A stretch of 64,000 bases of DNA from Thermobifida halotolerans. GTDB lineage: Bacteria; Actinomycetota; Actinomycetes; Streptosporangiales; Streptosporangiaceae. The notes under the pieces were generated by a model. The model saw nothing but the letters and a program-made list of their open reading frames with translations. It was not told the DNA's origin and searched no databases. The position numbers were made by a program, and so were the translations under genes. The DNA is taken from the NCBI RefSeq assembly GCF_003574835.2, contig NZ_CP063196.1, forward strand, positions 3,596,001 to 3,660,000, given 5' to 3'. This document shows positions 1-64,000 of this stretch, piece after piece (position 1 is the first letter of the stretch; every line of letters begins with the position of its first letter).

Positions 1-1561
<1,561 letters not shown>

Positions 1562-1592
1562 TCAAACCTTGCTCGGAAGGATGTTCCGGGGC

Positions 1593-1904
1593 TTACTTCT
1601 CGACGATCGCGAGCAGGTCGCGAGCGGAGAGGACGAGGTACTCCTCACCGTCGTACTTGACCTCGGTGCCGCCGTACTTGCTGTAGAGGACGACGTCGCC
1701 CTCCTTGACGTCCAGCGGGATGCGCTTGTCGCCCTCGTCGTCCCAGCGGCCCGGGCCCACGGCCAGGACCCTGCCCTCCTGCGGCTTCTCCTTGGCGGTG
1801 TCCGGGATGACCAGGCCGGACGCGGTGGTCTGCTCGGCCTCCAGAGGCTGGACGACGACGCGGTCCTCCAGCGGCTTGAGCACGGTCTTGGTGGCGGTCG
1901 ACAC
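1593..1904 (-). CDS. groES: Co-chaperonin GroES (Hsp10)
   Basis: The heptameric lid of the GroEL chamber. Its 103 residues begin [16 protein letters not shown] and include the GroES signature around [14 protein letters not shown] and the mobile-loop region with [10 protein letters not shown] chose GTG at 1904 because GGGGGAGG lies seven bases upstream and the N-terminus then matches the family. A start at 1955 would add 17 unrelated residues and cover the ribosome binding site. It is the first gene of the groES-groEL operon behind the CIRCE element. Confidence 0.96.
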
Positions 1905-2009
1905 GGTGTGACCTCCCCCTTCAGAATTTCTGAACAATGAATGGCATGCAGACAAAAGGGACGACCACGGCGGCCTGCCGTCGCGGGTGCCAGACCAACC
2001 TCGTCGCGG

Positions 2010-2036
2010 TTAGCACTCTACCCTTGAGAGTGCCAA
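2010..2036 (-). promoter_or_regulatory. CIRCE operator (HrcA binding site)
   Basis: TTAGCACTC, nine bases, then GAGTGCCAA. This differs from the canonical CIRCE inverted repeat (TTAGCACTC-N9-GAGTGCTAA) at one base. It sits about 105 bp upstream of the groES start and just downstream of the proposed -10 box, where bound HrcA would block initiation. Heat-shock control of groES-groEL by HrcA follows from established knowledge. Confidence 0.95.
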
Positions 2037-2042
2037 TACGAA

Positions 2043-2071
2043 ACAGTAGTCAGGTACATCCGGGTCGTCAA
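2043..2071 (-). promoter_or_regulatory. Promoter of groES-groEL
   Basis: On the minus strand TTGACG (2066-2071), a 17-base spacer and TACTGT (2043-2048) fit a housekeeping promoter. Transcription would start about six bases before the CIRCE repeat. The short divergent region also serves the plus-strand gene at 2098. Confidence 0.65.
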
Positions 2072-2097
2072 ACAACAGGTCACAGGGGAACGCGAAG

Positions 2098-3363
2098 GTG
2101 ACGAACAGGCAGCTCGCAGGGTTTCACGCGCTTCTGACACCGGTGGGGCGCCGCCTGCTCGAAGACGTCTCCCCGGGCGAGTCCGCGGCCGACCCGCTGA
2201 AGGCCGCGGAGCGGCTGCGCCGGCATCCGGCGCTGTCGGGCATGCGCCGCGACGCGGCCACCGACCTGGTCAACATGGTCCTGACCCAGACGCGGCTGCG
2301 CATGCGGGCCGAGGAGAAGTTCGGACCGCTCGCCGACCGCCTCTTCTTCACCCCCGACGGCCTGGAGCAGGCCACCCGTGCGCCGGTCGCGGCCCACCGG
2401 GCGCGCCGCTTCGCCGAACTGGCCGCCCCGGACGCCGCGCCGGTGGCCGACCTGTGCTGCGGGATCGGCGCCGACCTGCTCGCGCTGGCCGGTGCGGGGC
2501 TCGCGGTGGAGGGCGTGGACCTGGACCCGCTCACCGCCGCCGTCGCCGAGGCCAACATCGGGGCGGCGGGGCTGTCGGAGCGGGCCCGGGTACGGCTCGG
2601 CGACGCCACCGAGATCCGCGCGGCGGAGTACTCGGCGGTGTTCTGCGACCCCGCCCGGCGCGGACGGCGCGGACGGGTCTTCGATCCGCGCGCCTACTCC
2701 CCCTCCTGGGACACGGTCGTGGAACTGGCCCGGCGCGCTCCCGCCGGATGCGTCAAGGCCGCACCGGGCCTGCCCCACGAGTCGATCCCCGACGGCGTGG
2801 CGGCCGAGTGGGTCTCGGTGGACTGGGAGGTCAAGGAGACCGCGCTGTGGTTCGGGGCGTTCACCGGGACCGGAACGCCGTCCCGGCGGGCCACGCTCCT
2901 GCGGACCCGCACCGGTTCCGGCGAGGTGGAGACCACCACGCTGACCGGTCGCGGCCTCGGCGCGCCCCCGGTGTCCGAACCGCTGCGCTACCTGTACGAG
3001 CCCGACGGCGCGGTGGTCCGCTCGCACCTGGTGGCCGAGGCCGCGGCGGCCGTGGACGGCGCGCTCCTCGACCCCGCGATCGCCTACATCACCTCCGACT
3101 CCCTGGTGCGCACCCCGCTGTGCCGGGTCTACGAGGTGCGCGAGGTCATGCCCTTCTCCCTGAAGCGCCTCCGGGCCGCGCTGCGGGAGCGGGGCGTGGG
3201 GACGGTGACGGTCAAGAAGCGCGGTTCGGCGGTCGACGTGCAGCGGCTCCGCCGCGACCTGAGGCTGGCCGGTCCGGAGTCGGCGGTGGTCGTGCTCACC
3301 CGCATCGGCTCCCGGCCCTACTGCCTGCTGTGCGCCGAGGTCGGCTCCGAGGAGGCGGGGTGA
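2098..3363 (+). CDS. Class I SAM-dependent methyltransferase with THUMP-like C-terminal domain
   Basis: A 421-residue protein with a Rossmann SAM-binding core: VADLCCGIGADLLALA around residues 117-132 (motif I), then VEGVDLDPLTAAVAEAN (acidic residue that holds the SAM ribose). A putative motif [19 protein letters not shown], lies near residue 181. The last ~100 residues look like the THUMP-like domain found in actinobacterial proteins of this type, suggesting an RNA substrate. It starts at GTG after AGGGGAA and is divergent from groES across a 190-bp control region. The substrate is unknown; rRNA or tRNA base methylation is an inference from domain architecture. Confidence 0.85.
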   Translation: MTNRQLAGFHALLTPVGRRLLEDVSPGESAADPLKAAERLRRHPALSGMRRDAATDLVNMVLTQTRLRMRAEEKFGPLADRLFFTPDGLEQATRAPVAAHRARRFAELAAPDAAPVADLCCGIGADLLALAGAGLAVEGVDLDPLTAAVAEANIGAAGLSERARVRLGDATEIRAAEYSAVFCDPARRGRRGRVFDPRAYSPSWDTVVELARRAPAGCVKAAPGLPHESIPDGVAAEWVSVDWEVKETALWFGAFTGTGTPSRRATLLRTRTGSGEVETTTLTGRGLGAPPVSEPLRYLYEPDGAVVRSHLVAEAAAAVDGALLDPAIAYITSDSLVRTPLCRVYEVREVMPFSLKRLRAALRERGVGTVTVKKRGSAVDVQRLRRDLRLAGPESAVVVLTRIGSRPYCLLCAEVGSEEAG

Positions 3364-3447
3364 GCCGCGCGCCGCGGTCCTCCGGCCGCGCTCCCGTCAG
3401 GCCGCGGCGCCGCGCATAACGGTACGTACGGTTCTTTCGCCGTCTCA

Positions 3448-3476
3448 TGGGACAACGGCCGCCATGTCGTTAGACT
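3448..3476 (+). promoter_or_regulatory. Putative promoter of the coiled-coil gene
   Basis: TGGGAC (3448-3453), 17 bases, TAGACT (3471-3476). The -10 box is good for an actinobacterium and the -35 box is weak. It would give a leader of about 230 nt before the GTG at 3714. Confidence 0.4.
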
Positions 3477-3611
3477 GGCCGCGCTGAATGTTTCCCCCCT
3501 CGACCCGCGACCGGTACGGCGGGCGCTTTTCGGCCCGTTCGTGCGGGCTTCCCGCAACGGTGTTGTCGCCTACCCACCGTAGGAGAGCGGTTTCGTACCG
3601 CCACGTCGGTG

Positions 3612-3638
3612 GGTCTCCGCGGCAGCGCCGCGGAGACC
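3612..3638 (+). other. Strong hairpin in the leader of the coiled-coil gene
   Basis: A perfect 12-bp inverted repeat (GGTCTCCGCGGC and its complement) with a three-base loop, 75 bp upstream of the chosen start. No T-run follows, so it is not a classic terminator. It may be a transcript-stability or attenuation structure. Confidence 0.55.
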
Positions 3639-3713
3639 GCCGGACCGCGCGGGGACTCCCCGTCCGAAGTCGCCGAAAGGACGGGGAAGCGCCATATCCA
3701 AAGGAGCACCTCG

Positions 3714-5912
3714 GTGGAACAGACCAACCACAACTTCCTCAACGGGGGAGGTCAGGCCGGGATCTCTGATCGCATGCGGGAGCTGCTCTCCCGGGCTGCC
3801 CAGGAGCATCTCTCGGAGCAGAAATCGCAGGGCGCGATCACCGAGGAGATGCGTCAGCGGCTTGAGGGCATGGAGTGGCTGCTGCGCGAGTTCCGTGAAC
3901 GGGAACTGGCCGCACTGTCCGAGAACATCACCACGGTCAAGTCCAGCGTCGACGAACTGTCCACCCGTCCCCCCGAGTGGGCCGAGACGCTCGCGGAGCA
4001 CATCGAGCAGGTGGGCGTACGGGTCAGGCCGCTGTCGGAGATGGCTCCGCTGCGCTCGGACGTCACCGGGCTCGCCGGCGCTCTGGAGACCGCGCTGAGC
4101 CGTCTCGCGGAGCTCTCCGACACCGCCGCGCGCACCGCGGACCAGACCACCGCCCTCACCGAGCGGCTGGAGAGCCTGGCCGGTGCCGTCGACCTGCGCC
4201 TGTCCCGCATCGACGAGGCCATCGAGTCGCTGAGCACCCGGGCCGCGACCCTGGAGAACGCCGTGGAGTCCGTCGGGGAGCGCCTGGAGCGCCGCTTCGA
4301 CACCGCCCGTGAACTGGCCGTGGCCGACCACACCGCGCTCACCACCGCCCTGGACGAACAGCGCGAAGCCCTCACCGCACGCCTGGACGAGCAGCACACC
4401 GCCCTCGGCGAGACCCGCACCCAGCTCGAACAGCGCATCACCGACACCACCACCTCCCTCAACCGGGAAGCCGCCGAACGCCACACCGCGCTCACCACCG
4501 CCCTGGACGAACAGCGCGAAACGCTCACCGCACGCCTGGACGAGCAGCACACCGCCCTCGGCGAGACCCGCACCCAGCTCGAACAGCGCATCACCGACAC
4601 CACCACCTCCCTCAACCGGGAAGCCGCCGAACGCCACACCGCACTCACCACCGCCCTGGACGAACAGCGCGAAACGCTCACCGCACGCCTGGACGAGCAG
4701 CACACCGCGCTGAGCGGCACGCTCTCCCAGAGCGTGGAGTTCCTGACCACGCAGGCCGACGAGAACCACGCCGAGGCCACGGCCGCGATCGCCGACGTCA
4801 CCAGCGCGGTCGCGAAGCTGGACGGCGCCACCGGGGAGCAGCTCGGCGAGATGCGCGAGCAGTTGCGCAGGAACCGCGCGGAGCTGTCGGAGCAGTTGGG
4901 CGTCCAGCACGCGGAGCTGCGCGAGCGCGACGACGAGCAGCACGAGGCGGTGCTGAACCGGCTTGGTGAGGCCGCCGAGGCGCTGCGGTCGGCGATCGAC
5001 GACGGCCGCTCCGCGACCACCGCGGCGGTCGCGGAGCTGGCCTCCGCGCTGTCGGAGGCGCGGAGCGAGGCCAGGACGGACGTCGCGGCGCTGGAGGAGC
5101 GCGTCGCGGCCCGCGTCGAGGAACTGCGCGCCGCCGTGGCCGAGCACGTCCGTTCCCTCGGCGAGACCGTCGGGGAGCGCCACACCGCTCTGGCCGAGCG
5201 GTTCGAGGAGCACCGCACGTCCGTCCACGAGCGCCTCGACCAGCACGACCGCGAGTTGACGGAGCGGGTCGACGCCCACCTGGACGCCGTCACCACCAGG
5301 CTGGAGACCCAGCACGAGTCGCTGAGCGGCAGGTTCGAGCACGGGCTGGGCAACCTCGGCAGCCGCTTCGACACCTTCGAGGGCCGCTTCGACGGCAGCT
5401 TCGAGGGCATCGACGGCAAGCTCGACGGGCTGAACGGCCGCCTGGACGGCCTCGACGGCCGGGTCACCGGTGTGGAGGGCAAGTTCGACGGGGTCAGCGG
5501 CCACTTCGAGGGGGTCGACGGCCGCCTGGAGGCGATCGACGACCGGCTGGAGGCGGTCAACCAGCGCCTCTCCCAGCTCCCCGCCTCCATGGAGGTCAGC
5601 GAACTGCACCGGCGCCTGAGCGAACTGGTGGAGCGCCCGGTCATCGACCACGGCGACCGCCTCGACTCGCTCGGCCGCAAGCTGGACGAGGGCCTCGACC
5701 CGCTGCTGGGCGAACTGCGGGCCCGTCCCGACCGGCACGAGTTCGAGGAGACCATCAGCGAGGCCGTGGAGACGTCGCACGACGACATCACCAAGCGCCT
5801 GGCCGCCCTGGAGGAGACCATGCTCGCCCTGGCCGAGGCCCTGCTGCGCCCCGGCCGCGACGGCAAGAAGCGGCGCGCCGCCGCCGCGTTCGACGACGAG
5901 GACGACGAGTAG
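3714..5912 (+). CDS. Long repetitive coiled-coil protein, function unknown
   Basis: A 732-residue, mostly helical, charged protein rich in Glu, Arg, Leu and Thr. There is no signal peptide or membrane segment. GTG at 3714 is chosen because AAAGGAG lies eight bases upstream. Residues ~206-331 are built from a 51-residue unit (TALTTALDEQRE...REAAERH) repeated two and a half times. Residues ~545-625 have seven-residue repeats of the form F/L-x-G-x-x-D/E-G (for example GRFDG, GKLDG, GRLDG). The tail is KKRR followed by an acidic stretch. It resembles actinobacterial cytoskeletal or scaffold-like coiled-coil proteins, but I cannot name a family. It is followed at once by a terminator hairpin, so it is probably monocistronic. 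Confidence 0.85.
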   Translation: MEQTNHNFLNGGGQAGISDRMRELLSRAAQEHLSEQKSQGAITEEMRQRLEGMEWLLREFRERELAALSENITTVKSSVDELSTRPPEWAETLAEHIEQVGVRVRPLSEMAPLRSDVTGLAGALETALSRLAELSDTAARTADQTTALTERLESLAGAVDLRLSRIDEAIESLSTRAATLENAVESVGERLERRFDTARELAVADHTALTTALDEQREALTARLDEQHTALGETRTQLEQRITDTTTSLNREAAERHTALTTALDEQRETLTARLDEQHTALGETRTQLEQRITDTTTSLNREAAERHTALTTALDEQRETLTARLDEQHTALSGTLSQSVEFLTTQADENHAEATAAIADVTSAVAKLDGATGEQLGEMREQLRRNRAELSEQLGVQHAELRERDDEQHEAVLNRLGEAAEALRSAIDDGRSATTAAVAELASALSEARSEARTDVAALEERVAARVEELRAAVAEHVRSLGETVGERHTALAERFEEHRTSVHERLDQHDRELTERVDAHLDAVTTRLETQHESLSGRFEHGLGNLGSRFDTFEGRFDGSFEGIDGKLDGLNGRLDGLDGRVTGVEGKFDGVSGHFEGVDGRLEAIDDRLEAVNQRLSQLPASMEVSELHRRLSELVERPVIDHGDRLDSLGRKLDEGLDPLLGELRARPDRHEFEETISEAVETSHDDITKRLAALEETMLALAEALLRPGRDGKKRRAAAAFDDEDDE
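4331..4706 (+). repeat. 153-bp tandem repeat within the coiled-coil gene (about 2.5 copies)
   Basis: Copies begin at 4331, 4484 and 4637, exactly 153 bp (51 codons) apart and almost identical; the third stops after about 70 bp. The near-identity at silent positions indicates recent duplication or gene conversion. Copy number is likely to vary between strains by slippage or recombination. Confidence 0.93.
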
Positions 5913-5933
5913 TCCCCGCCGGAACGCACGCGC

Positions 5934-5963
5934 GAGGGGCCGGTCCGCGCGGACCGGCCCCTC
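5934..5963 (+). terminator. Terminator of the coiled-coil gene
   Basis: A perfect GC-rich inverted repeat (GAGGGGCCGGTCC and its complement) begins 22 bp after the stop codon. No T-tract follows, which is usual in high-GC actinobacteria. Confidence 0.7.
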
Positions 5964-6013
5964 TGCCGTCTGCTCACCGGCTCACAGGCCGGCTCCTTGT
6001 CACCGCAGCGGTG

Positions 6014-6368
6014 TCAGACCGCCGCGACCCTGCGCACAGCGGCCAGATCCCGCTCCAGGTTCCGGATGGCTCGAAGAAGCTGGTCGCGGTTGAGCACCGC
6101 ACCCGATCCGTCCGAGGCCGCCAGAGCGGCCTGCCGCACAAAAGCGGTGACCCTCATGTCGGCCCGCTCCGCGGCCTCTTCCAGCGCCTGCATCTTCCGC
6201 GTCCGGCAACCGGATGGACAACGTGATGTACCGGCCGCTCCGCCTGGGCTTGCGAGCAACCGTGACTTCCCCGCCCCCTTCGAGGTCGGCGAGGCCACGG
6301 TGAGTGTCGTGGTACTCCGCGAGTTCGGCCTCGCTCATGCCCTCGGTCGGGTCTTTGCCCTCAGCCAT
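6014..6368 (-). pseudogene. BrnA/CopG-like antitoxin, broken by a frameshift
   Basis: From ATG at 6368 the frame reads MAEGKDPTEGMSEAELAEYH and on to RRSGRYITLSIRLPDAE, typical of actinobacterial BrnA-like ribbon-helix-helix antitoxins. Near 6190-6195 the frame is lost. The rest of the domain (MQALEEAAERADMRVTAFVRQAA) continues in another frame to a stop at 6014. Joining the two would give a normal antitoxin of about 117 residues. Its start codon overlaps the toxin-like stop (TGATG), the layout of a brnT-brnA operon. A single-base sequencing error is an alternative explanation. Family assignment is by recognition and unverified. Confidence 0.7.
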
Positions 6369-6586
6369 CACACCTCCCGCGCCGTGATCGGGCGAACCCT
6401 GTCCCGTTCCTGGTCGTAGCAGACCACCACCACCGCCTTCCTTCCTCCGTCGGTGAAGGAGGAGACGATGAAACGACCGTGGATCTCGGGATGGCGCTTC
6501 CACCGATCCGGGTTGAACGGGACCTGCTCGATCTCCTCACGGGTCAACCGGCGTGTCGCACGGCCGAGATCGGCCTCGTCCTTCCC
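6368..6586 (-). pseudogene. BrnT-like toxin remnant, N-terminus missing
   Basis: An open frame, recognised by reading the minus strand directly, gives LTREEIEQVPFNPDRW, RHPEIHGRFIVSSFTD, KAVVVVCYDQERDRV and ends RPITAREV. These match the central and C-terminal parts of BrnT-like RNase toxins, including the closing R-x-I-T/S-A-R. A stop codon at 6589-6587 precedes it, with no ATG or GTG in frame; the first possible start is TTG at 6547. The N-terminal part normally present is absent. The frame overlaps the broken antitoxin by one base, so the pair looks like a decayed toxin-antitoxin module beside tsaD. Confidence 0.55.
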
Positions 6587-6622
6587 TCACGGAAGAGGAT
6601 CACAGCGACACCGGAGAATCCC

Positions 6623-7660
6623 TCACCCCGCCAGCACGCTGCTCACCGGCAGCGAGGTGTCGGTGGCCAGGTCCAGCGGGGACGGCGGCAGCCCGGCGGC
6701 CACGACCTCCGCGCCCAGGGCGGCGATCATCGCGCCGTTGTCGGTGCACAGCCGGGGCCGGGGCACCCGCACCTCGACGCCCGCCGCCGCGCAGCGCTCC
6801 TCGGCCAGCGCGCGCAGCCGCGAGTTGGCGGCCACCCCGCCGCTGATCACCAGGTGGTCCACGCCGTGCTCCCGGCAGGCGTCCACGGCCTTGCGGGTCA
6901 GCACGTCGGCGACCGCCTCCTGGAAGGCCGCGGCCACGTCGGGGACGCTGAGCGCGCGTCCCGCCCGGTCGGCGTCCTCCACCCAGCGGGCCACCGCCGT
7001 CTTCAACCCGGAGAACGAGAAGTCGTAGCTGCCGTCGCCCCACTTGCCGCGCGGGAAGTGGATCGAGCGGCCGTCGCCGTCGCGGGCCGCGCGGTCGATC
7101 GGCGGCCCGCCCGGGTAGGGCAGGTCGAGCAGGCGCGCCACCTTGTCGTAGGCCTCGCCCGCGGCGTCGTCCACGGTCTCGCCGAGCAGGTGCACGTCGG
7201 TGGCCAGGTCCCGCACCAGCAGCAGCGACGTGTGCCCGCCGGAGACCAGCAGGGCCACCACCGGTTTGGGCAGCGGGCCGTGCTCCAACTGGTCCACGGC
7301 GACGTGGCCGACCAGGTGGTTGACCCCGTACAGCGGCCGGTCCAGGGCCAGGGCGTAGGCCTTGGCCGCCGACAGGCCCACGAGCAGCGCCCCGGCCAGT
7401 CCGGGGCCCGCGGTGACCGCGATCGCGTCCACGTCGGACAGCCGCACCCCGGCGCGTTCGGCGGCCCGGCGCACGGTGGGCGTCATCGCCTCCAGGTGCG
7501 CGCGGCTGGCGACCTCGGGCACCACCCCGCCGAACCGGGCGTGCTGGTCGACGCTGGAGGCCACCTCGTCGGCGAGCAGTTCGCAGCCGCGCACGAAGGC
7601 GACCCCGGTCTCGTCACAGGAACTCTCGATCCCCATGACCAGGGGAGGGACAGTGGTCAT
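6623..7660 (-). CDS. tsaD: tRNA N6-adenosine threonylcarbamoyltransferase TsaD
   Basis: Transfers the threonylcarbamoyl group from TC-AMP to A37 of ANN-decoding tRNAs (t6A), working with TsaB and TsaE. The 345-residue protein has the ASKHA nucleotide-binding fold and begins [19 protein letters not shown]. Metal-binding His115 and His119 sit in NHLVGH, and a second conserved segment [13 protein letters not shown] lies near the C-terminus. Its ATG overlaps the rimI stop codon by four bases (ATGA), indicating translational coupling in the order tsaE, tsaB, rimI, tsaD. Confidence 0.97.
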
Positions 7661-8115
7661 CGCTCTTCCTCAACGGGCTCCAGGCGGCGCATGACAACGG
7701 CGTCGGCGCCGACGTAGTAACCGGGGCGCACCCCGATCTCGGTGAACCCGAACCGGCGGTACAGGTCCTGGGCGCGCGGGTTGTCCGAGCGCACCTCCAG
7801 GAACACCGCGCTGATCCCGCGGCGGCGCGCCTCGTCCAGCAGCGCGGACAGCAGGGTGCGGCCGATGCCGCGCCCCCACCGGTCGGGGGCCACGGCCATG
7901 GTCTGCACATCGCCCTCGGGCGGCACCGCGCGCAGCCCCGCGTATCCGACGATCCGTCCCCCGTCGTCCCGGGCGACCAGGTAGTGGCGGTCGGGCTGGG
8001 CGAGTTCGTCGCGCAGCATCCCCTCGGTCCAGGCGTCGTCGGGGAACAGTTCGTGTTCCAGCGCCATGACCTCGGCGACGTCGTCGGCGGTCATCGGGCG
8101 CAACACGGTACTCAT
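7657..8115 (-). CDS. rimI: Ribosomal-protein-alanine N-acetyltransferase RimI
   Basis: A GNAT acetyltransferase of 152 residues. The acetyl-CoA pyrophosphate loop is visible as RWGRGIG (residues 79-85), after the beta-strand DVQTMAV, and the C-terminal [19 protein letters not shown] is typical of RimI. RimI acetylates the N-terminal alanine of ribosomal protein S18 in E. coli; other targets are possible in actinobacteria. It overlaps tsaB upstream by four bases and tsaD downstream by four bases. Confidence 0.92.
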
Positions 8116-8807
8116 CGGGTCCGCTCCAGTTCGGCCGCCGTGGGCTGGCGCACCCTCTTGGGCGCGCCCGGCTCCCGGGCGTCGGGGCGGCGCAGGTACA
8201 GCGGGCGCGGCTCGGGCAGTTCGACGCCGTCGAGCAGCGCGCGTACGGCGAGTTCACCGAGCGCGGCGGCCGACGGGTACAGCGGTTCGACCGCCTCCGG
8301 GTCCTGTCCGAAGACGTCGGCGTACAACCGCGCCCCGTGGCCGATCACCGGCGCTCCCCCGGGGTCGACGGCGGCGGGCCGGTCCACGGCGATGTCACCG
8401 ACCCGGGTGGCGGAGTCGGCGTAGCGCGCCCAGAACACCTCTTTGCGGCGGGCGTCGGTGGCGGCGACGAACGGTCCGGTGCGTCCCGACGCCCACGCGA
8501 GGGCGTCCAGGGTGGCCACGCCCACGCACGGCACGCCCAGCGCCTCGGCGAGGGCGTGCGCGGTGGCCAGGCCCACGCGCAGCCCCGTGTAGGGTCCCGG
8601 GCCGATGCCCACGGCAACGTGGGTGACGTCGGTCAGCGCGGTGTCGGCCGCGGCCACGACGGAGCGGATCTGGGGGGCGAGCAGTTCGCCGTGGCGGCGG
8701 GCGTCGACGGAGGAGCGGGCAGCGCGCACCCGCACACCGTCGGTCCCGGGTTCGCACAGTGCCGTGGTGACGGCGGGGGTGGCGGTGTCAAAAGCCAGAA
8801 GCAGCAC
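8112..8807 (-). CDS. tsaB: t6A biosynthesis protein TsaB
   Basis: A non-catalytic TsaD partner needed for tRNA t6A37. The 231 residues start VLLLAFDTATPAVTTALCEP and include VGIGPGPYTGLRVGLATAHA, the segment shared by TsaB and TsaD paralogues. I chose GTG at 8807 because LLLAFDTAT is the usual N-terminus; longer readings add a low-complexity arginine-rich stretch that overlaps tsaE. Its C-terminus overlaps rimI by four bases. Confidence 0.95.
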   Translation of the reverse strand: MLLLAFDTATPAVTTALCEPGTDGVRVRAARSSVDARRHGELLAPQIRSVVAAADTALTDVTHVAVGIGPGPYTGLRVGLATAHALAEALGVPCVGVATLDALAWASGRTGPFVAATDARRKEVFWARYADSATRVGDIAVDRPAAVDPGGAPVIGHGARLYADVFGQDPEAVEPLYPSAAALGELAVRALLDGVELPEPRPLYLRRPDAREPGAPKRVRQPTAAELERTR

Positions 8808-8818
8808 GGTCGACCAGC

Positions 8819-9316
8819 CTATTCGAGTTCGTCGGCGGAGAGGGCGGCCAGCGCTGTGCTCCAGCGGGCTCCGACGCGGCGGATCCGCACCGTCCGGGTG
8901 TCGTCGGCGTGCCGATCGATGGCGATCTCCAGGCGGTCGTCGCTGAGCCACTCGGCCATCCCCTCGCCCCACTCGACGACGGTCACCGCCTCCTCCATGC
9001 CCAGGTCGAGGTCGAGGTCGTCGAGTTCGTCGGGGCCGCCGAGCCGGTAGGCGTCGACGTGCACCAGGTCGGGGCCGCCGCCGAGGTTGGGGTGGGTGCG
9101 GGCGATCGCGAAGGTCGGCGAGGTGACGGGGCCGCGCACCCCGAGCCCCTCACCGAGTCCCTGGGTGAAGGTGGTCTTGCCCGCGCCCAGCGGCCCGGAG
9201 AGGATGAGCAGGTCTCCGGCGCGCGTCTCGGCCGCGACCGCGCTGCCCAGTGCGCGCATCGCGGTGTCGGTGGCGACGGTGACGGTTGTCGTGTCGGTCA
9301 AGGCGGTGTCGGTCAT
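8819..9316 (-). CDS. tsaE: t6A biosynthesis ATPase TsaE
   Basis: A P-loop ATPase that activates the TsaB-TsaD complex. The 165-residue form from ATG at 9316 has Walker A GPLGAGKT at residues 41-48, then the TSPTF switch segment and a conserved HVDAYRL. An in-frame GTG at 9388 would add 24 residues; neither start has a strong ribosome binding site, so the start is uncertain. It lies 11 bp upstream of tsaB and downstream of alr, an arrangement common in actinobacteria. Confidence 0.93.
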   Translation of the reverse strand: MTDTALTDTTTVTVATDTAMRALGSAVAAETRAGDLLILSGPLGAGKTTFTQGLGEGLGVRGPVTSPTFAIARTHPNLGGGPDLVHVDAYRLGGPDELDDLDLDLGMEEAVTVVEWGEGMAEWLSDDRLEIAIDRHADDTRTVRIRRVGARWSTALAALSADELE

Positions 9317-9409
9317 GTCCGTTCGGCTCACGGTGGTCGGCGGAAGGAGACGGGGGGTGTGGTCGCCGTACACCACCAGGGTAGGCACTGCGCGGAGCGC
9401 GCCGGACGG

Positions 9410-10534
9410 TCAGCGCACCGCGCCGGTGTAGGTGCGCGGCACGCGCCGCCCGATGCGGGTGACGATCTCGTAGGAGATGGTGTCCAGGACGTCGGCCCAG
9501 TCCTGGGCGGTGGGTTCGCCGTCGTCTCCGGGGCCGAACAGGATCGCGCGGTCGCCGGGGCGGACCGTGTCCTCGCCGATGTCCACGACGAACTGGTCCA
9601 TGCACACGGTTCCCGCGATGGTGCGGCGGCGACCGGCCACGAGCACGGGGCCCCGGTTGGTGGCCGCGCGGGGCACGCCGTCGCCGTAGCCGAGGGGGAC
9701 GAGCACCAGGTTGGTCTCGCGGTCGGTGACGTAGCGGTACCCGTAGGAGACGCCGCTTCCGGCGACGGCCCGCTTGCGGCCGACGAGCGCGGCGCTCAGG
9801 GTCATGGCGGGGCGCAGGCCCGGAACGGCGAGGTCGGGGATCGGCGACAGCCCGTAGGAGGCGATGCCGGGGCGCACCAGGTCGAACCGGGCGTCGGGCC
9901 GGGTCAGGACGGCCGCGGAGTTGGCGATGTGCCGGATCTCGGGGCGCAGTCCGGCCTTGTCGGCGACGGCCAGCGCCTCGTGGAAGGCCTCCAGTTGCGC
10001 GGTGGTGGCGGGGTGTTCGGGCTCGTCGGCGCAGGCGAAGTGGGAGAACACCCCGGTGACGGTGGCCACCCCCTCGGCCTCGGCGCGCGCGAGGGCGGCG
10101 ACCGCGTCCGGCCAGTCGGCGGGGCCGATGCCGCCCCGGTTCAGTCCAGTGTCGGCCTTGAGCTGGACGCGGGCGACGCGTCCGCTGCGCCGGGCCGCGT
10201 CGACGACCTCGTCGACGACCCAGGAGGAGCCGACGCCGATGTCGATTCCGGCTTCGATCGCCTCGGTGAGCGGTTCACCCGGGGGGACGAGCCACGCCAG
10301 GACGGGCGCGTCGATCCCGGCGGCGCGCAGCCGCAGCGCCTCGGCGATGAACGCGGTGCCCAGCCAGGTCGCTCCTCCGGCGAGCGCGGCCCGCGCGGCG
10401 GGGACCATTCCGTGCCCGTAGCCGTCGGCTTTGACCACGCCCATGACCAGCGCGCCCTCGGCCCGCTCGGCGAGCAGGGCGATGTTGCCGCTGATGGCGT
10501 CCAGGTCGACCCTGGCTTCGGCGAAAGGTGGCAT
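9410..10534 (-). CDS. alr: Alanine racemase (PLP-dependent)
   Basis: Interconverts L- and D-alanine, supplying D-Ala for peptidoglycan. The 374-residue fold-type III enzyme carries the PLP lysine K35 in VVKADGYGHG and the second catalytic base Y264 in SGVSYGYRYV. The C-terminal beta domain holds GTVCMDQFVVDI. It begins a minus-strand run with tsaE-tsaB-rimI-tsaD; the gap to tsaE is 93 bp, or about 20 bp if the longer tsaE start is used. Confidence 0.97.
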   Translation of the reverse strand: MPPFAEARVDLDAISGNIALLAERAEGALVMGVVKADGYGHGMVPAARAALAGGATWLGTAFIAEALRLRAAGIDAPVLAWLVPPGEPLTEAIEAGIDIGVGSSWVVDEVVDAARRSGRVARVQLKADTGLNRGGIGPADWPDAVAALARAEAEGVATVTGVFSHFACADEPEHPATTAQLEAFHEALAVADKAGLRPEIRHIANSAAVLTRPDARFDLVRPGIASYGLSPIPDLAVPGLRPAMTLSAALVGRKRAVAGSGVSYGYRYVTDRETNLVLVPLGYGDGVPRAATNRGPVLVAGRRRTIAGTVCMDQFVVDIGEDTVRPGDRAILFGPGDDGEPTAQDWADVLDTISYEIVTRIGRRVPRTYTGAVR

Positions 10535-10749
10535 GCCTGCAAGTCTGGCACGAAACCGGATGATACGGCGCTGTGACCTGCGGGACGTCCCGGCCCCGGG
10601 GGGAGGGGCGAGGAAGCCCTGCCCCGGGAGGGCCCGGGACCTCCCCTTCCGGGAAGGCTGGGCAGCGTCCGGGGCCTTCCGGGTGTCTGCCCGTACCGTT
10701 CTCCCCGAGGGCCGAGGCCCCGAGCCCCCTCGGGCCGGGGACCCCTCCC

Positions 10750-12963
10750 TCAGCCTCCCGGCACTGGCGGAACCCCGGCCCCGGAGGCGGCGGGGTCTTC
10801 CAGGAGGCGGCTGGTGCTCTTCGGCAGCAGCAGCCCGAGCAGGCCCGCCGCGGCGGCGGGGAGCTGGCCGGGGGCGGCCACGCCCAGGATCGCGCTGACG
10901 GTGGCCCTGGGGGTGCGCAGGAAGTGGCGCAGGCTCGGATGGTCACGGGGCACCGTCCAGCCGCTCACCAGCAGCGACGCCAGGGCCAGCGCTCCGGCCA
11001 GCGCCCAGCGGGCGTCGGCGGTGGCGAGGGTGGCGAACCAGTCGCCCAGGGCCGTGGCGGTGGCGACCGCGTAGGCCCCACCCGGTCCGGTGCTCGGCGC
11101 GTCGAGCGGCGCGGCCACCACGGCCGCCGCGACCGCCGCCGTCGCCAGGGCCGCGGAGGCGGCCAGGCCGAGCCGCTCCGCCAGGTCGCGCGCTTCCTCG
11201 CCCAGTTCCGCGCGGTCGGGCACGCGCCGCCACGGCCGCCCCGCGGCACGGGCCGCGCCCATGGCGTGCTCGCGGCGGCGACGCAGGAACCGCCAGGCCG
11301 CGCAGAGCGCCACCGGTCCCCGGCTGGCCGCGGCGAGCTGCACCGCGAACTCGTGCAGGACGGACGCCGCCGCCTGGGTGAGAGTCACCGGGAACCGCGC
11401 CCAGACCAGGGCGGCCCTGCGGAAGAGGGGAGCGATGTCCCCGGGCAGGTGGGAGCGTCGCCACACCGCGCGGCCGTGGGCCCTGGCGGTGAGCCGCCGC
11501 AGCGGGGCCGTTCCCGGCGGGGGCGGCGCGCTCTCCGCGGCGAACCCGAGCATCCGGTGGTCCAGCAGTACCGCGCAGACCAGCAGGACCAGCAGCAGCC
11601 AGCGGGTCGCCGCCCCGTTGCCGTAGAGCGCGAAGACCGCCGAGGTGAGCGCGGTGGGTTCCAGGCCCGCCAGTACCGCGTTGTGGTTGAGGTGCTCCAG
11701 CGCGGCCGCGCCGAGGGCGAGCGGCGGCAGCAGCCACAGTCTGGCCCCGTACAGGCCGCGCCCCACGACGGCCAGGCCGAGTGCGGCGCCGACCAGACCG
11801 GTGGTGACGGCGTGCCCGGAGAAGCGGATGCCCGTGCCCGGCAGGTCCACCCAGCCGGGAAGCGGGGTGAGCAGCCCGCCCTGCGGCAGCAGCGGGTCGG
11901 GGAGCCCGCCGAACAGCAGGGTGCGCGCGAGCGTCTCCGCGAGCTGGAAGCCCGCGCCGCAGGCCGCCGCGGCCAGCAGGTAGTCCACGGCGGCGAAGCG
12001 CCGCAGTCGGTGCCGCGCCACCAGCCAGAACAGCAGAAGCGGAGTGAACTTGGCGATCTCCTCGACGGGAACCGCGAGGTAGGCGTAGGCGAGCGGGTCG
12101 GCGGGGTCGAGCCCCACGGCCGCGGCCACGCTCACCTCCACGAGCAGCACCGGCCAGGTGGTCAGCGCGCCGAGGACGGCCAGGCGCAGCAGCGCGGCGA
12201 AGCTGAGGGTCCGCGACCGGGCCAGCCAGGCGAGCTGGACGAGCAACCACACCGTCAGCAGGGTGGCGGGGAGCACACCGGAGGTTCCGGGGACGAACAG
12301 CAGGGCGAGGACGAGCACAACCGTCATCGCCCACCCCCACACGCCGCGCAGCGCGCGCGACAGGGCGGCGATCCGGGGCGTCCGTTCGCGGACCGCCTCG
12401 GCCCAGCCGAGGAGGCGCTCGGCCGGGTCGCGGCGGGGACGGGAGGTGCGCGCGTGTCGGCCGCCCTGCTCCAGGCAGCCGTAGCGGACGGCGGCGTCCA
12501 GCAGTTCGGGGTCGCGGGTGGTCCGCGCGGTCTCGGCGAACTCGGCACGCGCCCGGCCGATGTCGGCTCCGACGAGTGCGCGCACGTAGTCGGCGGGTCC
12601 GGCCGCCACGGTGAGCTCGTCGGCGGTGACCAGGACCGCGGCGGAGAGGTCCTCCAGGCAGACCAGGAAGTCGGTGGGTTCGTCGCCCCAGCTCCGGATG
12701 ACCCCGACCAGGGACTGGGTGGCCGCCCGTACCTGGGTCACCGGATCGTAGGCGTGTTCGGACCTGGTGCGGCAGATCAGCAGGTGCTCCACGCCCACCG
12801 CGGCGGCCGCGGCGGTGATCCGCTCGATCAGGGAGGTGTCGCGCGATGCGGTGAACGGCGCCACCACCTTGCGGTCGAGTTCGATCCAGCCCCGGTCGAA
12901 CTCGGTGGCGGTGGCGCAGATCCGCAGTACCAGATCGCGCGTGAGCATGGCCTGCTGGTCCAT
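10750..12963 (-). CDS. PrsW-family intramembrane protease-like protein with novel N-terminal domain
   Basis: The 737-residue protein has an N-terminal soluble part of roughly 195 residues that I do not recognise, then a multi-helix membrane domain with PrsW-type motifs: VEEIAKF (EEIAK at 301-305), GFQLAET (340-344), SGHAVTTG (382-389) and EHLNHN (423-428). In PrsW proteins such glutamates and histidines form the active site of a membrane-embedded protease that cleaves anti-sigma factors. Further C-terminal helices and a long basic loop follow, making it far longer than simple PrsW proteins (~220-400 residues). ATG at 12963 is chosen; GTG at 12996 is possible. No sigma/anti-sigma pair lies nearby. 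Proteolytic activity is inferred. Confidence 0.8.
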   Translation of the reverse strand: MDQQAMLTRDLVLRICATATEFDRGWIELDRKVVAPFTASRDTSLIERITAAAAAVGVEHLLICRTRSEHAYDPVTQVRAATQSLVGVIRSWGDEPTDFLVCLEDLSAAVLVTADELTVAAGPADYVRALVGADIGRARAEFAETARTTRDPELLDAAVRYGCLEQGGRHARTSRPRRDPAERLLGWAEAVRERTPRIAALSRALRGVWGWAMTVVLVLALLFVPGTSGVLPATLLTVWLLVQLAWLARSRTLSFAALLRLAVLGALTTWPVLLVEVSVAAAVGLDPADPLAYAYLAVPVEEIAKFTPLLLFWLVARHRLRRFAAVDYLLAAAACGAGFQLAETLARTLLFGGLPDPLLPQGGLLTPLPGWVDLPGTGIRFSGHAVTTGLVGAALGLAVVGRGLYGARLWLLPPLALGAAALEHLNHNAVLAGLEPTALTSAVFALYGNGAATRWLLLVLLVCAVLLDHRMLGFAAESAPPPPGTAPLRRLTARAHGRAVWRRSHLPGDIAPLFRRAALVWARFPVTLTQAAASVLHEFAVQLAAASRGPVALCAAWRFLRRRREHAMGAARAAGRPWRRVPDRAELGEEARDLAERLGLAASAALATAAVAAAVVAAPLDAPSTGPGGAYAVATATALGDWFATLATADARWALAGALALASLLVSGWTVPRDHPSLRHFLRTPRATVSAILGVAAPGQLPAAAAGLLGLLLPKSTSRLLEDPAASGAGVPPVPGG

Positions 12964-13379
12964 GGCCTCGTTTTCCCGTGTCCGGTGTGGTGGCACAACA
13001 CGTCGCGCCGGAGCGGTCCGGCGAAGTGCCTACGTTATCGCGACGAATCCACCCTTTTTCAAGACGTCCGGCGGTTCTGTCCCACCCCGCGAACGGCACG
13101 CGCGCCGCTGTTTCCGGAATCGCCGAACGCACCGGACATCAGTCCGATGCCGGGAGGCCGGGGAGGGGATGCGGTGTTCCGGGTGGGGAGGCACGGGGTG
13201 GCGGCGGGCGGTCGGGGCGTCCCGGCGCCGCGTCCGCCCGCGTCTCCGCCTTCCCGCGCTTTCCGGGGTGGTCCGTACCGGGGTGTCGGGGTGTGGTGTC
13301 CGGTGTTCTTCCGGGTGGTCCGGCTGCGGGGGCGCGGGTGGGTCGGCGCCGGGGGCGCCTGGGAACCGATGCCGGGAAG
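12964..13379. other. Intergenic region without recognisable gene
   Basis: These 416 bp lie between the PrsW-like gene and the stop of the next minus-strand gene. Short open frames on both strands look like GC-driven shadows. The AT-richer segment near 13030-13075 may hold the promoter of the PrsW-like gene, but I see no clear -35/-10 pair. Confidence 0.5.
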
Positions 13380-14390
13380 TCAGTCTCCGGGGAGGACGAG
13401 GTCGGCCAGCACGGCGAGGTGGTCGCTGCCGGGGACGGGGTGGACGCCGGTCCGCGCGGTCCGGACGCGCGTGTCCACCAGGACGTGGTCGAGGACCAGA
13501 CCGGGGCTGCCCCGTGCCGGCCAGGTGGTCGTGAGGCCGTTGCCGACGGCGGCGGCCGCGTCGGTGTAACCGGAGGCGAGCAGGTCCCGGAAGGCGGAGT
13601 GGTCGTGGGTGGCGTTGAAGTCCCCGGCCAGGATGCGGACCGTCCCGGCGGGCTCGGCCCGCGGCAGGTCCTCCAGGTAGGCGGTCCACTCCCGGGCCGG
13701 GGCCGCCCCCAGGGGCGGGAACGGGTGGACGGAGACGACTTCCACGGCGGGTGCTCCGGGGATCTCGACGCCCGCCCACGGCATCGCGGGCTCGTACCGG
13801 GTCGGCCCGGGCAGCGCGGTGAGCGGGTACCGGGAGTACAGGCCGCCGCCGGAGGCTCCGGGCAGGGCGTCGACCACCGCGTGCGGCAGCGGCTCGTCGA
13901 GTCCCGCCTCGGCCAGGGCGCGCGCCGCGTCGGGGGTGAGCTCCTGGACGCTGAGCAGGTCGGCGCCGGTGGTCCGGACCAGTTCGACGACGGTGCGCGC
14001 GTCCGCCCGGCCCAGCGCCATGTTCAGGGTGAGCACCCGCAGGGTCGGCCCGTCGGGGGCGGGGGCGGGCGGGGCGTCGGTGAGGGCGCGCGGCAGGAGG
14101 AAGGCCGCGAACGCGACGGCGACCGCCACGGCGGCCGCCACAGGCTGCCAACACCGCGTCAGGAGGGCCGCCGCCAGCGGCAGCACCGCCGTGGCCGCCG
14201 CGTACGGGGTGAGGGCCACGACCATGGCCAGGGGGTACCCTCCGTCCAGGCCGAGTCCGCGGACGAGCGCCCACAGCGCCCAGGGCAGCAGGAGCAGCCA
14301 CGCGAGCGCGCCCGGCAGCCGCCACCGGCGGCCCCCGCCGCTCTTCGGCCGCCTCTCCGTCGGCGGGGTGGCGTTGGCGCTGCGGTCCAC
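13380..14390 (-). CDS. Membrane-anchored endonuclease/exonuclease/phosphatase-family protein
   Basis: The 336-residue protein has three N-terminal hydrophobic helices (about residues 28-46, 54-75 and 84-100), then an EEP domain. It shows TLNMALGR, a catalytic Glu in SVQELTPD, AGDFNATHDH (Asp/Asn metal and phosphate ligands) and the closing GSDHLAVLADL. EEP enzymes cleave phosphodiesters in DNA, RNA or lipids; the substrate here is unknown and the domain probably faces outward. GTG at 14390 follows GGGGAG at a good distance, so I prefer it to GTG at 14429. Confidence 0.87.
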   Translation of the reverse strand: MDRSANATPPTERRPKSGGGRRWRLPGALAWLLLLPWALWALVRGLGLDGGYPLAMVVALTPYAAATAVLPLAAALLTRCWQPVAAAVAVAVAFAAFLLPRALTDAPPAPAPDGPTLRVLTLNMALGRADARTVVELVRTTGADLLSVQELTPDAARALAEAGLDEPLPHAVVDALPGASGGGLYSRYPLTALPGPTRYEPAMPWAGVEIPGAPAVEVVSVHPFPPLGAAPAREWTAYLEDLPRAEPAGTVRILAGDFNATHDHSAFRDLLASGYTDAAAAVGNGLTTTWPARGSPGLVLDHVLVDTRVRTARTGVHPVPGSDHLAVLADLVLPGD

Positions 14391-14493
14391 GGGCTCTCCC
14401 CTCGTCGCACTCCGCGCTCGGCGCCGCACGTGACGGCCCGAGGGATGGGATGCGTCCGGGACGCGCGGGGTTCGCGCTCCGTGACCCCGTGCC

Positions 14494-14976
14494 TCAGCTC
14501 CGCAGTTCGCGGGCGCGCCGCAGGCCGAGTCCGACGACGTCGGCGACGAAGGTGTGCCCGGGGTCCTCCGGGGTGGTCAGCATGTCCAGGCGGGACTCGT
14601 CGACCCAGGCGAACCCGGTGTGCCTGTCCGGTTCCAGCACGGGCGCGCCGAGGTCGCCCTCGACCCGCACCAGGTAGTCCACCTCGAACCGTTCGACCCC
14701 GTCGTCGGGGGTCCAGGCGAGGCGGCACAGTTCGGCGAGGACGCCGGTGAGCCGCCAGCCGGTCTCCTCGCGGACCTCCCGCTCCAACGCCTCGACGACG
14801 CCCTCCCCGGCCTCGACGTGTCCGCCGACGATGTCCCAGGCGTTGGGGAAGAGCGCGCGGTCCGGCGAGCGCCGCTGGACGAAGGCGCGCCCCTCCGCGT
14901 CGACGACCACGGCTCCGACCACCCAGCGGCGCCCGTCGTCGGTCTCCGGTATCTCGATTCCCTCCGCGATCTCCAT
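14494..14976 (-). CDS. NUDIX hydrolase
   Basis: A 160-residue NUDIX-fold pyrophosphohydrolase. The complete 22-residue NUDIX box spans residues 52-73 with G52, E58, R66, E70, E71 and G73 in place (the motif ends REVREETG). These enzymes cleave nucleoside diphosphates linked to another moiety; the substrate cannot be read from sequence. AGGATC precedes ATG 14976. It lies between nnr and the EEP gene on the same strand. Confidence 0.93.
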   Translation of the reverse strand: MEIAEGIEIPETDDGRRWVVGAVVVDAEGRAFVQRRSPDRALFPNAWDIVGGHVEAGEGVVEALEREVREETGWRLTGVLAELCRLAWTPDDGVERFEVDYLVRVEGDLGAPVLEPDRHTGFAWVDESRLDMLTTPEDPGHTFVADVVGLGLRRARELRS

Positions 14977-15027
14977 AAGGGTGATCCTGGCAGCACGGGG
15001 CCGCGCTCCGCGTCCGCGCCCCCGGTG

Positions 15028-16500
15028 TCACAGTCCTCCGTCGACCGCCGCGAGCGCTCCCGGGATCGCGTCGAACAGGTCGGAGGCGCTGACGGGCGCG
15101 CCGTCGTGGGCGGTGCGGGCGGCCAGGCCGTGCAGGTAGGCGCCGCACGTGGCGGCCTCCCACGGGGCCAGTCCGGTCGCCAGCAGCGCCCCGATCATGC
15201 CCGCCAGCACGTCCCCGCTTCCCGCGGTGGCCAGCAGCGGCGTGCCCGTCGGGTTGGCCGCCACCGGCGCCCCCGGTTCGGCGACGAGTGTCGTGGAGCC
15301 CTTCAGCAGCACGGTGCAGCCGTACTCCTCGGCGGCGCGGACCACGTGGTCCAGCCGGTTCGCCTCGATGTCGGCGCGTTCGGCCCCCGGCAGCAGCCGG
15401 GCCAGCTCCCCGGCGTGCGGGGTGAGCAGCGTGGGGGCGCCGCGTCCGCGCACCAGCTCCGGGGAACGCGCCAGCAGGGTGGTGGCGTCGGCGTCCACCA
15501 GCACCGGCACGTCGGTGTCCAGCACCGCCGCCAACTCCGCCGCGGCCGTCGGATGCAGTCCCCGTCCCGGACCGATCACCCATGCCGCCACCCGCTTCGG
15601 CAGGCTGGCGACCGGGTCCATGGGGTCCAGGACCGACACCACCGCCTCCGGCCAGCGGCTCACCACCTCGCGTGCCACGCCCTGCTGCCCCGTGTAGCGC
15701 AGCATGCCCACGCCGGTGCGCAGCGCGCCCCCCGCGGCGAGCACCGCGGCCCCGCGGTAGCGGTCGCTGCCCGCGGCCAGTCCGAGCACGCCCCGGCGGT
15801 ACTTGTCGGTCTCCGCCTCGGAGCGCGGCAGCAGTGCGGCGACGTCGGCGGCCTGCGGGGCGACCACGCGCGGCTCGGGCAGCTCCCCCGCCAGCCCGAT
15901 GTCCACGAACTCGACCACCCCGGCGCGCTCCGCTCCGGGGTCGACGAACAGTCCCGGCTTGTGGGTCCCGAAGGTGACGGTGACGTCGGCGCGCACGCTG
16001 GCCCCGGGGACCGCGCCGGTGTCGGCGTCGATCCCGCTGGGCAGGTCCACCGCGACCACGGCGGCGTAGGTCGACTCGGTCAGCGCGGCCAGGTGGGCGT
16101 ACGGCTCGCGCAGGGCGCCCCGCGCGCCGATCCCCACGAGTCCGTCCACGACGAGGTCGGCGGCGGCGACGAGCGCCTCGGCCTCCTCCACCGAAGCGCT
16201 CCGACCGCCGGCGGCGCGCAGCGCGGCCAGCCCGCGCCGGTGGGCGGACCCACCCGCCGCGACCGCGGCCACCGAGGCCCCCCGCCGGGCCAGTTCGGCC
16301 CCCGCGAAGAGCGCGTCCCCGCCGTTGTCTCCGCTGCCGACCAGCAGCACCACCCGCGCCCCGTACACCCGGGGCAGGATGCGCACGCAGACCGCGGCCA
16401 GCCCGGCGGCCGCCCGCCGCATCAGGGCGCCGTCCGGAAGCCGCGCCATGAGCGCGTTCTCGGCCGCGCGGACGGTTTCCACGGTGTGTGCGGTGCGCAT
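15028..16500 (-). CDS. nnr: Bifunctional NAD(P)H-hydrate epimerase / dehydratase
   Basis: Repairs damaged NADHX and NADPHX. The N-terminal YjeF_N epimerase domain carries LLVGSGDNGGDALFAGAELA around residues 50-70 and VVDGLVGIGARG. The C-terminal carbohydrate-kinase-like dehydratase carries NPTGTPLLATAGSGDVLAG with the catalytic Asp. The 490-residue form from ATG 16500 is preferred because MRTAHTVETVR is the usual start; ATG 16512 is possible. In many actinobacteria acpS sits directly upstream, but here a DUF4913 gene on the opposite strand does. Confidence 0.96.
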   Translation of the reverse strand: MRTAHTVETVRAAENALMARLPDGALMRRAAAGLAAVCVRILPRVYGARVVLLVGSGDNGGDALFAGAELARRGASVAAVAAGGSAHRRGLAALRAAGGRSASVEEAEALVAAADLVVDGLVGIGARGALREPYAHLAALTESTYAAVVAVDLPSGIDADTGAVPGASVRADVTVTFGTHKPGLFVDPGAERAGVVEFVDIGLAGELPEPRVVAPQAADVAALLPRSEAETDKYRRGVLGLAAGSDRYRGAAVLAAGGALRTGVGMLRYTGQQGVAREVVSRWPEAVVSVLDPMDPVASLPKRVAAWVIGPGRGLHPTAAAELAAVLDTDVPVLVDADATTLLARSPELVRGRGAPTLLTPHAGELARLLPGAERADIEANRLDHVVRAAEEYGCTVLLKGSTTLVAEPGAPVAANPTGTPLLATAGSGDVLAGMIGALLATGLAPWEAATCGAYLHGLAARTAHDGAPVSASDLFDAIPGALAAVDGGL

Positions 16501-16711
16501 GCTCTCCCCCATCCGGTCGGTTCTCGGGTACGCCGCACGTTATGCCCGCCTCCCGGTGCGATCATGATGGGGCGGCCCCATCATGGGGACGCGCCGTGGC
16601 GGCCCCACCCGGCTACCCCATCCGCGTACATGTGCCACCGTTGTCTCCTGGTTTACTTTTTCCACCGCGAAGATCAGTCGTCATTCATCGAGCAGCAGCA
16701 CGGACACTTCC

Positions 16712-17209
16712 ATGACCTACACCGACGACCGTGTCACCACCGAATCCGGCTTGACCGACCGCGTCTCCCTCCTGCAGAACGCCATGCACAAGCTCGGCGC
16801 GGACGTCATCCGGCTGCAGACCCAGCTCACCGAGATCGCGACCGCGGCTCCGCCGAAGCAGCAGGAGCGCTCCTCCACGTCGCAGTTCATCTTCAACCTG
16901 TCCCGCGAGGAGTACCGGGGGGAACTCGCCGCCCTCGTCTCCTGGGTGAACGACTTCCTGATGCCGGTCTACGCGGGTCCGGCGACCCGCTGGTGCCCCT
17001 CCTGGTGGGAGCACCACGAGGCGGTGGGGCGGCTGCACGCGGTGCGCCTGGCCTACCTGGAGCTGACCGACACCGCCGTCTCCGGGCCGTCCGGGCCGGG
17101 CGTCTGGCACCGCGACCACCTGGATCCCGCCCTGGACCGGCTGTTCGCGTCCGACGGTCCCTTCGCCGACTGCCTGGGGCCCACCGGCCACCACCCCAGG
17201 GGCGTCTGA
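16712..17209 (+). CDS. DUF4913 domain-containing protein
   Basis: A 165-residue soluble protein. After a short helical N-terminus it has the pattern FIFNLSREEYRGEL, RWCPSWWEHHEAVGRLHAV, VWHRDHLDPALDRL and DGPFADC. This matches my memory of DUF4913, a family common on actinobacterial plasmids and integrative elements. No biochemical function is known to me. It is a lone plus-strand gene between nnr and coaA; its stop codon lies only five bases from the coaA stop, and there are no visible mobility genes. ATG 16712 gives the natural N-terminus MTYTDDRVTT. Confidence 0.8.
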   Translation: MTYTDDRVTTESGLTDRVSLLQNAMHKLGADVIRLQTQLTEIATAAPPKQQERSSTSQFIFNLSREEYRGELAALVSWVNDFLMPVYAGPATRWCPSWWEHHEAVGRLHAVRLAYLELTDTAVSGPSGPGVWHRDHLDPALDRLFASDGPFADCLGPTGHHPRGV

Positions 17210-17214
17210 GCGGC

Positions 17215-18159
17215 TCAGGTCTTGCGCAGCCGGACCCGGCGGACCCGGTGGTCCTCCCCCTTGTACAGGACCAGGGTGGCGCGCGGCCGGGTGGGGATGA
17301 TGTTCTCCACGAGGTTGATCTCGTTGATGGTGCGCCACGTGCTCATCGCGAACTCCCGGGCCTCGGTCTCGGGCACGGAGGTGGCCATGTCGTGGAAGTA
17401 GGAGCGGGGGTCCCCGAACGCGGTGCGGCGCAGTTCCAGGAACCGGTCCAGGTACCAGGACCGGATGTGCTCCACCCGGGCGTCCACGTAGATGGAGAAG
17501 TCGAAGAAGTCGACCAGCGCCAGCCGTCCCGCCGGTGGCGGTTGGAGCACGTTGATGCCCTCGACGATGAGGATGTCGGGGCGGTGCACGGTCTGCGTCT
17601 GGTCGGGCAGGATGTCGTAGGCCAGGTGCGAGTAGATGGGGATCTCCATCTTGTCGGCGCCGGCCTTCATCTCCGAGACGAACCGCAGCAGCGCGCGCCG
17701 GTCGTAGCTCTCGGGGAAGCCCTTGCGGTTCATGATCCCGCGTTCCCGCAGCACCGCGTTGGGGTAGAGGAAGTTGTCGGTGCTGACCAGCTCGACGTTG
17801 GGATGGTCGGGCCACTGCGCCAGCAGCGCCCGCAGCAGCCTGGCCGTGGTGGACTTGCCGACGGCCACGCTCCCGGCCACCCCGATGACGAAGGGGGTGG
17901 GGCGGTCGCTCTCCCCGAGGAAGCCGCGTACCGCCGCGTGGCGTTGCCTGGTCGCCTTGACGTACAGGTTGAGCAGCCGGGACAGCGGCAGGTAGACGTC
18001 GCGGACCTCGTCCAGTGAGGTGGGGTCCGCGGTACCGCGGAGCACCTCCAACTCCGCTTCGGTCAGCGACAGCGGGGTCGCCGCGCGCAACTCTGCCCAT
18101 GACTGGCGGTCGAGTTCCACGTACGGCGTCAGGAAGCCGTTCTTCGTCGCATGAGACAC
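17215..18159 (-). CDS. coaA: Pantothenate kinase (type I)
   Basis: Catalyses the first, regulated step of coenzyme A synthesis: phosphorylation of pantothenate by ATP. Of 314 residues, the P-loop GSVAVGKST is at 96-104, and [16 protein letters not shown] and the [16 protein letters not shown]-like tail are characteristic. GTG at 18159 gives the conserved start [14 protein letters not shown]. Longer readings to 18501 add low-complexity sequence. It is convergent with the DUF4913 gene. Confidence 0.97.
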
Positions 18160-18403
18160 GTCTGCCCACCCTAGACGAACGGGATTCGGAACCGGCGCGC
18201 GGCCCGACTCTTCCCTTCCCACGGATTCCACGAGGTCACGCTCCCCGTCCGACTCCTGACGGAGCGGGCACCAAGCCCTTCCCCATGAGACGCAAAAAGA
18301 CCCCATAAGCGAACTACCCGACACTTGGGGATAGTTGGTCCCAAATGACATTCGCCCGTCCGTTCGCCCCCCCCCTGGAGCAACCGGAGGAGTGGGAACC
18401 CTC

Positions 18404-18943
18404 ATGTCCGTCTCCCGTACCCGTCCCCGAAGTCCCTCGGTCCACCCTCCCCCCGAGCGGAGGAGCGCCTCCTCGACCGTGTGGGCCCTGGCCCGGATCA
18501 ACCTGGGGCTGGGCTACCTGTGGACGTTCCTGGACCTGACGTTCGGACTGGGCTGGCACGCCCCCGCCGACCGCGCCTGGCTCACCGGAAACAGCCCGAT
18601 CCGGTGGTCCCTGGCCAACCTGGACGGTCCCCTCGCGGACCTCGCCCACCCCCTGGCCGGGCACCCCGTGCTCGACCTGTCCCTGATGGTCGTCCTCTTC
18701 CTGCTCGCCGCGGCCTTCACCCTGGGCGTCGCCCTGCGCACCGCCGCGGTCGGCAACGCGGTGGTGCTGGGCCTCTCGGCGCTGGTCCGGCTCCCCGACT
18801 CCGCGACCCTGCTCGTCAACACCCACCTGATGCTGATCCTGCTGGGTTTCGGACTGGCCGTAAGCAACGCCGGCGAGCTGTGGGGAGCCGGCCGGGCGTG
18901 GCGGCAGAGTCCGCTTGTGCGCCGTCTTCCCTGGTTGCGATGA
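18404..18943 (+). CDS. DoxX-like integral membrane protein
   Basis: A 179-residue protein with about four hydrophobic segments: [56 protein letters not shown] and [17 protein letters not shown]. The layout resembles DoxX/DoxD-type proteins (the thiosulfate:quinone oxidoreductase small-subunit fold); the exact role is unknown. GGAGGA lies about 12 bases before ATG 18404. It lies upstream of and on the same strand as glmS, with a 202-bp gap. Confidence 0.75.
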
Positions 18944-19145
18944 TGGGCCGACACGGGTCCCGCCAAAAATTCTTGTGTGAGAAGCCGGACGCTTCCGAAG
19001 GCTCACCCTGAGAGAACCCACCGGTCCCGACCTGCGTCGAATGCCGGGCACGAACCACTGGTCTATACCGTTACCTGCGAAAATCACGATTGGACCAGCC
19101 CGTGGCAACTCTCCTCGGACGCCTTTATTGGTTACTCTGACGCTC

Positions 19146-20999
19146 ATGTGTGGAATCGTTGGCTACGTCGGGCCGAAACCGGCGCTGGAAGTCGTCGTTG
19201 ATGGCCTGGCCAGGCTTGAGTACCGGGGATACGACTCCGCCGGAGTCGCCGTCCTCAGCGACGGCAAGCTCCAAACCGAGAAGCGGGCCGGCAAGCTGGC
19301 GAACCTGCGGTCCGCGCTGCAGAACAATCCGCGCTCCGCGGACGGCATCGGCATCGGCCACACCCGCTGGGCCACACACGGCGCCCCCACCGACGGCAAC
19401 GCCCACCCCCACATCGACAACACGAGCCGGGTGGCGGTCATCCACAACGGCATCATCGAGAACTTCGCGCAGTTGCGGTTGGAGCTGGAGGAGCGCGGCT
19501 GCAAGTTCCTCTCCGAGACCGACACCGAGGTCGCCGCCCACCTGCTCAGCGAGGAGCTCAAGGACCGCGGCGACAGCGACCTGGCCGCGGCGATGCGTTC
19601 GGTCTGCCGCCGCCTGGAGGGAGCCTTCACCCTGGTCGCGATCTCGGTGGACGACCCCGAACTCGTGGTGGCCGCGCGCCGCAACTCCCCGCTCGTGGTC
19701 GGCCGCGGCAAGGGGGAGAACTTCCTCGCCAGCGACGTCGCCGCGTTCATCGCACACACCCGCGACGCCGTCGAACTCGGCCAGGACCAGGTGGTCGAGC
19801 TGCGCCCCGACTCGGTCACGATCACCGACTACGACGGCGCGCCCGCCCCCGTGCGCGAGTACTACGTGGACTGGGACGCCTCCGCCGCCGAGAAGGGCGG
19901 CTACGACTACTTCATGCTCAAGGAGATCGTCGAGCAGCCGTACGCGGTGGCCGACACCCTCCTGGGCCGCGTCGGCGTGGACGGCACCCTCACCCTGGAC
20001 GAGATGCGGCTCGCCCCCCACGAACTCCGCCAGATCTCCAAGGTCGTCATCATCGCCTGCGGCACCTCCTACCACGCGGGCCTGATCGCCAAGTACGCGA
20101 TCGAGCACTGGTGCCGCATCCCGTGCGAGGTCGAGGTCGCCAGCGAGTTCCGCTACCGCGACCCGATCCTGGACAGCCAGACCCTGGTCATCGCCATCTC
20201 CCAGTCCGGCGAGAGCATGGACACCCTGATGGCGGTGCGTTACGCCCGTGAGCAGCACTCCCGGGTCCTGGCCATCTGCAACGTCAACGGCTCCACGATC
20301 CCCCGCGAGTCCGACGGCGTGCTCTACACGCACGCGGGTCCCGAGGTCGGCGTGGCCGCCACCAAGACCTTCCTGACCCAACTGGTGGCCTGCTACCTCG
20401 TGGGCCTCTACCTGGCCCAGGTGCGCGGGCTGAAGTTCGGCGACGAGATCAACGCGATCATCGAGCAACTGGCCCGGATGCCCGAGCAGGTCGGCAGGGT
20501 GCTGGAGACCGTGGAACCGGTCCGGGAGCTGGCCCGCTCCCTCGCCGACGCGAAGACCGTGCTGTTCCTGGGGCGGCACGTGGGCTACCCGGTGGCGATG
20601 GAGGGCGCTCTGAAGCTCAAGGAGCTCGCCTACATGCACGCGGAGGCGTTCGCCGCGGGCGAGCTGAAGCACGGTCCCATCGCGCTCATCGAGGAGGGGC
20701 TGCCGGTGGTCGTCGTGGTCCCCTCCAGGGAGGGCCGCGGCGTGCTGCACGACAAGATCGTCTCCAACATCCAGGAGATCCGGGCCCGGGGCGCGCGCAC
20801 CATCGTGATCGCCGAAGAGGGCGACGAGAGCGTGCGCCCCTACTCCGACGCGCTCATCGAGATCCCCTCGGTGCCCACCCTGCTCCAGCCGATCGTGGCC
20901 ACCGTCCCGTTGCAGGTGTTCGCCTGCGAACTGGCCCTGGCCAAGGGCAACGACGTGGACCAGCCGCGCAACCTGGCCAAGAGCGTGACGGTGGAGTAG
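19146..20999 (+). CDS. glmS: Glutamine--fructose-6-phosphate aminotransferase (isomerising)
   Basis: Makes glucosamine-6-phosphate, the first step to UDP-GlcNAc for the cell wall. Of 617 residues, the glutaminase domain begins MCGIVGYVG with catalytic Cys2. The two SIS domains bind fructose-6-P (SQSGESMDT) and the C-terminal segment AKSVTVE is typical. Start ATG 19146 is fixed by the catalytic Cys, yet no Shine-Dalgarno sequence is visible. glmM, the next enzyme, lies 660 bp away on the other strand. No glmS-ribozyme-like element is evident. Confidence 0.98.
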   Translation: MCGIVGYVGPKPALEVVVDGLARLEYRGYDSAGVAVLSDGKLQTEKRAGKLANLRSALQNNPRSADGIGIGHTRWATHGAPTDGNAHPHIDNTSRVAVIHNGIIENFAQLRLELEERGCKFLSETDTEVAAHLLSEELKDRGDSDLAAAMRSVCRRLEGAFTLVAISVDDPELVVAARRNSPLVVGRGKGENFLASDVAAFIAHTRDAVELGQDQVVELRPDSVTITDYDGAPAPVREYYVDWDASAAEKGGYDYFMLKEIVEQPYAVADTLLGRVGVDGTLTLDEMRLAPHELRQISKVVIIACGTSYHAGLIAKYAIEHWCRIPCEVEVASEFRYRDPILDSQTLVIAISQSGESMDTLMAVRYAREQHSRVLAICNVNGSTIPRESDGVLYTHAGPEVGVAATKTFLTQLVACYLVGLYLAQVRGLKFGDEINAIIEQLARMPEQVGRVLETVEPVRELARSLADAKTVLFLGRHVGYPVAMEGALKLKELAYMHAEAFAAGELKHGPIALIEEGLPVVVVVPSREGRGVLHDKIVSNIQEIRARGARTIVIAEEGDESVRPYSDALIEIPSVPTLLQPIVATVPLQVFACELALAKGNDVDQPRNLAKSVTVE

Positions 21000-21656
21000 C
21001 GCCGCCGCCCACGCCGAAGGGGCTGGTTCTCCGGGAGAACCAGCCCCTTCGCCGCCTCCCGGAGTACTCACCGAATCCCGGTGACGGTGTCCGGGTGCGG
21101 CCGCGCAACCGGAACGCGGGGCGCTCCGGCCGCATGGGGGACCGCAGAGCCCCTCCGGTTGCTCGGGAGTGCGGACCCGCTGTGCCCAGCCCGGCCAGGG
21201 GCATTCCACGGAACCCTTCGGAGTGGGATGCCCCGGCTGCCAGCGGGCGGTCGAGGCACCCCGCCCCGCGCGTGAAGGACCATCCCGCACCGACAGGCAC
21301 CGGCTCGTGGTGCCGATGTGCTTGCCAACGGATCCGCCTGTGGAAGCGCGGGCGGAGTCGGCGCCGGGGCGCCTCCCCCACCCGCTGCCGGCCCGGGGCC
21401 GCTCCCTCCGGCCTTCCGGGAGGAAGCCTCCACCCACCACAGAACCAGACCGTCAGACCTCGGCCGGTCAGGCCGGTCGAACCTCCCGGGGCGGAGCAGA
21501 GCTTCGGCGAGGCGGTCGTTCACCTTGGCGGGACAACGCAATGCCTCTTCGAACGCCTCAGCCTCCTCATTGAGAGAGACGAACGAGTCGACGACTCGCG
21601 GTGGCGCTGAGACGAGCGGCTCCGGTCGCCTCCTCCAGCAGTCGCTCCGCCGGGAG
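21000..21656. other. Long gap between convergent glmS and glmM
   Basis: 657 bp holding the glmS terminator and otherwise no convincing gene. A minus-strand open stretch around 21470-21600 has coding-like codon choice and includes ALLRPGRFDR at 21473-21502, the wording of an AAA+ ATPase second-region-of-homology motif. No start codon, Walker motifs or downstream domain accompany it. It may be a decayed gene fragment or chance. Confidence 0.4.
21016..21050 (+). terminator. Terminator of glmS
   Basis: A perfect 15-bp inverted repeat (GAAGGGGCTGGTTCT and its complement) begins 17 bp after the glmS stop. The loop is short and no T-run follows. Confidence 0.75.
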
Positions 21657-23000
21657 TCAACCGAGTTCGGCCCGCACCACCTGGGCGAGGCGCTCCGCGA
21701 CGGCCTGGGCGCGGTCGTGGGAGGGGGCCTCGACCATCACCCGCACCATCGGCTCGGTGCCGCTGGGACGCAGCAGCACCCGCCCGTTGTCGCCGAGTTC
21801 CGCCTCGGCCCCGGCGACCTCCGCGGCGATCCGCGCCGAGGTCGCGACCCGCGTCTTGTCCACGCCGCGCACGTTCACCAGCACCTGGGGCAGCCGGTTC
21901 ATGACCTTGGCCAGCTCCGCGAGCGCCACGCCCCTGCGGTTCACCGCGGAGAGCAGGTGCAGTCCGGTCAGCAGGCCGTCGCCGGTGGTGGCGTGCCGCT
22001 GCAGGATGACGTGTCCGGACTGCTCGCCGCCGAGTGAGTACGACCCGGCCCGCATCGCCTCCAGGACGTAGCGGTCCCCGACCGGGGTCTCGACCACGGT
22101 GATCCCGGCCTCCTTCATGGCGAGTTTGAGGCCCAGGTTGGACATGACGGTGACCACGAGGGTGTCCTCGGCGAGTTCGTCCGCCTCGTGCAGCTCCAGC
22201 GCCAGGATGGCCATGATCTGGTCGCCGTCGATGTCGGAGCCGTCCGCGGCCACCGCCAGGCAGCGGTCCGCGTCCCCGTCGTGCGCGATGCCCGCGTCGG
22301 CGCCGTGCTCCAGCACCGCCGCGCGCAGCGCGTCCAGGTGCGTGGACCCGCAGCCGTCGTTGATGTTGAGGCCGTCGGGGTTGTTGCCGACCGCGATGAC
22401 CTCGGCGCCCGCACGGCGCAGCGCCTCGGGGGCGATTCCGACCGCGGCGCCGTTGGCGCAGTCCACGACCACCCTGAGACCGTCCAGCCGGTGGGGCAGG
22501 GAGTCCACCAGGTGCCTGATGTAGCGTTCGGCGCCGTCGGGGGTGTCGGTCACCCGGCCCACGTCCGCGCCGGTCGCGCCCGGCGCCGGGTCGCCCAGCC
22601 GCCGCTCGATCTCGTCCTCGGTCTCGTCGGGCAGTTTGTGGCCGCCCCGCGCGAAGAACTTGATGCCGTTGTCCGGGGCCGGGTTGTGACTGGCCGAGAG
22701 CATGACGCCGAAGTCCGCGTCCAGCTCCCCCGTCAGGAAGGCCACGGCCGGGGTGGGCAGCACGCCGAGCCGGACCACGTCCACCCCCGCGCTGGCCAGT
22801 CCCGCGACCATCGCGGCTTCCAGGAACTCTCCCGAGGCACGCGGGTCACGCCCGACCACCGCGCGGGGGCGTCTCCGGGCGGTGGTGTTCCGCTCCGGCA
22901 GTACCTCGGCCGCCGCGATCGCGAGCTCCAGTGCCAGTCCAGCGGTGAGGTCGCGTCCCGCGAGCCCGCGGACTCCGTCAGTGCCAAACAGCCGTGTCAC
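21657..23000 (-). CDS. glmM: Phosphoglucosamine mutase
   Basis: Converts glucosamine-6-P to glucosamine-1-P, the step after GlmS. The 447-residue alpha-D-phosphohexomutase starts [15 protein letters not shown]. The phosphorylated serine is S104 in LSASHNP, the Mg2+ loop is DGDADRC, the sugar loop is GGEQSGH and the phosphate loop is [15 protein letters not shown] 23000 is chosen because the family begins directly at this LFGTDG block; GGAG precedes it by ten bases. It lies downstream of rplM-rpsI, an arrangement conserved in actinobacteria. Confidence 0.97.
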
Positions 23001-23182
23001 GAACCAATCGCTCCGTTTCGTCCCAGTGATGGCGCTGGTGAACCGCCATGAGAACCAGTATGCGGCGGCCGACCGCGCGGATCGTCGACAAAAACGACTA
23101 TGGCCCGCACTGGCCACCGTCGGTGCGACGAGTGACTGGCGGGCCTGGGACCTGTTCCTCCGGTGAGGACACGTCCAGTCGT

Positions 23183-23204
23183 GGCCGCGTCGTACGACGC
23201 GGCC
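23183..23204 (-). terminator. Terminator-like palindrome after rpsI
   Basis: A perfect 22-bp palindrome (arms GGCCGCGTCGT and its complement, no separate loop) starts 11 bp after the rpsI stop. It probably ends or attenuates the rplM-rpsI message before glmM. Confidence 0.55.
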
Positions 23205-23214
23205 GGGAAGGCTC

Positions 23215-23724
23215 CTACCGCTTGGAGTACTGCGGGGCCTTGCGGGCCTTCTTGAGACCGGCCTTCTTGCGCTCGACCTGGCGAGCGTCGCGGGTGAGGT
23301 AGCCGGCCTTCTTCAGCGTCGAACGGTTGTGCTCGGGGTCCATGGCGGCGAGCGCGCGGGCGAGGCCGTGACGGAGCGCGCCGGCCTGACCGCTGGTGCC
23401 GCCTCCGGTCAGACGGGCGAAGACGTCGTAGGCGTCCTCGAAGCCCAGCGCGACCAGGGGCTCCTTGATGAGCTGCTGGTGCACCTTGTCCGGGAAGTAG
23501 ACCTCGAGCGGCTTGCCGTTGATCTTCCACTCGCCGCCGCCCGGAACGACACGGACGCGCGCGACAGCGGTCTTGCGCCGTCCGGTCCCCATGGCGGGCC
23601 CGGCAGCGGCCGGAATGTACGTCTCGCCGACCGTCTCGGGGCTCTCGGTTGTGTACTCGGCCGGGAACTCCTCGGAGTTCTCGTCGAATTCCTGAACGTC
23701 TTCGATGCCGGTGGGCTCGACCAC
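23215..23724 (-). CDS. rpsI: 30S ribosomal protein S9
   Basis: A 169-residue S9. The conserved core starts near residue 46 ([15 protein letters not shown]) and ends with [12 protein letters not shown], whose basic tail reaches toward the P-site tRNA. The first ~45 residues are an acidic extension common in actinobacterial S9, so GTG at 23724 is preferred. It is co-transcribed with rplM, 34 bp upstream. Confidence 0.97.
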
Positions 23725-23758
23725 GGTTCTCCTCGTACTTCCTTAGTCTCGCGAACGC

Positions 23759-24208
23759 CTACGCGGGCTGCTCGATCTTGGTGATCTCGAACGGCACCGG
23801 CTGCTGGGCCTGGTGCGGGTGCTCCGGCCCGGCGTACACCTTGAGCTTCTTGGCCATCTGGCGGCCGAGAGAGTTCTTCGGCAGCATGCCCTTGACCGCC
23901 TTCTCCACAGCGCGGGCCGGGTTCTTGGCCATCAGGTCGCTGTAGGGGACAGAACGCAGACCACCGGGGTAGCCGGAGTGACGGTAGGCCCGCTTCTGCT
24001 CCAGCTTCTTGCCGGTCAGCGCCACCTTGTCGGCGTTCACGACGATCACGTAATCACCGGTGTCGATGTGAGGCGCGTAGTACGGCTTGTGCTTACCGCG
24101 AAGCAGCACGGCGACGTGGCTGGCCAGCCTGCCGAGCACGACATCGGAGGCGTCGATGACGTGCCACTGACGCTGGACATCGCTGGGCTTGGGGCTGAAT
24201 GTGCGCAC
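23759..24208 (-). CDS. rplM: 50S ribosomal protein L13
   Basis: A 149-residue L13, an early-assembly 23S rRNA-binding protein. It begins [20 protein letters not shown], with the signature [19 protein letters not shown] near the C-terminus. It is the first gene of the rplM-rpsI operon, with a clear promoter about 190 bp upstream. Confidence 0.98.
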
Positions 24209-24752
24209 GATCGTATTGCCTTCTCAGTCGGCGGTATCCGTCTCCACCTGCGGAGACGGGAAACTCGTATTACTGGCCCGAAAAGCGCCCGGTGCCCCGG
24301 GAGTCCCTTCGGTAGGTTTGAGTGCGCAGACGGTGATGCGTGATCGGCGCCCAACGAGGTCTGGTGGGAACCCACGGCAACTCAACGCACAACAACGGAG
24401 AATCATAACCCGCGCACGGGCCACAGGTCAAAGCGACCCATGATCATCCTGTTCATGCCATGGGTCGGCCAGCGCTCGTGTCGCGGTACGCGATTACTCC
24501 ACTCTCATTATGCCTTGACCGACGAGTACTTTTGCACCGCCACCGGTCCCGACCCTCCGGGTCGATCACACCACCGCGCGTCTTTCGAGGTCAGCGGCTT
24601 GACCGCAGGGAACCGGACGGTGGAACGGTCCACTGCGGAAAGCACCTGACTAGGATGGTGCCGGCAGTGTCGCCACCGCCTTCCGACACACGAGGATAGC
24701 GCGTGGCCGAAAACCCCCCGTCACCGCTCTCCCACCTCCCGACCCCCTGGCG
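24209..24752. other. Divergent control region between rplM and the proline-rich gene
   Basis: 544 bp. It contains the rplM-rpsI promoter at 24402-24431 and a ~190-nt rplM leader. On the plus side a possible -10 TAGGAT (24651-24656) without a good -35 precedes a Shine-Dalgarno (GAGGA) and GTG at 24703. That GTG opens a 33-codon frame ending at 24804, out of frame with the main gene. No tRNA or other RNA gene was recognised. Confidence 0.5.
24402..24431 (-). promoter_or_regulatory. Promoter of rplM-rpsI
   Basis: On the minus strand TTGACC (24426-24431), an 18-base spacer and TATGAT (24402-24407) form one of the best sigma-70-type promoters in the window. The start would be near 24395, leaving a leader of about 190 nt. 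Confidence 0.7.
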
Positions 24753-26771
24753 GTGTGTCCGCCTGAACGTGCGACGCTCCGACAGGACCGTTTCGCCCCC
24801 CTAGTCCGGTTCGCGGCTTTGCGACCGATCCTGTACAGGCGAGAATACGGAATTCGTGACGCAGCACGCGGTGGGGACGGGCCGCCTCCGGCCCCGTTCC
24901 CCGCCCCAGGACAGCATCCGGAGTCTCCCATCGCACCGCATCCGAACGAGCCCACCGACGGCCGTGCCCCCTACGGTCCGTCGTATCCTCCCGCGCCCGT
25001 GAACCAGGGCCCGGACGAGACCGCGCAGGCTCCGCGGTCAGCGCCCCCCGCTTCCCACCCCGGCCCCGCCCAGGGCGGAGACGTCCTCCGGTCGGGCCCC
25101 CGGTCTCCGCTGGATCCGCCTCCGTCGGCCGCGCGTCCGCCGCTGCCGCCGTCAGGCCCGCAGCAACCCGTGCCCGGCACCACACCCCCGCCCCACCCCG
25201 GCCTCGGGCCACAGCCGCCGCACGGAGCCCCCCTTCCCCCCGCGGCCCCGGGCCCCCAGCCCCCCGCCGCCGCTCCTCCGGGCCCACCCGGCGCCATCGC
25301 CCCCTCAGGCCCCCAGCAACCCCCCGCCCACCCGGCCCCCTCGGGACCGCAGCAGCCCCCGACCGCGTGGAACTCCCCCAGCGGCGCACAACACCCCCAC
25401 CCACCCCACCAAGGGCCACCCCACCTCCCCGGACGCCACGGCCAGCACGGTCTCCCCGGATCGGCCGCGCGTCCGCCGCTGCCGCCGTCGGGCCCGCAGC
25501 AACCCGTGCCCGGCACCACACCCCCGCCCCACCCCGGCCCCGGGCCACAGCCGCCGCACGGAGCCCCCCTTCCCCCCGCGGCCCCGGGCCCCCAACCCCC
25601 CGCCGCCGCTCCTCCGGGCCCACCCGGCGCCATCGCCCCCTCAGGCCCCCAGCAACCCCCCACCCACCCGGCCCCCTCGGGACCGCAGCAGCCCCCGACC
25701 GCGTGGAACTCCCCCAGCGGCGCACAACACCCCCACCCACCCGGACAGCAGCCTCCCGCCGCCCCGGTGCCACCTGCGGACCAGCCGATCCAGGGCAGGG
25801 TGGTTCCTCCCGGAGGAATCGGCTCCGGAATGGAGGACGCGACCCAGATCGTGCCTCCGGTCGGCGACGACGCGGCCACCCAGGCGATCCCGCCGCTACG
25901 TGAGGACTCCGCGGCCACCCAGGCGATCCCGCCGCTGCGTGAGGACTCCGCGGCCACCCAGGCGGCCCCGGACGACGACATGTTCGGCGGGCTGCCGATG
26001 TTCCGCGACGAGGTCCCGTCCCAGCAGGACTCCCCGGACAGCACCGCCGAGATCGACATGTCCGAGTACGACGCCTACGAACGCGGTCGGCGGGGCCGCC
26101 GCGGCGTGTCCAGGGACAGGTCCCGGATCCTGCTCGTCGGCGCCGGGTTCGCCGCGCTGCTGCTGGTCGGCGGAGGCGGCGCGTTCCTCCTCGCCTCCAC
26201 GGGCGGGGAGTCCGCTCCGAGCTCCGCCGGCGACTACGACGTCTCCAGGGTCGCCGACGAGTCGGCCGACCCCGAGGCGCTCAAGGCGGGAGAGCTGTTC
26301 GCCCAGGAGACCCTGGAGGTGAACGGTGAGACCTTCACCCTCCTGCTGACCGACGACACCGACAAGTGCGCGACCACCGCGCACGGCGACTACGCCCAGG
26401 TGCTCACCGACAACGAGTGCCGTCAGGTGGTGCGGGCGACGTACGTGAACGAGGACGGCACCCGCGCCGTCACCGTCGGTGTGGCCGCCATGTCCGACTC
26501 CGACGGCGCGAAGGCCGCCGGCGAGGCGCAGGACCCCGGGGCCACCCGGTGGTTCGCCGGACTGGCCGGACAGGAGGGCAGCGGGGCCGAGCGGATGGAC
26601 ATCGCGGGCGGCCACGCCTCCAGCGCCGTCTGGGGCCGCTACGTGGTCTTCTCCCTCGCCGCCAACGCCGACGGCCGCACCCCGCAGGAGGAGAACCCGG
26701 AACTGGCGGAGATCAGCGACTACTTCGTCGACGTCGCCCTGGCCCCCCTGGGGCAGCGCGCGGCGGCCTGA
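24753..26771 (+). CDS. Proline-rich single-pass membrane protein, function unknown
   Basis: Up to 672 residues. About 350 residues of Pro/Gly/Gln-rich low complexity come first, then an acidic stretch with repeated ATQAIPPLREDS units, and a basic RRGRRGVSRDRSR stop-transfer signal. One membrane helix (ILLVGAGFAALLLVGGGGAFLL) lies near residue 465, followed by a ~180-residue outer domain with two cysteines (KCATTAH, NECRQVV). This suggests a cytoplasmic proline-rich tail and an extracellular domain. The start is uncertain: GTG 24753 has no ribosome binding site, GTG 24999 is also in frame, and the well-placed GTG at 24703 is in another frame. The gene is divergent from rplM. Confidence 0.75.
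   Translation: MCPPERATLRQDRFAPLVRFAALRPILYRREYGIRDAARGGDGPPPAPFPAPGQHPESPIAPHPNEPTDGRAPYGPSYPPAPVNQGPDETAQAPRSAPPASHPGPAQGGDVLRSGPRSPLDPPPSAARPPLPPSGPQQPVPGTTPPPHPGLGPQPPHGAPLPPAAPGPQPPAAAPPGPPGAIAPSGPQQPPAHPAPSGPQQPPTAWNSPSGAQHPHPPHQGPPHLPGRHGQHGLPGSAARPPLPPSGPQQPVPGTTPPPHPGPGPQPPHGAPLPPAAPGPQPPAAAPPGPPGAIAPSGPQQPPTHPAPSGPQQPPTAWNSPSGAQHPHPPGQQPPAAPVPPADQPIQGRVVPPGGIGSGMEDATQIVPPVGDDAATQAIPPLREDSAATQAIPPLREDSAATQAAPDDDMFGGLPMFRDEVPSQQDSPDSTAEIDMSEYDAYERGRRGRRGVSRDRSRILLVGAGFAALLLVGGGGAFLLASTGGESAPSSAGDYDVSRVADESADPEALKAGELFAQETLEVNGETFTLLLTDDTDKCATTAHGDYAQVLTDNECRQVVRATYVNEDGTRAVTVGVAAMSDSDGAKAAGEAQDPGATRWFAGLAGQEGSGAERMDIAGGHASSAVWGRYVVFSLAANADGRTPQEENPELAEISDYFVDVALAPLGQRAAA
25125..25743 (+). 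repeat. 336-bp-spaced direct duplication in the proline-rich gene
   Basis: A segment of about 283 bp at 25125-25407 recurs at 25461-25743, offset by exactly 336 bp (112 codons) and differing at only a few bases. A 53-bp unrepeated linker separates the copies. Near-identity at silent sites marks a recent in-frame duplication. Confidence 0.93.
25872..25970 (+). repeat. 39-bp tandem repeat encoding ATQAIPPLREDS
   Basis: Copies start at 25872, 25911 and 25950 (13-codon period; the third is partial). Together with an upstream DATQIVPP they give four A-T-Q motifs just before the membrane helix on the presumed cytoplasmic side. Confidence 0.9.
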
Positions 26772-26970
26772 GGATTCCCAGGACCCCCGACCCGAGGGGC
26801 TACCGGTACCGGGGGAGTCGGGGGGAGAGGAGTTGCCGGGCGGCCCCGGCCCGAATCGGGTCTCCTGTGGTCTCGACCCCGGGGGGAAGCGGCGCAAGGA
26901 GACACCCGCCCCTCGACGTTCCCCCTCGGGGCCTGGGTCGAAGGCCCGGTGAGGCCGGGCGCCCCCGGCC

Positions 26971-27819
26971 TCACTCCTCCGCCTGCTCCTCCGGGCGCTC
27001 CAGGACGCGGAACCTGCGGGTGGCCGCGGCGCGTGCCGCCAACTCCTCGTCCGGGGGATAGCGCACCTCCTCCAGGGTGAGACCGTGCGCGGCGACCACG
27101 TGCACGGCGGAGTCGCGCACCCCGGCACGCAGCACCCGGGACGGCCATACCGGATCGCGCCGACCGTCCCCGACGGCGAGCAGCGCGCCCACGAGCGCAC
27201 GCACCATGTTGTGGCAGAACGCGTCGGCCTGGACGGTGCCCGCGTACACGTGCCCGCTCTCCCGCGTCCACGCCACGCGCTGGAGTTCACGAACAGTGGA
27301 GGCCCCCTCACGCCTGCGGCAGTAGGCCGCGAAGTCGTGCTCGCCCAGCAGCGCGGCCGCGGCCTCGTTCATCCGCGCCACGTCGAGCGGGCGGCGGTGC
27401 CACAGGACGTCGCGGCGGCGCAGCGGGTCCACTCCGCCGGGCGCGTCGCTCACCCGGTAGACGTAACGGCGGAACAGCGGGGAGAAACGCGCGTCGAAGC
27501 CCGGAGGCGCCGGCCCCACCGCGTTCACCCGGACGTCCGGGGGCAGCACCCCCGCCAGGCGGCGCAGCAGCCGCTCCCCCTCGGTCTCCCACACCGCTGC
27601 CGGAACGTCCAGGTGGGCCACCTGGCCTCGGGCGTGCACCCCCGCGTCGGTACGGCCCGCCACCGTCAGCCGGGGCGCGCGAAGCCGCAGCACCCGGGCC
27701 AGCGCCGCCTGGAGTTCTCCCTGGACGGTGCGCCTGCCCGGCTGCTCGGCCCAGCCCGAGAAGTCGGTGCCGTCGTAGGAGATGTCCAACCGCAGCCGGA
27801 CCAGAGTCTCTTCCGTCAC
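26971..27819 (-). CDS. truA: tRNA pseudouridine synthase A
   Basis: Converts U38-U40 of tRNA anticodon stems to pseudouridine. Of 282 residues, the catalytic Asp58 is in [10 protein letters not shown], the [16 protein letters not shown] start is typical, and [17 protein letters not shown] is the C-terminal signature. GTG 27819 is the start. It lies 79 bp downstream of rplQ beyond a hairpin, the usual place for truA at the end of the alpha operon. Confidence 0.97.
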
Positions 27820-27841
27820 TTCTGCTGTCTCCGTCTACGAC

Positions 27842-27875
27842 GAGTGCCCGGTCCCTGCTCAGGGACCGGGCACTC
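27842..27875 (-). terminator. Terminator after rplQ
   Basis: A perfect 15-bp inverted repeat (GAGTGCCCGGTCCCT and its complement, 4-base loop) between rplQ and truA. It should end most alpha-operon transcription; there is no T-run, so some read-through into truA is plausible. Confidence 0.75.
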
Positions 27876-27898
27876 AACCATCTGTGGAAGGCGTCGAG

Positions 27899-28420
27899 CT
27901 ACTTCTCCTCGGCCGAGCCCTCGGCCTGCGAGGTCTCGGTGGCCTCGGCGGTCTGCTCGGAGGTGGCGCCCTCGGCGGGCTGGTCGCCGGCCTCGGCCGC
28001 GGGCTGCTCGGCCCTGGCCTCCTCGGCCTGGTCGTTCCTGCGGGTCGTGGCGGCGGGCGCACTCAGCGCCTCGACGAGCTCGATCACGGCCATGGGAGCG
28101 TTGTCGCCCTTGCGCGGACCGATCTTGGTGATCCGGGTGTAGCCGCCGTTGCGGTTCTCGTAGCGCGGGCCGATCTCGGTGAACAGCTCGTGCACGACGG
28201 ACTTGTCGCTGATCTTGGTCAGCACCTGGCGACGGGCGTGCAGGTCACCGCGCTTGCCGAGGGTGATCAGCTTCTCGGCGTACGGACGCAGGCGCTTGGC
28301 CTTGGCCTCCGTGGTCTTGATGCGACCGTGCCGAAACAGCGAGGTCGCCAGGTTCGCCAGCATGAGCCGCTCGTGCGCCGGGCCGGCGCCCAGCCGAGGC
28401 CCCTTGGTTGGCGTGGGCAT
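27899..28420 (-). CDS. rplQ: 50S ribosomal protein L17
   Basis: A 173-residue L17. The core ([20 protein letters not shown] to about residue 120) is followed by a ~50-residue Ala/Glu-rich acidic tail that other bacterial L17 proteins lack but actinobacteria often have. It is the last gene of the infA-rpmJ-rpsM-rpsK-rpoA-rplQ operon. Confidence 0.98.
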
Positions 28421-28485
28421 GTGTCGTTCTCCTCGTACGCGGCCGATCCGGTCGTTTCGCGACCGGATCGGCCAAGGTCTGTGGG

Positions 28486-29499
28486 CTAGTACTGCTCGGT
28501 CTCGACGTAGGACTGGTCGTCGTCACCGTAGGAGTCGGCCGCGCTCCCCGGGTCGAACCCGGGCGGGGAGTCCTTCAGGGAGAGCCCCATGTCGGTCAGC
28601 TTCTGCTTGACCTCCTCGATGGACTTCGCGCCGAAGTTCCGGATGTCCAGGAGGTCCTGCTCGGAGCGGGCGACGAGTTCGCCGACCGTGTGGATGCCTT
28701 CGCGCTTGAGGCAGTTGTAGGAGCGAACCGTGAGGTTGAGGTCCTCGATCGGCAGTGCCAGGTCCGCGGCCAGCGCGGCGTCCGTGGGAGAGGGACCCAT
28801 GTCGATGCCCTCGGCGTCGACGTTGAGTTCGCGGGCCAGCCCGAACAGCTCCACCAGGGTCTTGCCCGCGCTCGCCACGGCGTCCCGGGGCCGGATGGCC
28901 GGCTTGGTCCAGACGTCGAGGATGAGGCGGTCGAAGTCGGTGCGCTGCTCGACACGGGTCGCTTCGACCTTGTAGGTGACCCGCATCACCGGGGAGTAGA
29001 TGGAGTCGATCGGAATCCGACCGATCTCCTGCCCCGGCTGCTTGTTCTGGGCTGCGGAGACGTAGCCGCGGCCGCGCTCGACCGTCATCTCCATCTCCAG
29101 CTTGCCCTTGCCGTTCAGGGTCGCGATGTGCAGGTCGGGATTGTGCACCTCGACCCCGGCGGGCGGCGCGATGTCAGCGGCGGTGACCACCCCGGGCCCC
29201 TGCTTGCGCAGGTACATCAGCACCGGTTCGTCGTGCTCGGAGCTCACGACGAGGCCCTTGAGGTTCAGGATGATCTCGGTGACGTCCTCCTTGACGCCGG
29301 GCACGGTGGTGAACTCGTGCTCGACGCCCTCGATGCGGATGCTGGTGACAGCGGCACCGGGGATGGACGACAGCAGGGTACGGCGCAGTGAGTTGCCGAT
29401 GGTGTACCCGAAGCCCGGCTCCAGGGGTTCGATGACGAACTTGGAGCGGAACTCGGAGATCGACTCTTCGGTCAGGGTGGGACGCTGAGCGATCAGCAT
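28486..29499 (-). CDS. rpoA: RNA polymerase alpha subunit
   Basis: A 337-residue alpha subunit. The N-terminal assembly domain has [20 protein letters not shown] near residue 30. After a linker, the C-terminal domain with [21 protein letters not shown] contacts promoter UP elements and activators. An acidic, Tyr-containing tail closes it. rpsD, which in some actinobacteria lies between rpsK and rpoA, is absent. Confidence 0.99.
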
Positions 29500-29647
29500 G
29501 GTCCGTTACTTCCTTTCCCACGGCCGCCCGCTATATGACGGCCACTGGACGGCCCCGCGGTGTGCGGGACCACAACTGTGGACTGCCCGGCCCGCCCCTC
29601 CGCCAAGCATCGCGCGGCGGAGGCGGCGCCGGTCGGCGCGACCGGGG

Positions 29648-30052
29648 TCAGACCCGGCGGCGCTTCGGCGGACGGCAGCCGTTGTGCGGAACCGGCGTGA
29701 CGTCCTGGATCGAGCCGACCTCGAGGCCGGTCGCCTGAAGCGAGCGGATCGCGGTCTCACGGCCCGAGCCCGGACCCTTGACGAAGACGTCGACCTTGCG
29801 CACCCCGTGCTCCTGGGCGCGGCGCGCGGCGGCCTCGGCGGCCATCTGCGCGGCGAACGGGGTGGACTTGCGCGAGCCCTTGAATCCGACCTGCCCGGAG
29901 CTGGCCCACGAGATCACCGCGCCGGTGGGGTCGGTGATGCTCACGATCGTGTTGTTGAAGGTGCTCTTGATGTGCGCGTGTCCGTGGACGACGTTCTTCT
30001 TCTCTTTGCGACGCACCTTGCGCGCGGCGCCCTGACGGCCCTTAGGCGGCAT
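29648..30052 (-). CDS. rpsK: 30S ribosomal protein S11
   Basis: A 134-residue S11 of the 30S platform. It has [20 protein letters not shown] near the start and the signature [18 protein letters not shown] at the C-terminus. It lies between rpsM and rpoA; a 148-bp gap to rpoA holds no gene. Confidence 0.98.
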
Positions 30053-30121
30053 TCCCTACTCCCAAGATCATCGATCCGTTGCTGGTGCGGACCCGGCTGT
30101 GAAGGGTCGGGCCCGGACGGA

Positions 30122-30502
30122 CTACTTCTTACCGGCCTTCTTCTTGCCGGCCACGGTCTTCTTCTTGCCCTTACGGGTCCGCGCGTTGGTCTGGGTGCGC
30201 TGGCCGCGGACCGGCAGGTTGCGGCGGTGCCGGATTCCCTGGTAGCTGCCGATCTCGATCTTGCGGCGGATGTCGGCCGCGACCTCGCGGCGCAGGTCAC
30301 CCTCGACCTTGTAGTTGGTGTCGATCCACTCGCGCAGCCTGACCAGCTCCTCCTCGGAGAGCTGGTAGACGCGGGTGTCGGGGCTGACACCGGTGTTGGC
30401 GAGGGTTTCGGCCGCGCGGGTGCGACCGATACCGTAGACGTATGTGAGAGCGACCTCCACCCGCTTCTCGCGGGGGAGGTCGACGCCGGCGATGCGCGCC
30501 AT
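30122..30502 (-). CDS. rpsM: 30S ribosomal protein S13
   Basis: A 126-residue S13, an inter-subunit bridge protein at the 30S head. It begins [20 protein letters not shown]; the signature [20 protein letters not shown] is present and the tail is Lys-rich. The ATG at 30502 is the family start; an upstream in-frame start at 30565 would add an unrelated stretch. Confidence 0.98.
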
Positions 30503-30705
30503 CGGGGCGTACTCCTTGCTGTTCGGCGGAGGTCTTTCCCGTCCCGCCTCCCTCTCGCCGCCCAACGACGAGGCCCCGGCCTCCGACCGGGGGTGCTCCC
30601 GGGGCTGAGACGCCCGACGGGATGGGAACGGGATTCTTCACAGTGCGCCGCCGGTACGGCGTCTGCCGCAACCGACGGAGTTCTCGACGTCGAGAAGCGC
30701 GGGAC

Positions 30706-30819
30706 TCAGCCCTGGCGCTGCTTGTGCCGCGGGTCCTGGCAGATCACCATGATCTTGCCGTGACGGCGGATCACTCGGCACTTCGCGCAGATCTTCTTGA
30801 CGCTCGGCTTAACCTTCAT
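30706..30819 (-). CDS. rpmJ: 50S ribosomal protein L36 (zinc-binding form)
   Basis: A 37-residue protein read directly from the minus strand: [14 protein letters not shown], then [20 protein letters not shown] and a short tail. C11, C14, C27 and H32 form the zinc ribbon of the C+ form. It lies between infA and rpsM; the 203-bp gap to rpsM is unusually long for this operon. Confidence 0.97.
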
Positions 30820-30881
30820 GGTCGCTCCGGGTCCTGGGTCCGCCTGCGCCGACCGCGGAGCGGCGGACGCGAGCGGAGAAG

Positions 30882-31103
30882 CTACTTGTAGCGGTAAACA
30901 ATGCGCCCGCGGGTGAGGTCGTACGGGCTCAGCTCCACAACGACTCGGTCGTCGGGAAGAATACGGATGTAGTGCATCCGCATCTTGCCGCTGATGTGGG
31001 CCAGCACCTTGTGCCCGTTGTCGAGCTCCACTCGGAACATAGCGTTGGGTAGGGACTCGATAACGGAGCCCTCAATCTCGATGGCGCCGTCTTTCTTAGC
31101 CAT
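30882..31103 (-). CDS. infA: Translation initiation factor IF-1
   Basis: A 73-residue S1-like OB-fold factor that occupies the A site during initiation. It begins [20 protein letters not shown] and ends [15 protein letters not shown] 31103 is the universal family start. The purine-rich GGAGG lies only two bases upstream, an unusually short spacing; an in-frame GTG three codons earlier overlaps it. It is the first gene of the alpha operon. Confidence 0.98.
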
Positions 31104-31359
31104 ATCCTCCACGCTTCTGGAATCGGCCCCGTGGACACGGGGACTACGGGTGCGGATCGCTTCGAATGTGATCCGGCGCCCCGGTGATGAGAATTGATCG
31201 CTGAAATTTCAGGTCAACTGCAATATTTTACGCCACGTGAACCGCAGACGCTAATGGAGGCAGCCTGACCCAACAACCCGAGTGTGGGCAGAACCAGTCT
31301 ACCCGCTCCGCGGATGTCTTCGCCCCGACCGCCCCGCGGGGCGCGCCCCGGCAGTCGGC

Positions 31360-31791
31360 CTACCCCCGGCGTGTCCGCTGGACCCCCAGGGCGACGACTC
31401 CCATGATCACGGCCCAGAGTCCGACCGCCGCGAGGTACCACGCAAGGTCCGCGCCGAGAGCGACGAAGACGATCATCTCAACAACGAGGAGGAGCGTGTT
31501 CATTCCGCCCCCGACCAGCCAGTAGCCGAACGGTACGGGAAGACCCGCGTCGCCGCGCGTGCGCGGGAGGGCGCTCGCCACCAGTCCGGGCAGGTCGGCC
31601 AGGTCCCTGCCGGGAAGATCCTCGGTGAGAAGGGCCAGCTCGCCACGGGTGCGCGCCCGGTAGACCGCTTCCATCCGCTCGGCGAGTTCGTCGTCGTCCA
31701 GGCGCCCCTGCGCGAAGTGCTCCCGCAGTCGCTCGGCGACGCCCTCCCGATCCGCATCGGAGGCCCTGATGTGGGGACTGGACCCAGACAC
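31360..31791 (-). CDS. DUF1707 (SHOCT-like) membrane protein
   Basis: A 143-residue protein. The N-terminal DUF1707 motif IRASDADREGVAERLREHFAQGRLDDDELAERME covers residues ~8-41. A linker and two membrane helices follow (NTLLLVVEMIVFVALGADLAW and YLAAVGLWAVIMGVVALGV). DUF1707 proteins are common in actinobacteria and of unknown role. It sits between the map terminator and infA, interrupting the usual map-infA neighbourhood. Confidence 0.88.
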   Translation of the reverse strand: MSGSSPHIRASDADREGVAERLREHFAQGRLDDDELAERMEAVYRARTRGELALLTEDLPGRDLADLPGLVASALPRTRGDAGLPVPFGYWLVGGGMNTLLLVVEMIVFVALGADLAWYLAAVGLWAVIMGVVALGVQRTRRG

Positions 31792-31880
31792 CGCACCGCC
31801 CTTTCCCGTCCGACCGGACCCGACTCCTCACACGCTACGGTCCCGGCGGGAGAAAGGCCAGAAGAACCGTGCCCGCGTGG

Positions 31881-31925
31881 AAAAACGTCCGCGGGCCGCC
31901 CGTTCGACGGACGGCCCGCGCGGAC
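31881..31925 (-). terminator. Intrinsic terminator of the secY-adk-map unit
   Basis: A strong inverted repeat at 31887-31925 (GTCCGCGGGCCG and its near-complement) is followed on the minus strand by a five-T run at 31885-31881. This is the clearest intrinsic terminator in the ribosomal block. It ends transcription from secY-adk-map about 16 bp after the map stop. Confidence 0.88.
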
Positions 31926-31940
31926 CTCGGAGGAGCAGGG

Positions 31941-32765
31941 TCAGGAGTCGGGATCGGGGAACCCGAGAGAGGCGATCTTCTCCCGATTCTCCTCTCTGGC
32001 GGTGAGCACCAGCGGTCCCCCGGCGGTGATGGCCACCGAGTGCTCGAAGTGCGCCGAACGGCGACCGTCCCGGGTGACCACGGTCCAGCCGTCCTCCAGA
32101 ACGTGGACGTGTCGCGTGCCGAGGTTCACCATCGGCTCGATCGCCAGGCACATCCCCTCGACCAGGCGGATGCCCCGGCCGCTCTGCGCGTAGTTGAGGA
32201 CGTGCGGCTCCATGTGCATCTCGGTGCCGATGCCGTGCCCGCCGTACTCCTGGACGTTGCCGAACCGCCCCCGGGAGACGATGTGGTCCTCGATGGCCCG
32301 CCCGATGTCACCGAGTCGGTTGCCCGGCCGCATCTGGGCGATGCCCTGCCACATCGCCTCCTCGCACACCTCCATCACGGTGCGGTCCTCCTCGCGGACC
32401 GGTCCCACCGCGACGGTGATGGCGGAGTCGCCGTGCCAACCGTCGAGGATGGCACCGCAGTCGATGGAGATGATGTCACCGTCCGCGAGGATCTTGTCCT
32501 CCCGGGGGATCCCGTGCACCACCTCCTCGTTGACGGAGGCGCAGATGGACCCGGTGAAGCCGTGGTAGCCCTTGAAGGACGGCACGGCTCCCGCGTCCCG
32601 GATGCTGCGCTCGGCGATGGCGTCCAGTTCGAGCGTGCTCATCCCCGGACGCACCGCCGCGCGCAGCACATCAAGCGTGCGGGCCACGACCCGACCCGCG
32701 GCCCGCATCTTCCTGATCTCGGCCGGAGACTTCAGCTGGATCCTGGTTCGGCCTCTGCGCAACAT
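31941..32765 (-). CDS. map: Methionine aminopeptidase type I
   Basis: Removes N-terminal methionine from nascent proteins. The 274-residue pita-bread enzyme has metal ligands in SIDCGAILDGWHGDSA, the catalytic His in GGHGIGTEMHMEP, and ligand glutamates in CLAIEPMV and AHFEHSVAI. Its start overlaps the adk stop (TGATG). Confidence 0.97.
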   Translation of the reverse strand: MLRRGRTRIQLKSPAEIRKMRAAGRVVARTLDVLRAAVRPGMSTLELDAIAERSIRDAGAVPSFKGYHGFTGSICASVNEEVVHGIPREDKILADGDIISIDCGAILDGWHGDSAITVAVGPVREEDRTVMEVCEEAMWQGIAQMRPGNRLGDIGRAIEDHIVSRGRFGNVQEYGGHGIGTEMHMEPHVLNYAQSGRGIRLVEGMCLAIEPMVNLGTRHVHVLEDGWTVVTRDGRRSAHFEHSVAITAGGPLVLTAREENREKIASLGFPDPDS

Positions 32766-33334
32766 CAGGCCTTGCTCTTCAACGCCGCCATGGCCCGCTG
32801 GGTGACCTCTTCGATCGGACCGACCGCGTCCACCCTCACCAGCAGTCCCCGCTTCTCGTAGAAGGAGACCAGTGGGGCGGTCTGCTCCCGGTAGACGACC
32901 AGCCGGTGCCGGATCGTCTCCTCGTTGTCGTCGCTGCGGTTGTCGATCCGGGCACGCTCGGCGAGCCTCCGGACCACCTCCTCCTCGTCGACGACGAGTT
33001 CCACGACGGCGTCGAGCCGCACATCCAGCTCGTCCAGCATCGTGTCCAGCGTCTCCGCCTGCGCGAGGTTGCGCGGGAAGCCGTCCAGGAGGAAGCCCGC
33101 ACGGGCGTCTTCCTCGGCCAACCGGTCCTTGACCATGGCGTTGGTGATCTCGTCGGGGACGAGATCACCGCAGTCCATGTAGGCCTGGGCCTGTTTACCC
33201 AACTCTGTGCCACCGCTGACGTTGGCACGGAAGATGTCTCCGGTGGACACCTTCGGAATCGACAACTCGGACGCCAAGATCTGGGCCTGGGTGCCTTTTC
33301 CAGCCCCCGGAGGTCCCACCAGTACGGCACGCAT
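32765..33334 (-). CDS. adk: Adenylate kinase
   Basis: Catalyses ATP + AMP to 2 ADP. The 189-residue protein has P-loop [13 protein letters not shown]-binding segments STGDIFR and [13 protein letters not shown], and a short LID (residues around [15 protein letters not shown]) rather than the long LID of ~215-residue enzymes. It abuts secY directly and overlaps map. Confidence 0.98.
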
Positions 33335-34666
33335 CTATCGCAGAAAACCCTCGTAGTTTCTCTGCTGGAGGTGACTCTCGATCTGCTTCACCGTGTCCAG
33401 CCCGACACCGACCATGATCAGAATGCTGACGCCGCCGAACGGGAAGTTCGCCGCGGCCCCGGAGGTCCCCAGAGCCACCATCGGCAACAGCGCGATCACA
33501 CCCAGGTACAGCGCGCCAGGCGTCGTCAACCGGGTGAGGACGTAGTCCAGGTACTCGGCCGTCGGACGTCCCGGGCGAATACTCGGGATGAACCCACCGT
33601 ACTTCTTCATGTTGTCGGCCACTTCAGCGGGGTTGAAGGTAATGGCCACGTAGAAGAAGGCGAAGCCCACGATCAGCAGGAAGAAGGTGCTCAGGTAGAC
33701 CGGGTGGTTGCCCATCGGGTTGAAGTAGGTGTTGAGGAAGCTCACCACTCCGCTGTCCGACTCGGCCCCCATCAGTCCGACCACCAGGGTCGGCAGGTAC
33801 AGCAGGGACGAGGCGAAGATGACCGGGATGACACCGGCCTGGTTGACCTTCAGCGGAATGTAGGTGGAGCTGCCCCCGTACATCCGGCGGCCCACCATCC
33901 GCTTGGCGTACTGCACCGGGATGCGCCGCTGGGCCTGCTCGATGAAGACCACACCGGCGATGAGGACCAGTCCCGCCACGCAGATCAGGGCGAAGACCCA
34001 CGCGGGGTTCTCGCTCCAGATGCGCATCATGCCGGAGGGGAACTCCGCGACGATCTGGGTGAAGATCAGCAGCGACATGCCGTTGCCGACACCCCGCTCG
34101 GTGATCAGCTCACCGAACCACATGATGACGCCGGTGCCCGCGGTCATCACGAACACGATCGTGATCAGGATGGGCAGCTCGTAAGAGGTCCCGAGGAAGG
34201 GCATGTACTGCTCGGGGTAGCAGGTCGTCCCCTGGAAGAGCTGTCCGGTCCGGGCCATCGCGATGATGCTCGTGGACTGCAGGACGGCCAGGGCGATGGT
34301 CAGGTAACGCGTGTATTGTGTGATCTTGCTCTGACCGGCCTGCCCCTCCTTCTTCAGCGCTTCGAGTCGCGGCACCACCACGGTGAGCAGGTTCAGGATG
34401 ATGCTCGCGGTGATGTAGGGCATGATGCCCAGCGCGAAGACGGCGAGCTGCAGCAGCGCGCCACCGCTGAACAGGTTGATCAGCGAATAGACGTTCGAGG
34501 CACCGGTCTCGGTCGTCTGCTGGACGCACTGCTTGATGGCGACGCTGTCGATTCCCGGCGAGGGGATGACGGCGCCGAGCCGGAAGATCGTCAGGATGAA
34601 CAGTGTGAACAGCAGCTTGTTACGTAGCTCAGGCGTGCGGAACGCACGGACGAACGCACCTAGCAC
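33335..34666 (-). CDS. secY: Preprotein translocase subunit SecY
   Basis: The channel subunit of SecYEG in the cytoplasmic membrane. The 443-residue protein has ten membrane helices, the plug region after IPSPGID, and cytosolic loops with ARRxPVQYAK-like QRRIPVQYAKRMVG. There is a 288-bp gap to rplO that has room for a promoter. Confidence 0.98.
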   Translation of the reverse strand: MLGAFVRAFRTPELRNKLLFTLFILTIFRLGAVIPSPGIDSVAIKQCVQQTTETGASNVYSLINLFSGGALLQLAVFALGIMPYITASIILNLLTVVVPRLEALKKEGQAGQSKITQYTRYLTIALAVLQSTSIIAMARTGQLFQGTTCYPEQYMPFLGTSYELPILITIVFVMTAGTGVIMWFGELITERGVGNGMSLLIFTQIVAEFPSGMMRIWSENPAWVFALICVAGLVLIAGVVFIEQAQRRIPVQYAKRMVGRRMYGGSSTYIPLKVNQAGVIPVIFASSLLYLPTLVVGLMGAESDSGVVSFLNTYFNPMGNHPVYLSTFFLLIVGFAFFYVAITFNPAEVADNMKKYGGFIPSIRPGRPTAEYLDYVLTRLTTPGALYLGVIALLPMVALGTSGAAANFPFGGVSILIMVGVGLDTVKQIESHLQQRNYEGFLR

Positions 34667-34786
34667 GTCTCCTCCTGCCAGGCGTCGACGGCGCAGCCGA
34701 TTCGAGACATCGCGGCCGATCCTGGATCGTCGTAATCGTTGGCTCGGTCAGAGCGACCTGAGCCCAGTCGGGTCAAGCAGATGGCA

Positions 34787-34794
34787 CATTAGCA
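34787..34794 (-). promoter_or_regulatory. Possible extended -10 element upstream of secY
   Basis: On the minus strand TGCTAATGT (an extended -10, TGnTAATGT) lies about 120 bp before secY in the 288-bp rplO-secY gap. No convincing -35 box accompanies it. It would let secY-adk-map be transcribed separately from the spc operon. Confidence 0.3.
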
Positions 34795-34954
34795 GCCATC
34801 GAACAATTGGTGTGGACCACGAAGTTCACAATAAGAACACACTCGGTGGCACACCGTACCAGGGAACCCCCCCAAAACGGACAGGGGCGTCCACCGGTCT
34901 TCCCAATCTAATGGGCATGACCGATGAACGCCCCCACCAGCACCCGGGGATGCC

Positions 34955-35422
34955 CTAAACCTCGGTGACGCTACCACCAGCCGCAAGGATCTTCTCCTTG
35001 GCGGAACCGGAGAACGCGTTCGCGCTCACCCGGACCGGAACCGAGATCTCTCCGGTCCCCAGCACCTTGACGGGCTGGTTCTTGCGGACCGCTCCCTTGG
35101 CGACCAGGTCCGCAACGGTGACCTCGCCGCCCTCGGGGTACAGCTCGCCCAGCTTGTCCAGGTTCACCACCTGGTAGGTGGTCTTGAACCTGGCGTTGCT
35201 GAACCCCTTCAGCTTGGGCACCCGGCGGATGAGCGGCATCTGACCGCCCTCGAAGCCGACCGGGACCGTGCTGCGTGCCTTGGTGCCCTTGGTGCCGCGA
35301 CCCGCGGTCTTGCCCTTGGACGCCTCGCCGCGACCCTTGCGGGTCTTGGCCTTGTTCGCGCCGGGAGCCGGACGCAGGTGGTGGATCTTGAGCAACTCGT
35401 TCGGGGAGTGGCTCTCGCTCAT
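34955..35422 (-). CDS. rplO: 50S ribosomal protein L15
   Basis: A 155-residue L15. It has the Gly/Lys-rich N-terminus [20 protein letters not shown] and the C-terminal signature near [14 protein letters not shown]. Its start overlaps the rpmD stop by four bases (ATGA). Confidence 0.98.
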
Positions 35423-35604
35423 GAGCTGACCTCCTCGACAGTGATGAGGTGCGCGACGACGTTGATCTGTCCGCGGACCTCGGGGCGGTCCTCGCGGACC
35501 ACCGACTTGCCGATTCGCCCGAGGCCGAGGGAGGCGAGCGTGTCACGCTGTTTCCGCCTGCCGCCGATCTTGGACCGGACCTGCGTGATCTTCAGCTTCG
35601 CCAT
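35419..35604 (-). CDS. rpmD: 50S ribosomal protein L30
   Basis: A 61-residue L30 beginning [20 protein letters not shown], with the central [16 protein letters not shown] motif. It lies three bases after rpsE and overlaps rplO. Confidence 0.98.
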
Positions 35605-35607
35605 GGC

Positions 35608-36210
35608 CTACACCCCCGCCTTGGCTTCCGCGCGGGCACGCAGCATGGACGCCGGGACGACGTCCTCCAGCGGCAGGCCGCGCCGGGCGGCGATCTCCTC
35701 GGGACGGCTGAGGCTCTTGAGAGCGGCCACCGTCGCGTGCACGATGTTGATCGGGTTGGACGACCCGAGCGACTTGGTCAGGACGTCGTGAATGCCGGCG
35801 CACTCCAGCACGGCACGCACCGGACCACCGGCGATCACACCGGTACCGGGGGCGGCCGGGCGGAGCAGGACCACGCCGGCGGCGTCCTCTCCCTGGACCT
35901 GGTGCACGATGGTGCCCTGGATCCGGGGGACTTTGAAGAAGTTCTTCTTGGCTTCCTCGACACCCTTGGCGATCGCCGAGGGCACTTCCTTGGCCTTGCC
36001 GTATCCGACGCCGACCATGCCGTTGCCGTCGCCGACGACGACCAGAGCGGTGAAGCTGAACCGGCGGCCGCCCTTGACGACCTTGGCGACCCGGTTGATC
36101 TTCACAACGCGCTCGATGTAGGAGACGCCCTTGTCAGCGGAACCGCCGCGGCGATCGTCACGGCCGGAACGCCGCTCGCCACCGGCGCCGCGCCGCGGAG
36201 CTGCAGCCAT
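35608..36210 (-). CDS. rpsE: 30S ribosomal protein S5
   Basis: A 200-residue S5 with an Arg/Gly-rich N-terminal extension (~30 residues). The dsRNA-binding core has [20 protein letters not shown] and [17 protein letters not shown]5 lines the mRNA entry site and matters for decoding fidelity. It follows rplR by 49 bp. Confidence 0.98.
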
Positions 36211-36259
36211 CAGTGGTTCCTCTTCCCGTCGATGAAAATGCGGTTGTCAGGAGTCATCA

Positions 36260-36646
36260 CTAGAACTCCAGGCCGCCCTCGCGCGCGCCGTCCGCCAGCG
36301 CCGCGACACGGCCGTGGTAACGGTAGCCGCCACGGTCGAAGACCACGGCGGTGATCCCGGCGGCCTTCGCACGCTCGGCGAGCAGCTTGCCCGTCAGGTG
36401 CGACTTCTCCGTCTTCTTGCCCTCTTCGCCGCGGATGGAGACGTCCAGCGTGGAGGCGGACGCCAGGGTGATGCCCTTGGTGTCGTCCACGAGCTGCGCG
36501 ACGATGTGCTTGAGGGAGCGGGTGACAACCAGACGCGGACGCTCCGGCGTGCCCCGAACCTTCTTGCGGACCCGCAGGTGGCGGCGCGCCCGGGCGGCCG
36601 CGCGCGCGGAAGTGCCCCTGCGGGTAAGCGACGACCTCTTCGTCAT
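36260..36646 (-). CDS. rplR: 50S ribosomal protein L18
   Basis: A 128-residue L18, which binds 5S rRNA with L5. It has [20 protein letters not shown] near the start and [19 protein letters not shown] near the C-terminus. It is separated from rplF by only two bases. Confidence 0.98.
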
Positions 36647-36648
36647 GC

Positions 36649-37185
36649 TTACTTACCAGCCTTTCCGGCCTTGCGGCGGATTCTCTCACCCTGGTAGCGA
36701 ATGCCCTTGGCCTTGTACGGGTCGGGCCTGCGCAGGCCTCGGATGTTCGCCGCCACCTGACCCACCAGTTGCTTGTCGATTCCCTCGACGTGCAGCAGGG
36801 TCGGCTTCTCCACCCGGAAGGTGATGCCCTCGGGCGGCTCCACGACGACGGGGTGGCTGTATCCCAGGGAGAACTCCAGGTTCGATCCCCTGGCCTGGAC
36901 GCGGTAACCCACACCCGAGATCTCCAGGGTCTTGGTGTACCCCTTGGACGTGCCCTCGATCAGGTTGGCGATCAGCGCACGGGTCAGGCCGTGCAGGGAG
37001 CGCGTCTCCGGGTTGTCGTCCGGACGCAGCACCTTGATCTGACCGTCTTCCTGAGCGACCGTGATCGGCCGGGCGACGGTGTGCTTCAGTTCGCCCTTCG
37101 GTCCCTTGACTTTGACGTCTTGCCCGTCGATGGTGACTTCGACGCCCTTGGGGACCGAGATCGGCAGTCGGCCAATTCGCGACAT
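36649..37185 (-). CDS. rplF: 50S ribosomal protein L6
   Basis: A 178-residue L6 beginning [17 protein letters not shown]. The C-terminal signature [20 protein letters not shown] binds 23S rRNA near the sarcin-ricin loop. It lies 16 bp after rpsH. Confidence 0.98.
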
Positions 37186-37201
37186 GCTGAAATCTCTTCC
37201 T

Positions 37202-37600
37202 CTACCAGACGTAGGCGAGGACTTCGCCGCCCACGCCGTTCTTCTTGGCCTGCTTGTCCGTCATCAGGCCGCTGGACGTCGAAATGATGGCCACGCCAAG
37301 GCCGCCCAGGACCCGCGGAAGGTTGTCCTTCTTCGCGTAGACCCGAAGGCCGGGCTTGGACACGCGACGGATGCCGGCGATGGAGCGCTCACGGGTGGGA
37401 CCGTACTTCAGGGCCACCACCAGGTTCTTGCCCACCGGCGCGTCTTCGGTACGCCAGCTCTGGACGTAGCCCTCCTTCTGGAGGATCTCGGCGATGTGCG
37501 CCTTGATCTTGGAATACGGCATGATCACGCTGTCGTGGTATGCCGCGTTCGCGTTGCGCAGACGTGTGAGCATGTCTGCGATCGGGTCGGTCATCGTCAT
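37202..37600 (-). CDS. rpsH: 30S ribosomal protein S8
   Basis: A 132-residue S8 beginning [18 protein letters not shown], ending with the [20 protein letters not shown] segment. In E. coli S8 binds spc mRNA and represses its own operon. ATG 37600 follows AGGAAGG at a slightly long spacing. The 239-bp gap upstream, toward rpsN, carries several hairpins. Confidence 0.98.
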
Positions 37601-37839
37601 GGCCGATTGGCCCTTCCTCGCTGCGGTTTCCCCGGAGACGGAGCTCTCCCTCGGAGTCCGCTCCCCCACTCCTGTGGGGACCGTCCGGGGACCTGCCGCG
37701 TGGTCACGGGCATCGGGCGGGCTGCTGCCCGGCGCGATGCCCTGTCGGTTGAGAACACGTGTCCGACGGCGGGTTCATCGAACCCCTCCGTCTATCTGCC
37801 GGGGGTCGGCCAGGGCGGCCGACCCTACGAGCTCACTCG
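37601..37839 (-). other. Structured gap between rpsN and rpsH
   Basis: 239 bp inside an otherwise tightly packed operon. On the minus strand it can form a 9-bp hairpin at 37802-37824, a two-part hairpin at 37708-37742 (GGGCATCG outer arms) and a 6-bp hairpin at 37664-37679. No open frame is convincing. It may be a cis-acting RNA such as a translational-repressor site, processing site or attenuator; no function is shown. Confidence 0.5.
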
Positions 37840-38025
37840 TTACCAGCTGGACTTGGTGATGCCCGGCAGCTCGCCCCGGTGCGCCATCTCACGGAAGCAG
37901 ATGCGGCACAGGCCGAACTTCCGGAAAACGGCACGCGGGCGCCCGCACCGCGAGCATCGAGTATACGCACGAACCTGGAACTTCGGCTTCCGGTTCGCCT
38001 TGGCGATCAGAGCCTTCTTGGCCAT
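37840..38025 (-). CDS. rpsN: 30S ribosomal protein S14, type Z (zinc-binding)
   Basis: A 61-residue short S14 (rpsZ type) with the zinc ribbon CSRCGRP...CRIC, beginning [17 protein letters not shown]. The long, zinc-free paralogue found in some actinobacteria is not in this window. It lies ten bases after rplE. Confidence 0.98.
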
Positions 38026-38035
38026 CCCTACTCCC

Positions 38036-38611
38036 CTACGCTTCCTTGAAGGGGAACCCGAGCCGCTTGAGCAGGCTGCGCCCCTCCTCATCGTTGGTCG
38101 CCGTGGTGACAACCGTGATGTCCATGCCGCGCTGCCGGTCGATCTTGTCGGGGTCCACCTCGTGGAACATGACCTGCTCGGTCAGGCCGAAGGTGTAGTT
38201 CCCGTTACCGTCGAACTGCTTGGGGGACAGCCCGCGGAAGTCACGGATGCGCGGAAGCGCCAGGGAGAGCAGTCGGTCCAGGAACTCCCACATCCGGTCG
38301 CCGCGCAGCGTCACGCTGGCGCCGATGGGCTGCCCCTCACGCAGCTTGAACTGCGCGATGGACTTCTTGGCCCGGTTGACCCTGGGCTTCTGACCGGTGA
38401 TGGCGGCGAGGTCGGTGATGGCGCCCTGGATGAGCTTGGCGTCCCGGGCCGCGTCACCGACACCCATGTTGACCACGATCTTGGTGAGACCGGGGACCTG
38501 CATGATGTTCTTGATGTCGAACTCTTCACGCAGGGCCGAGATGATCTCCTCGCGGTACTTCTGCTTGAGCCGCGGAATCTGCGGAGCGGCGATCTCGTTC
38601 GTGACCGTCAT
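38036..38611 (-). CDS. rplE: 50S ribosomal protein L5
   Basis: A 191-residue L5 that binds 5S rRNA and contacts P-site tRNA. It has the signature [20 protein letters not shown] and a C-terminal [18 protein letters not shown]. Its ATG overlaps the rplX stop (TGATG). Confidence 0.98.
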
Positions 38612-38916
38612 CAGATTTCCTTACCGGTGCGGCGGGAGATCCGAACCTTGCTGCCGTCTTCCTTGAAGCGGTAACCGACCCGGGTGGGCTTGCCGTCCTC
38701 AAGGAGCGCGACATTGCTCACGTGGATCGGCGCTTCCAGGGTGACGACCTCACCCTGCTGGCCACCCGCCTGGTTCGCCTTCTTGTGCTTCTTGATGAGG
38801 TTGACGCCCTCGACGACGACGCGCTGCTCCCTGGGAAGGGCCTTCTTGACCTTCCCCGTAGCGCCCTTGTCCTTACCGGCGATGACGATGACCTCGTCGT
38901 CCTTCTTGATCTTCAT
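38611..38916 (-). CDS. rplX: 50S ribosomal protein L24
   Basis: A 101-residue L24, an assembly initiator with a KOW motif: [20 protein letters not shown] at the N-terminus. It is three bases after rplN. Confidence 0.98.
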
Positions 38917-38919
38917 CGC

Positions 38920-39288
38920 CTAGAGCACCTCCGGCGCCAGCGAAATGATGCGCATGAACTTCCTGTCCCGCAGCTCGCGGCCGACCGGGCCGAAGATGCG
39001 GGTTCCCCGCGGGTCCCCACCGTCCTTGATGAGCACGGCGGCGTTCTCATCGAAGCGGATGTAGGAGCCGTCGGGACGTCGGCGCTCCTTGGTGGTGCGC
39101 ACGACAACGGCCTTGACGACATCGCCCTTCTTGACACCCGCGCCGGGCAGGGCGTCCTTGACGGTCGCCACGATCGTGTCACCGATGCCCGCGTAGCGCC
39201 TGCCCGAGCCGCCAAGGACACGAATGGTCAGGATCTCCTTCGCACCCGTGTTGTCGGCGACCTTGAGTCGCGACTCCTGCTGAATCAC
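38920..39288 (-). CDS. rplN: 50S ribosomal protein L14
   Basis: A 122-residue L14 beginning [20 protein letters not shown], ending [20 protein letters not shown]. It is the first gene of the spc unit, separated from rpsQ by a 123-bp gap with two hairpins. Confidence 0.98.
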
Positions 39289-39411
39289 GTCTGCTCCTGA
39301 TATGTGCGCGCGGGTGCACCACCCGCGCTCGCTAGCTGGTCCGCCCCACCGCGGCGGTCGGCCTCCACCAACCGACCACCGCGGTGGGTCAGAGATCGCC
39401 GCTGCGATCCC
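39289..39411 (-). other. Hairpin pair at the S10/spc operon boundary (rpsQ-rplN)
   Basis: In this 123-bp gap the minus strand can form a 17-bp hairpin with one wobble pair (39345-39388, arms beginning CCCACCGCGG) and, just downstream, a 9-bp hairpin with a three-base loop (39308-39328). Neither has a T-run. The position, exactly between the classical S10 and spc operons, suggests a partial terminator, attenuator or processing site. Confidence 0.65.
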
Positions 39412-39687
39412 TTACTTGGCCTTCTCCAGGATCTCCACGACGCGCCAGCGCTTGGTCGCGGACAGCGGACGGGTCTCCATCAGGCGGACCCGGTCACCGA
39501 CACCGGCGACGTTCGCTTCGTCGTGGGCCTTGTACTTCGTGGTCCGGCGGATGATCTTGCCGTACAGCGGGTGCTTGACCCGGTCCTCCACCTCGACGAC
39601 GACGGTCTTGTTCATCTTGTCGCTGACGACGTAACCCTCGCGCGTCTTGCGGTAGTTACGCTCCTGCGCCGTGGTCTTCTCACTCAT
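39412..39687 (-). CDS. rpsQ: 30S ribosomal protein S17
   Basis: A 91-residue S17 with OB-fold signature [20 protein letters not shown]. It overlaps rpmC by four bases (ATGA) and is the last gene of the S10 unit. Confidence 0.98.
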
Positions 39688-39941
39688 CCGGCTGCTTCCT
39701 TCGTCTTGTCAGCCGACTCCTCGGCAGCCAGCGGCATGATGCCCAGCTCGTGCTCGCGCAGCACCGTGTAGATGCGAGCGATCTCGCGCTTCACGGTGCG
39801 CAACCGGCTGTTGTTGTCCAGCTGCCCGGTGGCGGCCTGAAAACGGAGGTTGAACAGCTCTTCCTTCGCCTCCTTGAGCTTGCCGACCAGCTCCTCGACG
39901 GAGTAGCCGCGCAGCTCGGTGGCGGTTAGGGACTTGGCCAT
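39684..39941 (-). CDS. rpmC: 50S ribosomal protein L29
   Basis: An 85-residue L29 at the polypeptide exit tunnel. It begins [20 protein letters not shown], with [23 protein letters not shown] 39941 overlaps the rplP stop (TGATG); upstream in-frame starts lie within rplP. A short acidic tail closes it. Confidence 0.97.
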
Positions 39942-40357
39942 CACTCCCCCGCCTCTCGCTTCACGAATTTGCACTTCATCGGCAGTTTGTGCATCGCCCT
40001 GCGAAGAGCCTCCTTCGCGACAGGCTCGGGCACACCCGCCAGCTCGAACATCACCCGGCCGGGCTTGACCGGAGCGACCCACCACTCCGGGGAACCCTTA
40101 CCGGAACCCATACGGGTCTCGGCGGGCTTCTTGGTCAGCGGACGGTCCGGGAAGATGTTGATCCAGACCTTGCCACCACGGCGGATGTGGCGGGTCATCG
40201 CGATACGCGCCGCCTCGATCTGCCGGTTGGTGACGTATGCGGACTCCAGAGCCTGGATGCCGTACTCACCGAAGTGGACACTGGTACCGCCCTTGGCACG
40301 CCCCCGGAGGCTGGGGTGGTGCTGCTTGCGGTGCTTGACCTTGCGGGGAATGAGCAT
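39941..40357 (-). CDS. rplP: 50S ribosomal protein L16
   Basis: A 138-residue L16 near the peptidyl-transferase centre and A-site tRNA. It begins [20 protein letters not shown] and has the signature [19 protein letters not shown]. Confidence 0.98.
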
Positions 40358-40359
40358 TG

Positions 40360-41165
<806 letters not shown>

Positions 41166-41166
<1 letters not shown>

Positions 41167-41543
41167 TATCGGGTCCTTTCCTTCGTCCTGGCCGACGAGG
41201 CGCCCGCGGTGTCACGCGGCTCGACCACCACGGTGATGTGGCTCGTCCGCTTGGTGACTCGGAACGCGCGACCGAAGCCTCGCGGCCGGATGCGCTTCAG
41301 AGTCGGTCCTTCGTCCACCCACGCACGGCTGACGACCAGCGTTTCACGGTCCAACTTGTCGTTGTGCTCGGCATTGGCGATGGCGCTCGCGAGCACCTTG
41401 CCCACCGGTTCACTTGCCGCCTGAGGTGCGAACCGGAGCACCGCCTGAGCCTCGTCAGCGGGCAGCCCGCGAATAAGGTCCACCACTCGGCGGGCCTTTC
41501 GGGGCGTGACGCGGACGAACCGCGCTTGTGCCCTCGTTCCCAT
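41166..41543 (-). CDS. rplV: 50S ribosomal protein L22
   Basis: A 125-residue L22 lining the exit tunnel, a macrolide-relevant position. It begins [20 protein letters not shown] and has the signature [23 protein letters not shown] 41543 follows GAGGGAAAAGCG; the in-frame start at 41579 is less likely. Confidence 0.97.
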
Positions 41544-41616
41544 CGCTTTTCCCTCGCTCACGGAAATCACCCCCACCACCGTGGGGCCCTGTGCTTCTTA
41601 CCTGACCGGACACCCG

Positions 41617-41895
41617 CTAGCGGCGGCTGCGGCGGTCCTCCTTGACGTGGCTGCGGAAAGTGCGCGTGGGGGCGAACTCGCCGAGCTTGTGGCCGATCAT
41701 CGACTCGGAGACGAACACGGGCACGTGCTTACGGCCGTCGTGCACGGCGATGGTGTGCCCGATCATCTCGGGGACGATCATGGAGCGGCGGGACCACGTC
41801 TTGATGACGTTCTTGGTGCCCTTCTCGTTCTGCTCCTCCACCTTCTTCATGAGGTGGTCGTCGACGAAGGGGCCCTTCTTAAGGCTGCGTGGCAT
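41617..41895 (-). CDS. rpsS: 30S ribosomal protein S19
   Basis: A 92-residue S19 of the 30S head beginning [20 protein letters not shown], with the tail signature [14 protein letters not shown]. It lies 12 bp after rplB. Confidence 0.98.
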
Positions 41896-41907
41896 CAGAC
41901 GTGCTCC

Positions 41908-42741
41908 TTACCGCTTCTTCTTGCTACGCCGACGCACGATGAGCCGGTCGCTGGCCTTGCCCTTCTTACGGGTGCGGCCCTCGGGGTTGCCCCACGGGCT
42001 GACCGGGTGACGGCCACCGGAGGACTTGCCCTCACCACCACCGTGCGGGTGGTCGATCGGGTTCATCGCCACACCGCGGACGGTCGGGCGCTTGCCCTTC
42101 CACCGCATGCGGCCGGCCTTACCCCAGTTGATGTTGGACTGCTCGGCGTTTCCGACCTGTCCGACGGTCGCCCGGCAGGCGACCTCGACCTGGCGCATCT
42201 CGCCCGAGGGCATGCGCAGCGTCGCGTAGGCGCCTTCCTTGGCGAGCAGTTGGATCTGCGTCCCGGCGGAACGGCCCAGCTTGGCGCCGCCGCCCGGCTT
42301 GAGCTCGACCGCGTGCACGAACGTACCCGTGGGGATGTTGCGCAGCGGCAGGCAGTTGCCCGGCTTGATGTCGGCTCCGGGACCGTTCTCGACCCGGTCG
42401 CCCTGCTTGAGTCCGGCAGGAGCCAGGATGTAGCGCTTCTCGCCGTCCACGTAGTGGAGCAGCGCGATCCGTGCCGTGCGGTTCGGGTCGTACTCGATGT
42501 GGGCGACCTTGGCCGGGACGCCGTCCTTGTCGTGGCGGCGGAAGTCGATCACCCGGTAGGCGCGCTTGTGACCGCCGCCCTGGTGGCGGGCGGTGATGCG
42601 ACCGTGGCCGTTACGCCCGCCCTTGGAGTGCAGCGGACGGACCAGGGACTTCTCCGGGGTCGAACGCGTGATCTCGACGAAGTCGCTCACGCTCGACCCG
42701 CGGCGTCCCGGGCTCGTTGGCTTGTACTTGCGAATGCCCAT
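41908..42741 (-). CDS. rplB: 50S ribosomal protein L2
   Basis: A 277-residue L2, needed for subunit association and peptidyl transfer. The essential His lies in [20 protein letters not shown] near the C-terminus, followed by a basic tail. Confidence 0.98.
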
Positions 42742-42795
42742 CTTTTTCGTGCATTCCTTACGTGTTAATCGAGATGAAACGGCACGGCGGTGGGA

Positions 42796-43086
42796 TCAGA
42801 CGCCGAAGATGTCGATCCGGTCGCCGTCCTTGAGGCTCACGATCGCGCGCTTGGTGTCGGGGCGCTTGCCGTAACCGAACCTGGTGCGCTTGCGCTTGCC
42901 CTTCCGGTTGATCGTGTTGACGGAGGTGACCTTCACGTCGAAGATCTGCTCCACCGCCATCTTGATCTGCGTCTTGTTGGCCTCGGGCCGGACCAGGAAC
43001 GTGTACTTGTTCTGGTCCAGGAGTCCGTAGCTCTTCTCGGAGATCACCGGCTTGACGATGATGTCCCGAGGGTCGGGGATCTTCAC
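42796..43086 (-). CDS. rplW: 50S ribosomal protein L23
   Basis: A 96-residue L23 at the exit tunnel, where trigger factor and SRP dock. It has [20 protein letters not shown] and the conserved [16 protein letters not shown]. Its start overlaps the rplD stop by four bases. Confidence 0.98.
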
Positions 43087-43751
43087 TGGTCGTCCTCCTG
43101 AGACGCCGCGGTCGTGGTGCCCCTGGCGTGCGCCAGGAACTCCTCGTAACCGGCTTCGGTGAACACGATGTCGTCGGCGTAGAGCACGTCGTAGGTGTTG
43201 ACCTGGTCGGCGTCGAGGATGTGCACCTCAGGCAGGTTCCGCAGCGCGATCCGGTTGTGCTCGTCGTCGCGCGCGAGGACCACCAGCACCTTGTCGGAGT
43301 CGGTGACCTGGCGCAGCGCCTTCAAAGCGGTCTGGGTGCGCTTGGTGGTGACGTCCTCGGCGACGAAGCCGCTGATGACGTGCACGCGTCCGTGCTGTGC
43401 CCGGTTGGAGAGGGCTCCGCGCAGGGCGGCGACCTTCATCTTCTTGGGCGTCCGCTGGCTGTAGTCGCGCGGCTTGGGGCCGTGCACCGTGCCACCGCCG
43501 GCGAACTGCGGTGCGCGGACGGAGCCCTGACGGGCCCGACCGGTGCCCTTCTGGCGGTACGGCTTCTTGCCGCCGCCGCGGACCTCGCCCCGGGTCTTGG
43601 TGGAGTGCGTGCCCTGACGGCCCGCGGCCTCCTGGGCGATCACGACCTGGTGCATCAGCGGAATGTTGATCTTCTGGGCGAAGATCTCGTCGGGAAGCTC
43701 GACGCTTCCCTTGGCCGCGCCGTCGCGGTCCTTGACCTCGATGGTCGCCAT
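43083..43751 (-). CDS. rplD: 50S ribosomal protein L4
   Basis: A 222-residue L4. The extended loop with [20 protein letters not shown] reaches the exit tunnel. In E. coli L4 represses the S10 operon by attenuation and translation; whether that holds here is unknown. Confidence 0.98.
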
Positions 43752-43754
43752 GGC

Positions 43755-44405
43755 TTACTTGACCCCCTTCACGGCGGTGCGGACGAGGACCAGGCCGCCG
43801 TTGGGGCCGGGAACCGCACCCTTGACCAGAAGGAGGCCCTTCTCGGTGTCGACCGAGTGCACGGTGAGGTTCTGAACGGTCCGACGCACGTTGCCCATGC
43901 GACCGGCCATCCGCAGACCCTTGAAAACGCGGCCCGGAGTGGCACAGCCACCGATGGAACCGGGCGAGCGGTGCTTGCGCTGGGTGCCGTGAGAGGCGCT
44001 GAGGCCGCGGAAGCCGTGGCGCTTCATGACACCGGCGAACCCCTTGCCCTTGGTCTTGCCGGTGACGTCGACCTTCTGCCCGGCCTCGAACACGTCCGCG
44101 GTGATCTCCTGGCCCAGCGTGTACTCGCTGGCGTCGGAGGTGCGCACCTCGACGTAGTGGCGGCGCGGGGTGAGGTCGTGCCTGCGCAGGTAGTCGCCGA
44201 GCGGCTTCTTCACCTTGCGCGGGTTGATCTGGCCGTAGCCGAGCTGGACGGCGGAGTACCCGTCGGTCTCCGGGGTGCGGACGCGAGTCACGACAGCCGG
44301 ACCGGCCTTCAGCACCGTCACCGGCACGACTTTGCCGGACTCGTCGAAGACCTGGGTCATGCCGAGCTTTTCGCCCAGAACTCCCTTGATCTGCTTGGTC
44401 GTCAT
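43755..44405 (-). CDS. rplC: 50S ribosomal protein L3
   Basis: A 216-residue L3. It has [20 protein letters not shown] at the start, the central [20 protein letters not shown] and the [19 protein letters not shown] segment that nears the peptidyl-transferase centre. Confidence 0.98.
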
Positions 44406-44419
44406 GTCTTCAGCGTCCC

Positions 44420-44728
44420 TCAGAGCTTGATCTCGATGTCGACGCCGGCCGGAAGGTCGAGTCGCATGAGCGAGTCGACGGTCTTCGGCGTCGGGTCGAT
44501 GATGTCGATCAGCCGCTTGTGCGTGCGCATCTCGAAGTGCTCACGCGAGTCCTTGTACTTGTGCGGCGATCGGATGACGCAGTAAACGTTCTTCTCCGTC
44601 GGCAACGGCACCGGGCCCGCGACCTGCGCGCCGGTCCTCGTCACAGTCTCGACGATGCTGCGTGCCGAGCTGTCGATGACCTCGTGGTCATAGGCCTTGA
44701 GCCGGATGCGGATCTTCTGTCCCGCCAT
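44420..44728 (-). CDS. rpsJ: 30S ribosomal protein S10
   Basis: A 102-residue S10, also the transcription antitermination partner NusE. It begins [20 protein letters not shown], with the [20 protein letters not shown] signature. It is the first gene of the S10 unit; the 216-bp gap to tuf has room for its promoter, but I see no clear boxes. Confidence 0.98.
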
Positions 44729-44895
44729 GGTGGCCTTTTCGTCCTTCGCTTCAGTGTCCTAGAGGCGCGGCGCCGTAATGGGCCAGTGCGCTCCGGAGGA
44801 ACTCCCCGTTGAGGCTCTATTCACCTGAGAAACTGCTACAGGGCTGTCCCCTGAGGTGGCATCACCGCTAAGAGCCCGATGACGTCCTTCATGGT

Positions 44896-44934
44896 GTCGG
44901 GCGGCCGAGTCACTGACGGACCCGACCGCCCGAC
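44896..44934 (-). terminator. Terminator of the rpsL-rpsG-fusA-tuf (str) unit
   Basis: An inverted repeat with perfect 9-bp outer arms (GTCGGGCGG and its complement) and further partial pairing begins 10 bp after the tuf stop. It should separate the str and S10 units. Confidence 0.7.
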
Positions 44935-44944
44935 AACGGTCGTG

Positions 44945-46138
44945 CTACTTGACGATCTTGGTGACGCGACCCGCGCCGACGGTCCGACCACCCTCGCGGA
45001 TGGCGAACTTCAGACCCTCTTCCATCGCGACCGGCTGGATCAGCTGGACGCTCATCGCGGTGTTGTCACCCGGCATGACCATCTCGGTGCCCTCGGGCAG
45101 CGTGACGACGCCGGTGACGTCCGTGGTGCGGAAGTAGAACTGCGGGCGGTAGTTGTTGAAGAAGGGCGTGTGGCGGCCACCCTCGTCCTTGGACAGGATG
45201 ACGACCTGAGCCTCGAACTCGGTGTGCGGGGTGGTGGTGCCCGGCTTGATGACGACCTGGCCGCGCTCCACCTCCTCGCGCTTGATACCGCGCAGCAGCA
45301 GACCGACGTTGTCACCGGCCTGGCCCTGGTCGAGCAGCTTGCGGAACATCTCCACACCGGTGACGGTGGTGGTCAGCTTCTCTTCCTTGATGCCGACGAT
45401 GTCGACGGTCTCGTTGACGTTGATGACACCGCGCTCGATGCGGCCGGTGACGACGGTGCCGCGACCGGTGATCGAGAAGACGTCCTCGATCGGCATCAGG
45501 AACGGCTTCTCGATGTCACGCTCCGGCTCGGGGATGGTCTCGTCGACGGCCTGCATGAGCTCCAGGATCTTCTGGGCCCACTCGGAGTCGCCTTCGAGGG
45601 CCTTCAGAGCGGAGACGCGGACCACGGGGACCTCGTCGCCCGGGAACTCGTACTCGCTGAGCAGGTCGCGGACCTCGAGCTCGACCAGCTCGAAGATCTC
45701 CTCGTCGTCCACCATGTCGGCCTTGTTCAGGGCCACGACGATGTAGGGGACGCCGACCTGGCGGGCCAGGAGCACGTGCTCCTTGGTCTGCGGCATCGGG
45801 CCGTCGGTGGCGGCGACCACCAGGATCGCGCCGTCCATCTGGGCGGCACCGGTGATCATGTTCTTCACGTAGTCCGCGTGACCGGGGCAGTCCACGTGCG
45901 CGTAGTGGCGGCTCTCGGTCTGGTACTCCACGTGCGCGATGGAGATGGTGATACCGCGCTCGCGCTCCTCGGGAGCTTTGTCGATGTCCTCGAAGGGCGT
46001 GAACGGGTTCAGGTCCGGGTACGCGTCGTGCAGGACCTTGGTGATCGCCGCGGTCAGCGTGGTCTTGCCGTGGTCGATGTGACCGATGGTGCCGATGTTT
46101 ACGTGCGGCTTGGTCCGCTCGAACTTGGCCTTCGCCAC
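44945..46138 (-). CDS. tuf: Elongation factor Tu
   Basis: The GTPase that delivers aminoacyl-tRNA. The 397-residue protein has the P-loop [11 protein letters not shown], switch [22 protein letters not shown] and the domain-3 start; all catalytic motifs are intact, including His in PGHAD. It is 54 bp after fusA. Confidence 0.99.
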
Positions 46139-46192
46139 TGGATTTCTCCTAGACGTACAGGTTGCTTGGCTGGACTGGTAAGGGTGTCGTGG

Positions 46193-48307
46193 CTATTCGC
46201 CGCGGGCCTTCGCAACGATCTCCTGGGAGACGTTGGAGGGGACCTCCGCATAGGAGTCGAACACCATCGTGTAGTTGGCCCGACCCTGGGTACGGCCGCG
46301 CAGGTCGCCCACGTAGCCGAACATCTCCGACAGCGGAACGAGTGCCTTGACGACACGGGCCCCGGCACGCTCCTCCATGGACTGGATCTGACCGCGCCGG
46401 CTGTTCAGGTCACCGATCACGTCGCCCATGTAATCCTCGGGCGTGGTGACCTCGACCGCCATGACCGGCTCCAGGATGACCGGCTTGGCCCTGCTCGCCG
46501 CTTCCTTGAAAGCCATGGAACCGGCGACCTTGAAGGCAAGCTCGGAGGAGTCGACGTCGTGGTAGGCGCCGTCCTGGAGGGTCACCTTAATCCCGACCAG
46601 CGGGTATCCGGCGAGGACACCGAACTGGGCGGCCTCCTGGCATCCGGCGTCGACCGACGGGATGTACTCCCGCGGGATACGGCCACCGGTGATGTTGTTG
46701 ACGAACTCGTAGCCCGCGCTGTCGCCGTCACCGTCGACCGCGAGCGGTTCGAGGTCGATGACCACCCGGCCGTACTGACCGGAGCCACCCGTCTGCTTCT
46801 TGTGGGTGTAGTCGACCTTCTCGACCTTGCGGCGGATGGTCTCACGGTAGGCCACCTGGGGCTTACCGATGTTGGCCTCGACCTTGAACTCGTCGCGCAT
46901 GCGGTTGACGAGGACCTCGAGGTGCAGCTCGCCCATACCGGAGATGACGGTCTGCCCGGTCTCCTCGTCGGTGGCGACCCGGAAGGAGGGGTCCTCCTCC
47001 GCGAGACGCTGGATCGCGGTGCCGAGCTTCTCCTGGTCGCTCTTGGTCTTGGGCTCGATGGCGACCTCGATGACGGGAGCCGGGAAGGTCATCGACTCCA
47101 GGACGATCGGGTTCGCGGGGTCGCACAGCGTCTCGCCGGTGGTGGTGTCCTTCAGACCCATGACCGCGACGATGTCACCGGCACCCACACGCGCGATCTC
47201 CTCGCGCTTGTTGGCGTGCATCCGGTAGATCTTGCCGATGCGCTCCTTGCGGCCCTTGATGCTGTTGAGGACCTGCTTGCCGGCCTCCAGCACACCGGAG
47301 TAGACGCGCAGGTAGGTCAGCTTGCCCAGGTGCGGGTCGCTCATGATCTTGAACGCCAGCGCGGACAGGGGCTCCTCTTCGCTGGGCTTGCGGTGGAGTT
47401 TGGTCTCCTCCGACTCGTCCTTGGGGTCGTGGCCCTCGATCGCCTCGACGTCCAGCGGCGACGGCAGGTAGGTGACGATCGCGTCCAGGAGGGGCTGCAC
47501 GCCCTTGTTCTTGAACGCGGTGCCGCACAGCACCGGAACCGCGGTGCCGGCGACCGTGGCGCGGCGGATGGCCGGAACGAGCTGCTCCACGGTGGGCTCC
47601 TGGCCCTCCAGGTACAGCTCCATGATCTCGTCGTCGGCCTCGGCGAGGGTCTCGACGAGCTGCTCGTGTCCTTCGCGCGCGGCGTCGACGTGCGTCGCCG
47701 GGATGTCGACGGTGTCGTACATCTCGCCCTTGCTGGCCTCGTCGCTCCAGACGTATGCCTTCATGCGGACGAGGTCGATGACGCCCTTGAAGTCGGACTC
47801 GGCGCCGATCGGCAGCTGGACGGGCAGCGGGTTGGCGCCGAGTCGGTCACGGATCATGTCGACACAACGCTGGAACTCCGCGCCGATCTTGTCCATCTTG
47901 TTGACGAAGCAGATCCGCGGCACGTTGTACCGGTCGGCCTGGCGCCACACCTGCTCCGACTGCGGCTCGACGCCTTCCTTGCCGTCGAACACGGCGACCG
48001 CGCCGTCAAGGACACGCAGCGAACGCTCGACCTCGACGGTGAAGTCGACGTGGCCGGGCGTGTCGATGATGTTGATCGTGGTGTCGTTCCAGTGGCAGGT
48101 CGTCGCGGCGGACGTGATCGTGATGCCGCGCTCCTGCTCCTCCTTCATCCAGTCCATGGTGGCCGCGCCATCGTGGACCTCACCGAGTTTGTAGTTGACA
48201 CCGGTGTAGAAGAGGATTCGCTCGGTCGTCGTGGTCTTGCCCGCGTCGATGTGCGCCATGATCCCGATGTTGCGGACCTTGGCAAGGTCAAGAGCAGTGG
48301 TAGCCAT
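46193..48307 (-). CDS. fusA: Elongation factor G
   Basis: The translocation GTPase. The 704-residue protein has P-loop [27 protein letters not shown] and [10 protein letters not shown] in domain I, then domains II-V ending near [16 protein letters not shown]. It follows rpsG by 45 bp. Confidence 0.99.
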
Positions 48308-48352
48308 GTGGCTCGTCTTCTCTCGGTCTCTCGTGTGGAAAACCCGCGGGGG

Positions 48353-48823
48353 TTACCAGCGGTAGTGCGCGAAGGCCTTGTTGGACTCCGCCATCTTGTG
48401 GGTGTCCTCACGTCGCTTGACAGCGGCGCCCAGACCGTTGCTGGCGTCGACCAGCTCGTTCATGAGGCGCTCGGTCATGGTCTTCTCACGGCGCTGGCGG
48501 GCGTACTGGACCAGCCAGCGCAGCGCCAGCGTGGTGCTGCGCGACGCGCGGACCTCGACCGGCACCTGGTAGGTGGCGCCACCGACACGGCGGCTGCGCA
48601 CCTCAAGGGTGGGCTTGACGTTGTCGAGGGCCCGCTTGAGAACCACCAGCGGGTCCTGCCCGGTCTTCTCCCGGGCACCCTCAAGAGCGTTGTAGACGAT
48701 CGACTGGGCCAGGGAACGCTTGCCGTCCAGCAGCACCTTGTTGATGAGTGCGGTGACCAGCGGCGATCCATAGACCGGGTCGGTGATCAGCTGGCGCTTC
48801 GGCGCCGGTCCCTTGCGCGGCAT
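48353..48823 (-). CDS. rpsG: 30S ribosomal protein S7
   Basis: A 156-residue S7, primary binder of the 16S 3' domain and an E-site contact. It begins [20 protein letters not shown]. It abuts rpsL with no gap. In E. coli S7 is the translational repressor of this operon. Confidence 0.99.
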
Positions 48824-49195
48824 TTACTTCTCCTTCTTGGCGCCGTAGCGGCTACGAGCCTGCTTGCGGTTGCGAACGCCCTGCGTGTCGAGCGCACCGC
48901 GGACGATGCGGTAGCGCACGCCCGGCAGGTCCTTCACACGGCCACCGCGCACGAGCACGATGGAGTGCTCCTGGAGGTTGTGGCCAACACCGGGAATGTA
49001 GGCGGTGACCTCGATCTGGCTGCTCAGCCGGACACGGGCCACCTTCCGCAGCGCAGAGTTCGGCTTCTTCGGCGTGGTCGTGTAGACACGTGTGCACACG
49101 CCGCGACGCTGCGGGCTTCCCTTGAGCGCCGGGGTCTTGTTCTTCGAAACCTTGGTCTTGCGGCCCTTACGGACCAGCTGCTGAATCGTGGGCAC
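48824..49195 (-). CDS. rpsL: 30S ribosomal protein S12
   Basis: A 123-residue S12 of the decoding centre. The streptomycin-relevant lysines are wild type: [14 protein letters not shown] and [12 protein letters not shown]. It begins [16 protein letters not shown] and is the first gene of the str unit. Confidence 0.99.
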
Positions 49196-49667
49196 CGCGT
49201 CTCCGTCTTCCCTCTTGACCTACGCCGGTTCCATAGCCGATGGATGCGCTATGACCTGCTGGATTTCCCGTTCCCCCCGACCCACGCATTCGGGCGTGTC
49301 GCCCCGGATTCCACGCACGGTGGAGCGAAAACGCCCGACCAGTGGCCGATTGTCATGGGAGGAGGTGTCACGCGCCGCTCTCCCCGTCGCCCGCTGAACA
49401 GGGACAGACACAAAAAGCGCACACGTGTGACCCGTAGACTCACGGGCACGAAGTTGGAGACTACCCAACAGAGATCACCCGGTCAAAATCAGGTGACCTC
49501 GTTGGGCGTCCGCACTTCGCAGCCTCATGCTGCCGTAGGTCTCCTCATAGTGTACGGCTTGTCAAGAGTGGTCGCGTTGTTTTTCCGGGCCGCACGGACA
49601 CGCTTTCCCATAGCGTGGGCGAATTCTCGGTAAACCCTCCCACCCTGTCCCGACTCGCCTCCCGGGG
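49196..49667. other. Upstream region of rpsL
   Basis: 472 bp between rpsL and the stop of the DUF4190 gene. It should hold the str-operon promoter and a long leader. A perfect TTGACA occurs on the minus strand near 49556-49561, but no good -10 lies 16-19 bases downstream. A small hairpin (GCCCGT/ACGGGT) lies near 49430-49450. No gene is convincing. Confidence 0.45.
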
Positions 49668-52475
49668 TCAGGACAGCAGCAGGGCGCCACCTCCCGCGAG
49701 CACGCTCACCGCGATCCCGATGCAGGCGAGCACCGTGCCCGCCTTGACCAACTGCTCGCCTTCGAGGTGGCCGCGCGAGGTCCGGATGTTCCGCTTCGCC
49801 TTGGGTCCCAGAACCAGCGCGATCACCGCGAGCAGCAGACCGACGCCCGGGATCAGGGAGAAGATGCCGAGCCACAGGGTCGCGGTGGCCAGACCCTCCG
49901 TCTCGGGCCACACGTCGATGTTGTCGTAACCGGGGTAGTCGGAAGCCGTTCCGCCGAGCGGCTCGCTGAAGCCGGGGAACTCCTCGACGATCTTGTCCCT
50001 CTTCCGGGTACGGGAGCGTCCCTCCCGTACCGGCTCGGGGTAGTAGCGGTCGTCGACGTCGTCGTAGTAGTCGTCGTCCGGTTCCTCACGCCGGTCCCGG
50101 TCGTCGTCGTGGGAGGCGTCGTCCCCGCGCCATCCGCTGCCGTACCGCTCGGTCTCCGGGTCGACCGCCGCCAGAGTCTGGGTACCCTCCGCCTGGTCGA
50201 AACGGTGGTCGTCGTCCTCGTAGCCGTCATAGCCGTCGTGGTCGCGACGGCGGTCACCGCGGTCCGGGGCGTCGTAGTCGTAGTCGTCGTAGTCGTCGTA
50301 GTCGTCGGAACCGCGGTGGGAGTACTCGGTGTCCCGGCGTCCGTCGTAGCCCAACTCGTCGTAGCGGGACCCGTGGTCCGCGGAGTGATCGCCGTACTCC
50401 GTCTCACCACGGAGATACCGTTCGGCGGCCAGGGCGTCGTCTCCGAGTTCGGGCGGCAGAGGAACCGCGCCGGTGTTCTCCTTGACGATCCCTTCCGCCA
50501 GGTTCCAGTTGTCGACCTCGTTCTGGGAGGCCAGTTCCTTGGTGCGTGCCCTGGCCTGCTCGTCGGCGATGGCCAGCAGCGGGTCCGCGGACGCGGGGGC
50601 CTCCGGGGACGCCTCCTCGTGCCGTGCCTCGGGCTCGGACGCTCCGGCCTCCTCCTCCGCCGCGTCCAGAGTCTCGCCCGACCGGTCCCAGCGGTCGCCG
50701 TCGTCATCCGCCGTGTCCCAGGTGTTCTGGTCGGTCTCTCCAGGGCTCCAGGACAACTCCGTGTCGAGGGAGGCCGTCAGGGACGTGTCGACGTCGGCGG
50801 GCCGTCCGGCGGCCCGCTCCGCGATCTCGCGCACGCTTTCGGGCAACCGCGGATCATCCCGGCTGAACGCCCAGGTGTTTCCGCTGCCGCTGCCCAGCGA
50901 CCCACCGAGCGAGGAGTCAGCCGCACCACGCGACTCCCACTCCTCACCCCGATCCCAGTCAGACACCCCGAGATCCGAAGCAGAAGCAGCACCCTCACCA
51001 AGACCGCCGCCCACACCGGAAGAAGTCCCCCACCCGGTATCAGCACCCAGCGACCCACCAAGCGAGGAATCAGCCGCACCACGCGACTCCCACTCCTCAC
51101 CCCGATCCCAGTCAGACACCCCGAGATCCGAAGCAGAAGCAGCACCCTCACCAAGACCGCCGCCCACACCGGAAGAAGTCCCCCACCCGGTATCAGCACC
51201 CAGCGACCCACCAAGCGAGGAATCAGCCGCACCACGCGACTCCCACTCCTCACCCCGATCCCAGTCAGACACCCCGAGATCCGAAGCAGAAGCAGCACCC
51301 TCACCAAGACCGCCGCCCACACCGGAAGAAGTCCCCCACCCGGGGTAGTCGCTGCCGTGCTGCTGGTGGTAGGGCGGCACCAGTCGGTTCGGGTCGGACG
51401 GGGACTGGTCGCTGTCCCTGGTGGGAATGCGGTAGATGCTCGTGGGATCGAGCGGCCGGTCGGTCCGCCCGTCGACCGATTCGGCGCTCCGCTCCGCCGG
51501 CGATGCACCGCTGTTGTCGGCCGGAGCCGCGTGGGACCGCTCGGCCCCGGCGGAGTAACCGGTGAGGGAGTCGTCCGTGCTCCGCGGTGACCAGTCGTCG
51601 GTGGACCATTCCGGCTGGCTTTCCGGCCCCGCGGTGTCCTCGGCCGACCGCGCGCCGAACGTCGACGACAGACCGAGGTCGTACCCCGAATCACCGGAGG
51701 CCGAGGACTCTTCCGGCACCGGAGTGTCCAACCGGTAGGTGGCGCCCCGCTCAGCGCCCGTGTCGGCTCCCCATGCCTCCGGCCCCGCGGTGTCCTCGGC
51801 CGACCGCGCGCCGAACGTCGACGACAGACCGAGGTCGTACCCCGAATCACCGGAGGCCGAGGACTCTTCCGGCACCGGAGTGTCCAACCGGTAGGTGGCG
51901 CCCTGCACGAACGACGTGGTCGTTCTCTCGGCCCCTCCGGAAGCGGACGGAGACGCCGGGGCGGTCCCGGACGTGTACAAGTCCTCGGGCCGGTAGGACC
52001 GCGAGGAGAGGTCGTAGGAGGGCCCGGGGCCCGGATCACCGCCCGCCTCCACGGCGTCGTCCTGCTCGGTGCGTCCGGTCCCGCCCGCCGGTTCCCCCCC
52101 GTAGGGGGCCCGCGGCGGCAGATCGAAGGGGTAGTCGCTCGTCGAGGACCCGGATGCCGTGTCTTCGGGCTGCCCCAGGTCGCTCAATGCCGCGGGGTAC
52201 GGCTCGGCCATTCCAGGGGTGCCGGCCCCGTACCCGCCGAGACCCGGGTATCCGCCGCTGTTCGGGTATCTCGGACTCGACAGAGCGTCGTGGTGATCCG
52301 ATGACTCTCCACGCGCGGGATCGTCCTGGTCGTCCTGCCGATCCCCGTATGGGTCTCGGTACTCCGCCTGAGTCCGGTACCGCTCGTTACTCGGCTGGAA
52401 CCAGGAGCCCGCAGCGTCCTGCGTCCGCTCCTGCCCGCCGTGGGGCCGGTCCGGCACTCCCCCGTTTTCGGTCAC
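49668..52475 (-). CDS. Large acidic repeat-rich protein with C-terminal DUF4190 membrane domain
   Basis: A 935-residue protein between the rpoC terminator and rpsL. Most of it is disordered, acidic and rich in Ser, Gly, Asp, Tyr and Pro. Two blocks are repeated: an ~41-residue TYRLDTPVPEESSASGDSGY unit twice, then a 51-residue unit (GWGTSSGVGGG...LGADT) three times. The C-terminus is a compact DUF4190 domain with two hydrophobic helices around ATATLWLGIFSLIPGVGLLL and AGTVLACIGIAVSVLAGGGA, joined by a basic GPKAKRNIRTSRG loop. GTG 52475 is chosen because upstream codons run into the rpoC terminator and rpoC. Function is unknown; a membrane-tethered scaffold or interaction tail is a guess. Confidence 0.85.
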   Translation of the reverse strand: MTENGGVPDRPHGGQERTQDAAGSWFQPSNERYRTQAEYRDPYGDRQDDQDDPARGESSDHHDALSSPRYPNSGGYPGLGGYGAGTPGMAEPYPAALSDLGQPEDTASGSSTSDYPFDLPPRAPYGGEPAGGTGRTEQDDAVEAGGDPGPGPSYDLSSRSYRPEDLYTSGTAPASPSASGGAERTTTSFVQGATYRLDTPVPEESSASGDSGYDLGLSSTFGARSAEDTAGPEAWGADTGAERGATYRLDTPVPEESSASGDSGYDLGLSSTFGARSAEDTAGPESQPEWSTDDWSPRSTDDSLTGYSAGAERSHAAPADNSGASPAERSAESVDGRTDRPLDPTSIYRIPTRDSDQSPSDPNRLVPPYHQQHGSDYPGWGTSSGVGGGLGEGAASASDLGVSDWDRGEEWESRGAADSSLGGSLGADTGWGTSSGVGGGLGEGAASASDLGVSDWDRGEEWESRGAADSSLGGSLGADTGWGTSSGVGGGLGEGAASASDLGVSDWDRGEEWESRGAADSSLGGSLGSGSGNTWAFSRDDPRLPESVREIAERAAGRPADVDTSLTASLDTELSWSPGETDQNTWDTADDDGDRWDRSGETLDAAEEEAGASEPEARHEEASPEAPASADPLLAIADEQARARTKELASQNEVDNWNLAEGIVKENTGAVPLPPELGDDALAAERYLRGETEYGDHSADHGSRYDELGYDGRRDTEYSHRGSDDYDDYDDYDYDAPDRGDRRRDHDGYDGYEDDDHRFDQAEGTQTLAAVDPETERYGSGWRGDDASHDDDRDRREEPDDDYYDDVDDRYYPEPVREGRSRTRKRDKIVEEFPGFSEPLGGTASDYPGYDNIDVWPETEGLATATLWLGIFSLIPGVGLLLAVIALVLGPKAKRNIRTSRGHLEGEQLVKAGTVLACIGIAVSVLAGGGALLLS
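50893..51345 (-). repeat. 153-bp tandem repeat in the DUF4190 gene (three copies)
   Basis: Copies begin (plus coordinates) at 50893, 51046 and 51199, a period of exactly 153 bp (51 codons). The repeats are almost identical, and in them codons with A or T in the third position are more frequent than in flanking sequence. Confidence 0.95.
51625..51904 (-). repeat. 156-bp-spaced duplication in the DUF4190 gene
   Basis: About 120 bp starting at 51625 recurs starting at 51781 with essentially no differences, encoding two copies of the TYRLDTPVPEESSASGDSGY block. Confidence 0.9.
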
Positions 52476-52546
52476 TGTCCTTGATCTCCCGACCGCACTT
52501 GCGCGCCCAACAGATTCTCCCACGAGTATGTCAACCGGTAACGACG

Positions 52547-52589
52547 GACGGCGGTAGTGCCGCCCTTCTCGAGATGCACTACCGCCGTC
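52547..52589 (-). terminator. Terminator of rpoB-rpoC
   Basis: A perfect 14-bp inverted repeat (GACGGCGGTAGTGC and its complement) with a 15-base loop lies 38 bp after the rpoC stop. No T-run follows. It isolates rpoBC from the DUF4190 gene. Confidence 0.75.
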
Positions 52590-52626
52590 ACTCAGGCTCA
52601 ACCGGTCGTCACCGATCGGTTCCGGG

Positions 52627-56502
<3,876 letters not shown>

Positions 56503-56533
56503 TTAATTCGTCCCCTGCTCTTGGATTGCGGAA

Positions 56534-60001
<3,468 letters not shown>

Positions 60002-60435
60002 CAGGGGTCCTTCCGAAGGCTTGTGGCGGTTGATGCGCGCGCACGCCGGACGCTCCAACAGCCGAAGAACCACCAGACGGGGGTGGGTCTACGGTTTCGA
60101 GAGGACCGTGCGAACCGGGCTGTTCGACGCAGAACCAGCCTCTGCGCACGGACTCTGGACGAGGAAACGTCAAAGGGCAGCGCAAAAGGGCAGTGTAGCC
60201 GAATACTACACCGCTGTCCAACAGCGTCCCCCATGGTTGTTCAAGACACCTGGCAGCATCGCCGCTGACGGCCGATCCGTCAAGCCCAGAGGGGGCATTC
60301 CGGCCAGTTCCGGCAGAGTGAGAGGACACACAGGGCCCAACAGGTGTGAGCCAACCAACATCGGGGAAGGAAACAGAGTTCACGCTTTCGACAAAGAGTC
60401 TTCAATCTCCGGTGCATCTCCTGGTCCGGAGCCCC
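60002..60435. other. rpoB leader and control region
   Basis: 434 bp upstream of the rpoB TTG start. It contains the promoter at 60192-60221 and a ~185-nt leader. A weaker candidate (TTGAAG, 17 bases, TGAACT) lies further upstream, near 60375-60405. No gene is present. Confidence 0.55.
60192..60221 (-). promoter_or_regulatory. Promoter of rpoB-rpoC
   Basis: On the minus strand TTGGAC (60216-60221), an 18-base spacer and TACACT (60192-60197). Start near 60185, leader about 185 nt. With the rplL terminator upstream, this would make rpoBC a separate transcription unit. Confidence 0.65.
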
Positions 60436-60843
60436 TCAGACCCAACCCCTGAGAACCTCCGAGATCTCCTTCACCTCGGACAGTTCTCCGGTGCACACCG
60501 CGATGACGAAGTCGTACGCCTGGTCGTCGGTTGGTTCCAGGCGGACGCCGTTCTTCCGCAGGAAGACTGTCGTCACCAGCCAGGCCGTCCGCTCGCTGCC
60601 GTCCACCAGCGGATGGTTGACCGCCAGCGACTGGATCGGCGCGGCAGCCCTGTCGAAGAGCCCCCGACAGGCCTCCTCTCCGAACATCTGCGATCCGGGG
60701 CGGTACAACGCGGAGTCGAACAGGCCGAGATCACGGACCCGGGGCGGCGCGCCGCAGGCGATGGCCGCGATCTGCAGAGCCTGTTCCAGCGCGATGGAGC
60801 GGACGCTCGTTCGCCGAGCCCGCGCAGCGCCTCGGTCCCAGCG
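60436..60843 (-). pseudogene. Degenerate Doc/Fic-family toxin remnant
   Basis: An open frame of 135 codons reads SIALEQALQIAAIACGAPP, VRDLGLFDSALYRPG, FDRAAAPIQSLAVNHPLVDG, SERTAWLV and ends VLRGWV, matching death-on-curing (Doc) proteins along their length. No ATG, GTG or TTG precedes the first 45 codons; the first start is TTG 60708, mid-domain. The catalytic motif HxFx(D/E)GNKR is HPLVDGSERT, with Asn-Lys changed to Ser-Glu, so activity looks lost. No Phd-like antitoxin is recognisable upstream. It lies between the rplL terminator and the rpoB promoter. Confidence 0.75.
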
Positions 60844-60960
60844 TCATCGCCGTGACTCCCACCGCAAGAGTCCGATACCAGACTGATACCAGGAGCTGAT
60901 CCCGGGGAAGGCCGCCGCGCACACGGGTCTTCTCCGCCCCCGGACCTTCGTTGGAAGCAG

Positions 60961-60992
60961 AAAGGCGGCCACCCCTCGGGGCGGCCGCCTTC
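60961..60992 (-). terminator. Terminator of rplJ-rplL
   Basis: An inverted repeat with near-perfect 14-bp arms (AAGGCGGCC and complement outermost) followed on the minus strand by TTTCTG. It lies 17 bp after the rplL stop. Confidence 0.8.
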
Positions 60993-61008
60993 GCGCGGTC
61001 CGAGCGGA

Positions 61009-61398
61009 CTACTTCAGGGTCACGGTGGCGCCGGCGCCCTCCAGGGCGGCCTTGGCCTTCTCCGCGGCCTCCTTGTTCACGCCCTCCAGAACCGGCTTGG
61101 GGGCGCCGTCCACCAGGTCCTTGGCGTCCTTCAGACCCAGGCTGGTGAGGCCACGGACCTCCTTGATGACCTGGATCTTCTTGTCGCCGGCGGCCTCGAG
61201 GATGACGTCGAACTCGTCCTTCTCCTCCTCGGCGGCGGCCTCGCCGCCACCGGCGCCGCCCGGGGCCGCGACAACCGCGGCCGGGGCGGCGGCGGTGACG
61301 TCGAACTTCTCCTCGAACAGCTTGACGAACTCGGAGAGCTCCAGGAGGGTCATCTCCTCGAACGCGCCGAGCAGCTCCTCGTTGCTGAGCTTCGCCAT
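61009..61398 (-). CDS. rplL: 50S ribosomal protein L7/L12
   Basis: A 129-residue stalk protein that recruits translational GTPases. The N-terminal dimerisation helix, an Ala/Gly-rich hinge, and the C-terminal domain with [20 protein letters not shown] are all present. It lies 126 bp after rplJ. Confidence 0.98.
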
Positions 61399-61524
61399 GA
61401 TTGCGCTCTCTCTTTCTCTACCGGCGTCCGCGTCCGGTGACGCGACACCGAGCCTGCAACGCCGACGCGTACCGCGCCGACCACGGATGGGAAATACGGA
61501 GCCTTCGCCGATGCGGGGAAGGCT

Positions 61525-62052
61525 CTACTGGGACTCCGCTCGCTTGTCCGCCAGAGCCTGGGCAAGGCGCACAGCCTTGGAGGGCAGCGCCTGGAACAGG
61601 GCGGCGGCCTGTCCCTGCTTGGCCTTGAGGGCACCGGCGAGCTTCGAGAGGAGCACCTCACGGGACTCGAGATCGGCCAGCTTGGTGATCTCCTCGGAGG
61701 TCATCGGCTTGCCGTCGATGACTCCGCCCTTGATCACCAGCGCCGCGTTGTCCTTGGCGAAGTCACGCAGCCCCTTGGCCGTCTCGACCACGTCGCCCTT
61801 GACGAAGGCGATGGCGGAGGGGCCCGTGAGCAGGTCGAGGACCTCGCTGCTCTCCAGGCCGGCCTCCCGGGCGGCGATCTTGGTCAGCGTGTTCTTCGCC
61901 ACGCGGAAACGCGCGTTCTGGCCGAGGCTGCGGCGCAGTTGGGTGACCTGCGCGACAGTGAGCCCGCGGTATTCGGTCAGCACGGCGCCGCTCGAACTCT
62001 GGAATTCCTCCTTGAGTTCGGCGACCGCGGCTACCTTATCCGGCCTCGGCAT
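61525..62052 (-). CDS. rplJ: 50S ribosomal protein L10
   Basis: A 174-residue L10, the base of the L7/L12 stalk. It begins [20 protein letters not shown] after a strong GGAAGGAG four bases upstream, which decides ATG 62052 over a start at 62076. In many bacteria L10 or the L10-L12 complex binds its own leader to repress the operon. Confidence 0.98.
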
Positions 62053-62268
62053 GGGACTCCTTCCAACGGTGAACACCGGTCGAGGTCCCCGTGCGGCGGG
62101 CAGCGCGGTTGCGACAGAAAAAGCCCCGGCGCAGGCGCACGGGGCTCGGGACCACGAGCGTGACAGGGCACACAGGAGGTCCAGAAGCTCACAGCAACCT
62201 GCGCGGGCCGCCCAACGTGTGTGGGACCTTAGGTCACCCGACGGGTGACGACCAGCGGTCTTCGGCGA
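62053..62268 (-). ncRNA. Ribosomal protein L10 leader RNA
   Basis: The ~215-nt leader of rplJ-rplL begins near 62268 after a promoter. It contains a GC-rich upstream arm region, an attenuator hairpin with a T-run and the rplJ ribosome binding site. Position and layout match the L10 leader family, in which L10(L12) binding controls the operon. I could not confirm the conserved kink-turn by eye. Confidence 0.65.
62118..62147 (-). terminator. Attenuator in the rplJ leader
   Basis: On the minus strand GAGCCCCG...CGGGGCTTTTT: a GC-rich stem (62123-62147) followed by five T (62122-62118), 66 bp before rplJ. This is a true intrinsic-terminator shape inside the leader, consistent with attenuation. 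Confidence 0.85.
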
Positions 62269-62274
62269 CTACCA

Positions 62275-62304
62275 ATGCTAGGCGATGCCGGACACCGCGT
62301 CGAA
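62275..62304 (-). promoter_or_regulatory. Promoter of rplJ-rplL
   Basis: On the minus strand TTCGAC (62299-62304), an 18-base spacer and TAGCAT (62275-62280). The start would be near 62268. It overlaps the end region of the lipoprotein gene spacing. Confidence 0.6.
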
Positions 62305-62325
62305 CGGGAACGGCGGCACGGCGGA

Positions 62326-63108
62326 TCAGCCGCCCATGCTCCCGAGTTCCTCACCGAGGGCCGACATGTCCATGATCTGGTCCTCGGCGGGGAACTCGAT
62401 GGCGACCTCGGAGTTGAACTCCAGGAAGTCCATCCTGACCTCCGTGGCGTCGGAGTCGACGAACTCGAACCGGTGCGGCAGTCCGTCCTCGCGGACCCAC
62501 AGGGTGAACGGCACCTCCGTGATCCCCGCTTCCTCGTAGAGGCGACGCGCCTCCTCCCCGGCCTGCGGATCGAGCCCCTCCAGCGCGTCATCGACGCTGT
62601 AGCTGCCGGCGTACCTGGTGGTGGGGACGCCGTCGACCTCCTCGGTCCCCTCTTCCTGGACGTCCTCGCTGGCGAGCAGCTTGTCCAGCTCCTCGAAGGG
62701 GTCCTGCATCCCCTCCTGCTGCTGGAACGCGTCCTCGCCCGCGTCCATGCGCAGCCAGCCGTCGGTGTCGTTGCCCATCAGCATCTCGCTACCGCGGACG
62801 AGGATGGTCAGCTCGCCTTCGGGCGTGCCCATCACCATCTCGACCGTGGGCTCGGGGGAGGCCATGTAGGCGATCTCCATTTCGAGGTCCTCCCCCTCGG
62901 AGCTTCCCGTCACCCTGGCGCGGTAGCTCTCCACCTCCTGGGTGTCGTCGACGAGGCTCTTGATCCGGTCGAAGACCCCCTCCGCGGATTCGGAGGCGGA
63001 ACTCGACGGGGCCGCCGCCTGCGCGGTCTCCTCGGTGTCACCACTGCAGGCCGTCATCGCCACAGCCACCGCTCCAGCGGCGAGGGCAGCGCCAAACTTA
63101 CGCACCAT
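62326..63108 (-). CDS. Lipoprotein of the LppX/LprG-like type
   Basis: A 260-residue protein with a lipoprotein signal peptide: MVRKFGAALAAGAVAVAMTAC, lipobox M-T-A-C with the lipidated Cys near residue 21. An acidic Ser/Ala linker follows, then a domain with repeated patterns such as ADEVEGVPTTRYAG-like EEVDGVPTTRYAGSYSV and LPHRFEFVD, as in LppX_LprAFG proteins that bind lipids at the membrane face. ATG 63108 follows GAAGGA. It lies between rplA and rplJ on the same strand; the family name is by resemblance. Confidence 0.82.
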   Translation of the reverse strand: MVRKFGAALAAGAVAVAMTACSGDTEETAQAAAPSSSASESAEGVFDRIKSLVDDTQEVESYRARVTGSSEGEDLEMEIAYMASPEPTVEMVMGTPEGELTILVRGSEMLMGNDTDGWLRMDAGEDAFQQQEGMQDPFEELDKLLASEDVQEEGTEEVDGVPTTRYAGSYSVDDALEGLDPQAGEEARRLYEEAGITEVPFTLWVREDGLPHRFEFVDSDATEVRMDFLEFNSEVAIEFPAEDQIMDMSALGEELGSMGG

Positions 63109-63238
63109 GTCCTGTCCTTCTAGGCCGCTCTCCGGCCTTCTGTACGGCACAGACCGAGACGACCCTATCCACGGACAGCGACGTTTCGGGCATCGGAGAC
63201 TTTTTGCACCGCTGCTCCCGTCTCCACCGAAAACGCCG

Positions 63239-63274
63239 ACGGGCGCCCCTCCCGGAGACGGGAGGGACGCCCGT
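63239..63274 (-). terminator. Terminator after rplA
   Basis: A 16-bp inverted repeat with one mismatch (ACGGGCGCCCCTCCCG and complement, 4-base loop) begins 23 bp after the rplA stop; TTTT lies shortly downstream. It separates rplA from the lipoprotein gene. Confidence 0.75.
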
Positions 63275-63296
63275 GGACGCGTTCGGCGGTGGAACG

Positions 63297-64000
63297 TCAG
63301 GCCGCGGCGGTGACCTTCACGACGTTGGGGTCCACCGGGATGCCGGGGCCCATCGTGGTGGTCAGCGTGGCCTTCTTGATGTAGCGGCCCTTCGCGGCGG
63401 ACGGCTTGAGGCGCAGCACCTCGTCGAGGGCGGCGGCGTAGTTCTCCACCAGCCTGTTCTCGTCGAAGGAGATCTTGCCGATGATGAAGTGGAGGTTGCC
63501 GTGGCGGTCGACGCGGAACTCGATCTTGCCGCCCTTGATGTCGGAGACGGCCTTGGCGACGTCCATGGTGACCGTGCCGGTCTTGGGGTTGGGCATGAGA
63601 CCGCGCGGACCGAGCACGCGGCCCAGGCGACCGATCTTGCCCATCAGGTCCGGGGTGGCCACGACCGCGTCGAAGTCGAGGAAGCCCTTCTGGATCTCCT
63701 CGACCAGGTCGTCGTCGCCGACGTAGTCGGCGCCCGCGGCCCGCGCCTGCTCGGCACGCTCACCGGTGGCGAAGACCAGGACCCGAGCGGTCTTGCCGGT
63801 GCCGTGCGGCAGGTTGACGGTGCCGCGCACCATCTGGTCGGCCTTGCGCGGGTCGACGCCCAGACGCAGGGCGACCTCGACGGTCGCGTCGAACTTGACG
63901 GTGCTGGTCTCCTTGGCCAGCCTCACGGCCTCGACCGGCGTGTAGAGCCGGTCGCGGTCGATCTGCTCGGCCGCTTTGCGGTAGACCTTGCTGCGCTTCA
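63297..64000 (-). CDS. rplA: 50S ribosomal protein L1, start codon cut by the window edge
   Basis: A 234-residue L1 of the mobile stalk at the E site, which in many bacteria represses the rplK-rplA operon. It reads [20 protein letters not shown] at the N-terminus; the signature [18 protein letters not shown] is present. The last window bases give TGAAG on the minus strand, so the A of ATG is at base 64001. rplK and nusG are expected beyond the edge. Confidence 0.98.

Follow-up and report, generated by a model that had tools for sequence, protein, structure and literature searches.

A 935-codon gene in a genome of the genus Thermobifida (family Nocardiopsidaceae), a heat-loving soil bacterium, is real and conserved between rpoC and rpsL, on the strand of both. 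Its product carries a long acidic tail, in which five short conserved islands are set among freely changing stretches, and closes with a small two-helix DUF4190 end. Our preferred reading, to which we give a little less than an even chance, is a C-terminally anchored protein with a cytosolic, disordered tail made of docking islands and a spacer that lengthens by duplication. The window, that is, the whole stretch of DNA analysed, comprises 64,000 nucleotides (G000:C1:3596001-3660000) and contains the gene as follows.

49668..52475, minus strand: whole gene, 935 codons, GTG start (from the frame and its orthologs)

Read along the minus strand, the end of rpoC at 52627 is followed by 151 bases, the gene (52475-49668, with its stop codon at 49668-49670), 472 bases, and rpsL (49195-48824). 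These coordinates, the strand, the length, and the GTG start are exactly those that a sequence-only reading of this DNA had given. The starts of the orthologs share V/M-T-E/D, with the variants MTENSGR in G103 and VNDNGG in G126, and GGTCGGGAGA precedes the start codon in most of them. A start further upstream, at 53045 and within rpoC, was rejected: it is the start at 52475 that has the conservation and the GGGAGA sequence. Two plus-strand open frames (49767-51590 and 51587-52639) were set aside as high-GC shadows, since the minus frame has a codon-position GC of 0.70/0.58/0.82 and conserved orthologs. Recent capture of the whole gene was rejected, as the locus is constant throughout the clade.

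The long form was found in 28 distinct genomes, drawn from a survey of relatives (12), a survey of the class (3), and 20 named loci, seven of which were survey genomes again. It is complete and open in 22 of the 28, with lengths of 622-1404 aa (L102 has one ambiguous codon), and in T. cellulosilytica it is open across a 549-base N run. Four are incomplete, either broken at an N run (L091) or cut by contig ends (L100, L103, which is G011, and L106), and the last of the 28, L104, has its frame broken within the second helix. The long form of G103 has a weak Pfam DUF4190 score of 13.8 bits. Wherever both flanks were on the sequenced piece, the long form sits between rpoC and rpsL. As a sign that the gene is not maintained, the sequence-only reading had named its loss or a decayed frame in near relatives; instead, each of the three further Thermobifida genomes searched holds an open copy, and by sequence comparison the gene is not decaying.

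The same junction was surveyed more widely. In 60 unselected genomes, rpsL was matched in 57, which gave 58 loci (the second rpsL-like match of G056 was left out). A DUF4190 profile was made from ten seed domains, of which nine come from loci in the count, and it detected a DUF4190 frame upstream of rpsL and on its strand at 21 of these 58. They comprise 12 long forms, seven short forms, a frame of at least 637 residues with a different tail and a cut N-terminus (L034), and one cut at a contig end (L035); L042, whose DUF4190 frames lie more than 8 kb away, was excluded from the count. The remaining loci have other genes in between or rpoC off the piece, apart from 19 that carry no DUF4190 and have an rpoC-rpsL gap below 1 kb. 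The earlier description of the junction as one usually held by short genes fits in part, with a DUF4190 frame at 21 of 58 loci, seven of them short, and none at the 19 just mentioned. In a second set of 40 loci, partly picked for a neighbouring DUF4190 and thus biased in frequency, 17 carried the domain, for a total of 38 of 98 loci and 15 of 36 families. In 5 of the 38 DUF4190 loci no rpoC was detected on the piece. The position between rpoC and rpsL is thus established for the window's own family and for 11 more, while f22, f24, and f31 show the gene only as upstream of rpsL. Pfam alone recognised DUF4190 in 24 of the 26 junction domains scanned (E up to 1). Second, more divergent rpsL-like matches were seen at L084 (G031:C12:355089-355451, 83% identity) and at G056:C140:32188-32556 (55% identity).

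Three f3 proteins start with MTEQGG or MTDQGG, which resembles the VTE.GG or VTD.GG of the long forms. The shared place and this start motif argue that the long gene is an enlarged ortholog of the widespread short junction DUF4190 gene. Outside the clade, the gene is much shorter wherever relatives have it, and the large size is, as far as the sequences go, a clade-specific enlargement of the short gene. As we infer the order of events, the short gene is probably ancestral, disappeared from many genera of the wider family, and became enlarged in Nocardiopsidaceae. Short and long proteins are alike in their place and in the C-terminal two-helix domain (PF13828) that follows a low-complexity tail. 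However, the tail of the long form is mostly 4-10 times longer and is acidic, and its islands were not seen in the short junction proteins when these were compared by reading. A third arrangement was found in f20, where a DUF1707-like stretch precedes DUF4190 in four loci (L120, L123, L126, and L148). Pfam confirms DUF1707 plus DUF4190 in both f20 proteins scanned (L126 and L148); these have the same place and the same end domain as the long form, but a small DUF1707 domain where the latter has its giant, predictedly disordered tail. A small Pro/Gly-rich protein of the window's own genome, at L087 (G000:C1:1434337-1434489, minus strand) gave a weak DUF4190 match of 23.2 bits and looks CD225-like to the eye.

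A search of the literature, with few subscription journals covered, found no paper that names DUF4190 or describes the gene. The locus tags searched presumably adjoin rpsL. They led to one paper, in which a 500-bp fragment from upstream of sco4658 served as promoter (PMC4625935). The DUF4190 domain and the junction as the place of a short gene are known, and the long tail is undescribed in the literature searched.

The C-terminal end is the one recognised domain of the protein.

49695..49892, minus strand: DUF4190, residues 862-927, with predicted helices at 860-899 and 907-934 (Pfam, AlphaFold)

DUF4190 scored 37.0 bits in the isolated 82-residue end, 36.3 bits in the genome search, and 30.6 bits in the whole protein; the first two meet the Pfam gathering cut-off of 35 bits and the whole protein falls below it. 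The match spans all 62 positions of the profile (1-62). The last 75 residues contain two hydrophobic helices, and no other hydrophobic segment was found in the window protein. A single-sequence structure prediction of the C-terminal end likewise gave two helices, with a mean pLDDT of 65.9. Domain and helices agree with the two-helix DUF4190 membrane end proposed earlier. The NCBIfam model NF040945 (CCC motif membrane protein) reached 23 bits (E 7.7e-5), below its cut-off of 65 bits. Searches against solved structures gave no match, either to the protein (E up to 1) or to the domain profile (E up to 10).

Without its last 75 residues, the window protein has a D+E fraction of 0.217, a K+R fraction of 0.079, and a net charge per residue of -0.138. 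All 12 sequences measured, the window protein included, are net negative, which upholds the description of the protein as acidic. The tail is enriched in Gly, Asp, Ser, and Ala, and cysteine is absent from it in all four Thermobifida proteins. The AlphaFold model has a mean pLDDT of 43.3, with 796 of the 935 residues below 50, values that come from a shallow 15-row alignment and are no proof of disorder. The pLDDT is low except in the C-terminal end and the island helices, the predicted helices being 546-556, 632-651, 860-899, and 907-934. A membrane-tethered, disordered protein, as had been suggested, agrees with these predictions.

Five islands of conservation were delimited in the tail.

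52341..52475, minus strand: island 1, residues 1-45 (VTE.GG ... SWFxP...R...Q), with residues invariant in 15 sequences; dN/dS 0.19-0.49
52170..52268, minus strand: island 2, residues 70-102, with invariant residues; dN/dS 0.07-0.16
50808..50891, minus strand: island 3, residues 529-556 (SGNTWAFSRDDPRLPESVRE), predicted helix at 546-556; dN/dS 0.06-0.21
50523..50594, minus strand: island 4, residues 628-651 (DPLLAIADEQARAR), predicted helix at 632-651; dN/dS 0.25-0.53 (for 628-645)
49896..49985, minus strand: island 5, juxtamembrane residues 831-860 (FPGF...YPGYDNIDVWPET); dN/dS 0.09-0.19

The alignment comprises 15 sequences, and identity to the window protein is 31-58% in the others. Its invariant residues fall in clusters at T2-G6, S24-Q36, P71-L97, G530-R549 (SGxTWAFSRDD..L....R), and, before the membrane segment, F833-D854. 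Island 4 (DPL.AIA..QARAR) is conserved but not invariant. The motif of island 3 varies: G002 is without TWAF, and TWAFE and TWAFD occur in G103 and G126, both outside the 15-sequence alignment.

The whole-protein dN/dS is 0.46, 0.38, and 0.56 against G002, T. fusca, and T. cellulosilytica, respectively. Outside the islands, the values are 0.30-1.02 for residues 46-69, 0.57-0.64 for 103-377, 0.36-0.67 for 378-528, 0.66-1.02 for 557-627, and 0.36-0.64 for 646-830; the DUF4190 region (861-935) has 0.17-0.32. These are simple Nei-Gojobori counts over short stretches, with some silent sites near saturation, so that the contrast between islands and spacer is consistent in the sequences compared while single values are rough. 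No convincing paralogue of the islands was found: the N-terminal 45 residues gave two further hits, at E 0.95 and 0.98, and residues 526-654 a single one, at E 0.031, whose frame is interrupted by two stops. With the full length as query, the own genome yielded nothing but the gene itself at E up to 10.

Between the islands lie two sets of tandem repeats.

51777..51902, minus strand: repeat A copy 1, residues 192-233; 1 mismatch per 126 nt between copies
51621..51746, minus strand: repeat A copy 2, residues 244-285; pairs with copy 1
50892..51344, minus strand: repeat B array, residues 378-528, period 153 nt, 2.9 copies; third-position GC 0.53-0.60

Repeat A is a unit of 42 residues present twice and repeat B one of 51 residues present 2.9 times, both nearly exact in DNA. 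To that extent the protein is repeat-built, as the sequence-only reading had it, although the repeats cover only about a quarter of its length. A tandem-repeat scan of 18 genes found arrays in 15 (none above the score threshold in L101, L104, and L108), and the periods are multiples of three in all 65 tandem-repeat rows. The arrays differ from species to species. The GWGTSS and YRLDTP units of the window occur in none of the 27 other protein entries checked, some of which are the same genome twice, and an array ending within 40 residues before island 3 is found only in the window and in T. fusca, among 17 genes with TWAF. The spacer, then, grows by recent in-frame duplication, and the islands stay.

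The third-position GC of repeat B is lower than the 0.79-0.90 of the other measured stretches, bar nine residues at 0.67, and repeat B alone may have been captured from elsewhere. Other proteins of the window likewise carry recent duplications. A 767-codon, coiled-coil-like frame (3609-5912, plus strand) has a 98% matching tandem repeat at 4328-4708, its period also being 153 nt. A 672-codon Pro-rich frame with one hydrophobic stretch (24753-26771, plus strand) has a 98% matching 336-nt duplication and a 39-nt repeat, located at 25125-25742.

Under our preferred reading, the hydrophobic C-terminal pair would anchor the protein in the cell membrane. The layout would be dispanin-like: the long N-terminal tail in the cytosol, the first segment lying in the membrane, then a basic cytosolic loop, one crossing helix, and almost nothing past that helix. 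The disordered tail would be a flexible tether and the five conserved islands docking sites for partners, two of them as helices that may form on binding. Between the islands, the spacer could take any sequence that preserves reading frame, disorder, and negative charge, and it would be lengthened by in-frame tandem duplication. The conservation of short islands amid freely changing sequence makes a scaffold the best-supported reading of the protein. The presence of the long form in 28 genomes, the constrained islands, the in-frame periods in 65 of 65 rows, the negative charge of 12 of 12 sequences, the low pLDDT outside the end and the island helices, and the lack of further hydrophobic segments speak for such a cytosolic scaffold. 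Against it stand the dN/dS of 0.66-1.02 at residues 557-627, the two full helices of the AlphaFold model, in which the first segment is not re-entrant, and the charge of the loop discussed below.

IFITM3 has its N-terminus and loop in the cytosol, its first hydrophobic segment in the membrane, and a short C-terminus outside, and the arrangement of PRRT2, which has a longer N-terminus, is thought to be similar (PMC7665892). The window protein resembles these dispanins (CD225 proteins, among them also the mycobacterial IFITMs) in its variable N-terminal tail, its very short C-terminus, and its two hydrophobic segments with a basic loop between them, and by this analogy the tail would face the cytosol. 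It differs in its far longer tail, and its topology is a proposed one. A further difference, which also counts against the cytosolic scaffold, is that the window domain had no match to CD225 (PF04505) at E up to 1. CD225 was weakly matched by 4 of the 26 junction domains (best E 7.5e-4), and two relatives scanned as whole proteins reached 18.0 and 14.8 bits, where the cut-off is 27.1. The window domain does match MpPF26 (E 3.8e-4), as do 8 of the 26 junction domains. We do not claim that the window protein is a dispanin.

In the opposite orientation, the helices would form a hairpin whose basic loop faces the cytosol, and the tail, some 860 acidic and disordered residues, would lie outside as a flexible element in or through the cell wall. 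Across 49 junction sequences, some of them close relatives of each other, charge averages -2.5 over the 20 residues that precede helix 1, +2.0 over the loop, and -0.1 over the C-terminus; in 42 of the 49, the loop exceeds the stretch ahead of helix 1 in positive charge. The positive-inside rule thus favors the loop inside and the tail exported, and the lack of cysteine in the tail of the four Thermobifida proteins points the same way. The same charge pattern is also compatible with the dispanin topology. However, moving 860 residues across the membrane after synthesis and without an evident signal is difficult; with no hydrophobic segment beyond the C-terminal pair, and with this anchor made last, such an export is hard to picture, and we consider an exported tail, and with it a role in the wall, unlikely. 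About as improbable in our view is that the tail is mostly evolutionary bulk, with only the anchor and a few motifs mattering and the tail lengthening as duplications are tolerated. The range of lengths (622-1404 aa), the differing arrays, the dN/dS of residues 103-377 and 557-627 (0.57-0.64 and 0.66-1.02), and the duplications in other window proteins would all fit, but no complete long form in the clade is shorter than 622 aa, and islands far apart in the tail are kept, as is the net negative charge.

We give less credence still to the tail demixing into membrane-bound clusters as its main function. The length and composition of the tail would suit a condensate former, and f3 orthologs have Tyr/Gln/Gly-rich tails of the YGQQ type, often called prion-like; composition, though, is a weak predictor, and here the sole one. 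Least probable of these ideas, a long shot, is that a dispanin-like anchor and giant tail tether part of the transcription or translation machinery, or its new products, to the membrane, with the gene therefore kept beside rpoC and rpsL and the reach of the tail tuned by tandem duplication.

Long disordered tails with short conserved binding motifs are known in bacteria from RNase E and the FtsZ linker. The tail with docking islands that we prefer is like them in that short conserved motifs are spaced by fast-evolving disorder, but no catalytic or filament-forming domain was found in the window protein, whose only domain is the anchor. The parts that matter stand out by contrast, as five short islands in an otherwise freely changing tail, which opens a direct way to test for docking partners. 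At this one locus the protein ranges from 108 aa (L129) to 1404 aa (L098), and the series offers a natural experiment on how tandem duplication builds a disordered tail. If the anchor is dispanin-like, it also bears on the bacterial roots of IFITM/PRRT2-type proteins.

The flanks of the gene hold two conserved elements.

52550..52586, minus strand: hairpin after rpoC, with no T run (alignment; missed by the consensus scan)
49458..49486, minus strand: putative str promoter, TTGACC-17 nt-TAGTCT (alignment; missed by the consensus scan)

The hairpin 3' of rpoC has the arms GGCGGTAGTGC...GCACTACCGCC in the window, and TTTTGACC is invariant upstream of rpsL in 17 of 17 loci. The proposed flanking by the rpoBC terminator and the str promoter is backed by a conserved hairpin and a promoter-like sequence, but the hairpin lacks a T run and the consensus scan of the flanks found 0 terminators and 0 promoters. 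For the gene's own promoter there is no clear candidate; TTGACATAC lies upstream in the four Thermobifida and is absent from the others aligned. The leader of rpsL (49196-49450, minus strand; about 255 bases, with its start inferred) is strongly conserved in the 17 of 17 Nocardiopsidaceae loci aligned. No Rfam family was found in the window at gathering scores, nor in this leader at E up to 1. The leader has a mean column identity of 70%, long invariant blocks, and an anti-Shine-Dalgarno-like ACC.CCTCCC; RNAalifold predicts 50 pairs, four of them with changes on both sides, and the leader is possibly structured.
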